Source: Paraburkholderia sp. NMBU_R16
Lineage (GTDB): Bacteria > Pseudomonadota > Gammaproteobacteria > Burkholderiales > Burkholderiaceae
Reading direction: 5' to 3'
Assembly: GCF_013282575.1 (NCBI RefSeq)
Contig: NZ_JAAAYE010000007.1
Coordinates: 1 to 64,000, forward strand
Length of the DNA: 64,000 bases
In this document: positions 1 to 64,000 of the stretch, piece after piece
Layout: each line of letters begins with the position of its first letter
Numbering within the stretch: position 1 is the stretch's first letter
The notes under the pieces: model-generated
Database searches by the model: none
Seen by the model: only the letters and a program-made list of their open reading frames with translations
Told to the model about the DNA's origin: nothing
Translations under genes and position numbers: made by a program

Positions 1-4
1 CAGA

Positions 5-38
5 GTCTCGTGGGCTCGGAGATGTGTATAAGAGACAG
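5..38 (+). other. Untrimmed Nextera sequencing adapter
   Basis: Bases 5-38 match the Illumina Nextera read-2 adapter, including the complete 19-base Tn5 mosaic end (AGATGTGTATAAGAGACAG, 20-38). This is library-preparation sequence, not genome. The true genomic sequence begins at about base 39, so whatever lies left of the response regulator is lost. Confidence 0.97.
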
Positions 39-55
39 GTTCCGGGCTACGCCCT

Positions 56-775
56 TCACCGCTGCCGCCACGCCAGTACTCTCATCCTGATTGACGCGCT
101 GCTCTCATCTTGTTTGACGCGCGGCAGCAGCACATAACCGACGCCGCGCACGGTTCGAATCAGCTCGGCGCCGAGCTTGCTCCTGAGCCGATGAATATGC
201 ACTTCCACCGCGTTGCTCTCCACCTCCTGTCCCCAGCTATACAGGTGCTGCTCGATCTGTTCGCGCGAGAGGACGCGGCCCGCATTGAGCATCAGCACGT
301 GCAACAGATCGAACTCGCGGTTGGTCAAGGTGACCGGCATGCCCAAGCGATATACGGTACGCGACGCCGGCTCGAGTACGATGTCTTGCGCCCGAATCTG
401 CTCGCGCGGTCTGCCGTGCGAGCGGCGTACCAGCGCCCGCAGCCGGGCACCGAGCTCATCGAGATCGATCGGCTTGACGACATAGTCGTCGGCACCGATG
501 TCGAGCCCACGTATACGATCCGGCACGGCGTCACGTGCGGTGAGTACCAGAATAGGCAGTTCCACGCCCGCGAGCCGCACGGTTCGCAGCACCTCGAGGC
601 CATCCACGCCCGGCAGCCCCAGGTCGAGTACCGCGGCCGCGAACGGCTCGCCACGCAGCTCGCGCTGCGCGGCCTCGCCATCGCGGACCCAGTCCACCTG
701 AAAGCCCTGCTGCCGCAAACCGGCTCGTATGCCGTCCCCCAGCAGCGGATCGTCTTCGACAAGGAGAATGCGCAC
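56..775 (-). CDS. OmpR/PhoB-family response regulator (QseB-like)
   Basis: Two-component response regulator of 239 aa. The receiver domain (about 1-115) has the acidic pair D8/D9, phospho-acceptor D51 (VLDLGLPG), T79 and K101. The C-terminal winged helix (about 130-225) has LTNREFDLL and VEVHIHRLRSKLG, as in QseB/PmrA/TctD proteins. I start at the GTG at 775 because the conserved MRILLVEDD begins there; a longer frame upstream has no conserved sequence. The cognate kinase would be expected downstream, past the contig edge. The gene lies just downstream of a cytochrome b gene on the same strand (23-bp gap), so it may sense or control that redox module; this link is inferred from position only. 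Confidence 0.9.
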   Translation of the reverse strand: MRILLVEDDPLLGDGIRAGLRQQGFQVDWVRDGEAAQRELRGEPFAAAVLDLGLPGVDGLEVLRTVRLAGVELPILVLTARDAVPDRIRGLDIGADDYVVKPIDLDELGARLRALVRRSHGRPREQIRAQDIVLEPASRTVYRLGMPVTLTNREFDLLHVLMLNAGRVLSREQIEQHLYSWGQEVESNAVEVHIHRLRSKLGAELIRTVRGVGYVLLPRVKQDESSASIRMRVLAWRQR

Positions 776-797
776 GGAAGTCTGCTCGCTGTCGAAC

Positions 798-1538
798 TCA
801 GTCGCCGTCGCTATCGCCGCCACCGCCGCGCGCCGATGCGGAATGGCCTGCGGCCGGATTCGACGATTGCGCCGGCGGCGCTGCGTGCCACTGCGTCCAC
901 CACCAGGCGAGTGCAGCTGCGACGACCAGCGCCGCAACCACCCGATGCGCGCTTCGGATGCCCTCGCCGGTACGGCCGGATTTGTATCCTGTCACCATGG
1001 CGCCGATGAGATTCTCCCGATGCAGGAGACTACTCGCCACAACGGCCACGACGTGAACGATCACGAGCGCGAGCATCGCGTTGGCCATGCCCTCATGAAG
1101 TTCTTCGAGCCACTCGCCGCCCGTGCCGGTATACGCTGCCCAACCGCTCGCGCCAACCGCGCCGGTCATGAGCAGCATCGCCAGAATCGCTAGCGCGCCG
1201 GCCGGGTTATGCCCGACGTATCGCTCCGGACGGCGCGTCACCAGGCTCGCCAGGTATCGCATGACCGCCGCCGGAGAGCGCACGAACGCGGCAAACCGTG
1301 CGTACCGCGTGCCCGCCAGCCCCCAGAAGATCCGAAACGCAATCAGGCCCAGCATCGTGTATCCGAGCGTCACGTGAAGCAAACGCCATCGTTCGCTTTC
1401 CGCCGTCAGCCAGGCGCCAGCAAACGAGGCCACCATGAGCCAATGGAACACACGCACGGGCGCGTCCCATACGAGGATCCGGACTGTGCCGGACGAGCGG
1501 GCCTTCCCGTCAACGCGGGATGCGAATGTATCGTTCAT
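798..1538 (-). CDS. Cytochrome b561-family membrane protein (SHP/DHC-associated cytochrome b)
   Basis: Di-heme integral-membrane cytochrome b, 246 aa, of the Ni,Fe-hydrogenase-cytochrome-b-like family. There are about four long hydrophobic helices plus a C-terminal one. Candidate heme ligands are in VFHWLMV, RLLHVTLGY and in the helix around ELHEGMANAML/VIVHVV. The tail is Ala/Gly/Ser-rich. The ATG at 1538 has a good ribosome site (AAGGAAA) and lies inside the end of the diheme cytochrome c gene (29-bp overlap), which indicates translational coupling. It would pass quinol electrons to the periplasmic cytochromes encoded just upstream; that role is inferred from known shp-dhc-cytb operons. Confidence 0.88.
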   Translation of the reverse strand: MNDTFASRVDGKARSSGTVRILVWDAPVRVFHWLMVASFAGAWLTAESERWRLLHVTLGYTMLGLIAFRIFWGLAGTRYARFAAFVRSPAAVMRYLASLVTRRPERYVGHNPAGALAILAMLLMTGAVGASGWAAYTGTGGEWLEELHEGMANAMLALVIVHVVAVVASSLLHRENLIGAMVTGYKSGRTGEGIRSAHRVVAALVVAAALAWWWTQWHAAPPAQSSNPAAGHSASARGGGGDSDGD

Positions 1539-1995
1539 CAAAGTTTCCTTGATCTGCCCGGGTATGACAGGCGGCGCAGTTCGAAGCGCTTTTGACTGCC
1601 GGAAGTCGCCACGTCGACGCCGGAACTTCGTCGTGCGTGGCGATGAACCATCTCGAACGCGTAATGCGGTCCTCGGGCGGTGCGCTCGCCGCGCGTCCCG
1701 CATTTGCCGCATGCGCCGTGAGCCAGAGCTCGATCTGCTTTACGGAAGCCGGGTCCAGCGAGGCGTTCGTGCCGAAGTGGCGATCGAGGTTGTTCAGGAT
1801 GTGCCGCCAGGAATCGGCCGGCAGCATGCCGGGCGGATAGGCGACATGACAGGCCGCGCATTCCTGCCGATATGCGGGCAACGGTGTCACGGACTTCACC
1901 TGCGGCCCATCTTCGGCGAATGCGGCACCCATGAGCGCCGTGGAAACGAGTGCGGCCCAGGCTCGGGTTGCAATGGAGGCGATTCGGACGCTCAC
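1510..1995 (-). CDS. Diheme cytochrome c (DHC-like)
   Basis: Periplasmic diheme cytochrome c of 161 aa. A signal peptide (about 1-27, ending in AAFA) is followed by two heme sites, CAACH at 46-50 and CAACH at 140-144. Length, two-heme layout and the flanking cytochrome b and SHP-like genes match the DHC family, which reduces the oxygen-binding cytochrome SHP. The gene overlaps the cytochrome b start by 29 bp and follows the SHP-like gene by 34 bp, so the three form one transcription unit read leftwards. The physiological substrate of such systems is not settled. Confidence 0.87.
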   Translation of the reverse strand: MSVRIASIATRAWAALVSTALMGAAFAEDGPQVKSVTPLPAYRQECAACHVAYPPGMLPADSWRHILNNLDRHFGTNASLDPASVKQIELWLTAHAANAGRAASAPPEDRITRSRWFIATHDEVPASTWRLPAVKSASNCAACHTRADQGNFDERYIRIPR

Positions 1996-2029
1996 GCTTT
2001 GCTCCTCGCGAAGTAATCGATGTGGAGTA

Positions 2030-2446
2030 CTACGGTTTGAGCGCGATCAGCCAGCTCAGAATGTCCGCCTTCTCCGAGGCCGTGCACTCGCGCCCAACCA
2101 CATCTGTGCAATTGCGGCGAAACCACTTTTCCGTCTTGGCCGAGTCCCTGAAACGCTCCGGATTGAACGCCGGAGCAAGCGGTGCGATGGTTTTGCCGGT
2201 GGCTGCGTGCTGCCCGTTGCCAGTCGGCGTGACGCCGTGGCAAGTCGCGCAGGCCCACTCACGTCCATGCCGCGTGGTGAAGAACTGCTGACCGCGCGAC
2301 GGTACCGGTGCGGCCCCGGATTGCGCGGTGTAGCCGTTCAGGATCTGCGCGGGCGATTGCGCGTACGCAGGCAAGCCCGCCACGCCCGCAATCAAACCGA
2401 AGACATACAACGAACGAAGTGCGCGTAGGCGCCAGGACGTAAGCAT
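2030..2446 (-). CDS. shp: SHP-like monoheme cytochrome c (DUF1924)
   Basis: Small secreted c-type cytochrome of 138 aa, about 109 aa when mature. The signal peptide (1-29) ends AYA. One heme site, CATCH, is at 66-70, and the C-terminal FRRNC...EC segment holds N112 between the last helix and a likely disulfide pair C113/C121. In characterised SHP (sphaeroides heme protein) an Asn in this region is the labile sixth heme ligand that lets O2 or NO bind, so N112 is the candidate. It is the first gene of the shp-dhc-cytb operon. An FNR-like box lies about 100 bp upstream (2548-2561), consistent with expression at low oxygen. Confidence 0.85.
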   Translation of the reverse strand: MLTSWRLRALRSLYVFGLIAGVAGLPAYAQSPAQILNGYTAQSGAAPVPSRGQQFFTTRHGREWACATCHGVTPTGNGQHAATGKTIAPLAPAFNPERFRDSAKTEKWFRRNCTDVVGRECTASEKADILSWLIALKP

Positions 2447-2547
2447 CGCAATTTCTCCTGTCGATGCTTTGCATGTTCGGGCCGCTTCCTTACCGGATTC
2501 TTAACATCGGCATGAAGCCATTTTTCGCCAGCAGCCCACGGTGCGCG

Positions 2548-2561
2548 TTGACCTGTATCAA
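2548..2561. promoter_or_regulatory. FNR/CRP-family palindrome upstream of the SHP operon
   Basis: TTGACCTGTATCAA differs at one base from the FNR consensus TTGAT-N4-ATCAA. It lies 102 bp upstream of the SHP-like start in the 158-bp gap between that gene and the AI-2E permease gene. It is read directly from sequence; binding by an FNR/Anr-type regulator is inferred. Confidence 0.7.
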
Positions 2562-2604
2562 CCCTGTCGAATCCCGCGCCCGCAGCTCGTGTGGCTCACG
2601 TACG

Positions 2605-3726
2605 TCATCGCTCGGCATCCTGTTCCCTGCTGGCGTCGCACAACACCTCGGTCTCGCGCGCACCCGGTCGTGATTCGCCGCGAGTTGCGAGCGGCGCGGC
2701 CTGCCATTCACGCCAGACGGCGAGCAGCGTCGCCATGACGAACGGACCAATGAAGAGACCGACGAGACCGAACGCAGCGATGCCGCCAAAAATGCCGAAG
2801 ATTACGAGAAGAAACGGCATGTGCCCGCTACTGCTGATAACGAGCGGGCGAATGAGGTTGTCGATCCAACTGACGATAACCGTCCCCCACAGCAGCAACC
2901 CGATGCCTGCCCACATGTGGCCGTTCATGAGCAGGACCAGGCCGACCGGCGCCCAGACGAGCGGTGTGCCGAACGGCAGTAGCGCCGCGAGCCCAGTCAA
3001 CACTGCCAGCAGCAGCGGCGCGCCGACGCCCGCGGCCCAGTAGCCGATGCCGGCAAGCGCGCCTTGGGCCGCCGCTGTGACCACGATGCCGAGCACGACA
3101 GAGCGGCACACATCGCCGAAGGCGGCCAGATAGATATCCAGTCGCTCGCCGAGGTAAGGCTTCAGCGCCTGCCGGACCTGGCCGAGCAGCGTTTCTCCAT
3201 CCCGAAAGGCGAAGAACAGCGTCAGCACAGCGAAGCCAAACTTGACGCCATTGCGGCCAACGCCTCCCGCGAGCTGTGCCGCCTCGCCGATCCAGCGGTT
3301 GCCCCACTGCGCCAGTTGCGCTCGCCATGCCGACGGTTCGTGCGTGAAGTCGTCGAGCAATGTCTGCAACCACGCACCGAGCCATGGAACGGAGCTCAGT
3401 GCGCGCGGCAGCGTGCGGTGTCCGTCGGACAGCCATGTGCCCATCTCGCGAAAGAACCCTATGGCTTCCCGCGTGAGCGGCATCATGAGCAGCAGCATCG
3501 GCACGACAAGGCCCAACGCAAGGATCGCCGTCATCAGAAAAGCGGCGAACGACCGCCGGCCGCCCAACGCGTTTCGCATACGCTCATAGAGCGGCCATGT
3601 TACATACGCAATGATGAACGCCCACGCAATTGGGATTGCGAACGGACGCAGCACGAGATAGCCGAGCAGCAGGAGCACGGTCAGAAGACATGCGAGCACC
3701 ACCTGCTTGCCCGTGGGCGTTGTCAT
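2605..3726 (-). CDS. AI-2E family transporter (PF01594 permease)
   Basis: Integral-membrane permease of 373 aa, the usual length for the AI-2E/PerM/TqsA family. The N-terminal hairpin of two helices carries the family phrase about FAIPIAWAFIIAYVTWPLYE. After a soluble amphipathic domain come the C-terminal helices with FGTPLVWAPVG, WIDNLIRPLVIS and the terminal IFGGIAAFGLVGLFIGP signature. The substrate cannot be told from sequence; family members move AI-2, ions or unknown small molecules. The ATG (3724-3726) overlaps the stop of the upstream P-type ATPase in an ATGA junction, so the two are co-translated. Confidence 0.9.
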   Translation of the reverse strand: MTTPTGKQVVLACLLTVLLLLGYLVLRPFAIPIAWAFIIAYVTWPLYERMRNALGGRRSFAAFLMTAILALGLVVPMLLLMMPLTREAIGFFREMGTWLSDGHRTLPRALSSVPWLGAWLQTLLDDFTHEPSAWRAQLAQWGNRWIGEAAQLAGGVGRNGVKFGFAVLTLFFAFRDGETLLGQVRQALKPYLGERLDIYLAAFGDVCRSVVLGIVVTAAAQGALAGIGYWAAGVGAPLLLAVLTGLAALLPFGTPLVWAPVGLVLLMNGHMWAGIGLLLWGTVIVSWIDNLIRPLVISSSGHMPFLLVIFGIFGGIAAFGLVGLFIGPFVMATLLAVWREWQAAPLATRGESRPGARETEVLCDASREQDAER

Positions 3727-6395
3727 GTCCGCTCCGTGCTTGTTGTGCGAGCTGCGCGGTTCGGCACCGAACGGTGTCGGGCGCGGCGAGCGAGATGACG
3801 GCGCGCCAGATACTTCTCGAACTCGACGAGCGCGAATACGGCGGCGGATACCGCCAGCGCGAGTGCCAACTCGGGAAGGCTGAGGGCAGACGTGCGCAGC
3901 AGCCTGTTGAGCGCCGGAACATAGATGGCGGCCATTTGCAAAGCGATCGTCGCCGCCACCGCACCGACGAGCGGCAGATTCGAACGCAGTCCCTGTGTGA
4001 ACAGCGAGCGATGCTCCGAACGGATCGCCAGCACGTGTCCCATTTGCGAAAGCGCGAGCACGGTGAAAGTCATGGTCTGCCATCCGGCATGACCGCCCCG
4101 CAGCGCCCAGATCTGCATGCAAACGGTGGCTGCCGCCATGGCGAGCCCGCCCCATAGAATGTGCTGCCACATACCGTATGCGAAAAGGCTCTCGTCGGGT
4201 GGCCGCGGACCTTTTTGCATGATAGTCGGCTCCGCTGGCTCGGCCGCCAGGGCAAGGCCGGGCAATCCGTCCGTGAGCAGATTGATCCATAGGATATGAA
4301 TCGGGAGCAACGGTACCGGAAGGCCTAGCACGGGTGAAGCGGCGATGACCCAGATCTCGGCTGCGTTGCAGGTCAGGATGTAGCGCACGAACTTCCTGAT
4401 GTTGTCGAAGATGCGCCGGCCCTCCTCGATGGCGGCCACGATCGTCGCGAAATCGTCGTCGAGCAGTACGATGCTCGCTGCTTCCCGAGCGACGTCCGTA
4501 CCCGCGCGTCCCATCGCCACGCCGACGTTGGCGCGCGCGAGTGCCGGCGCATCGTTCACGCCATCCCCGGTCATCGCGACATAATGGCCGCGCGCCTGGA
4601 TGGCATCGACGATGCGGATTTTCTGCGCCGGATCCAGGCGCGCGAAGACTTTTACATGCTCGATGCGTCCTGCGAGCTCGCCGTCGGTCAGCCCGGCGAG
4701 CTCGCGCCCCGTCATGACCGTATCGCCCTCTCCGAGCATGCCGAGCGAACGCGCGATCGCCCGAGCCGTCACAGGATGGTCGCCAGTGACCATGATAGGC
4801 GTGATCCCCGCCGTCTTGCACCGTTCGATCGCCTCCGCCACACCGGGCCGCGGCGAATCGCGCATCCCCACAAGGCCGAGCAACACCAGGTCTTGCTCAA
4901 CGGTCTCCGGTACGCTCTCGGGTGGGGGTAGTGCCGGCCACGACCGCCGCGCGATCGCGAGTACGCGCAGGCCGTCCGCCGCCATGTCGCTCGCGGCGCA
5001 GAGCAGCGCCCTGCGGTCGAAATCGTTGCTGCCCGCCATGGAAGTGCAGCGATCGATCACCGTCTCCGGCGCCCCCTTCGTATACGCCACGAAGCCGTCT
5101 GTCGAACGGTGAATCGTCGTCATTCGCTTGCGATCCGAATCGAATGCGAATTCCATGCAGCGCGGCATCGATCGCTCGAGCTGGCGACGATCGAATCCCG
5201 AATCCGCCGCTGCGCGCCATAACGCTACTTCGGTCGGATCGCCAGCGGGCTCTCCGCGTGCGCCGTATTCGGCATCGTTGCTCAACGCAGCGGCTTCGAG
5301 CAATTGCGCGGTCACGCCTTCGCGGCTGGCCGACGCCACGGCCACCCGTGCGCCGCCGCATGGATAAAGCTCGACCGTTCGCAGTTCGTTGACTGTCAGT
5401 GTGCCGGTTTTGTCGGTGCAGATATAGCTTACCGATCCGAGCGTCTCGACCGCGGGCAGGCTGCGTACCAGCGCACTGCGTCGCGCCATCGCGCGAGCGC
5501 CCAGGGCAAGCATGACCGTTACGACGGCGGGCAACGTCTCGGGAATGGCAGCAACCGCCAGGCTCATGGCAGTCAACAGCATCAGGAGTGCCGCTTCGCC
5601 ACGCAAAATGCCCGCCGCGAAGATCATGGTGCACAACGCCAGAATGAGCACGGCGAGGTGGCGTCCGAAGGCAGCGAGACGTGTTTGCAGAGGCGTCGCC
5701 GCAGGCTGCACCCGTTCCAGCAGCGCCGCGACGCGCCCGAGTTGCGTGTCCATCCCGGTCGCCACCACCAGGCCGCGCGCGCGTCCGTACGTGACCGTCG
5801 TCCCCTTGAAAGCCATGTTCGTCCGGTCGGCGAGCGGCAGTTCCGGATCGTCGAGCGCCGCGACGCTCTTATCGACCGGCGCGGCTTCGCCCGTCAGCGT
5901 GGCTTCGCTCACCCGGAGCTGGGGCGCATCGATGAGGCGCACGTCGGCCGGCACGGTGCCGCCAGCCTCGAGTAGCACGACATCGCCGGGCACGAGCGAG
6001 GACGCCGGCACCGTCGAACGTTGCCCGTCGCGGATCACGCTCGCCTGTGGCGCCGCCAGCCGCTTGAGTTCCTCCATGGCCCGCTCGGCGCGCAAGCTCT
6101 GGACGAAGCCGATGCCCGCGTTCAGTACAACGATCGCAACGATTACGATCGAATCCTCCACGTCGCCGATCAAGCCCGAGACGATCGAGACCGCCACGAG
6201 CACGAGAATCATGAAATCGCGAAACTGTGCGACGAACTGCGCGATGAGGCTGCGGCGCTTCGCCCCGACAATCTCGTTGGGCCCATGCCGTTCGAGGCGG
6301 CGCAACGCATCCTCGCTGCCGAGGCCGCTCGCGGCGTCCGACGCGAAGTGGCGCGCCACTGCCTGCGCGCTTTGCGTGTGCCAAGGATCGGTCAT
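3723..6395 (-). CDS. P2-type cation-transporting ATPase (Ca2+/cation type, PacL-like)
   Basis: Cation pump of 890 aa in the inner membrane. In order it shows the N-terminal cation-ATPase domain, TGEA (168-171) in the actuator, the membrane signature IPETLP (284-289) in place of the IPEGLP of calcium pumps, phosphorylation site DKTGT at 328-332, the nucleotide domain, the hinge motif GDGVNDAP and six C-terminal helices. There is no N-terminal metal-binding domain and no CPC, so it is not a copper-type pump. The ion cannot be fixed by eye. Its stop overlaps the start of the AI-2E gene. FNR-like boxes lie 176 and 264 bp upstream, so oxygen-responsive control is possible. Confidence 0.9.
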   Translation of the reverse strand: MTDPWHTQSAQAVARHFASDAASGLGSEDALRRLERHGPNEIVGAKRRSLIAQFVAQFRDFMILVLVAVSIVSGLIGDVEDSIVIVAIVVLNAGIGFVQSLRAERAMEELKRLAAPQASVIRDGQRSTVPASSLVPGDVVLLEAGGTVPADVRLIDAPQLRVSEATLTGEAAPVDKSVAALDDPELPLADRTNMAFKGTTVTYGRARGLVVATGMDTQLGRVAALLERVQPAATPLQTRLAAFGRHLAVLILALCTMIFAAGILRGEAALLMLLTAMSLAVAAIPETLPAVVTVMLALGARAMARRSALVRSLPAVETLGSVSYICTDKTGTLTVNELRTVELYPCGGARVAVASASREGVTAQLLEAAALSNDAEYGARGEPAGDPTEVALWRAAADSGFDRRQLERSMPRCMEFAFDSDRKRMTTIHRSTDGFVAYTKGAPETVIDRCTSMAGSNDFDRRALLCAASDMAADGLRVLAIARRSWPALPPPESVPETVEQDLVLLGLVGMRDSPRPGVAEAIERCKTAGITPIMVTGDHPVTARAIARSLGMLGEGDTVMTGRELAGLTDGELAGRIEHVKVFARLDPAQKIRIVDAIQARGHYVAMTGDGVNDAPALARANVGVAMGRAGTDVAREAASIVLLDDDFATIVAAIEEGRRIFDNIRKFVRYILTCNAAEIWVIAASPVLGLPVPLLPIHILWINLLTDGLPGLALAAEPAEPTIMQKGPRPPDESLFAYGMWQHILWGGLAMAAATVCMQIWALRGGHAGWQTMTFTVLALSQMGHVLAIRSEHRSLFTQGLRSNLPLVGAVAATIALQMAAIYVPALNRLLRTSALSLPELALALAVSAAVFALVEFEKYLARRHLARRARHRSVPNRAARTTSTERT

Positions 6396-6434
6396 GCGCT
6401 CACCCCTACGGTGTCCGGTGACGGTCGACGCGCC

Positions 6435-6539
6435 TCACGTTCGCGCCGCCCCCAGGCGCAACGCGTTACCGATGACCGAGACCGAGCTCAGTGCCATCGC
6501 GGCGCTTGCGACGATGGGGCTCAGCAGGATGCCGAACCA
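6435..6539 (-). pseudogene. 3' remnant of a copper-type P1B ATPase gene
   Basis: On the minus strand, 34 codons and a TGA stop encode the last membrane helix of a CopA-like pump: FGILLSPIVASAAMAL then SSVSVIGNALRL. The end of the intact CopA at 33742-36015 reads [17 protein letters not shown] then [12 protein letters not shown]. The similarity stops abruptly at the Trp codon 6537-6539, and upstream codons match nothing recognisable. The rest of the gene has been deleted, probably by recombination. It lies 39 bp upstream of the cation ATPase start. Confidence 0.85.
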
Positions 6540-6570
6540 CCTCAGGCTACATCGGTCCCTCAGGCGCGTC

Positions 6571-6584
6571 TTGATGCACGTCAA
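6571..6584. promoter_or_regulatory. FNR/CRP-family palindrome
   Basis: TTGATGCACGTCAA, a TTGA-N6-TCAA palindrome with one mismatch to the FNR consensus. It is 176 bp upstream of the cation ATPase start (6395) and 212 bp upstream of lemA. Regulator identity is inferred. Confidence 0.55.
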
Positions 6585-6658
6585 CGGGTTTCGTCGCAGC
6601 GCCACCAGCGGCCAAACGTGCTCAGTGGGTCCTGCAAGACGAAGATGCGAGCCGATGA

Positions 6659-6672
6659 TTGACCTGCATCAA
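6659..6672. promoter_or_regulatory. FNR/CRP-family palindrome
   Basis: TTGACCTGCATCAA differs from the box upstream of the SHP operon by a single central base. It is 124 bp upstream of the lemA start and 264 bp upstream of the cation ATPase start, so it could serve either divergent promoter. Confidence 0.65.
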
Positions 6673-6795
6673 ACGAGCCGCGTGCCGGCGGCGTAGTGTG
6701 TTCTCATGCTGGCTAGATTCGGGTCGGTTGACGGCGCATAGCTTGCCGCGACGCGTGACATCGCCCGAACGCGCTGGCCCCTTCGGGATCGGTGT

Positions 6796-7422
6796 ATGAA
6801 AACACGCACGCTTTGGAATTCATTGCTTCTGACGATCGTGCTCGGACTGTCCGGATGCGGCTACAACACCATCCAAACGCAGGACGAGCAGGTCAAGGCA
6901 AGCTGGTCGGAGGTGCTGAACCAATATCAGCGCCGCGCCGACCTCGTACCGAATCTCGTCAATACGGTAAAAGGCTATGCGAGCCAGGAAAAGAGCGTGC
7001 TCGTCAGCGTGACGCAAGCGCGAGCACAAGTCGGCTCGATCCGGGCGACGCCGGAGCTGCTTTCCGATCCCCAGGCATTCGCGAAATTCGAGGCCGCCCA
7101 GGGGCAGCTCACTTCGTCCTTGTCGAGGCTGCTGGTGGTCTCCGAGAACTACCCTCAGTTGAAATCCGATGCGAACTTTCGGGACTTGCAGTCGCAGCTC
7201 GAGGGAACGGAGAATCGCATCGCGGTCGCAAGAAACCGGTACATTCGTTCGGTTCAGGTGTACAACACGACCGTCCGGTCGTTCCCCGCCAACCTGACGG
7301 CAAAAGCGTTCGGCTATCAGGAAAAGCCGAATTTCTCCGTTGCCAATGAAGCCGAGGTCTCGCGACCGCCGCGCGTAGAGTTCGATGCGACGCCGGCATC
7401 GGCAGGGGGAGCGTCCAATTGA
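6796..7422 (+). CDS. lemA: LemA family lipoprotein
   Basis: LemA-family protein of 208 aa. The N-terminus is a lipoprotein signal ending LSGC (C21). The following long helical domain shows the family hallmark around NQYQRRADLVPNLVNTVKGYA (split here as NQYQRRADLVPNL and VNTVKGYA) and later LEGTENRIAVARNRY. Function is unknown; members are thought to act at the envelope and usually pair with TPM-domain proteins, as here. Its stop TGA overlaps the TTG start of the next gene. Confidence 0.93.
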   Translation: MKTRTLWNSLLLTIVLGLSGCGYNTIQTQDEQVKASWSEVLNQYQRRADLVPNLVNTVKGYASQEKSVLVSVTQARAQVGSIRATPELLSDPQAFAKFEAAQGQLTSSLSRLLVVSENYPQLKSDANFRDLQSQLEGTENRIAVARNRYIRSVQVYNTTVRSFPANLTAKAFGYQEKPNFSVANEAEVSRPPRVEFDATPASAGGASN

Positions 7423-8276
7423 AGGTTGCACGTGCGGCGATCGCACTATTCATCGCATTGTTCGCCTTTGGCGGCACTGGCGTTCGAGCCGACGTACCCG
7501 TGCCGAGCCTGAACGCTCGGGTTACCGATGCAACCGGCACACTCACGGACGAGCAAAAAGTCACGCTGGAGCAAACGCTCGCGGATTTCGAAGCAAAGAA
7601 GGGTGCGCAAATCGCCGTCGTCATCGTGCCGACGACCGCGCCCGAGACCATCGAGCAGTATTCGATACGCGTCGCCGAGCAGTGGAAGCTGGGGCGAAAG
7701 AACGTCGACGATGGCGCATTGCTCGTCGTCGCCAAAAACGACCGCACGTTGCGCATCGAGGTCGGATACGGGCTGGAAGGCGCGCTAACCGATGTCGCAA
7801 GCCATCGCATCATCGACGAGATCATCGTCCCGAGATTCAGGCAAGGCGATTTCTACGGCGGCGTTTCGGCGGGCATCGAAAGCATGATGCGCGTCGTCAA
7901 CGGTGAGCCGTTGCCGCCGCCGAGCGAACGGCATCGCGGCTCCAACGGCATCGGCGCGTTGCTGCCGGTACTGTTCGTCCTCATCGTGGTCGGCGGTGGC
8001 GTACTGCGCGCGGTGTTGGGCAGGCTACCCGGAGCGCTGGTTGCCGGTGGCGCCATCGGTTTCATCGCGTGGTTGCTGTCCGGCGCGGTATTGCTCGCCA
8101 TCGCTGCGGGTGCGGTTGCGCTCGTGCTTACGCTGCTGGGCAGTGCGACGGTCATGCACGCCGGCGGCTGGCCCCTTGGCGGAGGGCGCGGCGGATTCGG
8201 AGACCGTTCGAATCGAGACATCTTCAGGGGCGGCGGTGGCGGCTTCGGTGGCGGCGGCGCATCGGGCAGGTGGTAG
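7419..8276 (+). CDS. TPM-domain (YgcG family) membrane protein
   Basis: Protein of 285 aa with a signal peptide (about 1-25), a periplasmic TPM domain (about 30-150, with DATGTLTDEQ and VGYGLEGALTD), two or three hydrophobic helices (about 185-250) and a Gly-rich tail ending in GGGGFGGGGASGRW. This is the standard YgcG layout. TPM domains are linked to phosphatase activity or photosystem repair in plants, but the bacterial role is unclear. The start is a TTG at 7419 overlapping the lemA stop, so expression depends on translational coupling. Confidence 0.9.
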   Translation: MKVARAAIALFIALFAFGGTGVRADVPVPSLNARVTDATGTLTDEQKVTLEQTLADFEAKKGAQIAVVIVPTTAPETIEQYSIRVAEQWKLGRKNVDDGALLVVAKNDRTLRIEVGYGLEGALTDVASHRIIDEIIVPRFRQGDFYGGVSAGIESMMRVVNGEPLPPPSERHRGSNGIGALLPVLFVLIVVGGGVLRAVLGRLPGALVAGGAIGFIAWLLSGAVLLAIAAGAVALVLTLLGSATVMHAGGWPLGGGRGGFGDRSNRDIFRGGGGGFGGGGASGRW

Positions 8277-8278
8277 CC

Positions 8279-8776
8279 ATGGATCTCGGACGACTCGTTA
8301 GACACCTATCGATGACTCGCTGGCGCGTGCGAAGCGTCTTTCCCAGGCGGACCTTGCTTGCCATCGACAAGGCCGTGCGGGAAAGCCATCGAGCGCACAT
8401 CGGCCAAGTCAGGTTCGCCGTCGAAGGTGCATTGCACGGTGCCGCGCTTGTCAAAGGGTTGACGGCCCGCGAGCGTGCAATCGATGTCTTTTCCGAATTG
8501 AGAGTCTGGGACACGGAGCACAACAACGGCGTCCTGATCTATCTGCTGCTTGCCGATCGCGATGTGGAGATCATCGCCGACCGCGGTATTCATGCGAAGG
8601 TGGGCGACGATGAATGGGAAGCCATCTGCCGAGTCATGGAAACGGATTTTCGCCATGGAAGGTATCAGAGCGGCGTGATCCGCGGCGTGGAGCAGGTAAC
8701 GGAACTGCTCAACAAGCACTTTCCCGCTCGCGGAGCGTCGCGCGAAGAACTGCCGAGCGGCCCTGTCGTGCTGTGA
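8279..8776 (+). CDS. Second TPM-domain protein
   Basis: Protein of 165 aa with one TPM domain over most of its length (FAVEGALHG, RERAIDVFSELRVWDTEHNNGVLIYLLLADRDVEIIAD split across about 45-110). It has no signal peptide and no clear membrane helix. In other genomes this gene commonly follows lemA and ygcG, and the three are assumed to act together. Its ATG lies 2 bp after the ygcG-like stop. A terminator-like hairpin follows at 8851. Confidence 0.88.
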   Translation: MDLGRLVRHLSMTRWRVRSVFPRRTLLAIDKAVRESHRAHIGQVRFAVEGALHGAALVKGLTARERAIDVFSELRVWDTEHNNGVLIYLLLADRDVEIIADRGIHAKVGDDEWEAICRVMETDFRHGRYQSGVIRGVEQVTELLNKHFPARGASREELPSGPVVL

Positions 8777-8850
8777 ACTCGCGCGCGTCCCCTCGCTTGC
8801 GCGCCGATACCCACCCGATCCCTGCCCACACGTGGCCGTTCACGAACGGA

Positions 8851-8873
8851 CGGCCGCGGGCGGCCGGATTTTG
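8851..8873 (+). terminator. Intrinsic terminator-like hairpin after the LemA/TPM operon
   Basis: CGGCCGC, 2-nt loop, GCGGCCG (8851-8866) followed by GATTTTG. It lies 75 nt past the last TPM stop. The stem is strong but the T-tract has only four T. Confidence 0.55.
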
Positions 8874-9033
8874 CATCGCAGACCTAAAGTCGACGCCCGC
8901 GCGACCGTTATAAGTGACGTAAGCATGCCGCGCAACGACCCGCTGCCGAGAGGACACGCCAGCCGGCAAGCATGGGCAGCGCGAGTCGCGCGGCTTACCC
9001 CCATCGGACGAAACCGTAGTACTAGGAGGCGAG

Positions 9034-10254
9034 TTGCATCGACGCATGCTCCGGTCCGCTGAAGCGGACCGCGACCGGTTTCTCGGACTCTATGTTTTTC
9101 TCGTGGCGGGCCTGGTCGCGGCAGCGGCGCTGTTCATCTACGAGGCGCGCCTCATCGTCGAAGACAACGCGAACGATGAAGAAGCGTTCGCCGTGCTGCT
9201 GGCCGGCAACCAGGTATTGCACGACATCGAAAACGCGGAGACGGGCCAGCGTGGCTATCTGCTCACAGGCGGCAGCGCTTATCTGGAACCGTACCGTCAG
9301 GGCGTGGACGATCTCGACGACACGATGCCCAAACTGCGCCAAGCCGTAGCCGCGGACCCGGATTCGGTCGACCTCGTCCGCAAGATCGAGCGTGCCAAGT
9401 CGGAAAAAGTCATGGAGCTCGCACGTACGATCGGCCTGGCTCAATCCGGCAATCGCGAAGCCGCACTCGCCTTCGTCCGGACCAATGAAGGCAAAGGCAT
9501 CATGGATGCACTGCGCCGCGATCTGGAGCTCTTGCTGGATCGGTGGAGATACCGCCGCAGCTTGGCGACACGGGATGCGCATACTCGCGTGATCTTCGAA
9601 AGCGCGGCGCTCGCAGCGATTGCCGCGCTGGTCTGCGGCCTCATCGGCTATGCGGCTTTCGTTCAGCGTCGGGCGTTCGCGAGTGCGCGCGAGGCTTCGA
9701 TCTTGCTGACCGAACAGGCCACGCACGATGCGCTGACCGACTTGCCGAACCGCCGGCACTTGCTGAACGCGCTCGACGCGTTGACGATCGAGTGCACCCA
9801 GGAAGGCGTGAGGGCTACCCTGCTCTATCTCGACATCGACGGTTTCAAATCGGTGAACGATACGCTCGGTCACGCCGCGGGCGATGCATTGCTCTGCGAA
9901 CTCGCACGCGCGTTGCGCGCGACGATCGACGAGGGTGACCTGCTGGCGCGCGTGGGCGGCGACGAATTCGTCGTGCTCACGCGGCGCAATGCGGATGACG
10001 CGCAGCTAAGGGCGCTCGCGCAACGGTTGATTGCATGCGTGAGCGCGACCGGAGAACGCGAGTACGCAGGCCGGTTCGCAATCGGTGTGAGCATCGGGAT
10101 CACGACCATCCCAGATCGCGCGAGCACGGGCCTCGAGTTGCTCGATGTCGCGGACAGCGCGATGTATCGCGCGAAGCGGGCCGGTCGATCGCAGTATGCA
10201 TTCGGCGCCGCCTCGGACAAGCCGTTCTCGAACGTCGTGTCGCTGGTGCGTTAG
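9034..10254 (+). CDS. CHASE3-GGDEF diguanylate cyclase
   Basis: Membrane-bound diguanylate cyclase of 406 aa. The first helix is about 18-36. The periplasmic CHASE3 domain (about 45-180) has the hallmark ETGQRGYLLTG. A second helix is at about 188-210. The GGDEF domain (about 225-390) has DALTDLPNR and an intact GGDEF at 308-312. The position of the product-inhibition site (RxxD) reads DEGD (299-302), so feedback inhibition by c-di-GMP is probably absent. The TTG start at 9034 is chosen because AGGAGG (9024-9029) sits 4 nt upstream; the ATG at 9046 is too far from it. No neighbour shares its strand closely. Confidence 0.93.
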   Translation: MHRRMLRSAEADRDRFLGLYVFLVAGLVAAAALFIYEARLIVEDNANDEEAFAVLLAGNQVLHDIENAETGQRGYLLTGGSAYLEPYRQGVDDLDDTMPKLRQAVAADPDSVDLVRKIERAKSEKVMELARTIGLAQSGNREAALAFVRTNEGKGIMDALRRDLELLLDRWRYRRSLATRDAHTRVIFESAALAAIAALVCGLIGYAAFVQRRAFASAREASILLTEQATHDALTDLPNRRHLLNALDALTIECTQEGVRATLLYLDIDGFKSVNDTLGHAAGDALLCELARALRATIDEGDLLARVGGDEFVVLTRRNADDAQLRALAQRLIACVSATGEREYAGRFAIGVSIGITTIPDRASTGLELLDVADSAMYRAKRAGRSQYAFGAASDKPFSNVVSLVR

Positions 10255-10307
10255 CCGCGCCGCCAGGCGGACGGTGAGCTCGCGCTCGACAGAACGAACG
10301 ACACCCG

Positions 10308-11939
10308 CTATGCCGTAGTCGTCGACTGCCCCCGATGGATGTCTTCCAGCCGCAGCTTTCGAGTCTCGATGCCGCACGCGAACGTCAACGCGGCGCTCAA
10401 CGTCATCGAAACGGCCCCCACCAGCGCGATGTTCGCGATCGAGGGTGCCGCAAATCCCACCGCGGTCGACGCAATGATCGCCACGCCACCCGCCTTGCTC
10501 GCACCGGCCGCATAGCCGGTTCCGCGCGATCGCACGCCGGTCGGATAAATCTCGGCGCTATAGACCGAGAGCACCGCCACGACGGAGCTGATTCCCCAGA
10601 TAGGCACGGTCAGCAGCAAATAAAGCAGGCTGCGATGCCGGACCACGAAGTCCGGGGCCAACGCGAATCCGAACAAGGCAGCGGCCGTCAACGACGTCAA
10701 CACGATGATGGTCTTCTTGCTGCTCCAAAATCCATACATCCAGGCCACGACGAAAGTCAGCGGAAAGCCCATCAAAGCAGCATTGCGCAGAAGGGCATCG
10801 GGCTGCGTGAAACCCAGCATGCGCAAATTAGTGGGAATCCAGAGGTTGAAACCGAATAGAACCAGCCCCGAGCTGATTGCCAGACAACCGATGACGCCAG
10901 TGCTCGAGCGAAGCCGGGGACTCACGAGCTCGCTCCACGCATCGGTCGGTCGCGCCGCGGACGGCGGCACCGTTTCGCTTTCAACGATCGCCGCACCATA
11001 GCGGGCCATGACGATGCGCGCTTCGCGCTCGCGCCCATGACGGAGCAAGAACCGCGGAGACTCCGGCATCCACCGATTGAGCACGATGAAGAGCGCACCC
11101 GTGGGCAGTCCGATCAGCCACAGGATGCGCCAGCTGAACAGCGGCACCAATTCGGCGGACAGCCAACTCGTCAATACATAAGCGCCCGCGATGTCCCCGC
11201 CGATCAGGATCATGACCCAGCCGCGATGGCGAGCGGGGATCGTTTCAGCCAGAAGCGCATAGCAAATAGGCAGCATCCCGCCCACCGCGAGGCCCATGAC
11301 GAAACACATGACGAGATTCCACCCGAAGCTCGGCATCGCACCGCAGATCGACGTCCCCATGAATGCTATGCCCGCATAGAGAATCGATGCGCGCCTTCCG
11401 ATCTTGTCGCCCAGCCATCCCCATAGGAACGAGCCGAACACGGTGCCCGTCGCCGAAGCGAGCGCGATCCAGACGACCGGAGTCGTGCCGGTCGGTACGA
11501 GCGGCGACTTGAGCCCGTATTCCAGCGCCATGCCGGGCATGACGAATGCCAGGGCCGTCGGTTTCATGACGTCGATGGTCACCGCCAATGCCATTGCGAG
11601 CAGCAAGCGGTAATGCGCCGGGCCGAGCGGGACGTCGTCGAGCGCGGCCACTCGAATCCTGGAGCCTGCGCGCGCTTCGCCGGGCGCCGCCGGAGGAACC
11701 AACCCATACAGGCTGACGGCGAGGCCTACGATGATCGCGGCCATGCCAGCCTCCATCGTCGCATCCATCGGCATACCGACGAGCCGATAGCCGATATGCC
11801 GGCCCATCAGATACATCGGCAAATGCGCGAGCACACCGGCGATGACGGCGATGACGCCGAGCCAGAACGCCGCCGGGCGATAAAAGGTCAGCCCGCGCGA
11901 TGCGGCATCCTGCTCTGCTCGATTTCGGTCCATCGGCAT
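10308..11939 (-). CDS. MFS transporter (metabolite:H+ symporter type)
   Basis: Major facilitator protein of 543 aa. The N-terminal 100 residues are an extra hydrophobic module with two helices before the 12-helix core, which starts near VPLGPAHYRLLLAMALAVTIDVM. The core has motif A (GWLGDKIGRR) and the mid-loop PESPRFLLRHGRE typical of the sugar/aromatic-acid porter branch. The substrate is unknown. It is a monocistronic gene facing left, convergent with the diguanylate cyclase. A hairpin at 11964-11985 lies just upstream. Confidence 0.87.
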   Translation of the reverse strand: MPMDRNRAEQDAASRGLTFYRPAAFWLGVIAVIAGVLAHLPMYLMGRHIGYRLVGMPMDATMEAGMAAIIVGLAVSLYGLVPPAAPGEARAGSRIRVAALDDVPLGPAHYRLLLAMALAVTIDVMKPTALAFVMPGMALEYGLKSPLVPTGTTPVVWIALASATGTVFGSFLWGWLGDKIGRRASILYAGIAFMGTSICGAMPSFGWNLVMCFVMGLAVGGMLPICYALLAETIPARHRGWVMILIGGDIAGAYVLTSWLSAELVPLFSWRILWLIGLPTGALFIVLNRWMPESPRFLLRHGREREARIVMARYGAAIVESETVPPSAARPTDAWSELVSPRLRSSTGVIGCLAISSGLVLFGFNLWIPTNLRMLGFTQPDALLRNAALMGFPLTFVVAWMYGFWSSKKTIIVLTSLTAAALFGFALAPDFVVRHRSLLYLLLTVPIWGISSVVAVLSVYSAEIYPTGVRSRGTGYAAGASKAGGVAIIASTAVGFAAPSIANIALVGAVSMTLSAALTFACGIETRKLRLEDIHRGQSTTTA

Positions 11940-11963
11940 CCTATGGCATAAAGCTGAAAGTCG

Positions 11964-11985
11964 ACGCTGTCCGGATTGACAGCGT
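11964..11985 (-). promoter_or_regulatory. Hairpin between glycosyltransferase and MFS genes
   Basis: Perfect 8-bp inverted repeat ACGCTGTC / GACAGCGT with a 6-nt loop. It lies 26 bp past the glycosyltransferase stop and 25 bp before the MFS start. It could end transcription of the left pigment arm (weak T-tract) or be an MFS operator. Confidence 0.45.
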
Positions 11986-12010
11986 GTCGAAAAAAGGCCT
12001 CGCGCGCAGT

Positions 12011-12784
12011 CTACCGGCCGAGCCGGAAGACACGACGCGCGACGAGCAGCGGCAAGCGCAGCACGAAACCCACGAGCAACCGCGCGTGCATCCAGCTCAG
12101 CAGCGCGTTATCGCGGCAATAATGAAAGTGCGAGACGCCACCTTCCTCACGCTTGAAATAGCGCACGGGCGCGTCGATGTTGATCGGTGCAACGCCGCGC
12201 CAGCAAAGCCGCACCGCCGCCTCGGGATCGAAATCGAAGCGCCGCATCCAGCGCTGAGCGTGCATCAGCGCGCGCAGCGGTGCGACAGGATAGACGCGAA
12301 ACCCATAAAGCGAATCGCCGACGCCGGCCCACAGCGTTTCGACGTTCGCCCAGAAATTCGAGAGTTGCCGACCGAGCACGCGGATACGCGGCGCGGTTTC
12401 GTCGAACAACGGCCGCCCGAGCACCATACATTCGGGGCGCGCCGTCGAGGCAGCCATGAAGCGGCCGATCAGCTCGGCCGGATGCTGCCCGTCCGAATCC
12501 ATCGTGAGCACGTGCGTAAAGCCTTGTGCGGCGGCTGCGTCGAGCCCGGCGAGCACAGCGGCGCCCTTGCCCCCGTTGCGCGACAAGGCGATGACCCGCA
12601 AGCCCGGGTCCTGCTCGGCCATGGCCTGAAGGCGCGCGGCACTTCCGTCGGTGCTCCCGTCCACGACGATCCAGACCGGATTCCACTGCTCGCGCGCGCG
12701 CCGCACCGTGTCGTAGACCTTCTCTCCCGGGTTGTAGCTCGGGATCAGGACGAGATGCGTGGTCGAAGCAATGGTCATCGGCAT
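12011..12784 (-). CDS. GT2 family glycosyltransferase of the aryl polyene cluster
   Basis: Family-2 glycosyltransferase of 257 aa with a GT-A fold. LVLIPSYNPG begins the domain, IVVDGSTDGS is the nucleotide-sugar loop and TMDSDGQHP carries the metal-binding DxD. It resembles dolichyl-phosphate-mannose-synthase-like enzymes found in aryl polyene clusters, where it is thought to add a sugar to the polyene lipid. It is the last gene of the left arm, 26 bp after the acyltransferase. ATGs at 12784 and 12778 are both possible and neither has a clear ribosome site. Confidence 0.88.
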   Translation of the reverse strand: MPMTIASTTHLVLIPSYNPGEKVYDTVRRAREQWNPVWIVVDGSTDGSAARLQAMAEQDPGLRVIALSRNGGKGAAVLAGLDAAAAQGFTHVLTMDSDGQHPAELIGRFMAASTARPECMVLGRPLFDETAPRIRVLGRQLSNFWANVETLWAGVGDSLYGFRVYPVAPLRALMHAQRWMRRFDFDPEAAVRLCWRGVAPINIDAPVRYFKREEGGVSHFHYCRDNALLSWMHARLLVGFVLRLPLLVARRVFRLGR

Positions 12785-12810
12785 GAGAGTGCGGGGGTGC
12801 GCAGCATCGA

Positions 12811-13620
12811 TCAGCCCGCGGGCGAATCGTTCGAGAGTTCGGCTTCGTAATACGCGTGCAACTGCGCGACGAAGCTGCGCACCGCGTCCGGATTCGCTTG
12901 CGGTGGCGCAAAGCGGCGGCCGAGTCGCACCCGGTAGTTCAGCGGCAGCACCGGCTTGCGCAGGATATGCCATCCCTTCGCGAGAAACGGCGAGCCGGCC
13001 TCCACGATGAGCGTCTGCACCGGGACGCTCGCGCGCGCCGCAACGAGCCCGATGCCGGCCTTCAGCGGATTGACGGGCGGCGATTCGGTGCGCGTGCCTT
13101 CGGGGAACAACAGCAGCGGATGGCCGCGCCGCAAATCGTCGACGGCGGCCTTGATCATTCCCTTCGGCGCATCGTTCACGATGTAGTCGGCAAGACGCGC
13201 GCCGGCACCCAGGAACACGTTGTCGGCGATGTCGCCCTTCATCACACAGCACACGCGCGGCACGCAGGCCGCGATCAGCATCGCGTCGATCAGCGTCGGA
13301 TGGTTGGGCGCAAGGATCATCGCCGGCTTGCCGCGCAGCGTCGCGAGTTCGGACAGATCGAAACGCGCCGCGCCGAGCGCCGAAAGCGCATGAAAGTAGA
13401 GCCGCCAGACGTGTTGAATGACCGCGCGCCCCAGTGTGCGCGCGACATGTCGCGGCAGCAGTACCCGCAACAGAGCGGCAAACGGCAGCCACCCCAGGCA
13501 GGCGATCGCGAGCAGCAGCAGGCCCAAGTAGAAAACCACGTACTGACGCAGCGCCTCGAGTCCGCGCGATACCGGGTCGATGCTGACGCGTTCGGTCGAC
13601 GGAGGTCCGGCGTAGCTCAC
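12811..13620 (-). CDS. Lysophospholipid-type acyltransferase (PlsC fold) of the aryl polyene cluster
   Basis: Membrane-associated glycerolipid-type acyltransferase of 269 aa. A hydrophobic helix (about 27-55) precedes the catalytic HX4D motif H107-PTLI-D112 and the substrate motif FPEGTR. The start is a GTG at 13620 whose GTGA overlaps the stop of the chorismatase gene, so they are co-translated. In pigment clusters this enzyme family is believed to attach the polyene or a fatty acyl chain to a glycerol-type lipid anchor; the acceptor is not known here. Confidence 0.9.
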   Translation of the reverse strand: MSYAGPPSTERVSIDPVSRGLEALRQYVVFYLGLLLLAIACLGWLPFAALLRVLLPRHVARTLGRAVIQHVWRLYFHALSALGAARFDLSELATLRGKPAMILAPNHPTLIDAMLIAACVPRVCCVMKGDIADNVFLGAGARLADYIVNDAPKGMIKAAVDDLRRGHPLLLFPEGTRTESPPVNPLKAGIGLVAARASVPVQTLIVEAGSPFLAKGWHILRKPVLPLNYRVRLGRRFAPPQANPDAVRSFVAQLHAYYEAELSNDSPAG

Positions 13621-14786
13621 GCGAATACCTCGACAGGATGGCCGCCGCTCGCCTCGATCTCGAGCAGCAAGTCTGCACGGCAAACGTCGGCATGCAGATA
13701 AAGCACGCGCAACGAAGACCCGCACCGCGCGCGCAACACCTCGTCGATCGCGGCAAGCGCCTGCGCATCGTTCGCGTCGCGCACATAGACCTTGTAGGTC
13801 AGCTCAGCGAGTGCCGTTTTGCCCTGGGTTTGGCGCGCGGCTTCGTCGAGCACGGTTTCGATGTTGACCAGCGTCTCGCGCAACTGCGCGATCACATCTC
13901 CGCAATGTGCCGTTTCGTGCCCCACGATGCTTGCGGTGCCCGAGACGAACAAGGCCGATTCCCCATCGGAGTCGGCAGCGCCGCACCATGCCGCCGCGCG
14001 CGCGAACGTCGGCGCGCTCGGGCCGTATCGAGCCGGATAACGGTAGGCGCTAACCTGCCTGGGATTTTCGATCGCACGGCTGGGCGAGCGGGACGCCAGG
14101 AACGACACCGACAACGGCGTCGCGGGCGCCGTATCGCCGACGAGGCTGGCCACGCTGCCGAGCGCGCTTGCGGCCGGCACACTATCGATGACGGGACGCC
14201 CGCAGGCCTTGAATGCCCGCTGCCGCCCGGTATTGAACTGGCGATAGCGCTCGCTGCCGAACTGATGTGCGTTGATTGCGGGCACGACATTCCAGATTCT
14301 CAGCGGATGCCGCATGTCGAGTGCATCGAGCACGCTGAAGATCGCCTCGTAAGCCGCATACGTAGCGCGTTCGAGCGGCGTCTCGACGCTCGCCTGCGGC
14401 ACACGTGCGTGCACTTCCTCGTACACTTCGACGCTGCCGAACACGATGCCGGCCGATTCGCTGAACCGGTAGCGCAGCGGACCGTGCCGGCCGTTCGCGA
14501 GATCGACGGCATCGCACTGCCAGATTTCGAAACAGGTGTCGCTGCTGTCGTGCACGCGCTCCGAAGCGGGAACGAGCCTCGCCATATGCGCCGGCGCGAG
14601 CGGAAGATGAGGCGCCGTCTGAGCGAAGTGCGCCCATTGCGCCGGATCGCCGAAGCATGCAGCACCCAGCGCGCCCGGAAATGCGCGCTCGAACGCCTCG
14701 TTTCGCGCATGGGCGGGCTCGGCTTTCAGCATCGCCGCAAGTCGTGCGCCCTCGAGTCGGACGAGCTTCAAAAACGGAAGCGGCAT
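13617..14786 (-). CDS. xanB2: XanB2-like chorismatase (hydroxybenzoate synthase)
   Basis: Protein of 389 aa in the FkbO/Hyg5/XanB2 chorismatase family, with a C-terminal RidA-like half (ETLVNIETVLDEA, LTYKVYVRDANDA). Characterised XanB2 cleaves chorismate to 3- and 4-hydroxybenzoate; the former primes xanthomonadin and the latter feeds ubiquinone. Recognition rests on overall sequence character (RIWNVVPAIN, RYRQFNTGRQRAF) and on the pigment-cluster context. The ATG at 14786 is chosen because GTAGGTGG lies upstream; a GTG at 14795 abuts the stop of the previous gene. Which hydroxybenzoate isomer is made cannot be read from sequence. Confidence 0.85.
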   Translation of the reverse strand: MPLPFLKLVRLEGARLAAMLKAEPAHARNEAFERAFPGALGAACFGDPAQWAHFAQTAPHLPLAPAHMARLVPASERVHDSSDTCFEIWQCDAVDLANGRHGPLRYRFSESAGIVFGSVEVYEEVHARVPQASVETPLERATYAAYEAIFSVLDALDMRHPLRIWNVVPAINAHQFGSERYRQFNTGRQRAFKACGRPVIDSVPAASALGSVASLVGDTAPATPLSVSFLASRSPSRAIENPRQVSAYRYPARYGPSAPTFARAAAWCGAADSDGESALFVSGTASIVGHETAHCGDVIAQLRETLVNIETVLDEAARQTQGKTALAELTYKVYVRDANDAQALAAIDEVLRARCGSSLRVLYLHADVCRADLLLEIEASGGHPVEVFA

Positions 14787-14795
14787 CGAAACCAC

Positions 14796-16139
14796 CTACC
14801 CCGCTGCCGTGCGTGCGTCGTCGGCTTGCCGCAACATGCGGCGGCGCGCACGCCACGCACGCAGCGAATTGCGCGCATCGGCCAGCGCCGACAGGTAATA
14901 GATGATCTTGAACAAACGCAGCGACGGCCAGATAGGCGTGTTTCCGAAGATATCGCCGGCGAGCAGCGACAGCAGCGCCTCTTTCACGCGGAACATGTTG
15001 CGCGGATTCATGAACAGGTTGCGCATCGTCGGCGATGTCATCCGGTAGATGAACCAGGCGAATTGCTTCGGCCCGTGACGTACGCGCCGATCGAATTCGG
15101 CGAGCGCCGCGCTCGCTCGTGCCGGATCGCGCAAGCATGTATCGATCGCTTCGGCGCCCATGAACGCGCTTTGCATCGCAAGCATGACGCCGGACGAAAA
15201 CACCGGGTCGATGAACGCGAACGCATCGCCGAGCAGCAGGAAATTGCGCCCGTGCGTCACGTCGCCCGAATACGAAAAATTGCCGGTCGCTTCCACGCCG
15301 GTCACGAGCTCTGCGTGTTCGAGCCGCTTGGCGAGCGGCGCGCACATCGCAATCGTTTCGCGGAAAAACGTCTCGAGCGAGGTGCCTTGCGCTCGCCGCT
15401 TCAGATAGTACGGCCATACGACGGCACCGATACTCGTCGCGCCGTCGGCGAGCGGAATGAACCAGAACCAGCCGTGCTCGAACCAATACACGGTGATGTT
15501 GCCTTCGTCCGCCCCGGCATGGCGTTGCGCGCCGCGGAAGTGTGCGTACAACGCGCTGCTGTTGTGCTTCTTGTTGCGCTGCTTCGTGCGCATGCGATTG
15601 GCCAGCAGCGTATCGCGACCCGACGCGTCGACGACGAAACGCGCACGGCACCGATACGGGCGCCCATCGTCGTGCTTCGCGCTCACGATCGCGCCGCTGC
15701 CGTCGCCGAGAAACTCGACGTCGCGGACCTGACAACCTTCGACGACATCGGCGCCATGCGTCGCCGCGTTGCGCAACAGGATTTCATCGAGTTCGGAACG
15801 GCGCACCTGATAGGCGTAAGGCATGGATTTGTCCCACGCCTCGGCGAACGGGAAGCGCTGCAGCCGCTGGTCGTGGAACGGAGAAACGAATTCGGCGGCC
15901 GGCTTCATCATGCCGATTGCGCGCACGGCTTCGCCGACCCCGAGCCGCTCGAATAGACGCAGGTTCGCGGGCAGCAACGATTCCCCGATGTGAAAACGCG
16001 GATGGCGCGCCTTTTCGAGGAGCTGCACGCGATAGCCGGCATCGGCCAGCAACGTTGCAGCGGTCGATCCCGCGGGGCCGCCGCCGATCACGGCAACGTC
16101 CCACTCGGTCATCTCGTCAGGGTGCGGCGGATTATTCAT
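14796..16139 (-). CDS. Flavin-dependent halogenase-like oxidoreductase
   Basis: FAD-binding enzyme of 447 aa. The N-terminal Rossmann motif is G19-x-G21-x-x-G24. HIGESLLPANLRLFERLG is followed by K79, which aligns with the catalytic Lys of flavin-dependent halogenases. The halogenase motif WxWxIP is present as W224-F-W-F-I-P229. The later LLLGDAFAFIDPVFSSG is the FAD site typical of the tryptophan-halogenase/geranylgeranyl-reductase superfamily. Genes like this occur in aryl polyene and xanthomonadin clusters, and xanthomonadins are brominated. Hydroxylation rather than halogenation remains possible. The start at MNNPP is favoured; MTEWD (residue 10) is an alternative. Confidence 0.85.
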   Translation of the reverse strand: MNNPPHPDEMTEWDVAVIGGGPAGSTAATLLADAGYRVQLLEKARHPRFHIGESLLPANLRLFERLGVGEAVRAIGMMKPAAEFVSPFHDQRLQRFPFAEAWDKSMPYAYQVRRSELDEILLRNAATHGADVVEGCQVRDVEFLGDGSGAIVSAKHDDGRPYRCRARFVVDASGRDTLLANRMRTKQRNKKHNSSALYAHFRGAQRHAGADEGNITVYWFEHGWFWFIPLADGATSIGAVVWPYYLKRRAQGTSLETFFRETIAMCAPLAKRLEHAELVTGVEATGNFSYSGDVTHGRNFLLLGDAFAFIDPVFSSGVMLAMQSAFMGAEAIDTCLRDPARASAALAEFDRRVRHGPKQFAWFIYRMTSPTMRNLFMNPRNMFRVKEALLSLLAGDIFGNTPIWPSLRLFKIIYYLSALADARNSLRAWRARRRMLRQADDARTAAG

Positions 16140-16192
16140 GGGCTTGGCCTTTGCTTCATTCGTGCGATATCCGGAGTCTCGAGCCGACCTGC

Positions 16193-16909
16193 TCAAGCCA
16201 TACCGCCGTTGACGGACAGGACCTGCCCTGTCACATAGGCCGCGGCATCGGAGACGAGGTAGGCCACCATCGCGGCCACCTCTTGCGGCGTGCCGCTCCT
16301 GCCGGCGGGCACGAGCTGCTTGATGCGCTCGGGCGGGAACGCGGTTTCGGTCATCGGCGACGCGATGATGCCGGGCGCCACGGCGTTCACGGTGATATGC
16401 CGCGACGCGAGTTCGAGGGCGAGCGATTTCGTGGCGCCGATCAGCCCTGCCTTCGCCGCGGCATAGTTCGTTTGCCCGCGATTGCCGACGAGCCCCGTCA
16501 CCGAGGCGATATTGACGATGCGGCCCCAGCGGGTGCGGATCATCGGCATCAATAGCGGTTGCGTCACGTTGAAAAAGCCGTTCAGCGTGACGTCGATGAC
16601 ACTGCGCCACTGCTGTTGCGTCATGCCCGGCATGGGCGCATCGTCGTAGATGCCCGCGTTGTTGACGACGATCTGCACCGGGCCGCTTTCGAGCACGCGT
16701 TCGAGCGCGGCGAGCGATTCGGAGGCGTTCGTCACATCGAAGCCGATCGCATGCGCGTTGCCGCCCGAAGCCGCAATCCCCGCAACGACGGCCTCGGCGG
16801 CCGCTATGTTGCGGTGCCCATGGACCCAGACTTCATGGCCCGCGGCGGCGAGCGCCTCGCTGATCGCGTGGCCCAGCGCGCCGCTGCCGCCCGTCACCAA
16901 TGCCTTCAT
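16193..16909 (-). CDS. 3-ketoacyl-ACP reductase (FabG-like SDR) of the aryl polyene cluster
   Basis: Short-chain dehydrogenase of 238 aa, normal FabG length. The NADP site GGSGALG is at 7-13, NNAG at 83-86, and the catalytic set is S136, Y149, K153 (NYAAAKAG). It would reduce each beta-keto intermediate on the ACP to the beta-hydroxy form during polyene chain growth. It sits between the ACP gene (15 bp upstream) and the halogenase-like gene (53 bp downstream) in the left arm. Confidence 0.93.
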   Translation of the reverse strand: MKALVTGGSGALGHAISEALAAAGHEVWVHGHRNIAAAEAVVAGIAASGGNAHAIGFDVTNASESLAALERVLESGPVQIVVNNAGIYDDAPMPGMTQQQWRSVIDVTLNGFFNVTQPLLMPMIRTRWGRIVNIASVTGLVGNRGQTNYAAAKAGLIGATKSLALELASRHITVNAVAPGIIASPMTETAFPPERIKQLVPAGRSGTPQEVAAMVAYLVSDAAAYVTGQVLSVNGGMA

Positions 16910-16924
16910 CGTGAGCGCACCAGG

Positions 16925-17185
16925 TCAACGCACACGATGCTCGGCCACGTAGGCAGCCAAGGCACCGAGTGTCGAGAAGATCTTCGTGTTGTCGGGATGG
17001 TCCGACCTGAGCCCGAAGCCGTATTTTTTCGAGATAAGAAGGGCGATCTCGAGAATGTCGATGGAATCGAGCCCAAAGCCTTCACCGTACAAAACCGTGT
17101 CGCCGGATACGTCGGTGATCTTGATATCCTCGAGGTTCAATTCGCGGATGATCAATCCGGCGAGCTCTTGTTCCAATTCATTCAT
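16925..17185 (-). CDS. Acyl carrier protein of the aryl polyene cluster
   Basis: Acyl carrier protein of 86 aa. GLDSIDILEIA contains the Ser that takes phosphopantetheine. The N-terminal helix and the ISKKYGF segment are typical of ACPs in aryl polyene systems. It is the first gene of the left arm. Many such clusters carry two ACP genes; only one was found here, so a second may lie elsewhere or be unnecessary. Confidence 0.93.
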   Translation of the reverse strand: MNELEQELAGLIIRELNLEDIKITDVSGDTVLYGEGFGLDSIDILEIALLISKKYGFGLRSDHPDNTKIFSTLGALAAYVAEHRVR

Positions 17186-17676
17186 GATGCTTACGGCGAG
17201 CTGACAACAAGGATGCAGCCTGAAACGGCGGGCGCGCGGCGCGCTATGCGAGCGGGCACGGCGTCGTTGGTCCGCTCCGGCTAATGTGGGGGCCCATCCG
17301 GGCCGATTAAGGGGTCCCTTCAGGTTCGAGCGATTCTAGACGAAGCGTTTCCTGCCGTATACCCGAATGGTTACTGAATGAAGCAGCCGAACAACGGACC
17401 GCTTCCCGGGCGAGGCCCCGTCGCGCACGGCGCCTCTTCGTTTGGAGCGCTAACGTGCGCTAAAATCCGGCGCTGCCCGCCGGTGATCGACTTGCAAAAA
17501 AGTTACAAAACGCAGCACCGGCGCCCACTGAACTCCGTATGATCGATCGCACAAAGCGACAGACTCAAACTCGCGGGCGGTTGCCGTCGGCGGGTCTTAT
17601 TCGGGATGGCACTGATTTTTTTTCGCCGGGTTTCATTCGCGCGTAACACGAGGTACTGCAGCACGGGGAGCGTCGA
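17186..17676. promoter_or_regulatory. 491-bp divergent promoter region of the pigment cluster
   Basis: Between the ACP gene (leftward) and the membrane protein gene (rightward). It has no supported gene. It contains a short inverted repeat CCGGCG / CGCCGG (17467-17483), an AT-rich patch around 17493-17512 in an otherwise GC-rich region and a T8 run near 17610. Promoters for both arms must lie here, but I cannot place -35/-10 boxes with confidence. Confidence 0.6.
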
Positions 17677-18336
17677 ATGAGCCGTTTGCGATCCATCGTT
17701 CGCGGCACAGCCGGTGCCGCACTCATCGTCGGCTATGAGATCGGCGCGCATCGCGCCGTCAGCACGCCCGGCCTGGAGCCGCTCGGCCTGGCGCTCGTGC
17801 TCGCGCCGGCGCTCGTTCTCGCCCTCGGCTACGCGGCACGTTCGCCGCGGCGCGCCGTGTTGCTGCCGCTCGTGGCCATGGCCGCCGCGGGGCTGTGGCT
17901 CGCGCGGGGCACGCTCGTGCGCCATTACGAGTGGGGGCTTTTCCTCGAACACGTGCTGTTCAACGGCGCGCTCGGGTACCTGTTCGGCCGCACGCTCATG
18001 CAAGGGCGCGTGCCGCTGTGCACTCAGTTCGCCGCCCTCGTGCGCGGCAACCCGCTTGCGCCGGAAATCGCCGCCTATACGCGGCGGGTCACAGCTGCCT
18101 GGACGCTCTTTTTCGCGCTCGTCGTCGCTGTCTCGACGCTGCTTTTCGCGACTGTCCCGATCGAAACCTGGTCGACCTTCGCCAACTACCTGACGCTGCC
18201 GCTGGCCGCGCTCATGTTCGTCGCGGAACACGCATGCCGCCGGTTCGCGCTGCCAGGTGTGCGCAGCTCGGGAATGGTCGCGAGCATTCGGGCTTATCGG
18301 CGCTCGACCGCGGGGCGGCCCGCCGCGCAGCGATGA
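17677..18336 (+). CDS. Aryl polyene cluster membrane protein (COG4648-like)
   Basis: Integral-membrane protein of 219 aa with about five or six hydrophobic segments, including ALIVGYEIGAHRAV, LALVLAPALVLALGYAA and LLPLVAMAAAGLWLA, and a conserved HYEWGLFLEHVLFNGALGYLFGRTL region (about 90-115, quoted in parts). Proteins of this kind recur in aryl polyene clusters and have no assigned biochemical role. GGGGAG precedes the ATG. It opens the right arm; its stop is 75 bp before the AMP ligase start. Confidence 0.8.
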   Translation: MSRLRSIVRGTAGAALIVGYEIGAHRAVSTPGLEPLGLALVLAPALVLALGYAARSPRRAVLLPLVAMAAAGLWLARGTLVRHYEWGLFLEHVLFNGALGYLFGRTLMQGRVPLCTQFAALVRGNPLAPEIAAYTRRVTAAWTLFFALVVAVSTLLFATVPIETWSTFANYLTLPLAALMFVAEHACRRFALPGVRSSGMVASIRAYRRSTAGRPAAQR

Positions 18337-18411
18337 ATGCCCAGGGAAGGTCCGCCAGGCATCGCCTGCGCGCCGCCCGCTTACCGCTTACGCCTATTTG
18401 CTAGCCACTTT

Positions 18412-20175
18412 ATGCCGAGTTTTCCGCTGGTCTCTCATGTATCGCTCGACCGGACCATCGCCTGGCGCGATGGGGCGAGCGTCACGGTACGTGAATTTCT
18501 CGTCGACGTCAGGACGCTTGCGGCTGTCCTGCCGACAGGCCAGCATGTGTTCAATGTCTGCAAGGATCGCTACCGTTTCACGGTCGGCCTCGCCGCCACG
18601 CTGCTTGCCGAAAAGGTGAGCCTGCTGCCCTCGACCTACACTCCACAAACGGTGCGGCAACTGCAAGCGTTCGCCCCCGACGCGTTCTGTCTTCACGACA
18701 TGGACGACTGCACGATCGAGCTGCCGCGTTTTCGCTACCCTGCCGCGCCGCGCGCATCGCTGGCGGCGTACGACGATATCGCCGTACCGCAGATCGATGG
18801 CGCGCGCATCATGGCGTACGTATTTACTTCAGGATCCACCGGCGCGCCGGTGCCGCATCGCAAGACGTGGGGATTCCTCGTCAAGAACGTGCGCGCCGCC
18901 GCAGCGCGGCTCGGCCTCGTCGAAGCGGCCGGCACGACGCTCGTCGGCACCGTGCCGCCGCAGCACATGTACGGGTTCGAATCCACGGTGCTGCTCGCAT
19001 TGATTGGCGGGCTCGCGTTCAGCAACGGCCAGCCGTTCTATCCCGACGATATCCGCGGCGAACTCGCAGCGGTACCCACGCCGCGCGCGCTCGTCACATC
19101 GCCGATCCACCTTCGCGCGCTGCTCGCGTCCGAGCCCGCGTTGCCAGGTGCCGCGCTGATTCTCTCGGCCACGGCACCGCTTTCGGAAAAACTGGCGAGA
19201 CAAGCCGAAGCGCGCCTTGGCGCACCGCTGATGGAGATTTACGGCAGCACGGAGACGGGCCAGATCGCGACGCGCCGCACCGCGCAGAGCGCCGCCTGGG
19301 AGCTTTTCCCCGAAGTCACGTTGACGGCGCGCGACGCGGCGACCGGCAGCGACGAGGGTCCCGAAATATGGGCGGCCGGAGGCCATGTCGAGGTGCCCGT
19401 GCAGATGGGCGATGCGCTGGAGCTCATCGATGCAACCCACTTCCTGTTGCACGGCCGCAAGGGCGATTTGATCAACATCGCCGGCAAGCGCTCCTCGATC
19501 GCCTACCTCAATCATCAGTTGATGGCGATTCCCGGTGTCGACGACGGTACCTTCTTCATGCCCGACGAAACCGCGACCGACGCATTGGACGCCGACCCGC
19601 AAGGCGGTCCGCCTGTCACGCGACTGATGGCGCTCGTTGTGGCACCGACGCTCTCGGCTGCCGAGCTGCAACGCAAGCTGCGCGAGCGAATCGACGCTGC
19701 ATTCATGCCGCGTCCGCTGCTATTCGTCGACAGTTTGCCGCGCAACGGCACGGGCAAGCTCCCACGCGATACGCTCGCGCCGTTCGTGGCTGCGCTGCTG
19801 CAGCGCAGCGCAGCGCCCGCGAGCGAGGCAAACGCGCCGCCGCCGAGCACCCGAAGTGCGGCTCACAGCCAGCACGAACCGATCGTCTTCGAGATTCCGG
19901 CCGATCACCCCGCGTTGCCGGGTCATTTTCCGGGCCGGCCCATCGTACCGGGTGTCGTACTGCTCGACCATGCGATCGCGCGGATCGGCGCGGCCCTCGG
20001 GTGCGAGTTGAACGCATGCACGATCGGCTCGGCGAAATTCACCGCGCCAGCTTCGCCCGGTGAACCGCTCGCGCTCTCGTTCAGCTGCGACGAACGCGGC
20101 GCGATCCACTTCACCATCCGCACCGGCGAGCGCACGGCGGCGGCCGGTGTGCTGACGCGGCGACAATCGGCATGA
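18412..20175 (+). CDS. AMP-dependent acyl-CoA/ACP ligase fused to a FabA/FabZ-like hotdog domain
   Basis: Two-domain protein of 587 aa. Residues about 1-465 form an adenylating ligase with TSGSTG (139-144), IYGSTETG and the terminal NGTGKLPRD whose Lys completes catalysis. Residues about 495-587 are a hotdog dehydratase/thioesterase domain with HFPGRPIVPG. The ligase would activate the aryl starter acid (from chorismatase) onto ACP, and the hotdog domain would dehydrate hydroxyacyl intermediates; in E. coli-type aryl polyene clusters these are two genes. The ATG at 18412 is preferred over 18337 because conserved sequence begins there, although no ribosome site is obvious. The stop overlaps the next start (ATGA). 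Confidence 0.88.
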   Translation: MPSFPLVSHVSLDRTIAWRDGASVTVREFLVDVRTLAAVLPTGQHVFNVCKDRYRFTVGLAATLLAEKVSLLPSTYTPQTVRQLQAFAPDAFCLHDMDDCTIELPRFRYPAAPRASLAAYDDIAVPQIDGARIMAYVFTSGSTGAPVPHRKTWGFLVKNVRAAAARLGLVEAAGTTLVGTVPPQHMYGFESTVLLALIGGLAFSNGQPFYPDDIRGELAAVPTPRALVTSPIHLRALLASEPALPGAALILSATAPLSEKLARQAEARLGAPLMEIYGSTETGQIATRRTAQSAAWELFPEVTLTARDAATGSDEGPEIWAAGGHVEVPVQMGDALELIDATHFLLHGRKGDLINIAGKRSSIAYLNHQLMAIPGVDDGTFFMPDETATDALDADPQGGPPVTRLMALVVAPTLSAAELQRKLRERIDAAFMPRPLLFVDSLPRNGTGKLPRDTLAPFVAALLQRSAAPASEANAPPPSTRSAAHSQHEPIVFEIPADHPALPGHFPGRPIVPGVVLLDHAIARIGAALGCELNACTIGSAKFTAPASPGEPLALSFSCDERGAIHFTIRTGERTAAAGVLTRRQSA

Positions 20176-21143
20176 GTACGAAAGCGAACCGCGATCATTC
20201 GACGTGGGCCGAACGCCAGGAGCGCGGAAACTTCGCGGTGCTGCGCATCATGACTTGGCTCTCGCTGCACTTCGGCAGACCGTTGACGCGCATCGTCCTG
20301 CACGGCATCACGTTCTACTTCCTGCTGGCCGCGCCGCTCGCACGCCGCGCCTCGCGCGCTTACCTCGCGCGCGTGCTGGGACGCCCCGCGCGCTGGCGCG
20401 AGATCTACCGGCATCTGCTCGTCTTCGCGACGACGATCCATGACCGCATCTATCTGCTCAACGAGCGGTTCGATCTGTTCGATATTCGCGTCGAAGGCGG
20501 CGCACTCGTCGACGAAGCGCTTGCCGCAGGGCGCGGCGCATTTCTCGTCGGAGCACATTTCGGCAGCTTCGAGGCGCTGCGCGCGATCGGCCGCACGCGG
20601 CCGAATCTGCGCGTCGCGATCATGATGTACGAGGAGAACGCCCGTAACATCAACGCGGTGCTCGCGACCGTCAATCCCGCCGTGAAGCAGGACGTCATCA
20701 GCCTCGGCCGGCCCGAAGCGATGCTCGAAGCCGTCGAATATCTCGATAGCGGCGCGATGATCGGCATGCTCGCCGATCGAACGCTGCGGCAAGAAGACGG
20801 CAGCGCACTGCAGCAGTGCGCGTTTCTCGACGGCCGCGTCGGATTTCCGCTGAGCCCGTTGCGCATGGCCGCAATGCTCAAGCGTCCGGTCATTTTCATG
20901 GCAGGCGTTTATCGCGGCGGCAATCGCTACGACATCCACTTCGAACCGCTCGTCGATTTCTCGGACGCCGGGGCCGGCGATCGCGCGGCGCGCGTGCAAG
21001 CCGCCGTCGAGCGGTATGTCGGACTGCTCGAGCAGCACTGCCGCCGCGCCCCCTACAACTGGTTCAACTTCTTCGATTTCTGGCAGGACGGCGAGCCCAC
21101 GTTGCCGTGCACATCGCAATCGGCGAGCGAGGTGGACGCATGA
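20172..21143 (+). CDS. LpxL/HtrB-family acyltransferase of the aryl polyene cluster
   Basis: Lauroyl-acyltransferase-like inner-membrane enzyme of 323 aa. The catalytic HX4E lies in GAHFGSFE (H129, E134), followed by the conserved region with LADRTLR. An N-terminal hydrophobic helix is at about 42-60. Family members move acyl chains from ACP to lipid acceptors, and in pigment clusters they are proposed to esterify the polyene to its lipid. It is translationally coupled at both ends by ATGA overlaps. Confidence 0.9.
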   Translation: MSTKANRDHSTWAERQERGNFAVLRIMTWLSLHFGRPLTRIVLHGITFYFLLAAPLARRASRAYLARVLGRPARWREIYRHLLVFATTIHDRIYLLNERFDLFDIRVEGGALVDEALAAGRGAFLVGAHFGSFEALRAIGRTRPNLRVAIMMYEENARNINAVLATVNPAVKQDVISLGRPEAMLEAVEYLDSGAMIGMLADRTLRQEDGSALQQCAFLDGRVGFPLSPLRMAAMLKRPVIFMAGVYRGGNRYDIHFEPLVDFSDAGAGDRAARVQAAVERYVGLLEQHCRRAPYNWFNFFDFWQDGEPTLPCTSQSASEVDA

Positions 21144-21793
21144 GAAGATCGTCTCCGTTCACCGCTTTGTGCGCGAACACGCGCGCGGCGTGGGCCGTCG
21201 CCGTAGTGGCCGCCGCCACGTGCTGCCTGAGCGCCGAGCCGCTTGCCAGCGCCGCGGTAACGCCTGCGGCTGCCGGCACTGCACAATGGACGCTCGACCG
21301 GCTCATGTCGACCCTCGCACACAACAAGTCCGGTCGCGCAAGCTTCACCGAAACGAAATATCTCGCCATCGCGGACAAGCCCATCGAATCGACGGGCGAG
21401 CTGGCCTTCGTCGCGCCCGATCACCTCGAGAAAGTGACGGTGAGTCCGAAGCCCGAGCGGCTCGTCGTCGATGGCGACAAACTGACGGTCGAGCGCAATC
21501 AGCGTAAGTACACGGTCTCGCTCGCGCACTACCCCGATCTCGCGGCGTTCATCGAAAGCATCCGCGCGACGCTGGCCGGCAATCGTTATGTGCTCGAACA
21601 GCTCTACAAGGTCGCCATCGCGGGCCGCGGGGACGATTGGACGTTGACGCTGACGCCGCTCGATTCGCGGATGCTGAAGACGGTGCAGACGATCAAGCTC
21701 GACGGAACGCGCGATGTACTGCGTACCGTCGTGATCGAACAAGCCGATGGCGATCATTCGGTGATGCAGCTTCGCAGCGCGTCGAGACAGTGA
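21140..21793 (+). CDS. LolA-like outer-membrane lipoprotein carrier of the aryl polyene cluster
   Basis: Secreted protein of 217 aa with a signal peptide (about 1-40) and a LolA fold (about 50-205): SGRASFTETKYLAIADKPIES opens the domain, and FVAPDHLEKV, KLTVERNQRKY follow. Cluster-specific LolA-like proteins are thought to carry the hydrophobic polyene lipid across the periplasm. It is coupled by ATGA to the acyltransferase and by TGATG to the MMPL gene. Confidence 0.88.
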   Translation: MRRSSPFTALCANTRAAWAVAVVAAATCCLSAEPLASAAVTPAAAGTAQWTLDRLMSTLAHNKSGRASFTETKYLAIADKPIESTGELAFVAPDHLEKVTVSPKPERLVVDGDKLTVERNQRKYTVSLAHYPDLAAFIESIRATLAGNRYVLEQLYKVAIAGRGDDWTLTLTPLDSRMLKTVQTIKLDGTRDVLRTVVIEQADGDHSVMQLRSASRQ

Positions 21794-24324
21794 TGCGAGA
21801 CCCCATGGCGCACCGATCCGATTCCGGTTCTCCTCGCCGCGCGCTACTGCGCCGGCGTCCGGTGCAGCTCTGGTTGCTGTTTCTGATCGGGTGCGCGATC
21901 GCGATTCAACGCGCCCACTTTACAGCGGACCTTTCCGCATTCCTGCCGCGCGCGCCGAGCGCACAGCAGCGTTTGCTCGTCGACCAATTGCGCGAGGGTG
22001 TCATCTCGCGGCTCATCATCGTCGCAATCGTTGGCGGCGATGCGGCCACGCGCGCCGAACTCTCGCACGGCATCGCGGCGACACTGCGCCGCGATCTGCG
22101 CTTCGTTTCAGTGAACAACGGGGAGCCCGTCACGCAGGCGCTCGACGAGCGCTTCGTTTTCGAGCATCGCTATCTACTAAGCCCCGCAGTCACGCCGCAG
22201 CGGTTCTCTGCCGAGGGCCTGCACAGTGCGCTTGGCGAGAGCCTCGATTTGCTGAGTTCATCGGCGGGGCTCATGTCGAAAGCACTGCTGCCGCGCGACC
22301 CGACTGGCGAGGTGACGGCCATCGTCGGCCAGTTCGACGGCGAGGCGCAGCCGGCCTCCGCCGATGGCGTATGGGCCTCGCGCGACGGCAAACGCGCGTT
22401 GCTCGTCGTGCAGACGGCCGGCGCCGGCTCGGACACCGACGCGCAGGAAAGTGCGATCGCCGCCGTGCGGGCGGCATTCGACGCAGCCGCGCATGGCAAG
22501 CCAACCGCATCGTCGTGCCGGTTGCTGCTCACGGGGCCCGGCGTGTTCTCGGTCGAAACGCGCGATACGATCAAACACGATGTCGAGAAGCTGTCCATCA
22601 TCAGCCTCGCGCTGATCGTCGGGCTTCTGTTGCTCGTCTATCGTTCCCCGCTCACGCTGGCGCTTGGGCTCGTTCCCGTTGCGTCAGGCGTGGCTGCCGG
22701 CCTCGCGGCAGTGAGCCTTGCGTTCGGCACCGTGCACGGTCTCACGCTCGGATTCGGTACGACGCTGATCGGCGAAGCCGTCGATTATTCGATCTATCTG
22801 TTCATTCAATCGGCGCGGCATGACAAGTCAGAGGCCAGTGGCGATGCGATGCGCGCATGGATCGCCCGTTATTGGCCGACGATCCGGCTCGGCATGTTGA
22901 CGTCGGTCTGCGGCTTCGCGTCGATGCTGTTCTCAGGCTTCCCGGGGCTCGTGCAACTGGGCCTGTACTCGATGGTCGGCCTCGCGGCCGCCGCCGCGGT
23001 GACGCGTTATGTGCTGCCTCATCTGGGCACTCGCGCACCGGCCGTTCGCGATCTCTCGCGTCTCGGCACCTTGCTGGCTCGGGCGGCGGATGCGGCTGGC
23101 CGCCTGCGCTGGCCGTTTGCGGCGCTGATGATCGGCGCAGTGGCCGCCCTCGCGCTGCATCGCGGCCAGTTGTGGAGTCACGAGCTGTCGTCGCTGAGCC
23201 CCGTCCCCGCGTCGAGCCAGGCGCTCGATGCGGCGTTGCGGGCCGATGTCGGGGCGCCCGATGTCCGCTATCTGGTCGTCGTCTCGGGCGCGAGCGAGCA
23301 GGCCGCGCTCGAAGGCGCCGAAAAAATTGCCATGCGGTTGCAGCCGCTGGTCGACTCGGGCACGCTGGCCGGCTTCGATAGCCCGGCCCGCTATCTGCCG
23401 AGCGACGCGACTCAACGCGCGCGGCTCGCGAGCCTTCCGCCCGCGGACGTGCTCGAAGCGCGCATGCGCTCGGCGGTGGCCAACCAGACTATCGGCGTGA
23501 AGCCCGACGTGTTCGCCCCGTTCGTCGCCGATGTAGAGAAAGCGCGCAACGCTCCGCTTTTGCGTCGCGAAGATCTGCGAGGAACGTCGATGGGACTGGC
23601 CGTGGACGCACTGTTGACCGAGCGCGACGGCCAATGGCAAGCGATGCTGTCGTTACGGGCGCCCGCGAAGCCGGGGGCTGCAGCGCCGCCCGCGAACGAG
23701 ACGAGTCTCGACGCGCATGCGATCGAAACGGCCGTCGCCGGTGCCGGCGTAACGGGCGCGCTTTTCGTCGACCTCAAAAAAGAAGCCGACGACCTCTACG
23801 TAAATTACGTGTACGAGGACATTCGCTTGTCGCTTGCCGGATTCGCGGCGATCGTCGTGTTGCTGTTCGTCGCATTGCGCGACCCGCGGCGCGTCGTCAG
23901 TACGCTCGTGCCGTTGATCGCGGCCGTGCTCGTCGTGACGGCCGCGTTCGCGCTGTTCCACGAGCCGCTCACGATCCTGCATTTGATCGGGCTGCTGCTG
24001 ATCGTCGCGATCGGCTCGAACTATGCGCTGTTTTTCAATCGACGAAACGACGCATCGAGTGCCGATTCGACCGGGACGTCCCCCGCCGCACGGACCGTTG
24101 CACCGCTGACGCTCGCCTCGCTGCTGATCGCCAACCTGGCGACTGTCGCAGGATTCGGATTGCTGGCGCTCTCGCATGTGCCGATGCTCGAATCGTTCGG
24201 GCTGACTGTCGGCCCGGGCGCGATTCTGGCGCTGCTGTTTTCGGCGATTCTGGCGCCGCGCGCACCGCACACGGCATTGTCGCGGGCAACGACCGATGAG
24301 CCGGGCCAAAGGAAGACGGCATGA
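21793..24324 (+). CDS. MMPL-family exporter of the aryl polyene cluster
   Basis: RND-superfamily exporter of 843 aa, inner membrane. It has the MMPL layout: helix 1, a large periplasmic domain, five helices (LSIISLALIVGLLLLVYRS onwards, with GFGTTLIGEAVDYSIYLF), then a second half with the same pattern (YEDIRLSLAGFAAIVVLL, HLIGLLLIVAIGSNYALFF). The polar residues in the fourth helix of each half suggest proton-driven transport. It would move the polyene lipid out of the inner membrane. It begins in a TGATG overlap with lolA-like and ends in an ATGA overlap with the deacetylase. Confidence 0.9.
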   Translation: MRDPMAHRSDSGSPRRALLRRRPVQLWLLFLIGCAIAIQRAHFTADLSAFLPRAPSAQQRLLVDQLREGVISRLIIVAIVGGDAATRAELSHGIAATLRRDLRFVSVNNGEPVTQALDERFVFEHRYLLSPAVTPQRFSAEGLHSALGESLDLLSSSAGLMSKALLPRDPTGEVTAIVGQFDGEAQPASADGVWASRDGKRALLVVQTAGAGSDTDAQESAIAAVRAAFDAAAHGKPTASSCRLLLTGPGVFSVETRDTIKHDVEKLSIISLALIVGLLLLVYRSPLTLALGLVPVASGVAAGLAAVSLAFGTVHGLTLGFGTTLIGEAVDYSIYLFIQSARHDKSEASGDAMRAWIARYWPTIRLGMLTSVCGFASMLFSGFPGLVQLGLYSMVGLAAAAAVTRYVLPHLGTRAPAVRDLSRLGTLLARAADAAGRLRWPFAALMIGAVAALALHRGQLWSHELSSLSPVPASSQALDAALRADVGAPDVRYLVVVSGASEQAALEGAEKIAMRLQPLVDSGTLAGFDSPARYLPSDATQRARLASLPPADVLEARMRSAVANQTIGVKPDVFAPFVADVEKARNAPLLRREDLRGTSMGLAVDALLTERDGQWQAMLSLRAPAKPGAAAPPANETSLDAHAIETAVAGAGVTGALFVDLKKEADDLYVNYVYEDIRLSLAGFAAIVVLLFVALRDPRRVVSTLVPLIAAVLVVTAAFALFHEPLTILHLIGLLLIVAIGSNYALFFNRRNDASSADSTGTSPAARTVAPLTLASLLIANLATVAGFGLLALSHVPMLESFGLTVGPGAILALLFSAILAPRAPHTALSRATTDEPGQRKTA

Positions 24325-25259
24325 ACGAGCCAACGCCACTGCCGCTCGTCCGCCCGTCCGCCGGCTCGCAGGCCGGCAGCCCGCGACGCTGGCGCCCCAC
24401 CCCGCTCGTCGGCGGCACGATTGCGTTGCACGCAGGCGCCGTCACGGCACTGGCCGTGCAACCGGCGTGCTGGCCCTACGCGGCCGGCGCAGTCGCGCTT
24501 TCTCATACCTTGCTGACGGCCGCAGGACTGTGGCCGCGCAGCGCATGGCTTGGACCGAACTGGACTGCATTGCCCGAATCCGCTCGCGATCGGCATCAGA
24601 TCGCGATCACGATAGACGACGGCCCCGATCCCGAGGTCACGCCGCGTGTGCTCGAGTTGCTCGATCGCTATGAAGCGCATGCGACGTTCTTCTGCATCGG
24701 CGAAGCCGCGCGCCGCCATCCTGCGCTCGTCGAAGCGATCGCGACTCACGGACACGCCATCGAGAACCACAGCCAGCATCATCGGCATTATTTTTCGCTG
24801 CTTGGGCCACGAGGACTGCAACGCGAGATCGATGCCGCCCAACGCACGCTGACGGAGTTGAGCGGTACGGTGCCGCTGTTCTTTCGCGCGCCTGCCGGAC
24901 TGCGCAACCCGTTTCTCGAGCCCGTGCTGTGCCGGCTCGGTCTGCAGCTCGCGAGTTGGACGCGGCGCGGATTCGATACGCGGACCTCCGATGCCGGCCT
25001 CGTCGCAAAGCGGCTGCTGCGCGGCCTCTCGGCGCGCGACATCCTGCTGCTGCATGACGGCCACGCCGCGCGCGACGCGCAAGGCCGGCCGGTCGTGCTC
25101 GATGCACTCGAGACAGTATTGCGTGCGGCGCGCGACGCTCGACTGCAATGCACGACGCTGCGCGCCGCCATGACAGAGGTACCCGAGACCAACGCAACGG
25201 TAACGGTCGCCAAGACGACCGCTCATCATCGATACGAAGCACATCGGCATCCGGATTGA
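24321..25259 (+). CDS. Polysaccharide deacetylase (NodB-fold) in the aryl polyene cluster
   Basis: Protein of 312 aa with two N-terminal hydrophobic segments (about 30-70), then a NodB homology domain: motif 1 TIDDGPDP (97-104, catalytic Asp pair), motif 2 ENHSQHH (metal-binding His), motif 3 FRAPAGLRNP and motif 5 LLLHDGHA. The key residues of a metal-dependent CE4 deacetylase are present. Its substrate in a pigment cluster is unknown; the lipid-sugar head group made with the GT2 enzyme is one candidate. It overlaps the MMPL stop and ends 5 bp before the ketosynthase. Confidence 0.87.
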   Translation: MNEPTPLPLVRPSAGSQAGSPRRWRPTPLVGGTIALHAGAVTALAVQPACWPYAAGAVALSHTLLTAAGLWPRSAWLGPNWTALPESARDRHQIAITIDDGPDPEVTPRVLELLDRYEAHATFFCIGEAARRHPALVEAIATHGHAIENHSQHHRHYFSLLGPRGLQREIDAAQRTLTELSGTVPLFFRAPAGLRNPFLEPVLCRLGLQLASWTRRGFDTRTSDAGLVAKRLLRGLSARDILLLHDGHAARDAQGRPVVLDALETVLRAARDARLQCTTLRAAMTEVPETNATVTVAKTTAHHRYEAHRHPD

Positions 25260-25264
25260 TTCCT

Positions 25265-26506
25265 GTGAAACCACTGCAACTCACCCACTTCACCGCGACG
25301 AGCTGCATCGGCAGAGGCCTCGACGCCACCTTGCAAGCGTTACGCGAGTCCCGCGGCGGCCTCGCGCCCTGCCGCTTCGAGCGTGCCGAACTCGAGACAT
25401 GGATCGGCACCGTCGACGGCGTCGACGACACACCGGTACGCGCCGATCTCAGCGCGTTCGATTGCCGCAATCATCGGCTCGCGCAACTCGGTTTGACGCA
25501 GGACGGTTTCGCCGAAGCCGTCGAATCCGCCGCGGCGCGCTACGAGGCCGCGCGCGTCGGCGTATTTCTCGGCACGAGCACCTCGGGCATTCTTCAGACC
25601 GAGCTGGCCTATCGACGACGCGACCCGCAAAGCGGCGCGCTGCCGGCCGACTTCCACTACGCCGAAACGCACAACACGTACTCGCTCGCCGCTTTCGTGC
25701 GCGCGTACTTCGGCCTCGCCGGGCCGGCAGCGGTCATTTCGTCGGCATGTTCATCGGGCGCAAAGGCTTTTGCTTCGGCGCGCCGCATGATCGAGGCCGG
25801 GTTGATCGACGCGGCCGTTGTCGGCGGCGTCGATTCGCTGTGCCTGACCACGCTTTACGGCTTCAACTCGCTCGAACTGCTTTCTTCCGAACCCTGCAAG
25901 CCATTCGATATGACGCGCAAGGGCATTTCGATAGGAGAGGCGGCGGCATTCTTCCTGCTGGAGCGGCCGCGCAACGGCCACCGTGCGGGGATGGGTGCGG
26001 GGACGAACGATGACGCGATCCTGTTGCTCGGCATCGGTGAATCGAGCGATGCGCATCATATGTCGTCGCCACATCCGGAAGGGCTCGGTGCGCGGCGCGC
26101 GATCGAAGGCGCGCTTGCGACGGCCGGCTTGAGCCCAGCCGATATCGACTACATCAATCTGCACGGTACCGCGACCCCGAGCAACGATGTGGCCGAATCG
26201 CTCGCGCTCAACGCGCTATTCGACGGAACGCCTGCGAGCTCCACCAAAGGTGCGACCGGGCATACGCTCGGCGCGGCCGGCGCGCTGGAGGCCGTTGTTT
26301 CGGCGCTCGCGTTGCGCCATCAGTTCGTGCCGGCCGGGGTCGGCACGACGCAGCCCGATCCGGTCTTGCAACTGGACTATGTCCTTGCAAGCCGTGACGC
26401 GCGAGTGCGTACCGTCCTCAGTAACTCGTTCGGTTTTGGCGGCACCAATTGCAGCCTGATTCTTGGCCGTCGCGACAGTGTGCGCGGAGGAAGCGAAACA
26501 TCATGA
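25265..26506 (+). CDS. Beta-ketoacyl-ACP synthase (FabF-like) of the aryl polyene cluster
   Basis: Condensing enzyme of 413 aa with a complete active site: Cys162 (SACSSG), His300 (LHGTATPSND), Lys328 and His333 (KGATGHTLGAAG). It would perform decarboxylative chain extension of the aryl-polyene acyl chain with malonyl-ACP. The start is a GTG at 25265, 5 bp after the deacetylase stop. The stop overlaps the start of the Cys-less partner, matching the KS/chain-length-factor pairing of aryl polyene systems. Confidence 0.93.
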   Translation: MKPLQLTHFTATSCIGRGLDATLQALRESRGGLAPCRFERAELETWIGTVDGVDDTPVRADLSAFDCRNHRLAQLGLTQDGFAEAVESAAARYEAARVGVFLGTSTSGILQTELAYRRRDPQSGALPADFHYAETHNTYSLAAFVRAYFGLAGPAAVISSACSSGAKAFASARRMIEAGLIDAAVVGGVDSLCLTTLYGFNSLELLSSEPCKPFDMTRKGISIGEAAAFFLLERPRNGHRAGMGAGTNDDAILLLGIGESSDAHHMSSPHPEGLGARRAIEGALATAGLSPADIDYINLHGTATPSNDVAESLALNALFDGTPASSTKGATGHTLGAAGALEAVVSALALRHQFVPAGVGTTQPDPVLQLDYVLASRDARVRTVLSNSFGFGGTNCSLILGRRDSVRGGSETS

Positions 26507-27318
26507 GCAAGACGAGCGCATATATCGAGGGGCTCGGGCTCATCGGCCCGGGCTTCGCCAATTGGCCGCAAGCCGTTCCAGTACTGAGTGGCGCGCAGGC
26601 GTACGTCCACGCGCCGGCCGCCATTCCCGCACCCGCCGCGCTGCCATCGGCCGAGCGACGCCGCACGAGCCAACCGGTCCGATTGGCGCTCGCCATCGGC
26701 TTCGAAGCGGCGCAAGCGAGCGGGCGCGACGCCGCCGCACTGAGCACCGTCTTCACGGCATCGGGTGGCGATGGCGAGAACTGCCACGCAATCTGCGAAA
26801 CGCTCGCAGGCGACGAACGGGAGATTTCGCCGACCCGGTTTCATAACTCGGTTCATAACGCGCCCGCGGGGTATTGGAGCATCGCGGCCCATGCGATGAG
26901 CTCCTCGAACGTGTTGTGTGCGTACGATGGGAGCTTCTGCGCGGGGTTGCTCGAGAGCCTTTGCGCGGTCAGCGTGGATGCGCAGGAAACGCTCCTGATC
27001 GCGTTCGATACCGAATATCCCGATCCGCTGCGCGGTGTGCGCCCTACGGCGGATGCATTTGGCGTCGCGCTGGTGCTGACGCCGCGCGAAAGCGAGCGCA
27101 CCGTGGCCCGTATCGATGTGGAGTTGACCGATGCGCCGGCTACGACGCTCGCGTCGCCGGCACTCGAAGCGGTGCGTCTCGGCAATCCTGCGGCGCGTGC
27201 GTTGCCGTTACTCGAAGCGCTGGCGGCGAAGCAGGCCCGGACCGTCGTGCTCGATTATTTGGACGATTTGCGTCTGCGGGTCCATGTCGTGCCCGTCGAT
27301 GCCCGTAAAGAACCCTGA
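26503..27318 (+). CDS. Ketosynthase-like chain length factor (N-terminal domain only)
   Basis: Protein of 271 aa of the Ketoacyl-synt_2 type. It aligns with the N-terminal half of the neighbouring ketosynthase, but the segment equivalent to the active Cys reads CAYDGSFCAG with Asp142 at the Cys position, and the C-terminal His motifs are absent. It should therefore be catalytically dead and act as a heterodimer partner that sets chain length. The ATG overlaps the KS stop (ATGA), and the dehydratase follows after 4 bp. Confidence 0.85.
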   Translation: MSKTSAYIEGLGLIGPGFANWPQAVPVLSGAQAYVHAPAAIPAPAALPSAERRRTSQPVRLALAIGFEAAQASGRDAAALSTVFTASGGDGENCHAICETLAGDEREISPTRFHNSVHNAPAGYWSIAAHAMSSSNVLCAYDGSFCAGLLESLCAVSVDAQETLLIAFDTEYPDPLRGVRPTADAFGVALVLTPRESERTVARIDVELTDAPATTLASPALEAVRLGNPAARALPLLEALAAKQARTVVLDYLDDLRLRVHVVPVDARKEP

Positions 27319-27322
27319 CGCA

Positions 27323-27811
27323 ATGACTGCTGACGATCGACTCTCACTGCCACTCGATCATGCGTGGATCGCCGCGCATATTCCCCATAGTGGCGCGATG
27401 TGCCTGCTCGATGAAGTCGTGCAATGGGATGAAGAAACCATCCGTTGTACGGCAACGAGTCATCGTGATCTAGGTAACCCGCTGCGCATGAATGAGCGTC
27501 TTGCCGCCGTTTGCGCGATCGAATATGCCGCGCAAGCGATGGCAGTACACGGCGCGGTTCTCGGCGCAGCCTCGGAGCGCCCGCGCGCGGGGTTTCTCGC
27601 GAGCGTGCGCAACGTGCAAACGCATGTCGAGCGGCTCGACACACTGGAGGCGCCGCTTGTCGTCGAAGCCACGAGAATCAGTGGCGATGTCAACAATATC
27701 CTCTATCGGTTCGTTGTTAGCTGTGATGACCGAACGATAGTCGAAGGGCGGGCCGCGGTGATTCTCGATGCCTCGGCTGTCGGTGCGATCTCGTCGCAAG
27801 ATGCGAGTTGA
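27323..27811 (+). CDS. 3-hydroxyacyl-ACP dehydratase (hotdog) of the aryl polyene cluster
   Basis: Hotdog-fold dehydratase of 162 aa. IPHSGAMCLLDEV carries His22 in the position of the FabZ catalytic His, and AIEYAAQAMAVHG provides the acidic partner on the long helix. It would create each double bond of the polyene after ketoreduction. It is the last gene of the right arm. Confidence 0.88.
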   Translation: MTADDRLSLPLDHAWIAAHIPHSGAMCLLDEVVQWDEETIRCTATSHRDLGNPLRMNERLAAVCAIEYAAQAMAVHGAVLGAASERPRAGFLASVRNVQTHVERLDTLEAPLVVEATRISGDVNNILYRFVVSCDDRTIVEGRAAVILDASAVGAISSQDAS

Positions 27812-27872
27812 AAGGATGGCCGGTTTTCGGCACTCCCATGAATTTTATGACGATGAACCAAGGAGCAATCAT

Positions 27873-28169
27873 ATGAGAACAACAGTCCGTCGTTTGCTGC
27901 TTGTCGCCTTGATTCCGGCGATATTAAGCACTGCCGCTTATGCGGATGTGAAGGAAACGGCGCATGAAGCGAAAGAGAACGTGAAAGCCGCCGGCAAGAA
28001 ATTCGGCGAGGATGCGCGCGAGGCTGCACATGGCGCGGCCAGTACCGCCAAGGCAGCCGGCCACGCCATCGCGAGCGGCGCGCGCAGCGGGTACTACGCG
28101 ACCAAACATGCTGTCCGGAAGGCGGTCGGTAAGGATAAGGCGACGTCGGACGAAGAGACGAGCAAGTAG
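27873..28169 (+). CDS. Small secreted helical protein, unknown function
   Basis: Protein of 98 aa with a signal peptide (about 1-24, cut near AYA). The mature part is charged and helical, built from imperfect 11-residue Ala/Lys/Glu repeats (VKETAHEAKENVKAAGKKF, quoted in part), like LEA or apolipoprotein-type amphipathic helices. It ends in a Lys/Glu tail. AAGGAG precedes the ATG. It could be a periplasmic stress or membrane-binding protein; no function is assigned. It lies 61 bp after the pigment arm and could be co-transcribed. Confidence 0.8.
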   Translation: MRTTVRRLLLVALIPAILSTAAYADVKETAHEAKENVKAAGKKFGEDAREAAHGAASTAKAAGHAIASGARSGYYATKHAVRKAVGKDKATSDEETSK

Positions 28170-28208
28170 CCGAAGCCTGGGCGGTGGGTGGCGTTCGATG
28201 AGCTTCGG
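28170..28208 (+). terminator. Weak hairpin after the small secreted protein
   Basis: CCGAAGC (28170-28176) pairs with GCTTCGG (28202-28208) over a 25-nt loop right after the stop codon. There is no T-tract. The rest of the gap to 28399 holds nothing recognisable. Confidence 0.3.
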
Positions 28209-28399
28209 CGACGGATCGCAGCGTTGCAGGGTTCTTAGATTCTGTTTTGCAGCCCCAACGCCGCTCAACCGCCTCCCAAAACTGGCAGTACGGCAGCGGC
28301 GAATTTCCATGCCAATATCGCGAGCCCAGCCCTAATGAACCGGACAACGGACTTGTTGCCGGCGCAGTTGGGTTTCTGCCTCGATCGAGAAAATGCCGC

Positions 28400-29378
28400 A
28401 TGTGTAGAATGTTTGGGCTATTCGGAAGCAATAAGCGCGAAAAGGTCATCGAGATCATCGAATACCTGAACGCCGGAGGACCAGACGAGCAAAACGTTCG
28501 ATTTCTGCGCACCGGCTTGCTCGGGCATACTCGTGTGCCCGTCAACGGCCTGCTAAATGGCAGTCAACCCTATACTCTCGACGGCCGGCACTGCATATTC
28601 GTCGGAGAGATCTACAACCACAGGGCGTTATCGTCCACATACGGAATCGCCCGAGACGTAGATGATGCCGATGGTTGCGTCATCTTGCCGTTGTTCGATC
28701 GCCTCGGCCCTCGCTTCGTCGAGAAGCTCGAGGGAATGTTCGCCATTGCCATCGTCGACACGCGGCAAAACGACAAGCTACGTCGGCGATCTGGCAGCCA
28801 TACCCAGCCGCCTTCGCGCCCGCTTGATCGAGCCGGAGGCGCTCGACATGCAATACGCCATGCGATTGGAGGACTTCATTCGCAACCTGCCTGGATGCGG
28901 CTGGTTCCGCAAGATTCTCCACTTTGAAGCGAAGCATCGGCTGCCGTATTACATACTCCATCGAGTGGACGCGCTGAGCATGGCCCATTCGGTCGAGGCA
29001 CGCGTTCCATTTTGCCTGCCTTCGGTCTATCGACACGCGTTGGTTTGCGAAAACGAGCAACTGGTTGACCGGCAGGCGCGCAAGCGGCCGATCTATGATT
29101 GCGCGCGAGGCATTTTGCCGGAAGCGATCATGACGCGGCACAAGCAGCCGTTTTTGCTGCCGATTGCTGGGATGTTGCGGCCGGGCTTTGCGATATTCGA
29201 TTACCTCATGGACACGTTGGGCTCGTCTTGCCGAACGTTCGACTTCATCAACAAGGACGTGCTGCTCGGATGCATCGAGGAAAACGTGAATCGGCCGACT
29301 ACGGCTCTCGGCAATTCGATTTGGGCTTGGCTGATCTTCGAGTTGTGGGCCAATGAGCACGACGTCGCGTTCCGTTAA
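28400..29378 (+). pseudogene. Broken asparagine synthetase (AsnB-type), internally deleted and frameshifted
   Basis: The 5' part (28400 to about 28775) encodes the glutamine-amidotransferase start of an AsnB-like enzyme: M-C-R-M-FG with nucleophile Cys2, then GHTRVPVNG, FVGEIYNH and LEGMFAIAIVDTR. Beyond about 28780 homology continues in another frame and far downstream in the protein: the C-terminal synthetase region LPYYILHRVDALSMAHSVEARVPF (quoted in part) through to a stop at 29378. The ATP-pyrophosphatase loop (SGGxDS) and the region around it are missing. A deletion plus frameshift has inactivated it. Codon use is less GC-rich than in the flanking pigment genes. Confidence 0.82.
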
Positions 29379-30240
29379 GCCTGGAACTGCCATCTCTATC
29401 CTGTTGTGCCCGGTCAGCCTCGCGGGCATGGGAATGTTCGTCAAATCGACGAAGGGCGTGCCCGAATCGGCCTTGTTGCTCGCGCGCTTCGGCGTGCCCG
29501 CATTGATTTACTGGGGCCTGCTTTCCCTAAAGCGCTATCCGTTCACGAGTATTCGCCCGCATAAGCATCTGCTACGCGCGGCGCTCGGATTCTTATCGGT
29601 GTGTTGCCTGTTCGCCGCAATCGCTCGCGTCCCCCTATCGACAGCGCTATGCCTGTCGTACACTTTGCCGTTCTTTGCGTATGCAATCTCTTTGATTTCC
29701 GGGCGGGAACGCCTCGACGCCAGAGGCGTGTTCGTCATCGGAGCACTAGCGGGCGTCGCGTGCATGACCAACCCGAATGCGCATGCCGACGTCACCGGCA
29801 TGGCTTTTGCGCTCGCATCGGCGCTCTTCGGCGCAATCGCGCTCTATGAAATCAAACGCGTCGCGCGATCCGAGGATTCGGACGCTGTACTCGTCATGTA
29901 TTTCACGATTTCCACGATCGGCCTGACGATCTATATGCTGTTCTTCGATAAAGCCGCCATGCAGACGGTAAGCCCGGTGCCTTGGGGGAAGCTCGCCCTT
30001 ATCGGCATTTGCGGCTTGCTCTATCAAGTCGGACTCGTCACTTCGCTGAAGGAAGTGTCGGTGTCGCTCGTCTCGATGTTCCTGCTGTTCTCGGTCGCCA
30101 TCAGCTTCGTTGGGGACCTGCTCTTGTTCAAATCGGCCTTCACCTTCGCCGGTACGATCGGTCTCGCCATTCTTGCCGCCAGCATTCTCTGCTTCCAGTA
30201 CTGCGAAAGTGCGGCGCGAAAACGGCGAGAACCCGCTTAG
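29353..30240 (+). CDS. EamA/DMT-superfamily permease
   Basis: Drug/metabolite-type transporter of 295 aa with ten predicted helices in two EamA repeats (about 14-135 and 150-285). Its start overlaps the end of the asnB remnant by 26 bp, so the two were once an operon, perhaps making and exporting an amino-acid-derived product; that is inference. Its stop overlaps the arsH stop tail-to-tail by a few bases. The substrate is unknown. Confidence 0.88.
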
Positions 30241-30992
30241 TCGATGTCGTCTTGCGGCGCCGCCGCCTCGCCAGGCCCCACCGCGCGCGACGCAAGGTCG
30301 GTCGCCGGATCGAGCGGCCGCCCTGCTGCGACACGTTCGCTGTATCGGTCGACGAGGTAATCGGACCGCCCGCGCAGCAGCAACGTGAACTTCACGAGTT
30401 CCTCCATCACGTCGACGAGGCGGTCGTAGTAGGGGGACGGCTTCATGCGCCCTTGCTCGTCGAACTCCTCGAACGCTTTGGCGACCGAGCTCTGATTCGG
30501 GATGGTGAACATGCGCATCCATCGGCCGAGCTGGCGCAATTGATTGACCGTGTTGAACGATTGGGAGCCGCCGCTCACTTGCATGACGGCGAGCGTTCGG
30601 CCCTGCGTGGGGCGGATGCCTCCCATGAAGAGCGGTAACTGGTCGATCTGCGTCTTCATGACGCCGGAAATCGTGCCGTGACGTTCAGGACTGCACCAGA
30701 CCTGTCCTTCGGACCAGATCGAAAGGTCGCGCAATTCCTTGACCTTCGGGTGGTCGTTGCCTTCGACCGCATCGGGGTAAGGCAGCCCGCGCGGATCGAA
30801 TATGCGCGTCTCGGCACCGAAATGTTGCAGCAGGCGAGCGGCTTCCTCTACGAGCAAGCGTGAATAGGAGCGCTGGCGCAACGAGCCGTAGAGCAGCAGG
30901 ATGCGTACCGGTGGGGCGTCCGGCATGCCCAGGCGCGCCGCTATTGCGGTGTCGAGGAATTCGGGATTGGCGGCTGGGAGGAGAGGATCCAT
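30237..30992 (-). CDS. arsH: ArsH, NADPH-dependent FMN reductase (organoarsenical resistance)
   Basis: Flavoprotein of 251 aa with [16 protein letters not shown] as the FMN-binding loop, [17 protein letters not shown] and the [18 protein letters not shown] region that define ArsH (quoted in parts). Characterised ArsH proteins oxidise trivalent methylated arsenicals and reduce quinones or azo compounds. No arsR, arsB or arsC is nearby, so it stands alone here. It is convergent and overlapping with the DMT permease. Confidence 0.93.
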
Positions 30993-31261
30993 TACGTCGA
31001 GATGAAGGCAAGTGTCTGGGAGGCGATTAGCTTACGGCAACGGCTCGCATTTGCACTGGCAGAGGTGTTTGAAGGAGATCTGCTTGATCGCCACGCGCTT
31101 CGTGCGTGGCCGGCCGTCACCGATGATAACGGCTTCGGTTCCGCGCGCGACAAAGTCCCTCGTGTCGCGAAGAAACAGGCCGCGACCCTCTGCCGCCTTT
31201 CGTCAAGTCGCGGATTCAGCCCACATGCGGTCTGCGGCTCGGTCTCGGCCCGCGAGTTCGG
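30993..31261. other. 269-bp intergenic stretch upstream of arsH with an unassigned open frame
   Basis: On the minus strand an open frame of 56 codons (31032-31202) has codon use like real genes here and reads ...LFLRDTRDFVARGTEAVIIG..., ending in a Cys-rich CQCKCEPLP, but has no ATG, GTG or TTG near its 5' end. On the plus strand, codons from 31002 read [20 protein letters not shown], which recalls a DUF1800 motif. Neither is strong enough to call a gene. Confidence 0.3.
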
Positions 31262-32374
31262 TCATAAGTCCGGCATGGGCTTGATTTCGACCAGCCGCTG
31301 GATGCGGTGCTGAGCGAGATACGCGGCGAGTTCGAGATCGGTGGGAATGGGTTCGTCCGCATATTTCTGTGAATGCCTGATACCCGCATGGAGCGACGCC
31401 AGTTCTGACCAAGGACGCGCGGAAGGCCCCGATCCGTCGGTGGTGCGCTGAAGTGTTTCGTCATGCATCGCAAATGGCACTGGAACCGGATCGGTCGTGA
31501 TGTTGACGTCGTACTCGGCCGCACGATAGCCATACCGAACCGTCTCGCGGGCCCCCGCCAGTGTGTTTTCTGGCGCGATCCTGAACTCTCGCGGGTCGGT
31601 TTTCCCGCTGAACCGATGTGCAACCAGTTCTGGGCAGTGCCATGGGGGCAAGTCGTAAGCGTCTTGGGCTCTGCCGTCGGAGCCTGTTCCTGCTTTTTTG
31701 TCCCAACGTAGGCAGGCGTCAGGAGCTATCTCATGAATCATGTCGGTAACGACGCTGTCGATCCCCCAGGAAAACAACTGCCTCATTCTGTCCAAGTCAT
31801 TCACCGTGTAGCACATGATACGGAATCCACCTTCATGCGCCGTCTTGATGATCTCAGGCGAAATATCGGTGTGGTCCAGATCTATCGCGACGCACTCAAG
31901 GCTGTGCAAACGATCGATCCAGTTGCGAGGCAATCTCCCGGTTTCGACGTTCAGCACGCGCTGCAACTCCGGGGCCGCTTCACGCGCGCCTCTCAGAGCG
32001 GGTTCCGAGAATGACAGCATCAGTGGTGGGACGGCCTCTGATCGAGATGTCTCGAGCGTTTGAAGGGCTACGGCAACGCCTGTGACATATTCGATCCCCC
32101 CATTCTCGTTGGCATGACGCAAGGCCGCTTGATGTCGCCCCAGCAAGGTTAGAGGACGGCCCGCACCGCCGGTTTCGGCATCATCCGGCTTAGCGGGGGC
32201 TCCGCCAATGGGTCCAGTCCGTGCTCGCTTCGGCAGTCCATCGAGTCGCGGAGAGTTCCCCGGCGGCACACCGCCGGCTGCTGGCACGGCGGTTGGGGAA
32301 GCGTCATTCACGGCCGATGCTTGCGGAATATCAATATCGCGCGGCGCCCGCGAACTGCCAGACGTTCTTTCCAT
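31262..32374 (-). CDS. Glycerophosphodiester phosphodiesterase with swapped half-barrels
   Basis: Protein of 370 aa. Residues 1-75 are a Pro/Ala/Gly-rich disordered leader. Residues about 97-220 match the second half of a GDPD barrel: LMLSFSEPALRGAREAAPEL (117 on), MCYTVNDLDRMRQLFSWGID and VVTDMIHEIAP. Residues about 248-368 match the first half: VAHR (H253, R254), IAPENT (E269, N270), AEYDV (E287, D289), MHDETLQRTT (H304, D305) and EIKP (E363). All first-half catalytic residues are kept, but the halves are in reverse order to normal GDPDs, so the protein appears circularly permuted. The ATG at 32374 has GAAGGG about 10 nt upstream. There is no signal peptide. The leader resembles those of secreted effectors; that is inference. 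Confidence 0.82.
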   Translation of the reverse strand: MERTSGSSRAPRDIDIPQASAVNDASPTAVPAAGGVPPGNSPRLDGLPKRARTGPIGGAPAKPDDAETGGAGRPLTLLGRHQAALRHANENGGIEYVTGVAVALQTLETSRSEAVPPLMLSFSEPALRGAREAAPELQRVLNVETGRLPRNWIDRLHSLECVAIDLDHTDISPEIIKTAHEGGFRIMCYTVNDLDRMRQLFSWGIDSVVTDMIHEIAPDACLRWDKKAGTGSDGRAQDAYDLPPWHCPELVAHRFSGKTDPREFRIAPENTLAGARETVRYGYRAAEYDVNITTDPVPVPFAMHDETLQRTTDGSGPSARPWSELASLHAGIRHSQKYADEPIPTDLELAAYLAQHRIQRLVEIKPMPDL

Positions 32375-32880
32375 GATGCAGTAGCCCTTCAAATAGCTCG
32401 AGCGCACGGCTCGTTGCAGCATTAGGTAGTCAGGAAAACATAGTGCACGCTCAATTCTAAGAGCGCTGATCGCTGAAAGCCGACGGCTTTCGCGACGCAC
32501 GCGATGGCCAAACGACGTTTTTGTCGCGATGAGCGTGGTTGGTCGAACGCAGCCCAGCGTGGCCGCCATGCATGGCGTCGTCGACGCATCGCACGATGCC
32601 TTTCATTGCATTTCGCCCAGTGATACCGCATTTGACGTATTTATCGCGGACCTGCTGTTCCCGTACCTTTCCAAATACGCGAAACGCGTCTCAGATCAGC
32701 CCCGTCGATCCGAGTTCATTCCAGAGTTGCAGTGACGTTCATTCATTCCTGAGGCGGCCGCCCGGTCGTGGCAGCTTCCCCTTGCCGGAACGCATCACGC
32801 TGATACACCGGCCGCGCAGCCTAAACGCATCACATACATCACTCGCAAGTCCCCACATTGCTTTGAGAGGAGCAACGAAC
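32375..32880. promoter_or_regulatory. 506-bp divergent intergenic region with a strong hairpin
   Basis: Between the leftward GDPD and the rightward DNase I-like gene. A hairpin at 32470-32495 (TCGC-T-GAAAGCC, GAC loop, GGCTTTC-GCGA; 11 bp with one bulge) lies 96 bp upstream of the GDPD start. No gene is supported; short open frames here lack recognisable homology. Promoters for both genes must be in this region. Confidence 0.5.
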
Positions 32881-33561
32881 ATGACTTACATCACCATCGC
32901 AGCGTTCAACATCGAGAAAAACGGGCAGTCGTCGGATCCCTTCAAGCAGCAAAAGGTTTCCGAGTTCGTCGACTATTGCTGTAAGCGAGGAACGGATTTG
33001 ATCTTTCTCTGTGAGGTGCACTCGGCGCGGATCCAAGACTACGTCGCCTTTCTGAAGAGTGTGTATTCCGAGCACTACCATTGCGAATCGCTCGACGGTG
33101 GACATAGCAATGCCTATGTCGTCATGCACAAGAAGTCCGTCGGCTTCAGCCTATCCTACGACCAGTTGAACCACCTGAATCGCAACTTCTTGTTGTGTAC
33201 GATCGAGAACAAGCTCGGCGTCGGATTTGCTCATTTCAAATCCGGTCAGACGGGCCTGACAAAAAATCAAATCGAGAATGCCGCCGAATTTGTGAACGGT
33301 ATGCTCGGCGACACATGGGCCATCGCCGGCGATATGAACTGGGATATGGCCAACTTCAACAAGCTCAAGCTGCCGGCCGGGTCCCACTGCGCGAGCTGCT
33401 GGCCCGATATGACGCAGGCCAGCGGCGGCATCTTGGATTGGTGCCTTGCAGGCAAGGGCGTCAAACTCGCGGCAGCGAACGGTTACACAGAGTTCCATAA
33501 GGACTTCCAGACGATGGATGGTCCCGATCACCGGCCGGTGTTGTTTCAGCTCGAGTTTTGA
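32881..33561 (+). CDS. Endonuclease/exonuclease/phosphatase (DNase I-like) family protein
   Basis: Protein of 226 aa with the EEP fold. AAFNIEKNG (N10), FLCEVHS (E45, metal ligand), FAHFKSG (H118), AGDMNWD (D151, N153), LDW (D187) and the terminal GPDHRPVLF (D216, H217 catalytic pair) cover the expected active site. It has no signal peptide. Family members cleave DNA, phosphoinositides or nucleotides (ExoIII, DNase I, CdtB, sphingomyelinase), so the substrate is open. AGAGGAG lies just before the ATG. Codon use is less GC-rich than in core genes, suggesting recent transfer. It stands alone opposite the permuted phosphodiesterase. Confidence 0.85.
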   Translation: MTYITIAAFNIEKNGQSSDPFKQQKVSEFVDYCCKRGTDLIFLCEVHSARIQDYVAFLKSVYSEHYHCESLDGGHSNAYVVMHKKSVGFSLSYDQLNHLNRNFLLCTIENKLGVGFAHFKSGQTGLTKNQIENAAEFVNGMLGDTWAIAGDMNWDMANFNKLKLPAGSHCASCWPDMTQASGGILDWCLAGKGVKLAAANGYTEFHKDFQTMDGPDHRPVLFQLEF

Positions 33562-33741
33562 TTGGGGGCTGGATGCGGGAGAGGCCGTCGGCGCCAAGCT
33601 CGCACGGCTGCATCAGCGGGCGCCTTCGCACTTTCGCGATTGCGCCCGACGTGACCGATTTCGGCGACGTTCTTGGCGTTCTGCGTGGTGCGCGGCTTAC
33701 TGCTTTGCCGTCCATGCAATCGCTTCATGCCGCACGACAAG
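33562..33741. other. 180-bp convergent gap, nothing recognised
   Basis: Between the DNase I-like gene and the copA stop. No hairpin with a T-tract and no coding frame with recognisable homology was seen. Confidence 0.5.
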
Positions 33742-36015
33742 CTAAATCTTCGCATTGCGCAGTCGCAGCGCATTCGAAATGACAGACGCTGAACTCAGGC
33801 TCATCGCAAGCGCTGCAATCATCGGCGAGAGCAGCAATCCGGTGAACGGGTAAAGCACGCCGGCCGCCAGCGGAACGCCGAGTGCGTTGTACACGAACGC
33901 GAAGCCAAGGTTTTGCTTCATGTTGGCGACCGTTGCCTCGGACAGCTCTCGCGCACGCGCAATACCGCGCAGGTCGCCTTTGACGAGCGTCACCTGAGCG
34001 CTGCTCATTGCCACATCGGTGCCGGTCCCCATGGCCACGCCGACATCCGCTTTGGCAAGCGCGGGGGCGTCGTTGATGCCATCGCCAGCCATCGCTACGA
34101 CATGCCGGGCTTGCTGAAGCCGCGTCACCAAGTCGAGCTTGTCGGCAGGCTTCACCTCTCCATGGAATTCGTCGATGCCGAGCTTCTCCGCCACGGCCTT
34201 GGCCGTCACCACGCCATCTCCGGTCGCCATCACGACTCGAATACCCTTCGCCCTCAACGTCGAAAGCGCTTCCGGTGTCGTCGCTTTTATTGGGTCGGCG
34301 ACGGCCAGCAGTCCAGCCAAGCTGCCGTCGACCGCCAAATACATGACACTCGCGCCTTGTGCGCGCATGCCGTCTGCCTCCTTGGCCAGCGATTCGACGG
34401 ATACGGCGTCTGTCTGCATCAGCGCAGTGTTGCCGAGCGCCAGCTTCCTGCCGGCGACCCATCCTCTCACGCCGATACCGGTCGCGGATTCGAAGTCCTC
34501 GGCGCGGTCCAGAACCAGGTTCTTGCCGCGTGCAGCGGCGACGATGGCAGCGGCAAGCGGATGCTCGCTACCTTGGTCGAGGCTGGCCGCCAGCCGAAGC
34601 ACTTCATCGGCCGTGTATCCATGGGTTCCGACAGCCCGCTCGAAGGCTGGACGACCCTCAGTCAGCGTTCCCGTCTTGTCGACAATGAGCATATCGACCT
34701 TGCGCAGATTCTCGATCGCGGCTGCATCTCGAAAGAGAATCCCGGTTGTGGCGCCTTTGCCGCTTGCGACCATGATGGACATCGGCGTCGCAAGGCCCAG
34801 CGCACACGGACACGCGATGATGAGCACCGCCACCGCATTGATTAGACCGAACACCCAGCTAGGCTGGGGTCCAAAGATGCCCCAAACAAAGAAAGTGAGA
34901 AGCGCGACGCTGACGACCCCGACGACGAACACGCCCGCTACCTTGTCGGCCATACGTTGCATGGGCGCCCGAGACCGTTGCGCCTGCGCGACCATCTGGA
35001 CGATTTGCGACAGCACGGTCTCGGAGCCAACCTTTTCGGAGCGGATGACGAGACCGCCCGTCGCGTTCATCGTCGCGCCAATAACAGGGTCGCCAACGCG
35101 CTTCGTGACGGGAATGGGCTCGCCAGTAATCATGGACTCATCAAGCGAACTCGAGCCATCGGTCACCACCCCGTCCACGGGGACTTTTTCGCCCGGCCGC
35201 ACGCGAAGGATATCTCCCACATGCACATGGGACAACGGAATGTCTTCCTCGGAGCCGTCGGGGTTGATTCGCCGAGCAGTCTTGGGTGCGAGCCCGAGTA
35301 GCGCCTTGATGGCTGCGGATGTTTGCGAGCGGGCCTTCAGTTCGAGCAATTGCCCGACAAGCGTCAGCGAAATGATGACCGCGGCCGCTTCAAAATACAC
35401 GCTGACTCGGCCGTGCGCGCTGTACGTTTCAGGAAACACGTTGGGCAAGAGGGTGGCGATGACGCTGTAGATATAAGCCGCGCCTGTCCCTAGCCCGATG
35501 AGCGTCCACATGTTGGGGCTGCGGTTAATGAATGAGCGCATGCACCGTTCGAAAAACGGCAAGCCTGCCCACAGGACGACTGGCGTAGAGACGATGAACT
35601 CGACCCAGTTTTCGGTGCCGGCGTTCATCAGTCCGAGGCGATGGCCAAACATTGCCAGCACGAAAACTACGACGGTCAGTGGCAACGTCCACCAGAATCG
35701 GCGTCGGAAATCGACCAGTTCCGGATTCTCGCCTTCGTCGACGCTGGGCAGAATCGGTTCCAGCGCCATGCCGCACTTCGGACATTGCCCGGGATGGTCC
35801 TGGCGAATTTCCGGGTGCATCGGGCACGTATAGACGGTGCCCTCACGCACTTCGTGTGGCGGCTGATGGCCCTGATGGCGATGAGCATGCGCGTCGTGTC
35901 CGTGCATTCGGCAATGGTCGTGCTTGTCCGCCTCAGGTGCATCATGCCCGCCCGATGACGCGTGCCCGGAACTCGGTTGACGATAAAGCTCGTCTTTTCC
36001 ATGTTGATCGCTCAT
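33742..36015 (-). CDS. copA: Copper-translocating P1B-type ATPase (CopA)
   Basis: Cu(I) export pump of 757 aa. The N-terminus (1-58) is His-rich ([15 protein letters not shown]). Residues 62-88 are a heavy-metal-binding domain with YTCPMHPEI and CPKCGM. Then come the P1B membrane core with the CPC motif ([13 protein letters not shown]), [13 protein letters not shown], the SEHPL nucleotide-site motif and GDGINDAP. The C-terminus reads [13 protein letters not shown]. It has the HMBD instead of classical CxxC ferredoxin-like domains. AAGGAG precedes the ATG. It is the last gene of the copper cluster, 70 bp after copD. Confidence 0.94.
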
Positions 36016-36085
36016 CTTGACGCTCCTTTTGCATTCACCGCCAGCACCATCCGGACACCGCGCGTTCTCGCTCGAACGGAGCCGG

Positions 36086-37027
36086 TTACATCGTGCCGGG
36101 CAGCGGACTCGAGACGAGTACCGCGGCCACCATCAAGACGCCGGCGAGCACGATGGACTCGATGTGAAGTACGAGACCGAAACGACGAAGCAGGCCTATG
36201 GGCTGGGCTGCGGATGGGCTCTCGAGTGCTGTCATGAGCTTTGGCATTTCGAAGAAACGATTGTGTCCGCCAAGCACCGCAGCCATCAGTACGAGGACCA
36301 GCTTGAGAAGCAGCACCTGCCCATACGTCGATTCAAGCAGATTGTTCGGTGTATTGACACCCCTCCACCCGTTGTACGCGCCCGTGCTGAACAAGACAAT
36401 CAATGCGTACGTCGCGGCGTCGGAGAGAGACTGCACGAACGATGCACTGGTCTGGCGTTCGCTTCCCGGTGCATCGAGCAGGCGCGGCATGACGACGTAA
36501 GTCGTGACGAGCACGAGTCCAACCCACGCGCTGATGGCCAGCAGATGCAGCCAGTCGATCCATACCGGTAGGCTGAAGAGACCCGCATCAACCGGATGTC
36601 CGCCGTTGCTGCGTGCAAGCGCGGTACCGGCCAAGGCGACCCAGATCGCAATCGGGAAGCGAGTCTCGCTCCCGGGACGCAAGAACGACAGGACAACGAT
36701 GCATAGCGTGAAAGCGGCGCCAACCAGCCACGCGTGTCCAAAACCGGTTCCTACGAGCATCGACCATACGGCCGGCCCGGCATCGAGCAATGTTGTATCG
36801 CCCATCAGCGCACAATGCGCCCAGAATGACAGTGCGGTTGCGAGCAGCGAGACTATCGACGCAACGCGCAGTGTTACGAGCAGCCTTCGTCCGACATCGT
36901 CTTGCCAAGTCGACGCACCGCGTGCAAGCCACTGGTTGCTGAGCAATGCGCCGACGACAACGGCGAAGCCAACGTTCTGGATAGCGACAGCAACCAGCCG
37001 CAAGAGGCCGAGGAACCCGTCGTTCAT
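36086..37027 (-). CDS. copD: CopD family copper resistance membrane protein
   Basis: Inner-membrane protein of 313 aa with eight hydrophobic helices and the conserved [29 protein letters not shown] core (quoted in part), whose His residues are candidate copper ligands. CopD works with CopC in copper uptake into the cytoplasm or in handling periplasmic copper. It starts immediately after the copC stop with no gap. Confidence 0.92.
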
Positions 37028-37402
37028 TCACTTCACCTTGAAGGTAAACGTGCCCTTGGTTTTGTGCGCATCGGCGGTCATCACTGCCCACTGGACCGTG
37101 TAGGTACCCGAGGCCAGCTTCGGTACCGCGACAGTCATGGCGCGTGGATTCGATGCATCGATCTTGGCCTTGTCGTTCGTGACGGCCGTCCCGTTGGCGT
37201 CGGATACTTTCACCGAGCTGAAGGCCGGCTCGAGGTCTTCGTTGAAGGTAAGGCGCAATGTATCCGGCGCTACGTCTACGGTGCTGCCCAACGCAGGAGC
37301 CGCGCTTTCCAGCTTTCCGTGCGCCAACGCTGCAACGGGAAGGAGCGCGACTATGCTAGCCGCCACCATGCAGGCCAGACGCTTGAGAGTATGTGTCTTC
37401 AT
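37028..37402 (-). CDS. copC: CopC periplasmic copper-binding protein
   Basis: Periplasmic copper carrier of 124 aa. The signal peptide ends ALA just before HGKLESAAPALGS, giving the N-terminal His that binds Cu(II). A second conserved His lies in MTADAHKTKG. The fold is the cupredoxin-like beta barrel. No Met-rich Cu(I) loop is visible, so it is probably a Cu(II)-only type. It is directly coupled to copD. Confidence 0.93.
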   Translation of the reverse strand: MKTHTLKRLACMVAASIVALLPVAALAHGKLESAAPALGSTVDVAPDTLRLTFNEDLEPAFSSVKVSDANGTAVTNDKAKIDASNPRAMTVAVPKLASGTYTVQWAVMTADAHKTKGTFTFKVK

Positions 37403-37465
37403 GTTATTGCTCGTCTCGAATGGTCACGGCGGGCACGCGTGGGCAGCGCGCCCCACCAGAAGTCG

Positions 37466-37813
37466 TTACTGCTTCTCCAGCTTCACCACGGTGAGCGCGC
37501 CATTGATTTCCTCTGCCACGAAATCGATCTTGTCGCCGACCTTGACCTGCGACATCATGGCCGGATCCTTGACCTTGAAGGTCATCGTCATGGCTTCCAT
37601 TCCGAGGTTCTCCAGCGGACCGTGCTTGATGGTCAGCTTGCCGTTGGCTGTGTCGACCTTCTTGATTTCGCCGTGCGACATGCTGTTCTTCGCGTCGGCG
37701 CTTTGCTTTGCTCCGCCGCTCATGTCCATGTTGCCCGTATCGCCAGCCGCGTACGACGCAGCGGAAAACGCCAGGGTAAGGCTCATTGCAATCGAAAAAA
37801 GTGCTTTGTTCAT
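37466..37813 (-). CDS. CusF-like periplasmic copper-binding protein lacking the capping Trp
   Basis: Secreted protein of 115 aa with a signal peptide (about 1-23) and a small OB-fold CusF domain (about 46-115). The metal motif is H64, M75, M77 within KHGPLENLGMEAMTMTF. In CusF a Trp (NWPEMTM) caps Cu(I) by a cation-pi contact; here that place is Gly71/Met72, so a fourth Met ligand may substitute. GGAG precedes the ATG. It lies between the multicopper oxidase and copC genes. Confidence 0.86.
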   Translation of the reverse strand: MNKALFSIAMSLTLAFSAASYAAGDTGNMDMSGGAKQSADAKNSMSHGEIKKVDTANGKLTIKHGPLENLGMEAMTMTFKVKDPAMMSQVKVGDKIDFVAEEINGALTVVKLEKQ

Positions 37814-37879
37814 CCCGTTTTCTCCAGAGTTGAAGTGATGAAATCGACGGCCGGGTCGGGCTCGGCCTCGTTGCGTTAT

Positions 37880-39175
37880 TCAGCTGTCCGACAGCTCGCC
37901 TGTATATTCGTAGGCCACGGTTCCCTTGGGGTGCTTGAACCAGCCTGGGTCGCGATAATCGTTTCGCCCGAGTCCCTCGCGAACCTTGACGACCGTGAAC
38001 ATGCCGCCCATTTCCAGCGGACCGAACGGGCCGGTACCGGTCATCATCGGTAGCGTGTTGTCAGGCAACGGCATCTCCATTCCGCCCATTGCACCACCCG
38101 TGCTGCCCATCGCCATGTAGTCCGGCACCAGCTTGTTGATGCGCTTCGCCAGGTCCTTCTGAGGCACTCCAATCAGATTGGGAACCTGATGACCCATTGC
38201 GTTCATCGTGTGGTGCGACTTGTGGCAATGGAATGCCCAATCGCCAGCACGGTTCGCCGCAAACTCGATGGCGCGCATCTGGCCCACTGCCACGTCGACC
38301 GTCACTTCCGGCCAGCGGGCACCGGGCGGAATCCACCCGCCATCCGTGCCGGCTACCTCGAAGCTGTAGCCATGCAGATGGATGGGATGATTCGTCATCG
38401 TCAGATTGCCGAACCGGATGCGTACGCGGTCGCCCGCCCGAACGGGCAATGGATCGATGCCGGGAAATACGCGTGAATTGAACGTCCACATGTTGAAGTC
38501 CGTCATTTCATTGACGCGCGGCGTATAGCTGCCGGGGTCGATGTCGTAGGCGGCCAGCAAGAATACGAAGTCGCGATCGACCGGCATCACAGTGCGGTCT
38601 TTCGGATGAACGATGAACATTCCCATCATCCCCATCGCCATCTGTGTCATCTCGTCGGCGTGTGGGTGATACATGAACGTGCCATGCTTTTCGAGCTGAA
38701 ACTCGTAGACGAACGTCTTGCCAGGCGGGATCTGCGGTTGCGTGAGGCCGCCGACGCCATCCATGCCGCACGGCAGCAACATGCCGTGCCAGTGAACCGT
38801 CGTATGCTCGGGCAGCTTGTTCGTTACGAAGATGCGGACCTTGTCACCTTCCACCGCTTCGATGGTCGGACCGGGCGATTGCCCGTTGTAGCCCCATAGA
38901 TTCGCCTTCATGCCGGGGGCCATTTCGCGCACGACAGGCTCCGCCGTCAGATGGAACTCCTTCCACCCGTTTTTCATCCGCCAGGGCAGCGTCCAGCCGT
39001 TGAGCGTCGAGACTGGCGTGTACGGGCGGCCGTTGGGTGGCACGAGCGGCGGTTGCGACGTGGCGTTTGCCATCGTCGGCGCTTCGGGCAGTGACGCAGC
39101 GCCCGCCTTGCTTACCATGGCAGCACCCAAGAGCGCGGCCCCCGACCCACTGAGGAATTTTCGCCGTGACACCAT
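37880..39175 (-). CDS. Multicopper oxidase with Tat signal (CopA/CueO-like)
   Basis: Periplasmic copper oxidase of 431 aa. The N-terminal SRRKFLSG is a Tat motif. Copper-site motifs are HWHG, YHPHADEM, HPIHLHG and HCHKSHHTMNAMGH, which together hold the trinuclear and type-1 centres. A Met-rich stretch (MAMGSTGGAMGGMEM) near the C-terminus may bind Cu(I). It likely oxidises Cu(I) to the less toxic Cu(II). The ATG at 39175 is chosen because GGAAGG lies about 8 nt upstream and the Tat motif follows at once; upstream codons belong to the TolC-like gene, whose stop is 1 nt away. Confidence 0.92.
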   Translation of the reverse strand: MVSRRKFLSGSGAALLGAAMVSKAGAASLPEAPTMANATSQPPLVPPNGRPYTPVSTLNGWTLPWRMKNGWKEFHLTAEPVVREMAPGMKANLWGYNGQSPGPTIEAVEGDKVRIFVTNKLPEHTTVHWHGMLLPCGMDGVGGLTQPQIPPGKTFVYEFQLEKHGTFMYHPHADEMTQMAMGMMGMFIVHPKDRTVMPVDRDFVFLLAAYDIDPGSYTPRVNEMTDFNMWTFNSRVFPGIDPLPVRAGDRVRIRFGNLTMTNHPIHLHGYSFEVAGTDGGWIPPGARWPEVTVDVAVGQMRAIEFAANRAGDWAFHCHKSHHTMNAMGHQVPNLIGVPQKDLAKRINKLVPDYMAMGSTGGAMGGMEMPLPDNTLPMMTGTGPFGPLEMGGMFTVVKVREGLGRNDYRDPGWFKHPKGTVAYEYTGELSDS

Positions 39176-39176
39176 G

Positions 39177-40667
39177 TCATTTACCTTCCGAATGTGTTGC
39201 TGGCGACGGTTGCGCCCCATGAGCTGAAGTGGATTTCGTTGCAGGTTGTGCATCGGCTGCAGGTGCGCCAGCTGCGTTTGCGCTTACGCTTGGCGCGTCG
39301 GCCGCGGGCGGCAGACGGCCGCCGACTGCTTGTCGGAGATCGGTCTCGGCCAGCCAGTAGTCCTTTAACGCATCGATGTAGCTATTGACCGCGTTGACTT
39401 GCTCGCGCGAATCCGCGAGCAACTCGAACACGCTGGCCAACATGCCGTTGTAACGAAGCAGGAGCTCGTCGGAGATGGTCTTGCGAAGCGGCACGACCTC
39501 GTCTCGGTAATGCTTCGCAACGTCGTAGCTTGTTATGTAAGCCGAGTACGATTCGCGTACCTCGGAGCGGGCGTCGATGGCCGTCTGAGCAAGCTGGTTA
39601 GCCGAGCGCATATAGGTGGCCTCCGCACGTGCGACCTTGGCGCTGCCAAAGTCGAAAATGGGAATTTCCACGCTGATTTCATAGCCGTGCTCATGCCCCT
39701 TGTCGGTTTCGTAGTTGTTCAGATAGCCGACATCGAGCGCGTTGATGAAACGCGTGGCTTTGCTCAGCCCCAACGATGAAGCAACGCCCTGGGTCCGCAG
39801 TTTTGCTGCCTGAATATCCAGGCGGTTGTGCATCGCATAGCGCTCCAGGTCCTTCAGGTCAGGACGCTCCTTCGGCAGGTCAGGCAGGCGGTCCGGAAGC
39901 TGATATCGGGTATCAGTGCCCCACAGGCCCATCGACCGTGTGAGTTTTTCGCGGGCGGCGACGGCCAGTTGCCGGGTCTTGGCGAACCGTGCAACCGAGT
40001 CCGCATAGAACGCCTGTTCGCGCGCGTAATCGAGCTTGCTGAAGTTACCCGCCTGGCGCATGCGCAGCGCCAACTCTGCGCCGGCATCGGCCGAATCTTT
40101 CACCTGCTCCGCATACTTCGCGGACAGCTCGGCGGCAACCGCGTCGATGTACGCGCGTTGCGCGTCGGCGGCCACCTTGAGCATCGCATCGGCGGTTTCG
40201 AGCTTGGTCTGCTCGAAGCGTCGGCCCTCGATACGTGTGGCGAACGGCAAGGTCAGGATGCTGAGAACGTTGGCCGAAAACGTGCGGCCGATGCTCAGGT
40301 CGCCGTTCCCCGCGCGGGTCCGGCTGAACGTGAACCCTGGGTTCGGTAGCCGACCGGCCTGTACCAGGTCCGCTTCGGACAATCCCAACTCGGCGTAGGA
40401 AGCCTGCAGACCCTGGTTGTTCAGCAGCGCAACCTGTACTGCGTCGTCCATGCTCAGCGGTTTCGCCAGCAGGTCTTGCGTTCGCTTCGCGACCGATTCG
40501 CGGTCCGTGTCGGTCTTGACGATAACGGCGTCCTTGCCGAGCCGCTCCGAAGCCGTGGACGAGATGGCATTGAATCCACCGTCCTTCGAAAACGTCGTAC
40601 AGCCGGCGAGGAAGACCATTACGGCGAGCGCCGCGCCAATTCGCGTGGAAACAAGTCGTTGCGTCAT
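39177..40667 (-). CDS. TolC-family outer-membrane lipoprotein of the copper cluster
   Basis: Outer-membrane efflux-type protein of 496 aa. The signal peptide ends in a lipobox LAGC (C23). Two outer-membrane-efflux repeats follow, with long coiled-coil segments and GRLPNPGFTFSR, LPERPDLKDLERYAMHNRLDIQAAK-like text (quoted loosely) and a low-complexity Ala/Pro/Ser tail after about 455. No RND pump or adaptor gene accompanies it, so it may act as a copper-resistance outer-membrane channel or adsorber. Its start overlaps the next upstream gene by ATGA. Confidence 0.9.
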   Translation of the reverse strand: MTQRLVSTRIGAALAVMVFLAGCTTFSKDGGFNAISSTASERLGKDAVIVKTDTDRESVAKRTQDLLAKPLSMDDAVQVALLNNQGLQASYAELGLSEADLVQAGRLPNPGFTFSRTRAGNGDLSIGRTFSANVLSILTLPFATRIEGRRFEQTKLETADAMLKVAADAQRAYIDAVAAELSAKYAEQVKDSADAGAELALRMRQAGNFSKLDYAREQAFYADSVARFAKTRQLAVAAREKLTRSMGLWGTDTRYQLPDRLPDLPKERPDLKDLERYAMHNRLDIQAAKLRTQGVASSLGLSKATRFINALDVGYLNNYETDKGHEHGYEISVEIPIFDFGSAKVARAEATYMRSANQLAQTAIDARSEVRESYSAYITSYDVAKHYRDEVVPLRKTISDELLLRYNGMLASVFELLADSREQVNAVNSYIDALKDYWLAETDLRQAVGGRLPPAADAPSVSANAAGAPAADAQPATKSTSAHGAQPSPATHSEGK

Positions 40668-40963
40668 TTGGCGGGCCCCCCGTGCGTCGGGCGGTGCGCA
40701 TTGGCGTTGTCGACCGGCTTGCCCGGCATCGCGCCATGCTTCATGCCAGTCATGGTCGACTTATCCAGAACGTCACGATTGAGCTGCTGCCACGCGGGGC
40801 CATCGCCTTCCCGGTAGGCGCGGTAACCGTCGAATGCGGACGGTACCGTGACGGCCGGCACCGGAACCGCTGCATCCGTCGGGTCAGGAATTGTTGTCGT
40901 CGCGTACACGAGCGCCGGCAATGTCGCCGCCGCGCCGAGTAGCGCCGCAGAAATCAGTCGCAT
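40664..40963 (-). CDS. Small periplasmic protein of the copper cluster, unknown function
   Basis: Protein of 99 aa with a signal peptide (about 1-21, ending VYA). The mature part contains FDGYRAYREGDGPAWQQLN and a Met/His segment (MTGMKHGAMPG, then NANAHRPTHGG) that could bind copper. It overlaps the TolC-like gene start (ATGA), so the two are made together. I do not recognise a named family. Confidence 0.78.
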   Translation of the reverse strand: MRLISAALLGAAATLPALVYATTTIPDPTDAAVPVPAVTVPSAFDGYRAYREGDGPAWQQLNRDVLDKSTMTGMKHGAMPGKPVDNANAHRPTHGGPAK

Positions 40964-41048
40964 AGATTTTTCTCGTCATGAGTCATCCGGCGGTCCGTGT
41001 GTGACCGCCAGTACGGCGTGGGTCGCGGTCATCGACCGCTAGCAGGAA

Positions 41049-41441
41049 CTAGACGAGAGGGAAGCGAGGAGGCCGTTCGATACCGTCGGTCAGAAACGAC
41101 ACGACACCGACGGACTGCGGGAAGGGCGCCGCTATACGTGTAGCGTTCAGGGAAACGGAAACGACAGGAACGGCAGGTATTCCGGTACCGAAGCAGCAAG
41201 ATGCGCAAGCCGAACACGAATGCGCGTGATGGGCGTTGTCGCGGTGCTGATGGCGATGGTCGTCACCGGCAACCGTCATGTCGTGCGCGCCAGGCTGGTA
41301 CGCTGACGTCGCCTCTTCGACGTGTTTGGACGCCGCTTCGGCTTGCGCAGTGACGCATTTCATCGAGACGGCCGCAAACGACTGAAGCGGAAGGCTCAGT
41401 GTCAGCAATATAACGATGAAGAGTTTGCGCCAGTACGACAT
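41049..41441 (-). CDS. Cys/His-rich exported protein (DUF2946-like) opening the copper cluster
   Basis: Protein of 130 aa with a signal-like helix (about 5-24). The centre is very His-rich (DDHRHQHRD, AHHAH) and runs into CSACASCCFG, so it very likely binds metal. It resembles small metal-cluster leader proteins annotated DUF2946 or CopL-like. I start at MSYWRKLF (41441); an in-frame ATG 8 codons earlier has a less typical N-terminus. It is the first gene of the copper series, 85 bp before the next. Confidence 0.75.
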   Translation of the reverse strand: MSYWRKLFIVILLTLSLPLQSFAAVSMKCVTAQAEAASKHVEEATSAYQPGAHDMTVAGDDHRHQHRDNAHHAHSCSACASCCFGTGIPAVPVVSVSLNATRIAAPFPQSVGVVSFLTDGIERPPRFPLV

Positions 41442-41522
41442 AGAGCGGAGTCTAGCACGCGACAATCAAAGATTAAGGTCGAGAACGTGTCTACGAGATG
41501 ACGAAATTTTCACACGAGCCGT

Positions 41523-41560
41523 CCATCTGTCGTCAACAACTGGTTTTTGGCGACAGATGG
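41523..41560. promoter_or_regulatory. Long inverted repeat between glmS and the copper cluster
   Basis: Arms CCATCTGTCG (41523-41532) and CGACAGATGG (41551-41560) are perfect; inner bases pair further with one mismatch and a wobble, almost closing a 38-nt hairpin. It lies 60 nt past the glmS stop and 82 nt before the first copper gene. There is no T-tract, so it may be an operator or a processed 3' end rather than a simple terminator. Confidence 0.5.
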
Positions 41561-41620
41561 GGGTCCAGTGGCACAGGGCTAGGTCAGTCTCGCTTCTGAG
41601 GCGGTGATGGTCATCCCCCC

Positions 41621-43438
41621 TCACTCCACCGTAACCGACTTCGCCAAATTCCGCGGCTTATCGACATCGGTGCCCCGCGCACAAGCCGTGTGATACGCCA
41701 ACAACTGCAGCGGCACCACATGAAGAATCGGCGAGAGCATTCCATAATGCTCGGGCATCCGAATCACGTGAATGCCTTCTCCATTTCCGATCCGCGTATC
41801 CGCATCGGCAAACACATACAGCTGCCCGCCGCGCGCGCGCACTTCCTGAATATTCGATTTCAGCTTTTCGAGCAGCGCATCGTTCGGCGCCACCGTCACC
41901 ACCGGCATCGCCTCCGTCACGAGCGCGAGGGGCCCATGCTTGAGCTCCCCGGCCGGATAAGCTTCCGCATGAATATACGAAATCTCCTTGAGCTTCAGCG
42001 CACCTTCCAGCGCGATCGGAAAGTGCATGCCACGCCCGAGGAACAGCGCATTTTCCTTGCGCGAGAACTCTTCCGACCAGGCGATGATTTGCGGCTCCAG
42101 CGCCAGCACGCTGTTCAATGCCGCAGGCAAATGCCGCAAGCTCTTCACATACTGCGCTTCCAGCTCACCATCCACATGCCCGCGCAGCTTACCCAGCGTC
42201 ACCGCCAGCACAAAAAGCCCGACGAGCTGCGTGGTAAAGGCCTTCGTCGAAGCCACACCGATCTCGCGCCCCGCGCGCGTCAAAAACGCCAGTTCCGTCA
42301 AACGCACCATCGCGCTCGTCGAAACATTGCAAATCGCGAGCGTATGCTTATGCCCCAACTCCTGCGCATGTTTGAGCGCCGCAAGCGTATCGGCCGTCTC
42401 GCCCGATTGCGAAATCACCACCACGAGCGCCTTCGGATTCGGCACCGACTCGCGGTAGCGATACTCGCTGGCAATCTCGACCTGCGTCGGAATTTTCGCG
42501 ATCGATTCGAGCCAATACTTCGCGGTCAGCCCCGAGTAGTAGCTCGTGCCGCAAGCCAGAATCAGCAAGCTGTCGATCTCGCGAAACGCCGCTTCGGCAC
42601 CCTCGCCAAACAGCGCGGGGGCAAGTGTATCGCCCTGCGGCAACGTATCGGAGATCGCGCGCGGCTGCTCGAAGATCTCCTTTTGCATGAAGTGCCGATA
42701 CGGCCCGAGTTCCACGGCACCCCCATACGCCTGAACCGTGCGAACTTCGCGCTGGGCGTCCTGCCCGGCACGATCGCAAATGCGCACGCCATCGAGCGTC
42801 AGCTCGCAAACATCGCCCTCTTCGAGGAACATGAACCGGTCCGTGCTGCCGGCAAGCGCCAGCGCATCGGATGCCAGAAAGTTCTCGCCCTCACCCAACC
42901 CCACGACGAGCGGCGAACCTTGCCGCGCGCCCACCACCGTATGCGGCTCGTCCTTGTGAACGACGGCAATCGCATACGCGCCATGCAGTTGCCGCGTAGC
43001 CTCGCAAACGGCCGCATAGAGACTGCCGCGATAAAGGCTGTGCACGAGATGGGCAATCACCTCCGTATCGGTCTGCGAAACGAACTCGTAGCCCTTGCCG
43101 CGCAGCATCTCGCGCAGCGACTCGTAGTTTTCGATGATGCCGTTGTGAACGAGCGCGACGGTATCGCGCGAGAAAATCGGGTGAGCGTTGTCGGTCACCG
43201 GTGCGCCGTGCGTGGCCCAGCGCGTATGCGCGATGCCGGTCACGCCTTCGAGGTGCCCTTCGTGAACTTGCGCATCGAGGTCCGCCACGCGCGACACGCT
43301 GCGCGCACGGCGCGGCGCGTCGCCGGCCAGCACGGCCACACCGCAAGAATCGTAGCCGCGATATTCGAGGCGGCGAAGCCCTTCGATAAGAACGGAAACG
43401 ATATTTCGCTGCGCAACCGCGCCGACAATGCCACACAT
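41621..43438 (-). CDS. glmS: Glutamine--fructose-6-phosphate aminotransferase
   Basis: Cytosolic enzyme of 605 aa that makes glucosamine-6-phosphate for peptidoglycan and LPS. The N-terminal glutaminase begins MCGIVGAV with nucleophile Cys1 of the mature protein. Two SIS sugar-isomerase domains follow ([22 protein letters not shown]) and the C-terminus ends in [13 protein letters not shown]. The ATG at 43438 has GGAAGGGA upstream; in-frame ATGs further upstream are not part of the protein. It is downstream of glmU (80-bp gap), as in other Burkholderia. Confidence 0.98.
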
Positions 43439-43518
43439 GGTTCTATCCCTTCCTCGATGAAACTTCCGCCATTTGCAGCGCACGCCACGCGCGCGCCGGT
43501 TCGTTCTGATCGCCTTCG

Positions 43519-44880
43519 TCAGCGCTTTTTCTTCACCGGACGCACGTAGCCCGTTCGGGTACGCTGCGTCTTCTCATTGAGTACGAGCGTATCTTCGGGT
43601 ACATCCTTCCAGACGGTCGTCCCCGCGGCAATCGTGACGCCCCGCCCGACACGCACCGGTGCCACGAGCTGCGTATCGGAGCCCACGAACACGTCGTCCT
43701 CGATCACCGTGCGATGCTTGTTCGCGCCGTCGTAGTTGCAGGTGATCGTACCGGCGCCCACGTTGACCCGCGCCCCGACGTCGGCATCGCCGATATAAGT
43801 GAGGTGGTTCGCCTTGGAGCCCCGCCCGAGTGCAGCATTCTTGACTTCGACGAAGTTGCCGATATGCACCTCGTCCGCGAGCGCCGTGCCGGGCCGCAGC
43901 CGCGCATAAGGGCCGAGTACGGTGCGCTCGCCCACGGCCGCACCATCGACATGCGTGAACGGTTCAATGCGCGTACCCGCGCCAATCGTCGCGTTACGCA
44001 ACACGCAGTGGGCGCCGACGCTCACGTCGTCACCGAGCGTGACCTCGCCTTCGAACACGCAGTTGACGTCGATCGAAACATCGCGCCCACAGATCAATGC
44101 ACCGCGCACATCGAGCCGCGCGGGATCGGCCAGCGTCACGCCGGCTTGCAGCAACGCCTCGGCGACATTGCGTTGATGAATCCGCTCGAGCTCGGCCAGT
44201 TGCGCCTTGCTGTTCACGCCAAGCGTTTCCCATTCCTCGTCGGGCTGCGTCGTGACCACATCGAAACCGGCTTCGATGGCGCGCTCGACGACATCGGTCA
44301 AATAGAACTCACCCTGGGCGTTGTCGTTCTTCAGCGAGCCGAGCCACATCGCGAGCTGTGCCGTGGGCGTGACGACGATGCCGGTATTGATCTCGGCAAT
44401 GCGCAGTTCTTCGAGCGTGGCGTCCTTCTGCTCGACGATGCGCACGACATAGCCCGCGGGGTCGCGCACGATGCGGCCGTACCCGTGAGGATCGTCGAGC
44501 GTAACCGTGAGCAGGCCATAGCGGCCGTCCACGGCTGCGTCGACGAGGCGTTTGAGCGTCGACGCCTTCGTCAGCGGCACATCGCCGTACAGCACGAGTG
44601 TGGGTTGAGCCGGATCGAGCAGCGGCAGCGCCTGCTGCACAGCGTGACCGGTGCCAAGCTGCTCATGCTGCACGGCGAACTTGATGTCCGGGGCGGCCAC
44701 GGCCTGCTGGACGGCCTCGCCGCCGTGCCCGACAACGACGACGATGCGAGTCGGCGACAGCATTCGCGCCGTTTCGATGACATGCGATAGCAATGGCCGG
44801 CCGGCCAATGGGTGGAGCACTTTGGGCAACGCGGAGCGCATCCGTTTGCCGGCGCCTGCGGCCAAGACGACGATATTCAT
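43519..44880 (-). CDS. glmU: Bifunctional UDP-N-acetylglucosamine pyrophosphorylase / glucosamine-1-phosphate N-acetyltransferase
   Basis: Enzyme of 453 aa for the last two steps to UDP-GlcNAc. The N-terminal uridyltransferase has [18 protein letters not shown]. The C-terminal half is a left-handed beta helix of hexapeptide repeats with the acetyltransferase active site near [25 protein letters not shown]. Length is standard. It sits upstream of glmS on the same strand. Confidence 0.98.
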
Positions 44881-44910
44881 TGCGTCGACACGAATAGAGA
44901 GGTATCAGGT

Positions 44911-44930
44911 GCGCGATTCTAACATCGCGC
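44911..44930 (-). promoter_or_regulatory. Hairpin between ttcA and glmU
   Basis: Perfect 7-bp repeat GCGCGAT / ATCGCGC with a 6-nt loop in the 96-bp gap before glmU. It may attenuate read-through from ttcA; on the plus strand it is followed by TCTTT. Confidence 0.4.
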
Positions 44931-44976
44931 TCTTTACGCCAAAGCGGCACAGCGCACGGTCAAGGCGCGCCGCGCA

Positions 44977-45951
44977 TCAGAGGTCGTCGAATTGCGCGAA
45001 TGAGATCGGTTGTGCTGCGCCGGCATTCCCGCCGCCGGCTCCGTCCGCCGAACAAGGGTCATCGTCGAAAGCGATGTCGCCGAGCGGGTCGGCCTTGCCC
45101 GTCGCGCGCAATCCCGCAAACGGAAAAAGCCGCGGATCCATCAAATGCGACGGCACGACGTTCGAAAGTGCATTGAACATATTGTCGACACGCCCCGGAA
45201 ACCGTTTGTCCCACTCGCGAATCAGCGCTTTCATTTCCGCACGCTTCAGATTCGGCTGACTCCCGCAGAGATTACAGGGAATGATCGGAAACGCGCGTAG
45301 TTCGGCGTATTTCTCGAGATCGGTTTCTTTCACATAGGCGAGCGGCCGGATCACGACGTTCTTGCCGTCGTCCGACTGCAGCTTGGGCGGCATGCCTTTG
45401 AGCTTGCCGCCGTAAAAAAGATTGAGCAACAGCGTCTGCAGAATGTCGTCGCGATGATGGCCGAGTGCGATTTTCGTGGCGCCGAGCTCGCCTGCCACAC
45501 GGTAGAGAATGCCGCGCCGCAGCCGCGAGCACAGCGAACAGGTGGTCTTGCCCTCGGGCACGAGCCGCTTGACGATGCTGTAGGTGTCCTGGTTCTCGAT
45601 ATGAAACGGCACGTTCAGGCTGCTCAGATACTCAGGCAGCACATGCTCGGGAAAGCCGGGCTGCTTTTGATCGAGGTTCACGGCCACGATATCGAAATGG
45701 ATCGGCGCGCGCTCGCGCAGCCGCAGCAAAATATCGAGCAGCGCGTAACTGTCCTTGCCGCCCGACATGCAGACCATGACCTTGTCGCCATCCTCGATCA
45801 TGTTGAAATCGCCGATCGCCTGCCCGACCAGACGCGCAAGCCGCTTGAACAGCTTGTTGTTCTCGTAGGCTTCCTTCTGTTCCCGGCGCGTGAGCGCCTG
45901 GCGCGCTTGCCCTGCCTCGGCGTTCGCGGCGGCGTGTTCTGGCGCATTCAT
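44977..45951 (-). CDS. ttcA: tRNA 2-thiocytidine(32) synthetase TtcA
   Basis: Protein of 324 aa that thiolates C32 of certain tRNAs. The PP-loop SGGKDS is at 63-68. Cys pairs CSLC (about 138-141) and CNLC (about 229-232) bind the 4Fe-4S cluster. An Ala-rich N-terminal extension and a C-terminal tail exceed the E. coli protein slightly. The ATG at 45951 lies 1 nt after the folB stop, so the two are coupled. Confidence 0.96.
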
Positions 45952-45952
45952 C

Positions 45953-46351
45953 TCAATCTTCCTCTTTGATGCGAAAGACTTCGACGCCCACGGCATCGCA
46001 GTCCGGATAAACATCAGGCTTTTCGGTCGATACGCACACGGCCCTCACCTGCGGATGCGCGAGCAGCACGCGGGCGACGTCGTCGCACAGCGTTTCCTGC
46101 AGATGGATATGGCCGCGGCCGACGCGATCGGCGATCGTCGCGCGCATGAAGTCATAGTCGACGACCTCATGAAGCTTGTCGTCGACAGGCGTCGTCTGCG
46201 CGAGCGGCACGAACAACTCGACGTTGATGACGACGCGCTGCTCGCCGCGCTTTTCGAACTCGTGCACGCCGATATTGATGAAAACCTCGTAATTGCGCAG
46301 AAAAAGCCTGCGACAGTCGGCGAGCCGGGGGTGCAAGAGAGCGCAAACCAT
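45953..46351 (-). CDS. folB: Dihydroneopterin aldolase family protein
   Basis: Tunnel-fold enzyme of 132 aa. [25 protein letters not shown] opens the FolB domain (quoted in part; the Glu binds the pterin), and [19 protein letters not shown] closes it. It converts dihydroneopterin to 6-hydroxymethyl-dihydropterin for folate synthesis. The N-terminus ([20 protein letters not shown]) is a little longer than in E. coli. It lies between an SDR of pteridine-reductase type and ttcA. Confidence 0.93.
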
Positions 46352-46460
46352 ATCCGTTCCAATCAAAAAAATGCGCACCGGCGATGCCTCATCGCATCCG
46401 CCCAAGCTCGCCAATCGAGCGTCGCGGCCCGGCACAAGCGTCCCCAACACCCGAAACGCG

Positions 46461-47321
46461 CTACTTGCCCTCGGGCGTCAAAAACATCACATCGCGCGGC
46501 AGCGGCACGAGATGCTGGCCGCCGTCCACGACGAGCGTCGCGCCCGTCACGCCCGACGCATCGGCGAGATAGCAGGCCGCCTGCACGATATCCTCGGGAC
46601 GCGACGCACGGCCGAGCGGCGTGACGCGATGCGCGGCGGCAAAGCCGTCGGGCGTCTGATCGGCCGAGGGCAAGGTCAGCCCCGGTGCGATACCGACCAC
46701 GCGCACTTTCGGTGCCAGCGCCTGTGCCAGCGCCACGGTTGCAGTCTGCAGCGCCGCCTTGGACAACGTGTACGACAAATAGTCCGGGTTCAGGTTGTAA
46801 AGCTTCTGATCGAGCACGTTGATGACGACGCTGCGCTCGGTCTCGTCTTCGCAGGCGGCCGCGGGCGTCGCCGCATGCAGTGCGCGCGCCAGTACGAGCG
46901 GCGCGCCCACGTTGACCGCCATCAGTTGCAGCAGCGTCTCGTAGCCGATGGTCGCCGCCGTATCCTCGACGAAACGCGACGCGTTGTTGACGATGCAGCG
47001 CGGTCGGCCGAGCGCGGCCGTGCAGGCCGGCACCAGCTGCGCCACGTCCTCCTCGAAGGCCAGATCGGCTTCGAGCGCGCAAGCGCGGCGGCCCAGCGCG
47101 CGAATCTCGGCGACGACGCCCTCGGCCTCGCGGCCCGATGTGCCGTAATGGACGGCCACATCCCAGCCTTTCGCAGCGAAGCCGAGCGCCAGGGCCCGGC
47201 CGATGCGCCGCGCGGCGCCCGTAACGAGCACGACGCGCCCTTGCGCGCCAGCGCCACCGGCGGTAGCGGCGCGACTGGCACCTGCGTCAGGACTCGCGCG
47301 CGGATCGGAGGGGGCGCTCAT
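46461..47321 (-). CDS. SDR oxidoreductase, pteridine-reductase/FolM-like
   Basis: Short-chain dehydrogenase of 286 aa with an Ala-rich N-terminal tail (1-28). The cofactor site reads VTGAARRIGRA, the version with Arg-Arg seen in pteridine reductase PTR1 and FolM rather than in FabG. NNAS and the Y-x-x-x-K pair (YTLSK) follow. With folB next to it on the same strand, reduction of dihydro-monapterin or dihydrofolate is plausible but not proven. Its start is only 13 bp from the divergent methyltransferase start. Confidence 0.88.
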   Translation of the reverse strand: MSAPSDPRASPDAGASRAATAGGAGAQGRVVLVTGAARRIGRALALGFAAKGWDVAVHYGTSGREAEGVVAEIRALGRRACALEADLAFEEDVAQLVPACTAALGRPRCIVNNASRFVEDTAATIGYETLLQLMAVNVGAPLVLARALHAATPAAACEDETERSVVINVLDQKLYNLNPDYLSYTLSKAALQTATVALAQALAPKVRVVGIAPGLTLPSADQTPDGFAAAHRVTPLGRASRPEDIVQAACYLADASGVTGATLVVDGGQHLVPLPRDVMFLTPEGK

Positions 47322-47334
47322 TTACAATGCCGGA

Positions 47335-48561
47335 ATGAATCAGAATGCTCACAAACCCGTTAGTTTACCCGTTCCGGACGCGGACGCGCTCGCGGCCTCC
47401 CAGGCGCTCGTCGCGCTCGTCCGAGACGACATCGCGGCGGCGGGCGGCTGGCTGCCGTTCGATCGGTACATGGAGCGTGTGCTGTATGCCCCGCGCCTCG
47501 GCTACTACAGCGGCGGAGCGCGCAAATTCGGCCTGCGCGCGCAAGACGGCAGCGATTTCGTCACGGCGCCCGAACTCTCCCCGTTTTTTGCGTCGACGCT
47601 CGCGCGCCCCGTCGCTCAAGCGCTGGCCGAGAGCAGCACGCGCGAATTGATCGAATTCGGTGCCGGCACGGGCAAGCTCGCCGCGGGCCTGCTCACTACA
47701 CTCGACGCGCTCGGCGTGCCTTTCGACAGCTACGCCATCGTCGAGCTCTCGGGCGAGCTGCGCGCGCGCCAACGCGAGACGATCGAGGCGCTCGCCGGAG
47801 AGCTCGCGCAGCGCGTACGCTGGCTCGATGCGCTGCCCGAGCGCTTCGCCGGTGTCGCGCTCGGCAACGAGGTGCTCGATGCGATGCCGGTCAGGCTTTT
47901 CGTCCGTACGGGCGGCGTATGGCATGAGCGCGGCGTCGCGACGGGCGCGGACGGAAAACTGGGCTTCGCCGACCGCCCCACTGGACATGAAAGCGGCGGC
48001 ACGGTACTGACCGATTACGACGCCGCTGTGCTGGCCGAACTCGACGAGCGGATCGATCCGTCGATCGACTACGTCGCGGAAACGCACGCGGCGGCAGCAG
48101 CCTTCACACGCACTGTCTGCACGATGCTCTCGAGAGGCGCGGCGTTTTTCGTCGACTATGGTTTTCCACGTCACGAGTACTACCATCCGCAACGTGCGCA
48201 AGGCACGCTCATGTGCCATTACCGCCATCACTCCCACGACGATCCGTTCTTTCACCCGGGGTTGCAGGACATCACCGCTCACGTCGAATTCACGGCCATT
48301 GCCGTCGCGGGAACGGAAGCGGGCGCCGATCTGCTCGGCTATACGTCGCAGGCCCGGTTTCTGATGAATGCGGGCATCACGGAAGCGCTGGCCGGACTCG
48401 ACGCGTCCGACACGTCCCGCTTCCTGCCGGCGGCGAATGCGGTACAGAAACTGCTTTCCGAAGCCGAAATGGGCGAACTCTTCAAGGTGATCGCCTTTTC
48501 GCGCGGCATCGAGCGGACTTTGGATGCGTTCGCGCGCGGCGACCGTTCGCACACGCTATGA
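47335..48561 (+). CDS. MidA/NDUFAF7-like SAM-dependent methyltransferase (DUF185)
   Basis: Protein of 408 aa of the DUF185 class. GGWLPFDRYMERVLYAPRLGYY is the N-terminal signature (quoted in part), IEFGAGTGKLAAGLL is the SAM-binding glycine loop and FAGVALGNEVLDAMPV follows. The mitochondrial relative NDUFAF7 dimethylates an arginine of complex I; the bacterial substrate is unknown. It is divergent from the SDR (13 bp) and convergent with cca (2 bp). Confidence 0.92.
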   Translation: MNQNAHKPVSLPVPDADALAASQALVALVRDDIAAAGGWLPFDRYMERVLYAPRLGYYSGGARKFGLRAQDGSDFVTAPELSPFFASTLARPVAQALAESSTRELIEFGAGTGKLAAGLLTTLDALGVPFDSYAIVELSGELRARQRETIEALAGELAQRVRWLDALPERFAGVALGNEVLDAMPVRLFVRTGGVWHERGVATGADGKLGFADRPTGHESGGTVLTDYDAAVLAELDERIDPSIDYVAETHAAAAAFTRTVCTMLSRGAAFFVDYGFPRHEYYHPQRAQGTLMCHYRHHSHDDPFFHPGLQDITAHVEFTAIAVAGTEAGADLLGYTSQARFLMNAGITEALAGLDASDTSRFLPAANAVQKLLSEAEMGELFKVIAFSRGIERTLDAFARGDRSHTL

Positions 48562-48563
48562 CC

Positions 48564-49868
48564 TCATGAAGCGCCGGCGTCCTCGGTGAGCGCGTCGGGC
48601 GCCTGGCCCAGCGCCGCTGCCACGGCCGCGACGCGCGCGCGATGCACGGCTTCCTTTATGTTCTCGGCTCCCGCGGGCTTGCCACTCTGTCCTTGCCCCT
48701 GCGCCTGCGCCTGCGCTTGGGCGATGGCCCCGGCATCCACCGCCCGGGCGGCGACGAGCGCCACACGCAGCCGTTCGGCCTGAGGATACTCGCGCATTTC
48801 GAAGCCGAGCCGCCCGCGCGCATCCGATTCGCAGGCCTGTAGCGCTTCGGCGAAGCGCGCCGGCTTACGCAGTGCATCGGAGCGCTCCAGAAGGCGTACG
48901 AGCGCCGCCGCGCCCATCTCCATCACGCGATGGATGTTGCCGTGCTCGCGCGCCACGAGCAGCGCCAGATCGCGGCATTCGTTCGGCACGCGCAGCCGCT
49001 CGCACATCGGCCTGAGCAGATCGACGCTGCGCATCTCGTGGCCGAGATGTCGCGGCAAGACGTCAGCCGGTGTCGTCGCCTTGCCGAGATCGTGCGTGAG
49101 CGCGGCGAATCGCACGGCCAGCGCATAACCGCGCGCGGCGGCGTAATCGACGACCATCATCACATGCACGCCGGTATCGACTTCGGGATGGTAGTCGGCG
49201 CGCTGCGCGACGCCGAAGAGCGCGTCGACCTCGGGCAGCACGCGCACCAGCGCCCCGCACTCGCGCAACGTCGCAAACATGCGCGAAGGCTTGTCTTCCA
49301 TCAGGCCGCGCGAGATTTCCTGCCAGACGCGCTCGGGTACGAGCGCATCGACTTCGCCGGCCGCGACCATCGTTTTCATCAGCGCCAGCGTATCGGGCGC
49401 CACGTCGAAATCGTGGAAGCGGGCCGCGAAGCGCGCGAGGCGCAGGATGCGCACCGGATCTTCGACGAACGCCTCACCGACATGCCGAAACCGCTTTTCA
49501 GCGAGATCGCGCTGCCCGTCGAACGGATCGATGACAGGCCCCGTCAGCTCGCCGTCGGGCCGGACTTCGCGCGCCATCGCGTTGATGGTCAGGTCGCGCC
49601 GCGCCAGATCCTCTTCGAGCGTCACGTCCGGCGCATAGTAGAACTGAAACCCGTGATAACCGGCGGCCGTCTTGCGCTCCGTACGCGCGAGCGCGTACTC
49701 CTCCTGGGTGGCCGGATGCAGAAAGACGGGAAAGTCCTTGCCCACGGGGCGATAACCCTGCGCGACCATCTGCTCGGGTGTCGCGCCGACCACGACATAG
49801 TCGCGGTCCGACACGGGCACGCCGAGCAGTTCGTCACGAATGGCACCGCCTACAGCGTAAATCTTCAT
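48564..49868 (-). CDS. cca: Multifunctional CCA-adding tRNA nucleotidyltransferase
   Basis: Enzyme of 434 aa that builds or repairs tRNA 3' CCA ends. The nucleotidyltransferase head has GGAIRDELLG and the DRDY metal motif, then RRDLTINAMA. The C-terminal half is an HD phosphohydrolase (HVMMVVDYAAA, THDLGK), so this is the class with extra phosphatase/phosphodiesterase activity. Near the C-terminus there is an Ala-Gln/Gly-Gln run (AQAQAQAQGQGQ) encoded by a hexanucleotide repeat (48698-48715). Its ATG overlaps the GST stop. Confidence 0.96.
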   Translation of the reverse strand: MKIYAVGGAIRDELLGVPVSDRDYVVVGATPEQMVAQGYRPVGKDFPVFLHPATQEEYALARTERKTAAGYHGFQFYYAPDVTLEEDLARRDLTINAMAREVRPDGELTGPVIDPFDGQRDLAEKRFRHVGEAFVEDPVRILRLARFAARFHDFDVAPDTLALMKTMVAAGEVDALVPERVWQEISRGLMEDKPSRMFATLRECGALVRVLPEVDALFGVAQRADYHPEVDTGVHVMMVVDYAAARGYALAVRFAALTHDLGKATTPADVLPRHLGHEMRSVDLLRPMCERLRVPNECRDLALLVAREHGNIHRVMEMGAAALVRLLERSDALRKPARFAEALQACESDARGRLGFEMREYPQAERLRVALVAARAVDAGAIAQAQAQAQGQGQSGKPAGAENIKEAVHRARVAAVAAALGQAPDALTEDAGAS

Positions 49869-50515
49869 TGGGGCGTTTCGTATTTGTCGAGCCGATGCGT
49901 TTCCCGCAGCGCGCTTTCGATCCACTCCCGCACAGCCGGCAACGCAGTGATGTGCCTGGCGTAAGCGCTCGCCGCCTCGGACAGCTTCGGGGCATAGGTA
50001 TTGAACCGCATGACGACCGGCGCATACATCGCATCGGCGATCGTGAATGACGCGCCAAACAGGAAAGGACCGCCGTAGCGCGCCACGCACTCGGACCAGA
50101 TCGCATCGATGCGGGCAATGTCGGCCAACGCGCCGGGCGTGGCATTGGCGCCTGGCCACTTCGCCCGGATGTTCATCCACATGGCCGAACGCAGCTCGCC
50201 GAAGCCGCCGTGCATTTCGCTGGCGACCGAGCGCGCATGCGCACGCGCCGCGGGATCGCGGGGCCATAGCGCCAGTTCGGGAAAGCGCTCGGCGAGCGTT
50301 TCGGAAATAGCCAGCGACTCCCATACCGACTGCCCCTCGTCGGTGATGAGGCAAGGTACCTTGCACGAGGGCGAATACTGGAGAATCCGCGCGGGCGTGG
50401 ACGCTTCGCCAAGCTCGACGGAGATTTCGTCGAACGAAATGCCCGCTTGGCGCATCAGCAGCCAGGGCCGCATCGACCACGAGGAATAGTTCTTGTCACC
50501 GATTACGAGTTTCAT
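49865..50515 (-). CDS. Glutathione S-transferase
   Basis: GST of 216 aa with the thioredoxin-like N-terminal domain (KLVIGDKNYSSWSMRPWLLM, in which a Ser is the likely glutathione-activating residue) and an all-helical C-terminal domain. It resembles the YibF/maleylacetoacetate-isomerase-like branches; the substrate is unknown. It overlaps cca by ATGA, a pairing conserved in Burkholderia. Confidence 0.93.
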   Translation of the reverse strand: MKLVIGDKNYSSWSMRPWLLMRQAGISFDEISVELGEASTPARILQYSPSCKVPCLITDEGQSVWESLAISETLAERFPELALWPRDPAARAHARSVASEMHGGFGELRSAMWMNIRAKWPGANATPGALADIARIDAIWSECVARYGGPFLFGASFTIADAMYAPVVMRFNTYAPKLSEAASAYARHITALPAVREWIESALRETHRLDKYETPQ

Positions 50516-50575
50516 ATCGCGAGTTGTGATGAGAAGGTTGAGCAAGCGACTGACTACGGCACATCGCGACGGCCG

Positions 50576-51532
50576 TCAACGACCGGCCGTCGTACGAAAC
50601 GCACTGAAGCGCGATCTGAGCGAAGCATTGCCGAGATAGGCCGGCGCGATGGCCTCCATGCTCGCCGGCTCGATACCGAGCTCGGGCGCAAGCGGGCCGC
50701 TCAGCACGGCATCGCGCGTCATCGAATCGAGGTTGTCTCGCGTAAGCACGGGCGCGCCCGGCAACATCTCGAACGTCATGGCCTGCATATAGGCCAAAGC
50801 ATCGGGCAAACGCACGATGCGCGCGTGACGCCCTATCGCGTCCCCGCAGAACTTCACGAGCGCTTCGAGCGTGTAGACCGTCGGCCCGCCCAGTTCGTAG
50901 GTGCGCCCGCTTGCCGCATCGAGATCGAGCGTGTTCACGATCGCGCTCGCCACGTCGCCGACAAAGACGGGCTGAAACTTCGCATCGGGCTTCGCGAGCG
51001 GAATCACCGGAAGAAGACGCTGCAGTACGGCAAAGGTATTCAGGAAGTTGTCTTGCGGCCCAAATACGACCGACGGCCGAAAAATCGTCGTGGCCAGCCG
51101 CGATCCAGCGCGCACGGCTTTTTCGCCATCGCCTTTCGAGCGCAGGTACATGCTCGGCCCGGCGGGATCGGCATTGAGCGCGCTGATGTGAACGAGCCGA
51201 TGCACACCCTTGCCTTCGCAGGCGGACACGATTTTCGCAGGCAGCTCGACATGCGCCCTCGCAAATTCGCGCCCATAGGGACGGCCCCGTCCGCCATGGA
51301 GCGTGCCGACCAGATTCACGACCGCATCGGCGCCCTCGACGAAGCGCGCGAGCGCGACAGGATCGAAGACATCGATTTCGAGCACGTCGATCGGCAGCAT
51401 CGTCAGATGACGTGCGCGTGCGCGACTTCGCGTCGCCAGCCGGACGGTCTTGCCCGCTGCGACGAGCGCATTGGCCAGATGCGCGCCGATAAAGCCGGAA
51501 CCGCCGATCAACGCTACGGATTGATGCCGCAT
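50576..51532 (-). CDS. NDUFA9-like NAD-dependent epimerase/dehydratase (complex I assembly type)
   Basis: Atypical SDR of 318 aa. The NAD(P) motif GGSGFIGAHLANAL is at the N-terminus, VVNLVGTLHGG in the middle, and the Tyr/Lys pair is in YLRSK. Sequence is of the class annotated complex I NDUFA9 subunit family. It may be a structural or ubiquinone-related dehydrogenase. It sits between slt and the GST on the same strand. Confidence 0.9.
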   Translation of the reverse strand: MRHQSVALIGGSGFIGAHLANALVAAGKTVRLATRSRARARHLTMLPIDVLEIDVFDPVALARFVEGADAVVNLVGTLHGGRGRPYGREFARAHVELPAKIVSACEGKGVHRLVHISALNADPAGPSMYLRSKGDGEKAVRAGSRLATTIFRPSVVFGPQDNFLNTFAVLQRLLPVIPLAKPDAKFQPVFVGDVASAIVNTLDLDAASGRTYELGGPTVYTLEALVKFCGDAIGRHARIVRLPDALAYMQAMTFEMLPGAPVLTRDNLDSMTRDAVLSGPLAPELGIEPASMEAIAPAYLGNASLRSRFSAFRTTAGR

Positions 51533-51619
51533 CTTCGCCTCCTTTCGCTATGGCCGCCGAAGCACTCGCGCGCGCACGGCGCACAGCGAGCTGCGCACCG
51601 GGGCGGCCGCGCAGCGGCG

Positions 51620-53590
51620 TCAGTTTGGCAGGATGGCGCCGAGCCTGGCCTTCAGCGATTGCGGACGGCCTTCGAACAGCGCCGCGTAGTAGACCGTGTT
51701 CGACAGCACATTCTTGACGTAGTCGCGGGTCTCGTTGAACGGAATGGTCTCCGCGAAAATGGCCCCTTCGACGGCACGCGGCAACGCCGCCTGCCATTGC
51801 CGCGGCCGCCCCGGGCCGGCGTTGTAGCCGGCGGTCGCAAGCACGGCCGAACCGTCGAACTGATTGTAGATCATCGACAGATACGTCGTGCCGAGCAGGA
51901 TATTCGTGTTGATGTCGTTGAGCTCGGCCGGCGACACGGCGCCAAGACCGATCTTTCTTGCGACCATCTTCGCCGTACCCGGCATCAACTGCATGAGACC
52001 GCCCGCGCCGACACCCGAGCGCGCGTCGATGATGAAGCGCGACTCCTGACGAATGAGTCCGTAGGCCCATTCCACGTCGAGCCCGTTGGTCTGGGCATCG
52101 CGCTCGACGATATCGCGAAACGGCGACAGGTAACGCAGCGAGAAATCGTGCTCGGTCCGCGTGCGGTCCGCCGTGTTGACCGTGCGATCGTAAAGCTGGA
52201 TGCGGCGGGCATACTCGGCCACGGCCAGCAATTGGCGGTCCGTCATCCCGCGCAGCGGCCAATTCCACTCGCGATTGCCCTCGAGCCGCAGGTTGAGCGC
52301 AAAAAAGCGCCGCGCGAGCTCGAAGCCCGGCGTCTTGGCGACAGCCTCGACTTCCGCGTCGGTCACCGAGGTCTTCGGCGGTATCTCGATCTTGCGGCCC
52401 AGCTCTTCGGTGGCCAGTTGGCCATAGAAATCGAAGCGCGAGGCGATACGCTCGAATTCCTCGTTCGCTGCGGCCGTCTCGCCGGCCTGCTTCAGCGCGC
52501 GCGCGTGCCAGTACACCCAGGCCGGCCTGCTGCGCAGCGGCGTGGGCATCTGCTCGATCGACCAGCGCACCATCGTCCAGTCGCCCGCCAGCAAGGCGCT
52601 GCGTGTGCGCCACTCATAGGCCGGGTACGAAAGCGGTGCGTTCGCGGACAGCCGGAACCAGTCGAGCGCACCGGGCACCTGCCGCGCCGCCGCCTGGTAG
52701 CCGATCGTGCCCCAACCGATCGCACGCTCGGCGAGCGAAAGCTGCGGCGCGACGGTCGCGAAGGCGGCCGCCGCCGCGGCGGCGTCGTTGCGCGCCATGA
52801 CGGTGATCGCCAACAGGGCGAGCTCGTGCGAGGCCGAATCGGCGCCGATACCGTTCGCCAGCAGGAGCGGCGGCGCGCTCGTCGCCTGTTCGAAGCGCGT
52901 CGCATCGGGTCGCGCCGCGCCGAGCGCGTCGGCGATACGGCTGCCCGCCGTCGTGGCGTTCTGCTCGTAGGCCAGCAGGATCTGCTGCCACACGTCCTCG
53001 GGCGTGAATTGCTTCTCAGCCGCAAGCGCGGTGATCAGATCGACGCAGCCGTCACCGTAATAGCGCGGCTCCACGAGCAGCGCGCGCGCCGCATCGGCCA
53101 CGTTTTCGCCGCGCGCGGCGCGCGACTCGAGCGCATAACATTTGACCTGCGTATCGTCGTTCAGTACGAAGCGCGCGTATTGGGCGTCGAAATTGCGCCA
53201 GTCGTGCCGTGCGCCGAGCACCGTCAGATAGTCGTTGCGCATGCGGTCGGCGAGCGCTTCGCCGTCGTGCCGCTTCAAGAAAGACAGCACAGGCTCGTCG
53301 GGCGCGTCGAGCCGGGCATGGCCCGAGCCGTCGAACAGCTGAGGCTTGATCTGAAAGTACTCGAGATAAGACTGCGCCGGATAGTCCGGGATCATGCTCG
53401 CGAGCTGCGCGGCGCGTGCCGCGTCGTTGTTGCGGGCCGCTTCGCGCAATTGCACGAAAATGCGGTCGTCGCTCATCGGCGCGGGGGACGCGTGACGCCC
53501 GGCGGACGCCGTGCCGCACGCAACGAGTGCCGCCGCGGCGAAAGCGGAGCAAGCCGCGCGATATACTCGAAAAAAGCGTTTCGACATCAT
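51620..53590 (-). CDS. slt: Soluble-type lytic murein transglycosylase (Slt family)
   Basis: Periplasmic murein hydrolase of 656 aa that cleaves glycan strands to 1,6-anhydro-muropeptides. The signal ends in a lipobox-like LVAC. A long alpha-helical superhelix of TPR-like repeats (about 40-470) precedes the lysozyme-like domain with catalytic Glu in GLIRQESRF and GVGAGGLMQLMPGTA, then YNAGPGRP. The start is the first of two adjacent ATGs (53590, 53587). It is divergent from the 5-FCL gene with only about 17 bp between starts. Confidence 0.95.
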   Translation of the reverse strand: MMSKRFFRVYRAACSAFAAAALVACGTASAGRHASPAPMSDDRIFVQLREAARNNDAARAAQLASMIPDYPAQSYLEYFQIKPQLFDGSGHARLDAPDEPVLSFLKRHDGEALADRMRNDYLTVLGARHDWRNFDAQYARFVLNDDTQVKCYALESRAARGENVADAARALLVEPRYYGDGCVDLITALAAEKQFTPEDVWQQILLAYEQNATTAGSRIADALGAARPDATRFEQATSAPPLLLANGIGADSASHELALLAITVMARNDAAAAAAAFATVAPQLSLAERAIGWGTIGYQAAARQVPGALDWFRLSANAPLSYPAYEWRTRSALLAGDWTMVRWSIEQMPTPLRSRPAWVYWHARALKQAGETAAANEEFERIASRFDFYGQLATEELGRKIEIPPKTSVTDAEVEAVAKTPGFELARRFFALNLRLEGNREWNWPLRGMTDRQLLAVAEYARRIQLYDRTVNTADRTRTEHDFSLRYLSPFRDIVERDAQTNGLDVEWAYGLIRQESRFIIDARSGVGAGGLMQLMPGTAKMVARKIGLGAVSPAELNDINTNILLGTTYLSMIYNQFDGSAVLATAGYNAGPGRPRQWQAALPRAVEGAIFAETIPFNETRDYVKNVLSNTVYYAALFEGRPQSLKARLGAILPN

Positions 53591-53607
53591 GATCGGTGGA
53601 GCAAAAA

Positions 53608-54207
53608 TTGAGCGACAGCATAGCACGCAACGTTGCGTCGAATTCGAAAGCCGAACTGCGCAAAGCCTTGCGTGACGTGCGTCACGCGGCGGCTGCGGCA
53701 ACCGGCGCGAATGCGGCGCTCGGCATGCATGTGCTCGAAGCGCTCGAGCGTTTCGCGCCGCACACGGTGGGGTTCTATTGGCCGCTGCCGGGAGAATTCG
53801 ATGCACGCGACGCACTCTCGCGCTGGCTCGCGCAAGACGTGCGCCGGCAAGCCGCTTTGCCCGTCATCGCGATGAAAGGCCATGCGCTCGTTTTTCATGC
53901 ATGGGCACCCGAGACTCCGATGCGAATCGGCCATCACCGGATACCCGAGCCGCTCGACACGCCTGCGGTGTTGCCCGACTTGCTGCTGATTCCATGCGTG
54001 GGCTTCGATGACGACGGCTACCGGCTCGGCTACGGCGGCGGCTATTACGATCGCACACTCGCGGGATGGCCCGGCACGAGCCGCCCAGTAACCGTCGGCA
54101 TCGCTTATGACGCCTGCCGCATCGCCTCGCTGCCGCGCGAGCTGCACGATCTGCCGCTCGATGCCATCGTCACCGAAACGGGCGAGCGCGCGCCCTCTAC
54201 GACCTGA
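53608..54207 (+). CDS. 5-formyltetrahydrofolate cyclo-ligase
   Basis: Enzyme of 199 aa that returns 5-formyl-THF to the folate pool as 5,10-methenyl-THF. KAELRKALRDVRH is the ATP-side start and GFDDDGYRLGYGGGYYDRTL is the family signature (quoted in part). I choose the TTG at 53608 because GGTGGAG (53595-53601) sits 6 nt upstream; the GTG at 53596 lies inside that ribosome site. Confidence 0.93.
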   Translation: MSDSIARNVASNSKAELRKALRDVRHAAAAATGANAALGMHVLEALERFAPHTVGFYWPLPGEFDARDALSRWLAQDVRRQAALPVIAMKGHALVFHAWAPETPMRIGHHRIPEPLDTPAVLPDLLLIPCVGFDDDGYRLGYGGGYYDRTLAGWPGTSRPVTVGIAYDACRIASLPRELHDLPLDAIVTETGERAPSTT

Positions 54208-54247
54208 GCGCGCCCGCGCGGACAAAGGACGAAGCCCCGCCGCGCCG

Positions 54248-54769
54248 CTACAGCGAAGCCGCCGCGCGCGCGGCCGTATCGTAAAGGCCCGATGCATTTC
54301 GCATGAGTTGAGCCGCCGCGCCGATCTGCTCGTTGACGAGGCCGCTTTCCCTGAGCGCGGCGATGAGACAACGCTCGCGGACATCGCGGTACCGCGCGCA
54401 GAGCTCGCGCCCCGTGGCGGTCGCGGAGAAAAACACTTCCTTGCCTGTCTTTTCGCTTTTTACATACCCTCTAGCCACGAGCTTCTTCAATGCATACGTG
54501 GCGACGTGCGTATCCTCGATGTTCAGCACGAAGCAGATGTCGGCGAGCTTTTTTTTGCGGTCCCGGTGGCTCACATGGTGCAGCAACGACACCTCGACAG
54601 GCGTCATGTCCTTGCCGCCGGCGGCTGCCATGCAGCGCACCATCCAGCGATTGAACGCATTGCTCGCCATGATGAGTCCATACTCGAACTCGGACAGCTC
54701 GGCACTCGTCTCGGAAACGAGGTGCTCCGAGGACACGATCTTGGTCGGTTGACGCGACATGGCAGCCAC
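54248..54769 (-). CDS. MarR-like winged-helix regulator (COG5631 type) of the 5-oxoprolinase operon
   Basis: Predicted transcription factor of 173 aa with a MarR-type winged helix (about 50-130: MTPVEVSLLHHVSHRD, NIEDTHVATYALKKLVARGYV). It is divergent from pxpB, and an AT-rich perfect palindrome (54851-54873) lies between them. A role as local repressor or activator of the pxp genes is inferred from this arrangement. Starts at 54769 and 54760 are both possible. Confidence 0.87.
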   Translation of the reverse strand: MAAMSRQPTKIVSSEHLVSETSAELSEFEYGLIMASNAFNRWMVRCMAAAGGKDMTPVEVSLLHHVSHRDRKKKLADICFVLNIEDTHVATYALKKLVARGYVKSEKTGKEVFFSATATGRELCARYRDVRERCLIAALRESGLVNEQIGAAAQLMRNASGLYDTAARAAASL

Positions 54770-54850
54770 TTTGAATACGACGAAACGATGATGGTCGCAG
54801 TGTACGACGCACGCGCCGCGCGCACGCTTGGCGAAAACTCTTATTTGTAA

Positions 54851-54873
54851 ATTATCGATATTTTATCGATAAT
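54851..54873. promoter_or_regulatory. Perfect palindrome between MarR-like gene and pxpB (operator candidate)
   Basis: Arms ATTATCGATA (54851-54860) and TATCGATAAT (54864-54873) with a TTT spacer. It is AT-rich in a GC-rich genome, placed 82 bp from the regulator start and 69 bp from pxpB. Size and symmetry suit a dimeric MarR-type operator. Confidence 0.72.
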
Positions 54874-54941
54874 ACGCTGGAAAGGAACGAGCGGCGGCTT
54901 TGGCGTGCACTTTTTGGATCGATGTCAACGAGACTCCGGCG

Positions 54942-55595
54942 ATGACCCCACCCCGCATCTTTCCGTTCGGCGACGCAGCTTTGGTATGCGAAGTGCCGCC
55001 GCCCGCCACGCTCGAGTGCCAGGAGCGCATCTGGGCCATGGCCGACATCGCGCGGCACTGGCCGCACGTCGTCGAAGTCGTTCCCGGCATGAATAATCTG
55101 ACGATCGTCTTCGATCCGCTCGCGGCCGATAGCGCAACGCTCGCCGGCGCGCTGGCGACAGCCTGGGAAGGCGCCGAAAGCGCTGCGACGACAGGCCGCC
55201 TCGTCGAGATCCCCGTGCATTACGGCGGCGAATTCGGGCCGGATCTCGCCGACGTGGCGCGGCACACGGGGCTCGACGCCGAAGAAGTCGCCAAGCGGCA
55301 TGCCGCGGGCGAATACGTCGTGTTCTTTCTCGGCTTTCAGCCGGGCTTCGCCTACCTCGGCGGGCTCGAGTCCGCGCTCCACAGCCCGCGCCGCTCAGTG
55401 CCGCGGATTGAAGTCCCGGCGGGCTCCGTGGCGATCGGCGGCGCACAGACCGGTATCTATCCGGCCGCGTCGCCGGGCGGCTGGCACTTGATCGGCCGAA
55501 CGGCCGTGACGCTGTTCGATCCCGCCGCCACACCGCCCGCGCTCTTGCAACCCGGCGATCGCGTCCGCTTCACCATTGCGGGGATCGAACGATGA
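54942..55595 (+). CDS. pxpB: 5-oxoprolinase subunit PxpB (KipI-like)
   Basis: Protein of 217 aa. IFPFGDAALVCE starts the KipI domain, and YVVFFLGFQPGFAYLGGL and GSVAIGGAQTGIYPAASPGGWHLIG (quoted in parts) are family signatures. With PxpA and PxpC it forms the prokaryotic ATP-dependent 5-oxoprolinase that converts 5-oxoproline (pyroglutamate) to glutamate. The ATG at 54942 is chosen because the conserved domain begins there. It overlaps pxpC by ATGA. Confidence 0.95.
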   Translation: MTPPRIFPFGDAALVCEVPPPATLECQERIWAMADIARHWPHVVEVVPGMNNLTIVFDPLAADSATLAGALATAWEGAESAATTGRLVEIPVHYGGEFGPDLADVARHTGLDAEEVAKRHAAGEYVVFFLGFQPGFAYLGGLESALHSPRRSVPRIEVPAGSVAIGGAQTGIYPAASPGGWHLIGRTAVTLFDPAATPPALLQPGDRVRFTIAGIER

Positions 55596-56641
55596 TCGAA
55601 GTGCTTCGCGCAGGCATCCTGACTTCGGTGCAGGATCTGGGCCGCCCCGGCTACCGGCATCTCGGCATCGCCACGGCGGGCGCGCTCGACACGCTCGCGC
55701 TCGAAGTCGGCAACCGGCTCGTCGGCAATGCGCCGCAGGCCGCGGCCATCGAGGTGACGATGGGGCCGACCGCGCTGCGCTTCACGCAAGCCACACGTGC
55801 TGCGATCACCGGCGCGCAGTTCGACGCCTCGCTCGACGGCAAGCCCATCTATGCGTGGTGGAGCCTTCCCGTGAGGGCCGGACAGGAACTGGTCTTGCAT
55901 GGGGCCGTGCGTGGCATGCGCTGCTATGTTTGCGTGCGCGGCGGCATCGACGTGCTGCAGATGCTCGGCTCGCGCAGCACCGATCTGTGCGCCCGCTTCG
56001 GCGGACTCGGCGGACGGACGTTGCGCGAAGGCGATCGTCTCGCCGTCGGCACGCCGTCGGCTCGGCCGGGCTCGGGCATCGCCGTGCAGGCGCCGCCTTT
56101 CGGCGTCAAGGCACCGCAATGGTGCCGCTTCGCTGCGGCGGGCCACGAACCGGTCCGGCGCGGCAAGCATCTGGCCGGAGCGGAGCGCGCGGTGTCGGTA
56201 CGCGTGCTGCGCGGTCCCGAGTACGAAAGCTTCACGGCGCTCGCGCACGAAGCGTTGTGGTCCGACGAGTGGCGCGTGACGCCGCAGAGCAACCGCATGG
56301 GCTACCGGCTCTCGGGCTCGGCGCTCACGCGCGACGCGCAAGGCGACTTGCCTTCCCACGCCGTCTTGCCGGGCACGATCCAGGTGCCGCCGAGCGGGCA
56401 GCCCATCGTGTTGCTGGCCGATGCGCAGACCACGGGCGGATATCCGCGCATCGGAGCCGTCATTCAGGCGGATTTATGGAAACTCGCGCAACTTCGATTG
56501 AACGGCAGCGTACGGTTCGTACCGAGCTCTCGCGAGGAAGCCGTCTTCGCCCTCGCCGAAGAGCGCGCCTATCTTCGCCAGATCGATGTCGCGATGGTCA
56601 TGTATGAGGAGCGGTTGCGACAGTCGGCACGCGCCGCTTGA
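55592..56641 (+). CDS. pxpC: 5-oxoprolinase subunit PxpC (KipA-like biotin-dependent carboxylase-related)
   Basis: Protein of 349 aa, KipA/urea-amidolyase-C family. MIEVLRAGILTSVQDLGRPGYRHLG is the N-terminal signature (quoted in part), and LADAQTTGGYPRIGAV lies near the C-terminus. It pairs with PxpB in the oxoproline-phosphorylating part of the complex. It is coupled to pxpB by an ATGA overlap; pxpA follows after 21 bp. Confidence 0.95.
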   Translation: MIEVLRAGILTSVQDLGRPGYRHLGIATAGALDTLALEVGNRLVGNAPQAAAIEVTMGPTALRFTQATRAAITGAQFDASLDGKPIYAWWSLPVRAGQELVLHGAVRGMRCYVCVRGGIDVLQMLGSRSTDLCARFGGLGGRTLREGDRLAVGTPSARPGSGIAVQAPPFGVKAPQWCRFAAAGHEPVRRGKHLAGAERAVSVRVLRGPEYESFTALAHEALWSDEWRVTPQSNRMGYRLSGSALTRDAQGDLPSHAVLPGTIQVPPSGQPIVLLADAQTTGGYPRIGAVIQADLWKLAQLRLNGSVRFVPSSREEAVFALAEERAYLRQIDVAMVMYEERLRQSARAA

Positions 56642-56662
56642 GCGGTCTTGAACGAGGAAGTC

Positions 56663-57415
56663 ATGGAAATCGATTTGAATGCCGATCTCGGCGAAGGCAG
56701 CGGTTCCGACGAAGCGCTGCTCGATCTCGTCAGCTCGGCGAATATCGCCTGCGGCTGGCATGCCGGCGGCTCCAACGCGATGCGCGACTGCGTGCGTCTC
56801 GCGCTCGCAAAGGGTGTCGCCATCGGCGCGCACCCGAGTTTTCACGATCCCGCCAACTTTGGCCGCAAGGAAATGGATCTGCCGGCCGACGACATCTATG
56901 CCGGCATCCTCTATCAGCTCGGCGCGCTCGCCGCCATCGCGCAGGCTCAGGGCGGACGCATCGTGCACGTGAAGCCGCACGGCGCGCTCTACAATCAGGC
57001 GGCGCGCGATCCTGCGATCGCCGATGCGATCGTCTCGGCCGTGCATGACTTCGATCCGTCGCTGGCCATTTTCGGTCTCGCCAACAGTGGTTTCATCGAA
57101 ACGGCCCGACAGGCCGGCCTCGCGGCAATCGAGGAAGGCTTCGCCGATCGCGGTTATCGCGCCGACGGCTCGCTCGTGCCGCGCAGCGAACCTGGCGCGC
57201 TGATCGAATCGGAAGACGAAATGCTCGAACACGTGCTGTCGATGGTGCGCGACAAACGCGTGCGCACAGTCGACGGAACCTGGGTTTCGCTCAACGTGCG
57301 CACGCTGTGCCTGCACGGCGACGGTCCGCACGCGCTGGCGTTCGCGCGCCGGCTGCGTACCGTCCTCGATTCGAACAACATCGACGTCCAACCCGCCTGG
57401 ACCTTGCGTACCTAA
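56663..57415 (+). CDS. pxpA: 5-oxoprolinase subunit PxpA (LamB/YcsF family)
   Basis: Protein of 250 aa. [33 protein letters not shown] and [10 protein letters not shown] are the LamB/YcsF signatures, with metal-binding residues in a divergent TIM-like fold. It hydrolyses the activated 5-oxoproline intermediate to glutamate. The ATG at 56663 has GAGGAAG just upstream. It ends the operon, convergent with the GumN-like gene. Confidence 0.96.
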
Positions 57416-57435
57416 CGCCCGCGAGCCCGCGCCGC

Positions 57436-58575
57436 TCACGCCGGATCGACGACGAACCCCCGCTCGCGCAGCAGCGCGAGGACACCCTTGCGCCCGCCCA
57501 GGTGCAGCGCGCCGATCGCCACGAATATCGGATGGTTCGGCGCGGCGAGCTGGAGCATGCGCGCCGTGAACCGGCGATTGCGCTCGAAGACGATCTTGTT
57601 GTCGAGCGAACGGGCAGCGGCCTTCGATGCCGCGAGCCGCTCGGACTTCGCCGAGGCCCACGCCGAAATGGCATCGGCATCGCCCACGCGCCAGAGCCGG
57701 TGAAGCGCCTTGACATCGTCGACCGTCTGCTCCGGCGTCTCCTCCAAATCCTGCGCGAGCATTTCGCGCTGCTCGGCCAGCGTCAGATTCGTGAACGCGC
57801 GCATCTGCTCGCCGAGCGTCTCCAGACCGACCACCTTGCCGCGCGAGCGCAGGTAGACGTTTTGCAGCTGCGCCTCGGTGCCATATTCGGTCTGAAGACC
57901 CGCGCTCAACGAGCCATAAGTCTCGACGAGCAGTGCCGCGAGCCACGGCCGCGTCTTCTTGATCTCGGCGAGCGCGGCCGGGTTGTCGCGCAGCCGCGCG
58001 GCGAGCTTGCGCATGAGCGGCGCCGGTAAAAGCCGCGGCAGGCAAGCGTAGTTGCACACGCCGTATTTCGATACGTCGTCTTGCGAGGAAATGAGGTCGT
58101 CCGGCGAAAGTTCCAGCGCGAGCGTCGGCGCGGCGGCAAGCGCCGCCAGGATCGGCCGTCTGAACGGCGCGCTCGGCGGATAGTCGGCCGGATCGCCGAC
58201 GTGCAGCGTACCCAGCACGTAGATCGTCGTCGTGCCCTTCGTCGCCACGTAAAACGGCATATGCGCGGGCTGCGCGACCACCGGCCCGCTCGCACTCGTG
58301 CTCGACGCCTCTGGCGGCCCGTGAAAGCCGGGAATGACGGCGGCAGGCGCCGCCGGCGACGCGGGGGCGGTAGCGGCCGAAGCCGGAAGACGCACCGGCG
58401 GCACCGCCGTGCCGCTCGGTCCGGCCACCGCGCGCGCGAGCCCGAGTACCGCCTGCGATTCGCAGTCGAGGGCGTTCGACAGCAGCAGCACCAACACGAA
58501 TGCGCGCAAGCGGCGCCGCCGCATGCCGGCGGCCGCGCCGCCACGCACGTGCCGCGCCGCCCGCGCATCAGGCAT
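57436..58575 (-). CDS. TraB/GumN family protein
   Basis: Protein of 379 aa. An Arg-rich start leads to a hydrophobic signal (about 22-35), an Ala/Pro-rich linker (about 45-90), then a TIKI/GumN domain (about 100-375) with the two hallmark motifs GTLH near its start and GALHLGG near its end. Animal relatives (TIKI) are metalloproteases, and bacterial members are presumed periplasmic hydrolases of unknown target. I start at 58575, with AGGAGG upstream and an 8-bp overlap with dppF; an ATG at 58524 would give a more normal signal peptide. Confidence 0.85.
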   Translation of the reverse strand: MPDARAARHVRGGAAAGMRRRRLRAFVLVLLLSNALDCESQAVLGLARAVAGPSGTAVPPVRLPASAATAPASPAAPAAVIPGFHGPPEASSTSASGPVVAQPAHMPFYVATKGTTTIYVLGTLHVGDPADYPPSAPFRRPILAALAAAPTLALELSPDDLISSQDDVSKYGVCNYACLPRLLPAPLMRKLAARLRDNPAALAEIKKTRPWLAALLVETYGSLSAGLQTEYGTEAQLQNVYLRSRGKVVGLETLGEQMRAFTNLTLAEQREMLAQDLEETPEQTVDDVKALHRLWRVGDADAISAWASAKSERLAASKAAARSLDNKIVFERNRRFTARMLQLAAPNHPIFVAIGALHLGGRKGVLALLRERGFVVDPA

Positions 58576-59584
58576 CCGCGTCCCCCACCTCCTCGGCGCG
58601 ATGACAAGCCACGAGACGCCCGTCGACTTCCCGCAAGCGCGGCTCCTCGATGCGGCACTGCTCGATCGCATACGGGCAACGCTGATGGAACGTGCAGCCC
58701 GAAGGCGGATTGAGCGGCGACGGCAATTCGCCTTGCAGCTTGATCTGGATGCGCCGATCCGACTCGAAAATGGCCGGCGTTGCCGACATCAGCGAGCGCG
58801 TATAGGGATGGCGCGGATTGGCGAAGATCGTCTGCTTGGGGCCAAGCTCGGCGATGCCGCCGAAATACATGACCATCACGTCGTCGGCGATATGCTCGAC
58901 GACGGCCAGGTTGTGCGAGATGAACACGTAGCTCGTTTTGAACTGCTCTTGCAAGTCCATGAAAAGATTCAGAATCTGCGCCTGGATCGAGACGTCGAGC
59001 GCGGAAACGGGCTCGTCGGCCACGAGGATGCGCGGATCCAGAATCATCGCACGCGCGATCGCAATGCGCTGGCGCTGACCGCCCGAAAACATGTGCGGGT
59101 AGCGCTTGGCATGCTCGGGCCGCAGACCGACCGTCCGCATCATATGAGCGATGCGTCCGGCGCGCTCGGACGCCGAGAGCGCCGAGTTGATCGCGAGCGG
59201 CTCGCCGAGCGTCTGCTCAACGGTCTTGCGCGGATTGAGCGACGCGAACGGATTCTGAAAAACCATCTGCACATGGCGACGCAACTGGGCAATGCGCTCG
59301 CGCGACGCACCGGCGACGTCCTCGCCCTCGATGACGAGCCGCCCCGATGTGGGTGTCTCGATCATCGTCAACTGACGTGCAAGCGTCGATTTGCCGCAGC
59401 CCGATTCGCCGACGACGGCCAGCGTCTTGCCGCGCGAGAGCGCAAACGATACGTTGTTGAGCGCTTTCACCGTGGCATGGCCGAAGAGACCGCGACGCAC
59501 CGGGTAGTGTTTCGTCAGCCCCTCGGCGACGAGCACGGCATCGCCGCGCTCAGGCGCACGCGGTGCCTCGGGTACTGCGTTCAT
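58568..59584 (-). CDS. dppF: Dipeptide ABC transporter ATP-binding protein DppF
   Basis: ATPase subunit of 338 aa. Walker [10 protein letters not shown], signature [13 protein letters not shown], Walker [13 protein letters not shown] and the C-terminal oligopeptide-transporter extension with CPYAIEQC are present. The [15 protein letters not shown] start and [13 protein letters not shown] end are DppF/OppF features. The ATG overlaps the dppD stop (ATGA). It powers import of di/oligopeptides with dppABCD. Confidence 0.95.
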
Positions 59585-60579
59585 CGTGCGCCTCCATGGG
59601 TCGAGCGAATCGAATCGAGATTGAGCGGCTTGATGCAGCGCGCGCGCATGCCGTCGTTGCCCGCTTCCAGCGCCGCGAGTTCGGGCCGGCCTTTCCAGCA
59701 ATCGTCGACGACATACTTGCAGCGCGGCGCGAACAGGCACCCTCGCGGCCGGTCGTCCCGGCCGGGCACCATACCCGGCAGCGCGGCGAGACGCTTCGCG
59801 CCGAAATTATGCTCGGGAATGGCCGCGAGCAGCGCCTCGGTATACGGGTGGTGAGGGCTCGCGAAGATGTCGGGAACGCGATTCGTCTCGATGATCTCGC
59901 CCGCGTACATCACGGCAACCCGCTGCGCGACTTCCGAGACGACGGCAAGATCGTGCGAGATCAGCACGAGCGCCATCCCGCGCTGCTTTTGCAAGCTGAC
60001 GAGCAAGTCCATGATCTGCGCCTGGATGGTGACATCGAGCGCCGTCGTCGGCTCGTCCGCGATCAACAGCTTCGGATTGCAGGCAACGGCCATGGCGATC
60101 ATGACACGCTGGTTCATACCGCCCGAGAGCTGATGCGGAAACGCGCCGAGGCGGTTTTTCGCATCGGGAATGCCGACCTGATCGAGCAATTCGAGCGCCC
60201 GGGCGTCCAGCGCCGCGCCGCGCAGGCCCTCGTGCAACCGCAGGACCTCCTTGATCTGGTAGCCGACCGTATAGCTCGGGTTGAGGCTCGTCAGCGCGTC
60301 CTGGAACACCATCGCGATGTCCTTGCCCACGGTCTTGCGGCGTTCCTTGGGCGAGGCATTCATGAGATCGCGCCCGTCGAAGGCGATCTCATCGGCCGTC
60401 ACGATGCCCGGTGCGTCGATGAGCCCCATGACGGCCATCATCGTCACGCTCTTGCCCGAGCCCGATTCGCCGACGACGCCAACGACCTCGCCCGGTGCGA
60501 TGGAGAAGTTCACGCCGTCGACGGCAGGCGCGCCGCCGAACGTGACCGACAGATTGCGGATCGTCAGAAGATCGCCCAT
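59581..60579 (-). CDS. dppD: Dipeptide ABC transporter ATP-binding protein DppD
   Basis: ATPase subunit of 332 aa. Walker A is GESGSGKS, the signature [14 protein letters not shown] and Walker [13 protein letters not shown] follow, and a Cys-containing C-terminal domain ([11 protein letters not shown]) is present as in DppD/OppD. I start at [10 protein letters not shown] (60579); an upstream in-frame ATG at 60615 would abut the dppC stop. It is coupled to dppF. Confidence 0.95.
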
Positions 60580-60615
60580 GGCAGTATCCCGCGGTGAGTG
60601 TGGGGGTCGTTCCAT

Positions 60616-61533
60616 TCATCCCATCCGTTTCAATTTGGGATCCAGCGCATCGCGCAACCCGTCTCCGAGCAGATTGATCGCCAGGACCGAGATCAGTATC
60701 GCGAGACCCGGCATGGTGACGATCCACCAGGCGTTGTCGATGTAATCGCGTGCGGAGGCGAGCATCGCGCCCCATTCGGGCGTCGGCGGTTGAACGCCGA
60801 GGCCGAGAAAACCGAGCGCGGCCGCATCGAGAATAGCCGACGAGAAGCCGAGCGTCGCCTGCACGATCAGTGGTGCGGTGCAATTGGGCAGCACCTGCGA
60901 AAACATGAGCCGCAACGTCCCCGCGCCGGCCACGCGCGACGCGAGCACGTACTCCTTGTGCAGTTCGCCTTGCGCCGACGCCCGGGTCAAGCGGACATAG
61001 CCGGGCAGCGCGACGATCGCGATCGCGAACATCGTATTGACGAGACCCGGTCCGATGATCGCGACGACGGCCACCGCGAGCAGCAGCGAGGGCAACGCGA
61101 GCAACACGTCCATGAGGCGCATGATCGGCGTATCGGCCCATTTCTCGAAGAAGGCGGCGACGAGCCCGAGCACGATGCCCGGAATGAGCGCCAGCACGAC
61201 GGATACGCTGCCGATCCAGAATGACATGCGCGCACCGTAGATGAGGCGGGACAGGATATCGCGGCCCGCCTCGTCCGTGCCGAGCACGAAGTGCCAATTG
61301 CCGCCGGCGAGCCATGCGGGTGGAATCTTGACGAACTCGCGATATTGCTCGATGGGACTATGCGGTGCGACCATCGGCGCGGCCACGGCCAGCACGATGA
61401 ACACGAGCACGATGACGCCCGCCGCCACCGCGCCGCGATTGCGCGAGAAGTTGTGCCAGAACTCGCGGGCGGCGAGCCTGCGGCCGCTCGCCGGTGTCAC
61501 GGCCTCCGGAATTGCGTTTTGTATGTCTGCCAT
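60616..61533 (-). CDS. dppC: Dipeptide ABC transporter permease DppC
   Basis: Inner-membrane permease of 305 aa with an N-terminal OppC-type helix (VIVLVFIVLAVAAPMVAPHSP), then five helices holding the EAA-type loop in FLGLGVQPPTPEWGAML. It pairs with DppB. Only 12 bp separate it from the dppB stop. Confidence 0.95.
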   Translation of the reverse strand: MADIQNAIPEAVTPASGRRLAAREFWHNFSRNRGAVAAGVIVLVFIVLAVAAPMVAPHSPIEQYREFVKIPPAWLAGGNWHFVLGTDEAGRDILSRLIYGARMSFWIGSVSVVLALIPGIVLGLVAAFFEKWADTPIMRLMDVLLALPSLLLAVAVVAIIGPGLVNTMFAIAIVALPGYVRLTRASAQGELHKEYVLASRVAGAGTLRLMFSQVLPNCTAPLIVQATLGFSSAILDAAALGFLGLGVQPPTPEWGAMLASARDYIDNAWWIVTMPGLAILISVLAINLLGDGLRDALDPKLKRMG

Positions 61534-61545
61534 GTCGGGGCCTCG

Positions 61546-62556
61546 CTAGCGCGTGTGACGGATGCGCGGATTGAGCACGCCGTAGAGCAGATCGACGGCA
61601 AGATTCACGATGATGACGAGCGTGGCGATCAGCAGAATGCCGCCTTGCACGACCGGATAGTCGCGCCGGCCGATCGCGTCGATGAGCCATTTGCCGATGC
61701 CGGGCCACGAGAAGAGAGTCTCGGTCAACACCGCGCCGGCCAGCAACGTGCCGACTTGCAGCCCGATCACCGTCACGACCGGAATCAGCGCATTGCGCAG
61801 CGCATGCACGATGACGATGCGCGCCGGCGAGAGCCCTTTGGCGCGCGCCGTGCGGATATAGTCCTCGCGCAGCACCTCGAGCATCGACGAGCGCGTCATG
61901 CGCGCCACGACGGCCAGCGGAATGGTGCCGAGTACGATCGAAGGCAGAATCAGGTGGCTCACGGCCGAGACGAACGAACCTTCGTCGGGCACGAACAGCG
62001 AATCGATGAGCAAAAAGCCCGTGACGCGCGGAATATCGTACTCCACGGCGATGCGGCCCGAGACCGGTGTCCAGCCGAGCGTCACCGAAAACAGCATGAT
62101 GAGAATCAACCCCCACCAGAAGATCGGCATCGAATAGCCGGCCAGCGCCGTGCCCATGACACCGTGGTCGACGACGGTGCCGCGCCTGAGCGCCGCGAAG
62201 ATGCCCGCCGGCAGACCCAGCACGAGTGCGAACACCATCGCGCAGATCGACAGCTCGACGGTGGCCGGGAAACGCGCAAGGAACTCGCCCATCACGCTCG
62301 TGTTCGTGATGATCGATGTGCCGAGATTGCCGTGCAAGGCGCGCCACACGTAGTGGACGTACTGCAACGGCAGCGGCTCGTCGAGGCCGAGCCGGTGCAG
62401 CGCCGCCGCGTGCATCGCGGGATCGACGCCGCGCTCGCCCATCATGACTTCGATCGGATCGCCGGGAATGAGGTGAATGAGTGCGAACGCGAGAATGGTG
62501 ATGCCGATGAAAGTCGGTATCACCATTCCCACGCGGCGCAAAACGAATCGGAACAT
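61546..62556 (-). CDS. dppB: Dipeptide ABC transporter permease DppB
   Basis: Inner-membrane permease of 336 aa. MFRFVLRRVGMVIPTFIGITILAF is the DppB/OppB first helix (quoted in part), followed by LIPGDPIEVM and the EAA-type loop RTARAKGLSPARIV. The ATG at 62556 has AAGGGG upstream. It follows dppA after 136 bp of hairpin-rich sequence. Confidence 0.95.
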   Translation of the reverse strand: MFRFVLRRVGMVIPTFIGITILAFALIHLIPGDPIEVMMGERGVDPAMHAAALHRLGLDEPLPLQYVHYVWRALHGNLGTSIITNTSVMGEFLARFPATVELSICAMVFALVLGLPAGIFAALRRGTVVDHGVMGTALAGYSMPIFWWGLILIMLFSVTLGWTPVSGRIAVEYDIPRVTGFLLIDSLFVPDEGSFVSAVSHLILPSIVLGTIPLAVVARMTRSSMLEVLREDYIRTARAKGLSPARIVIVHALRNALIPVVTVIGLQVGTLLAGAVLTETLFSWPGIGKWLIDAIGRRDYPVVQGGILLIATLVIIVNLAVDLLYGVLNPRIRHTR

Positions 62557-62591
62557 GGTTCGCCCCTTGATCTGCGTGGGGAAAAATGCGA

Positions 62592-62655
62592 CCGGCGACG
62601 AGAGGCGCATGTCCCCTGTCGCCGGATCGATTGCGGCACCTTCCGGTTACCGCAA
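62592..62655 (-). terminator. Tandem hairpins between dppA and dppB (attenuator-like)
   Basis: Read on the minus strand, a first stem TTGCGG/CCGCAA (62631-62655, with an inner ACC/GGT pairing) is followed by a second stem CCGGCGAC/GTCGCCGG (62592-62625), then TCGCATTTTT. This looks like a partial intrinsic terminator that would favour dppA transcript over dppBCDF. Confidence 0.55.
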
Positions 62656-62692
62656 ATGACGTCCATCGAACATACCGGAGCGACGCCGGCGG

Positions 62693-64000
62693 CTACTTGA
62701 GGCTCACCCCGTCGAAACGGGTATAGCCGAGCGGATCGATCTTCATGTCGACGACGTTCTTCGTCGTCGGCTGATAGACCGTCGAGTGCGCGATCGGCGA
62801 GAACGGCAGTTGATCGGCGAAGATCTTTTGTGCCTCTTCGTAGACCTTCGTGCGCTGCGCGCGGTCCGTCGTCGTCCGGCCCTTTTGAACGAGTTCGTCG
62901 AACGGCTTGTAGCACCACTTCGAGAAGTTGTTCCCGTTGATCGCCTCGCAGCCCAGCAACGTCCCGAGCCAGTTGTCGGGGTCGCCGTTGTCGCCGGTCC
63001 AGCCGATGAGGTAAGCGTCTTGCTCGCCCGCATGGCCGCGCTTGATGTACTCGCCCCACTCGTAGGTCACGATCTTCGCTTTCACACCGATCTTCGCCCA
63101 GTCCGACTGGATCATTTCGGCCATCAGCTTCGCGTTCGGGTTGTAGGGACGCTGTACGGGCATCGCCCACAGCGCGATTTCGAAGCCGTTCGGATAGCCG
63201 GCCTTCTCGAGCAGCGCCTTCGCCTTCGCGGGATCGTACGAGGCGGCCTTCAAATCCTTGGCGTAGGACCACTCGGTCGGCGGCATCGGATGTGTCGCCG
63301 CCTGACCCGCACCCTGATAGACCGAGTCGACAATCGCCTTCTTGTTGATCGCCATGTCGAGCGCGCGGCGCACGTCGACATTGTCGAGCGGCTTATGCTG
63401 CACGTTGTAGGCGAGATAGCCGAGATTGAAGCCGGCTTGGTTCGGCATCTCGACATTGCTGTCGCTCTTGAGCGTGGCGATATCGGCCGGCTTCGGATAG
63501 CTCATGATCTGGCATTCGTTGCGCTTGATCTTCTGGGAGCGCACGTTCGAATCGACCGTGATCGAAAAAATCAGCTTCGAGACCTTGACCGTGTTCGGCT
63601 TCCAGTAATCGGGGTTGCCGTCGAACCGGATCGTCGCGTCCTTCGTATAGCTGCGGAAAATGAACGGACCCGTGCCAACGGGGAACTGGTTGATGTCGGC
63701 GGCCTTGCCGGCCTTCAGCAACTGGTCCGCGTATTCGGCCGAGAGAATCGACGCGTATTCCATCGCCAGATTCTGGATGAACGGCGCGTTGACCTCGTTC
63801 AGCTCGAAGCGAACCGTATACGGATCGACCTTTTCGACCTTTTTGATGAGCTTGTCGAGGCCCATGTCGGTGAAGTACGGGAACGATACGTTGTATGCCT
63901 TGCGAAACGGCTGATTCGGATCGAGCATGCGCTCGAACGTAAAGACGACGTCGTCGGCATTGAATTCGCGCGTGGGCTTGAAGAACGAGGTCGTCTGGAA
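62693..64000 (-). CDS. dppA: Dipeptide ABC transporter substrate-binding protein DppA (5' end beyond window)
   Basis: The C-terminal 435 or so residues of a periplasmic SBP_bac_5 protein; the frame is open through base 64000, so the signal peptide and N-terminal lobe lie outside. Visible features include NADDVVFTFERMLDP, FPVGTGPFIFRSY, NVQHKPLDNVDVRRALDMAINKKAIV (quoted in part), and WTGDNGDPDNWLGTLLGC near the binding cleft. It delivers dipeptides or heme-like ligands to DppBCDF. It is the first gene of the operon. Confidence 0.94.
   Translation of the reverse strand, partial: FQTTSFFKPTREFNADDVVFTFERMLDPNQPFRKAYNVSFPYFTDMGLDKLIKKVEKVDPYTVRFELNEVNAPFIQNLAMEYASILSAEYADQLLKAGKAADINQFPVGTGPFIFRSYTKDATIRFDGNPDYWKPNTVKVSKLIFSITVDSNVRSQKIKRNECQIMSYPKPADIATLKSDSNVEMPNQAGFNLGYLAYNVQHKPLDNVDVRRALDMAINKKAIVDSVYQGAGQAATHPMPPTEWSYAKDLKAASYDPAKAKALLEKAGYPNGFEIALWAMPVQRPYNPNAKLMAEMIQSDWAKIGVKAKIVTYEWGEYIKRGHAGEQDAYLIGWTGDNGDPDNWLGTLLGCEAINGNNFSKWCYKPFDELVQKGRTTTDRAQRTKVYEEAQKIFADQLPFSPIAHSTVYQPTTKNVVDMKIDPLGYTRFDGVSLK

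Follow-up and report, generated by a model that had tools for sequence, protein, structure and literature searches.

The window analysed here is a stretch of 64,000 nucleotides of Paraburkholderia sp. NMBU_R16 DNA. On its minus strand lies a gene for a glycerophosphodiester phosphodiesterase (GDPD) of the UgpQ type in which the two halves of the enzyme appear in swapped order (Table 1). The open reading frame begins with the ATG at 32374, ends with the stop codon at 31264-31262, and contains no internal stops. It encodes 370 residues and lies at the coordinates given in the original prediction, which was made from the sequence before the present analysis. The frame stays open further upstream, up to an ATG at 32569, but the inner ATG was adopted as the start, as it had been before. 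About 100 nt 5' of this ATG, an inverted repeat with a 1-base loop, GAAAGCCG-A-CGGCTTTC, was noticed by eye at 32475-32491; it is a possible operator.

Table 1. Coordinates of the permuted GDPD gene, its parts and its neighbours in the window
Feature	Position	Strand	Remarks
Permuted GDPD gene, 370 aa	31262..32374	-	ORF; PF03009, NF006989 and 2otd matches
Leader, residues 1-92	32099..32374	-	Ala/Gly/Pro rich; without GDPD similarity
Second (C-terminal) UgpQ-type half, residues 93-220	31715..32098	-	comes first in the permuted GDPD
Linker, residues 221-244	31643..31714	-	between the ancestral C- and N-termini
First (N-terminal) UgpQ-type half, residues 245-370	31265..31642	-	comes last in the permuted GDPD
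Insert TDPREFR, residues 259-265	31580..31600	-	between HRFSGK and the PENT motif; alignment
PAAR-like fragment	31035..31148	-	~110 nt past the permuted GDPD stop; a neighbour, not part of the enzyme
Endonuclease/exonuclease/phosphatase-like small ORF	32851-33561	+	PF03372, E 8e-4, below cut-off
Asparagine-synthase-like (asnB-like) gene	28247-29378	+	split over two frames, the glutamine amidotransferase part ahead of the synthase part

The PAAR-like fragment comprises 37-48 aa that align at 52-59% identity with the C-terminal portion of PAAR proteins from three sister genomes. Pfam recognises PAAR in two of the sister proteins, and DUF6708 lies just ahead of PAAR at two sister loci. The fragment by itself matched no Pfam family and was not reported by the genome-wide PAAR search, so that its identity rests on the sister alignments. 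A single DUF6708 query found no match within the window. The fragment is followed by arsH. Upstream of the permuted GDPD gene, the small endonuclease/exonuclease/phosphatase-like ORF is a divergent neighbour, for which no relative was found in plasmids or the PDB. The asnB-like gene looks like a pseudogene. Because this split gene and the PAAR-like fragment lie nearby, part of the locus seems to be degenerating.

Order of the two halves and the active site

The family profile PF03009 matches the protein in two stretches with 96.8 bits, well above its cut-off of 23.6. The UgpQ model NF006989 likewise matches in two stretches (E 2.5e-64), with a score of 217.1 bits that stays below the UgpQ equivalog cut-off of 264. 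In the alignment with PDB entry 2otd, residues 97-219 correspond to chain residues 124-243, and residues 244-367 to chain residues 3-118. A profile of 241 columns built from 26 normal UgpQs gives the same arrangement: its columns 116-241 match residues 92-219 (137.0 bits), and its columns 1-116 match residues 245-368 (95.3 bits). The two matches tile the profile once, overlap by a single column, and stand in the reverse of the canonical N-to-C order of motifs. LSFSE begins at residue 120, TVNDL at 190 and VVTD at 208, followed by AHRF at 252, APENT at 267, EYDV at 287, HDETL at 304 and EIKP at 363. As far as sequence comparison can tell, such a reversed two-stretch match is far beyond chance.

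Ten normal UgpQs, taken from other genomes and the host and all among the 26 members of the profile, each match it as a single piece running from column 1 to columns 238-241. In tblastn searches with normal UgpQs, the first half matches downstream of the second half for eight of ten queries among the matches listed. A profile with swapped order splits the normal UgpQs into two pieces. The permuted GDPD still matches it in two stretches, presumably because the long linker separates them, but these now follow the order of the profile. The accompanying rise from 234.1 to 237.4 bits (+3.3) is expected for a long linker and is no gain in itself. The swapped motif order described in the original prediction is therefore borne out by PF03009, NF006989, 2otd and the UgpQ profile, and the halves do not fall back into the usual order once the frame is checked.

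The halves share 35-53% identity with those of normal UgpQs. They were aligned with ten normal first halves and, to keep the register, with six of the ten second halves. In this alignment, nothing is lost and nothing repeated at the cut point, which lies between EIKPxP and GxExxTG. The chain is thereby shown, at the level of the alignment, to be cut directly after the fourth catalytic strand (EIKP), where the polypeptide had been predicted to end, and the old ends to be linked by about 24 residues. No leftover GDPD half was detected around the gene. On the flanks alone, the half-profiles reach at most 1.5 bits downstream and 1.0 bits upstream, against 8.0 and 9.7 bits for 50 codon-shuffled downstream sequences used as a control. 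Across the whole region, the best other match (3.1 bits) lies in another frame within the permuted GDPD gene, and both half-profiles give the leader and the linker no score above 0. The family search extended the first-half match to column 146, as if a second-half remnant lay 3' of the stop, and the half-profiles reject this remnant. A tblastn match (E 0.011) that overlaps the downstream area and the start of arsH has no support from the profile and was taken as chance.

HR, ExD, HD and EIK are the catalytic motifs of GDPDs. All of them are present in the permuted protein, as H253/R254, E287/D289, H304/D305 and E363/K365, together with PENT at 268-271; the claim that all first-half catalytic residues remain thus holds. 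Among the columns that are at least 95% conserved in the 26 normal UgpQs, 57 of 76 are kept (27 of 34 in the second half, 30 of 42 in the first). The HRG that follows strand 1 is replaced by HRF, its glycine being one of these conserved positions, and 18 further conserved columns are altered. The seven residues TDPREFR, inserted after HRFSGK and adjoining the active site, are absent from all ten aligned normal first halves. Neither this insert nor the G-to-F change in the loop after HR had been mentioned in the original prediction.

Predicted structure, relatives and origin

An AlphaFold model of the protein has a pTM of 0.73, with 164 residues at a pLDDT of at least 90, and the core is predicted with confidence over most of its length. 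The predicted chain runs from a helix through strand 5 to strand 8, the linker, and strand 1 to strand 4; the helix that opens the second half is the one that normally comes after the EIKP strand. Prediction thus shows a TIM-type barrel, and other TIM barrels align with the model over residues 94 to 358. The check proposed earlier, an AlphaFold model, therefore yields a barrel and not the failure to close that would have spoken against the permutation. Since the aligner is sequential and the barrel permuted, 2otd aligns over one half only (residues 93-222; 1.1 Å over 127 residues, 35% identity). It is the sole GDPD among the best 50 matches of VIA-align, where missing GDPDs mean little. The input to AlphaFold consisted of separate half-length rows with no paired sequences, so the way in which the halves touch in the model comes from the network. 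Confidence is lowest at the strand-1 loop (block pLDDT 74 and 67, residues 251-270), and pLDDT is below 50 over residues 229-247 in the linker region. The Pro/Ala-rich leader had been thought disordered. This stands for residues ~1-65, which have low confidence indicative of predicted disorder, but residues 77-87 are modelled as a helix (block pLDDT 83-87).

A homologue with the same order of halves, which the original prediction proposed to look for, was found neither in the genome sets nor by a scan for a DNA signature. Outside the window, no uninterrupted match across both halves occurs among 11 genus genomes (E 1e-12), 398 family and 399 order genomes (E 1e-22), or 369 class and 398 phylum genomes (E 1e-28). 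These five sets of 11-399 genomes overlap, and each includes the host. The four large searches scored no more than five candidates per genome and applied strict E limits; a permuted relative that had diverged could therefore escape them. Among the matches listed, some reach the linker position or go beyond it by reading through stop codons; G189, G315, G498 and G267, for example, pass residue 225 in this way. Three others that extend past the linker position (G397, G165 and G212) have no swapped order on reading; G397 is cut by a contig end, with the second half alone visible.

Within the 11 genus genomes, PF03009 finds 14 GDPD loci besides the gene in the window. Twelve of them match the full profile, and 11 of these 12 are the UgpQ loci of the protein search. 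The GDPDs at G009:C15 and G010:C17, which match PF03009 with their first half only, have the normal order on reading. The divergent GDPDs of sister genomes that have normal order and a first-half match only lie at L068 253-1263 (+) and L069 3493-4680 (-).

Matches to the protein were obtained in 32 plasmid and 16 phage records, none of which spans 80% of the query at a single place, and plasmids contain no DNA match to the gene region. The swapped-order DNA signature, which requires a similar linker length and certain codons, has one match, the window itself, and none in genome_contigs or viral_contigs, two collections that may omit records close to the window. A pattern scan for close relatives gave 50 matches in genome_contigs and nine in viral_contigs, with none confirmed. 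The open-licence literature searched yielded no permuted GDPD. In the collections searched, the gene is a singleton with no permuted relative, and it therefore gives no evidence of a conserved permuted form.

The host's normal UgpQ is encoded on a different contig and shares only 37-38% identity with the permuted GDPD. For these two reasons, the gene is not a mis-joined host ugpQ, and an assembly artefact from that source is ruled out. In trees of the separate halves, the branches of the second and the first half are equally long (1.51 and 1.48). The second half clusters with UgpQs of the genera g3 and g25 (91/87, under the star level), and the first half is unplaced. An origin within the host's own genus is rejected for the second half (p 0.0054); for the first half the rejection is weak (p 0.042). 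A common origin near g3, g25 and f10 is rejected for neither half (p 0.226 for the second and 0.092 for the first), and for the g3+g25 clade alone the first half gives a borderline result (p 0.055). The groups tested were picked after the trees had been seen, and the long branches make placement unsure.

The gene has a GC3 of 0.63 and a codon adaptation of 0.49, both below those of the intact neighbours compared; the latter is no better than that of one antisense frame (0.50). Its overall GC (0.60) is not unusual. The low codon adaptation and GC3 fit a foreign gene and equally an unimportant one. Taken together with the tree tests, they suggest that the gene is foreign to the host.

Interpretation and possible delivery

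We consider the gene product, with a probability of roughly 80%, to be a natural circular permutant of a UgpQ-type GDPD that has a TIM-barrel fold and keeps its catalytic residues. Since the cut adjoins the middle of the barrel, two half-barrels would have been exchanged. In the folded protein, HR, ExD, HD and EIKP would meet in space as in UgpQ, and by bringing them together the enzyme would hydrolyse glycerophosphodiesters via the usual metal-dependent His acid-base mechanism. Catalytic roles of ExD and of a histidine in GDPDs are described in PMC3228805. Compared with UgpQ (NF006989; 2otd), the permuted GDPD has the same catalytic residues and both halves, the second of which superposes as given above. 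It differs in the reversed halves, the added leader, the change from HRG to HRF and the 7-residue insert. The last two remodel the strand-1 loop, so the substrate range is perhaps shifted.

The ancestor was probably a UgpQ other than that of the host's genus, and the permutation would have followed. Permutations of this kind classically arise when a gene is duplicated in tandem, the copies fuse and the ends are trimmed; a tandem duplication that was later trimmed is a possible history here. The disordered leader would have been gained as well and may serve delivery.

The original prediction also allowed for a fusion of two truncated copies. In favour of two truncated GDPD genes of different parents joined head to tail, the nearest relatives differ between the halves: the trees place the second half with g3 and g25 and leave the first unplaced, with its borderline test against that clade. 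Such a chimera is nevertheless improbable: the halves tile one enzyme with an overlap of one column, no leftover half is detectable on either side, the branches are equally long, and a shared g3+g25+f10 origin is not rejected. Slightly less credible still is that the gene is a rearranged pseudogene, without function and in decay, whose frame is open by chance. The low codon adaptation, the decayed look of the neighbours and the want of relatives would agree with it. It would have to be reconciled, however, with a frame of 370 codons that is open throughout the halves and the linker, with a predicted core that is for the most part confident, and with the retention of every named catalytic residue and of 57 of 76 conserved columns despite branches of about 1.5 changes per site.

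A further proposal adds a claim of delivery to the circular permutant: the protein would be a type III or type VI effector acting on phospholipids or glycerophosphodiesters of a host or competitor. We regard this as a tentative idea, less likely than not. Delivery by a T3SS or T6SS is possible, judging from the gene content, because the genome has genes for both: three SctV-like genes, two of which pass the model cut-off and one of which falls just short of it, besides FlhA, three VipB genes, and PAAR matches over cut-off on four contigs. The leader is disordered and rich in Ala, Gly and Pro, and 19-residue windows in its blocks 1-30, 31-60 and 61-92 all have a mean hydropathy below 0. The codon usage is atypical, and the PAAR-like fragment follows closely downstream, with sister PAAR genes coming after a DUF6708 gene. 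This fragment is incomplete, however, lies 3' of the gene, and is the one that Pfam and the genome PAAR search passed over. A general scan recognised no VgrG, adaptor or immunity-like gene among 10 nearby ORFs, the leader matches nothing in anything searched, and no link between the gene and a secretion system was found at the locus or in the genome scan. The sequence TTCG-N16-TTCG is the consensus of the HrpB box, and other regulators are possible. No exact copy lies upstream of the gene; with at most one mismatch, the window has 97 sites, four of them exact, against 104 expected by chance.

Precedents for an effector role come from other systems. AvrBs2 is a Xanthomonas type III effector whose virulence function needs the GDPD catalytic site, according to PMC3228805. 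The permuted protein shares GDPD catalytic motifs with the AvrBs2 model NF041304 (residues 267-315 with profile positions 284-330; E 1.5e-5, a weak match). It is not a member of that family, because only this one short stretch of the 716-position profile matches, with 23.1 bits against a cut-off of 1000. GDPD is also listed among polymorphic-toxin domains in PMC3482391. According to PMC12994826, the permuted NlpC/P60 phospholipases Tox-Act1 and TseH are T6SS effectors and thus combine a permuted catalytic domain with a secreted, lipid-targeting protein. Their fold and chemistry are unrelated, and secretion of the permuted GDPD is a candidate property only.

Catalytic TIM barrels with a natural circular permutation have been described but are, to our knowledge, uncommon. 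According to PMC11046441, GH70 glucansucrases are circularly permuted relatives of GH13 barrels, running from helix 3 to strand 8 and then from strand 1 to strand 3. They resemble the circular permutant described here as natural (beta/alpha)8 permutations that start with a helix, pass from strand 8 to strand 1 and keep the active-site motifs. They differ in that they are unrelated glycoside hydrolases cut after strand 3, whereas the permuted GDPD is cut after the EIKP strand. That the protein is, in full, the first natural permuted GDPD, an active enzyme cut between half-barrels, derived from a foreign UgpQ, with a remodelled loop and a disordered leader, and serving as a secreted lipid-modifying effector, is an unlikely combination as a whole. 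The permuted GDPD offers a natural test of the half-barrel as an independent unit, and of what chain ends on the active-site face and a remodelled strand-1 loop do to specificity. Automatic annotation would probably call it an ordinary or a broken GDPD.

As a minor observation, the host genome contains a FHIPEP (SctV/FlhA-type) match in two gapped pieces on contig C63 at ~23257-25143.
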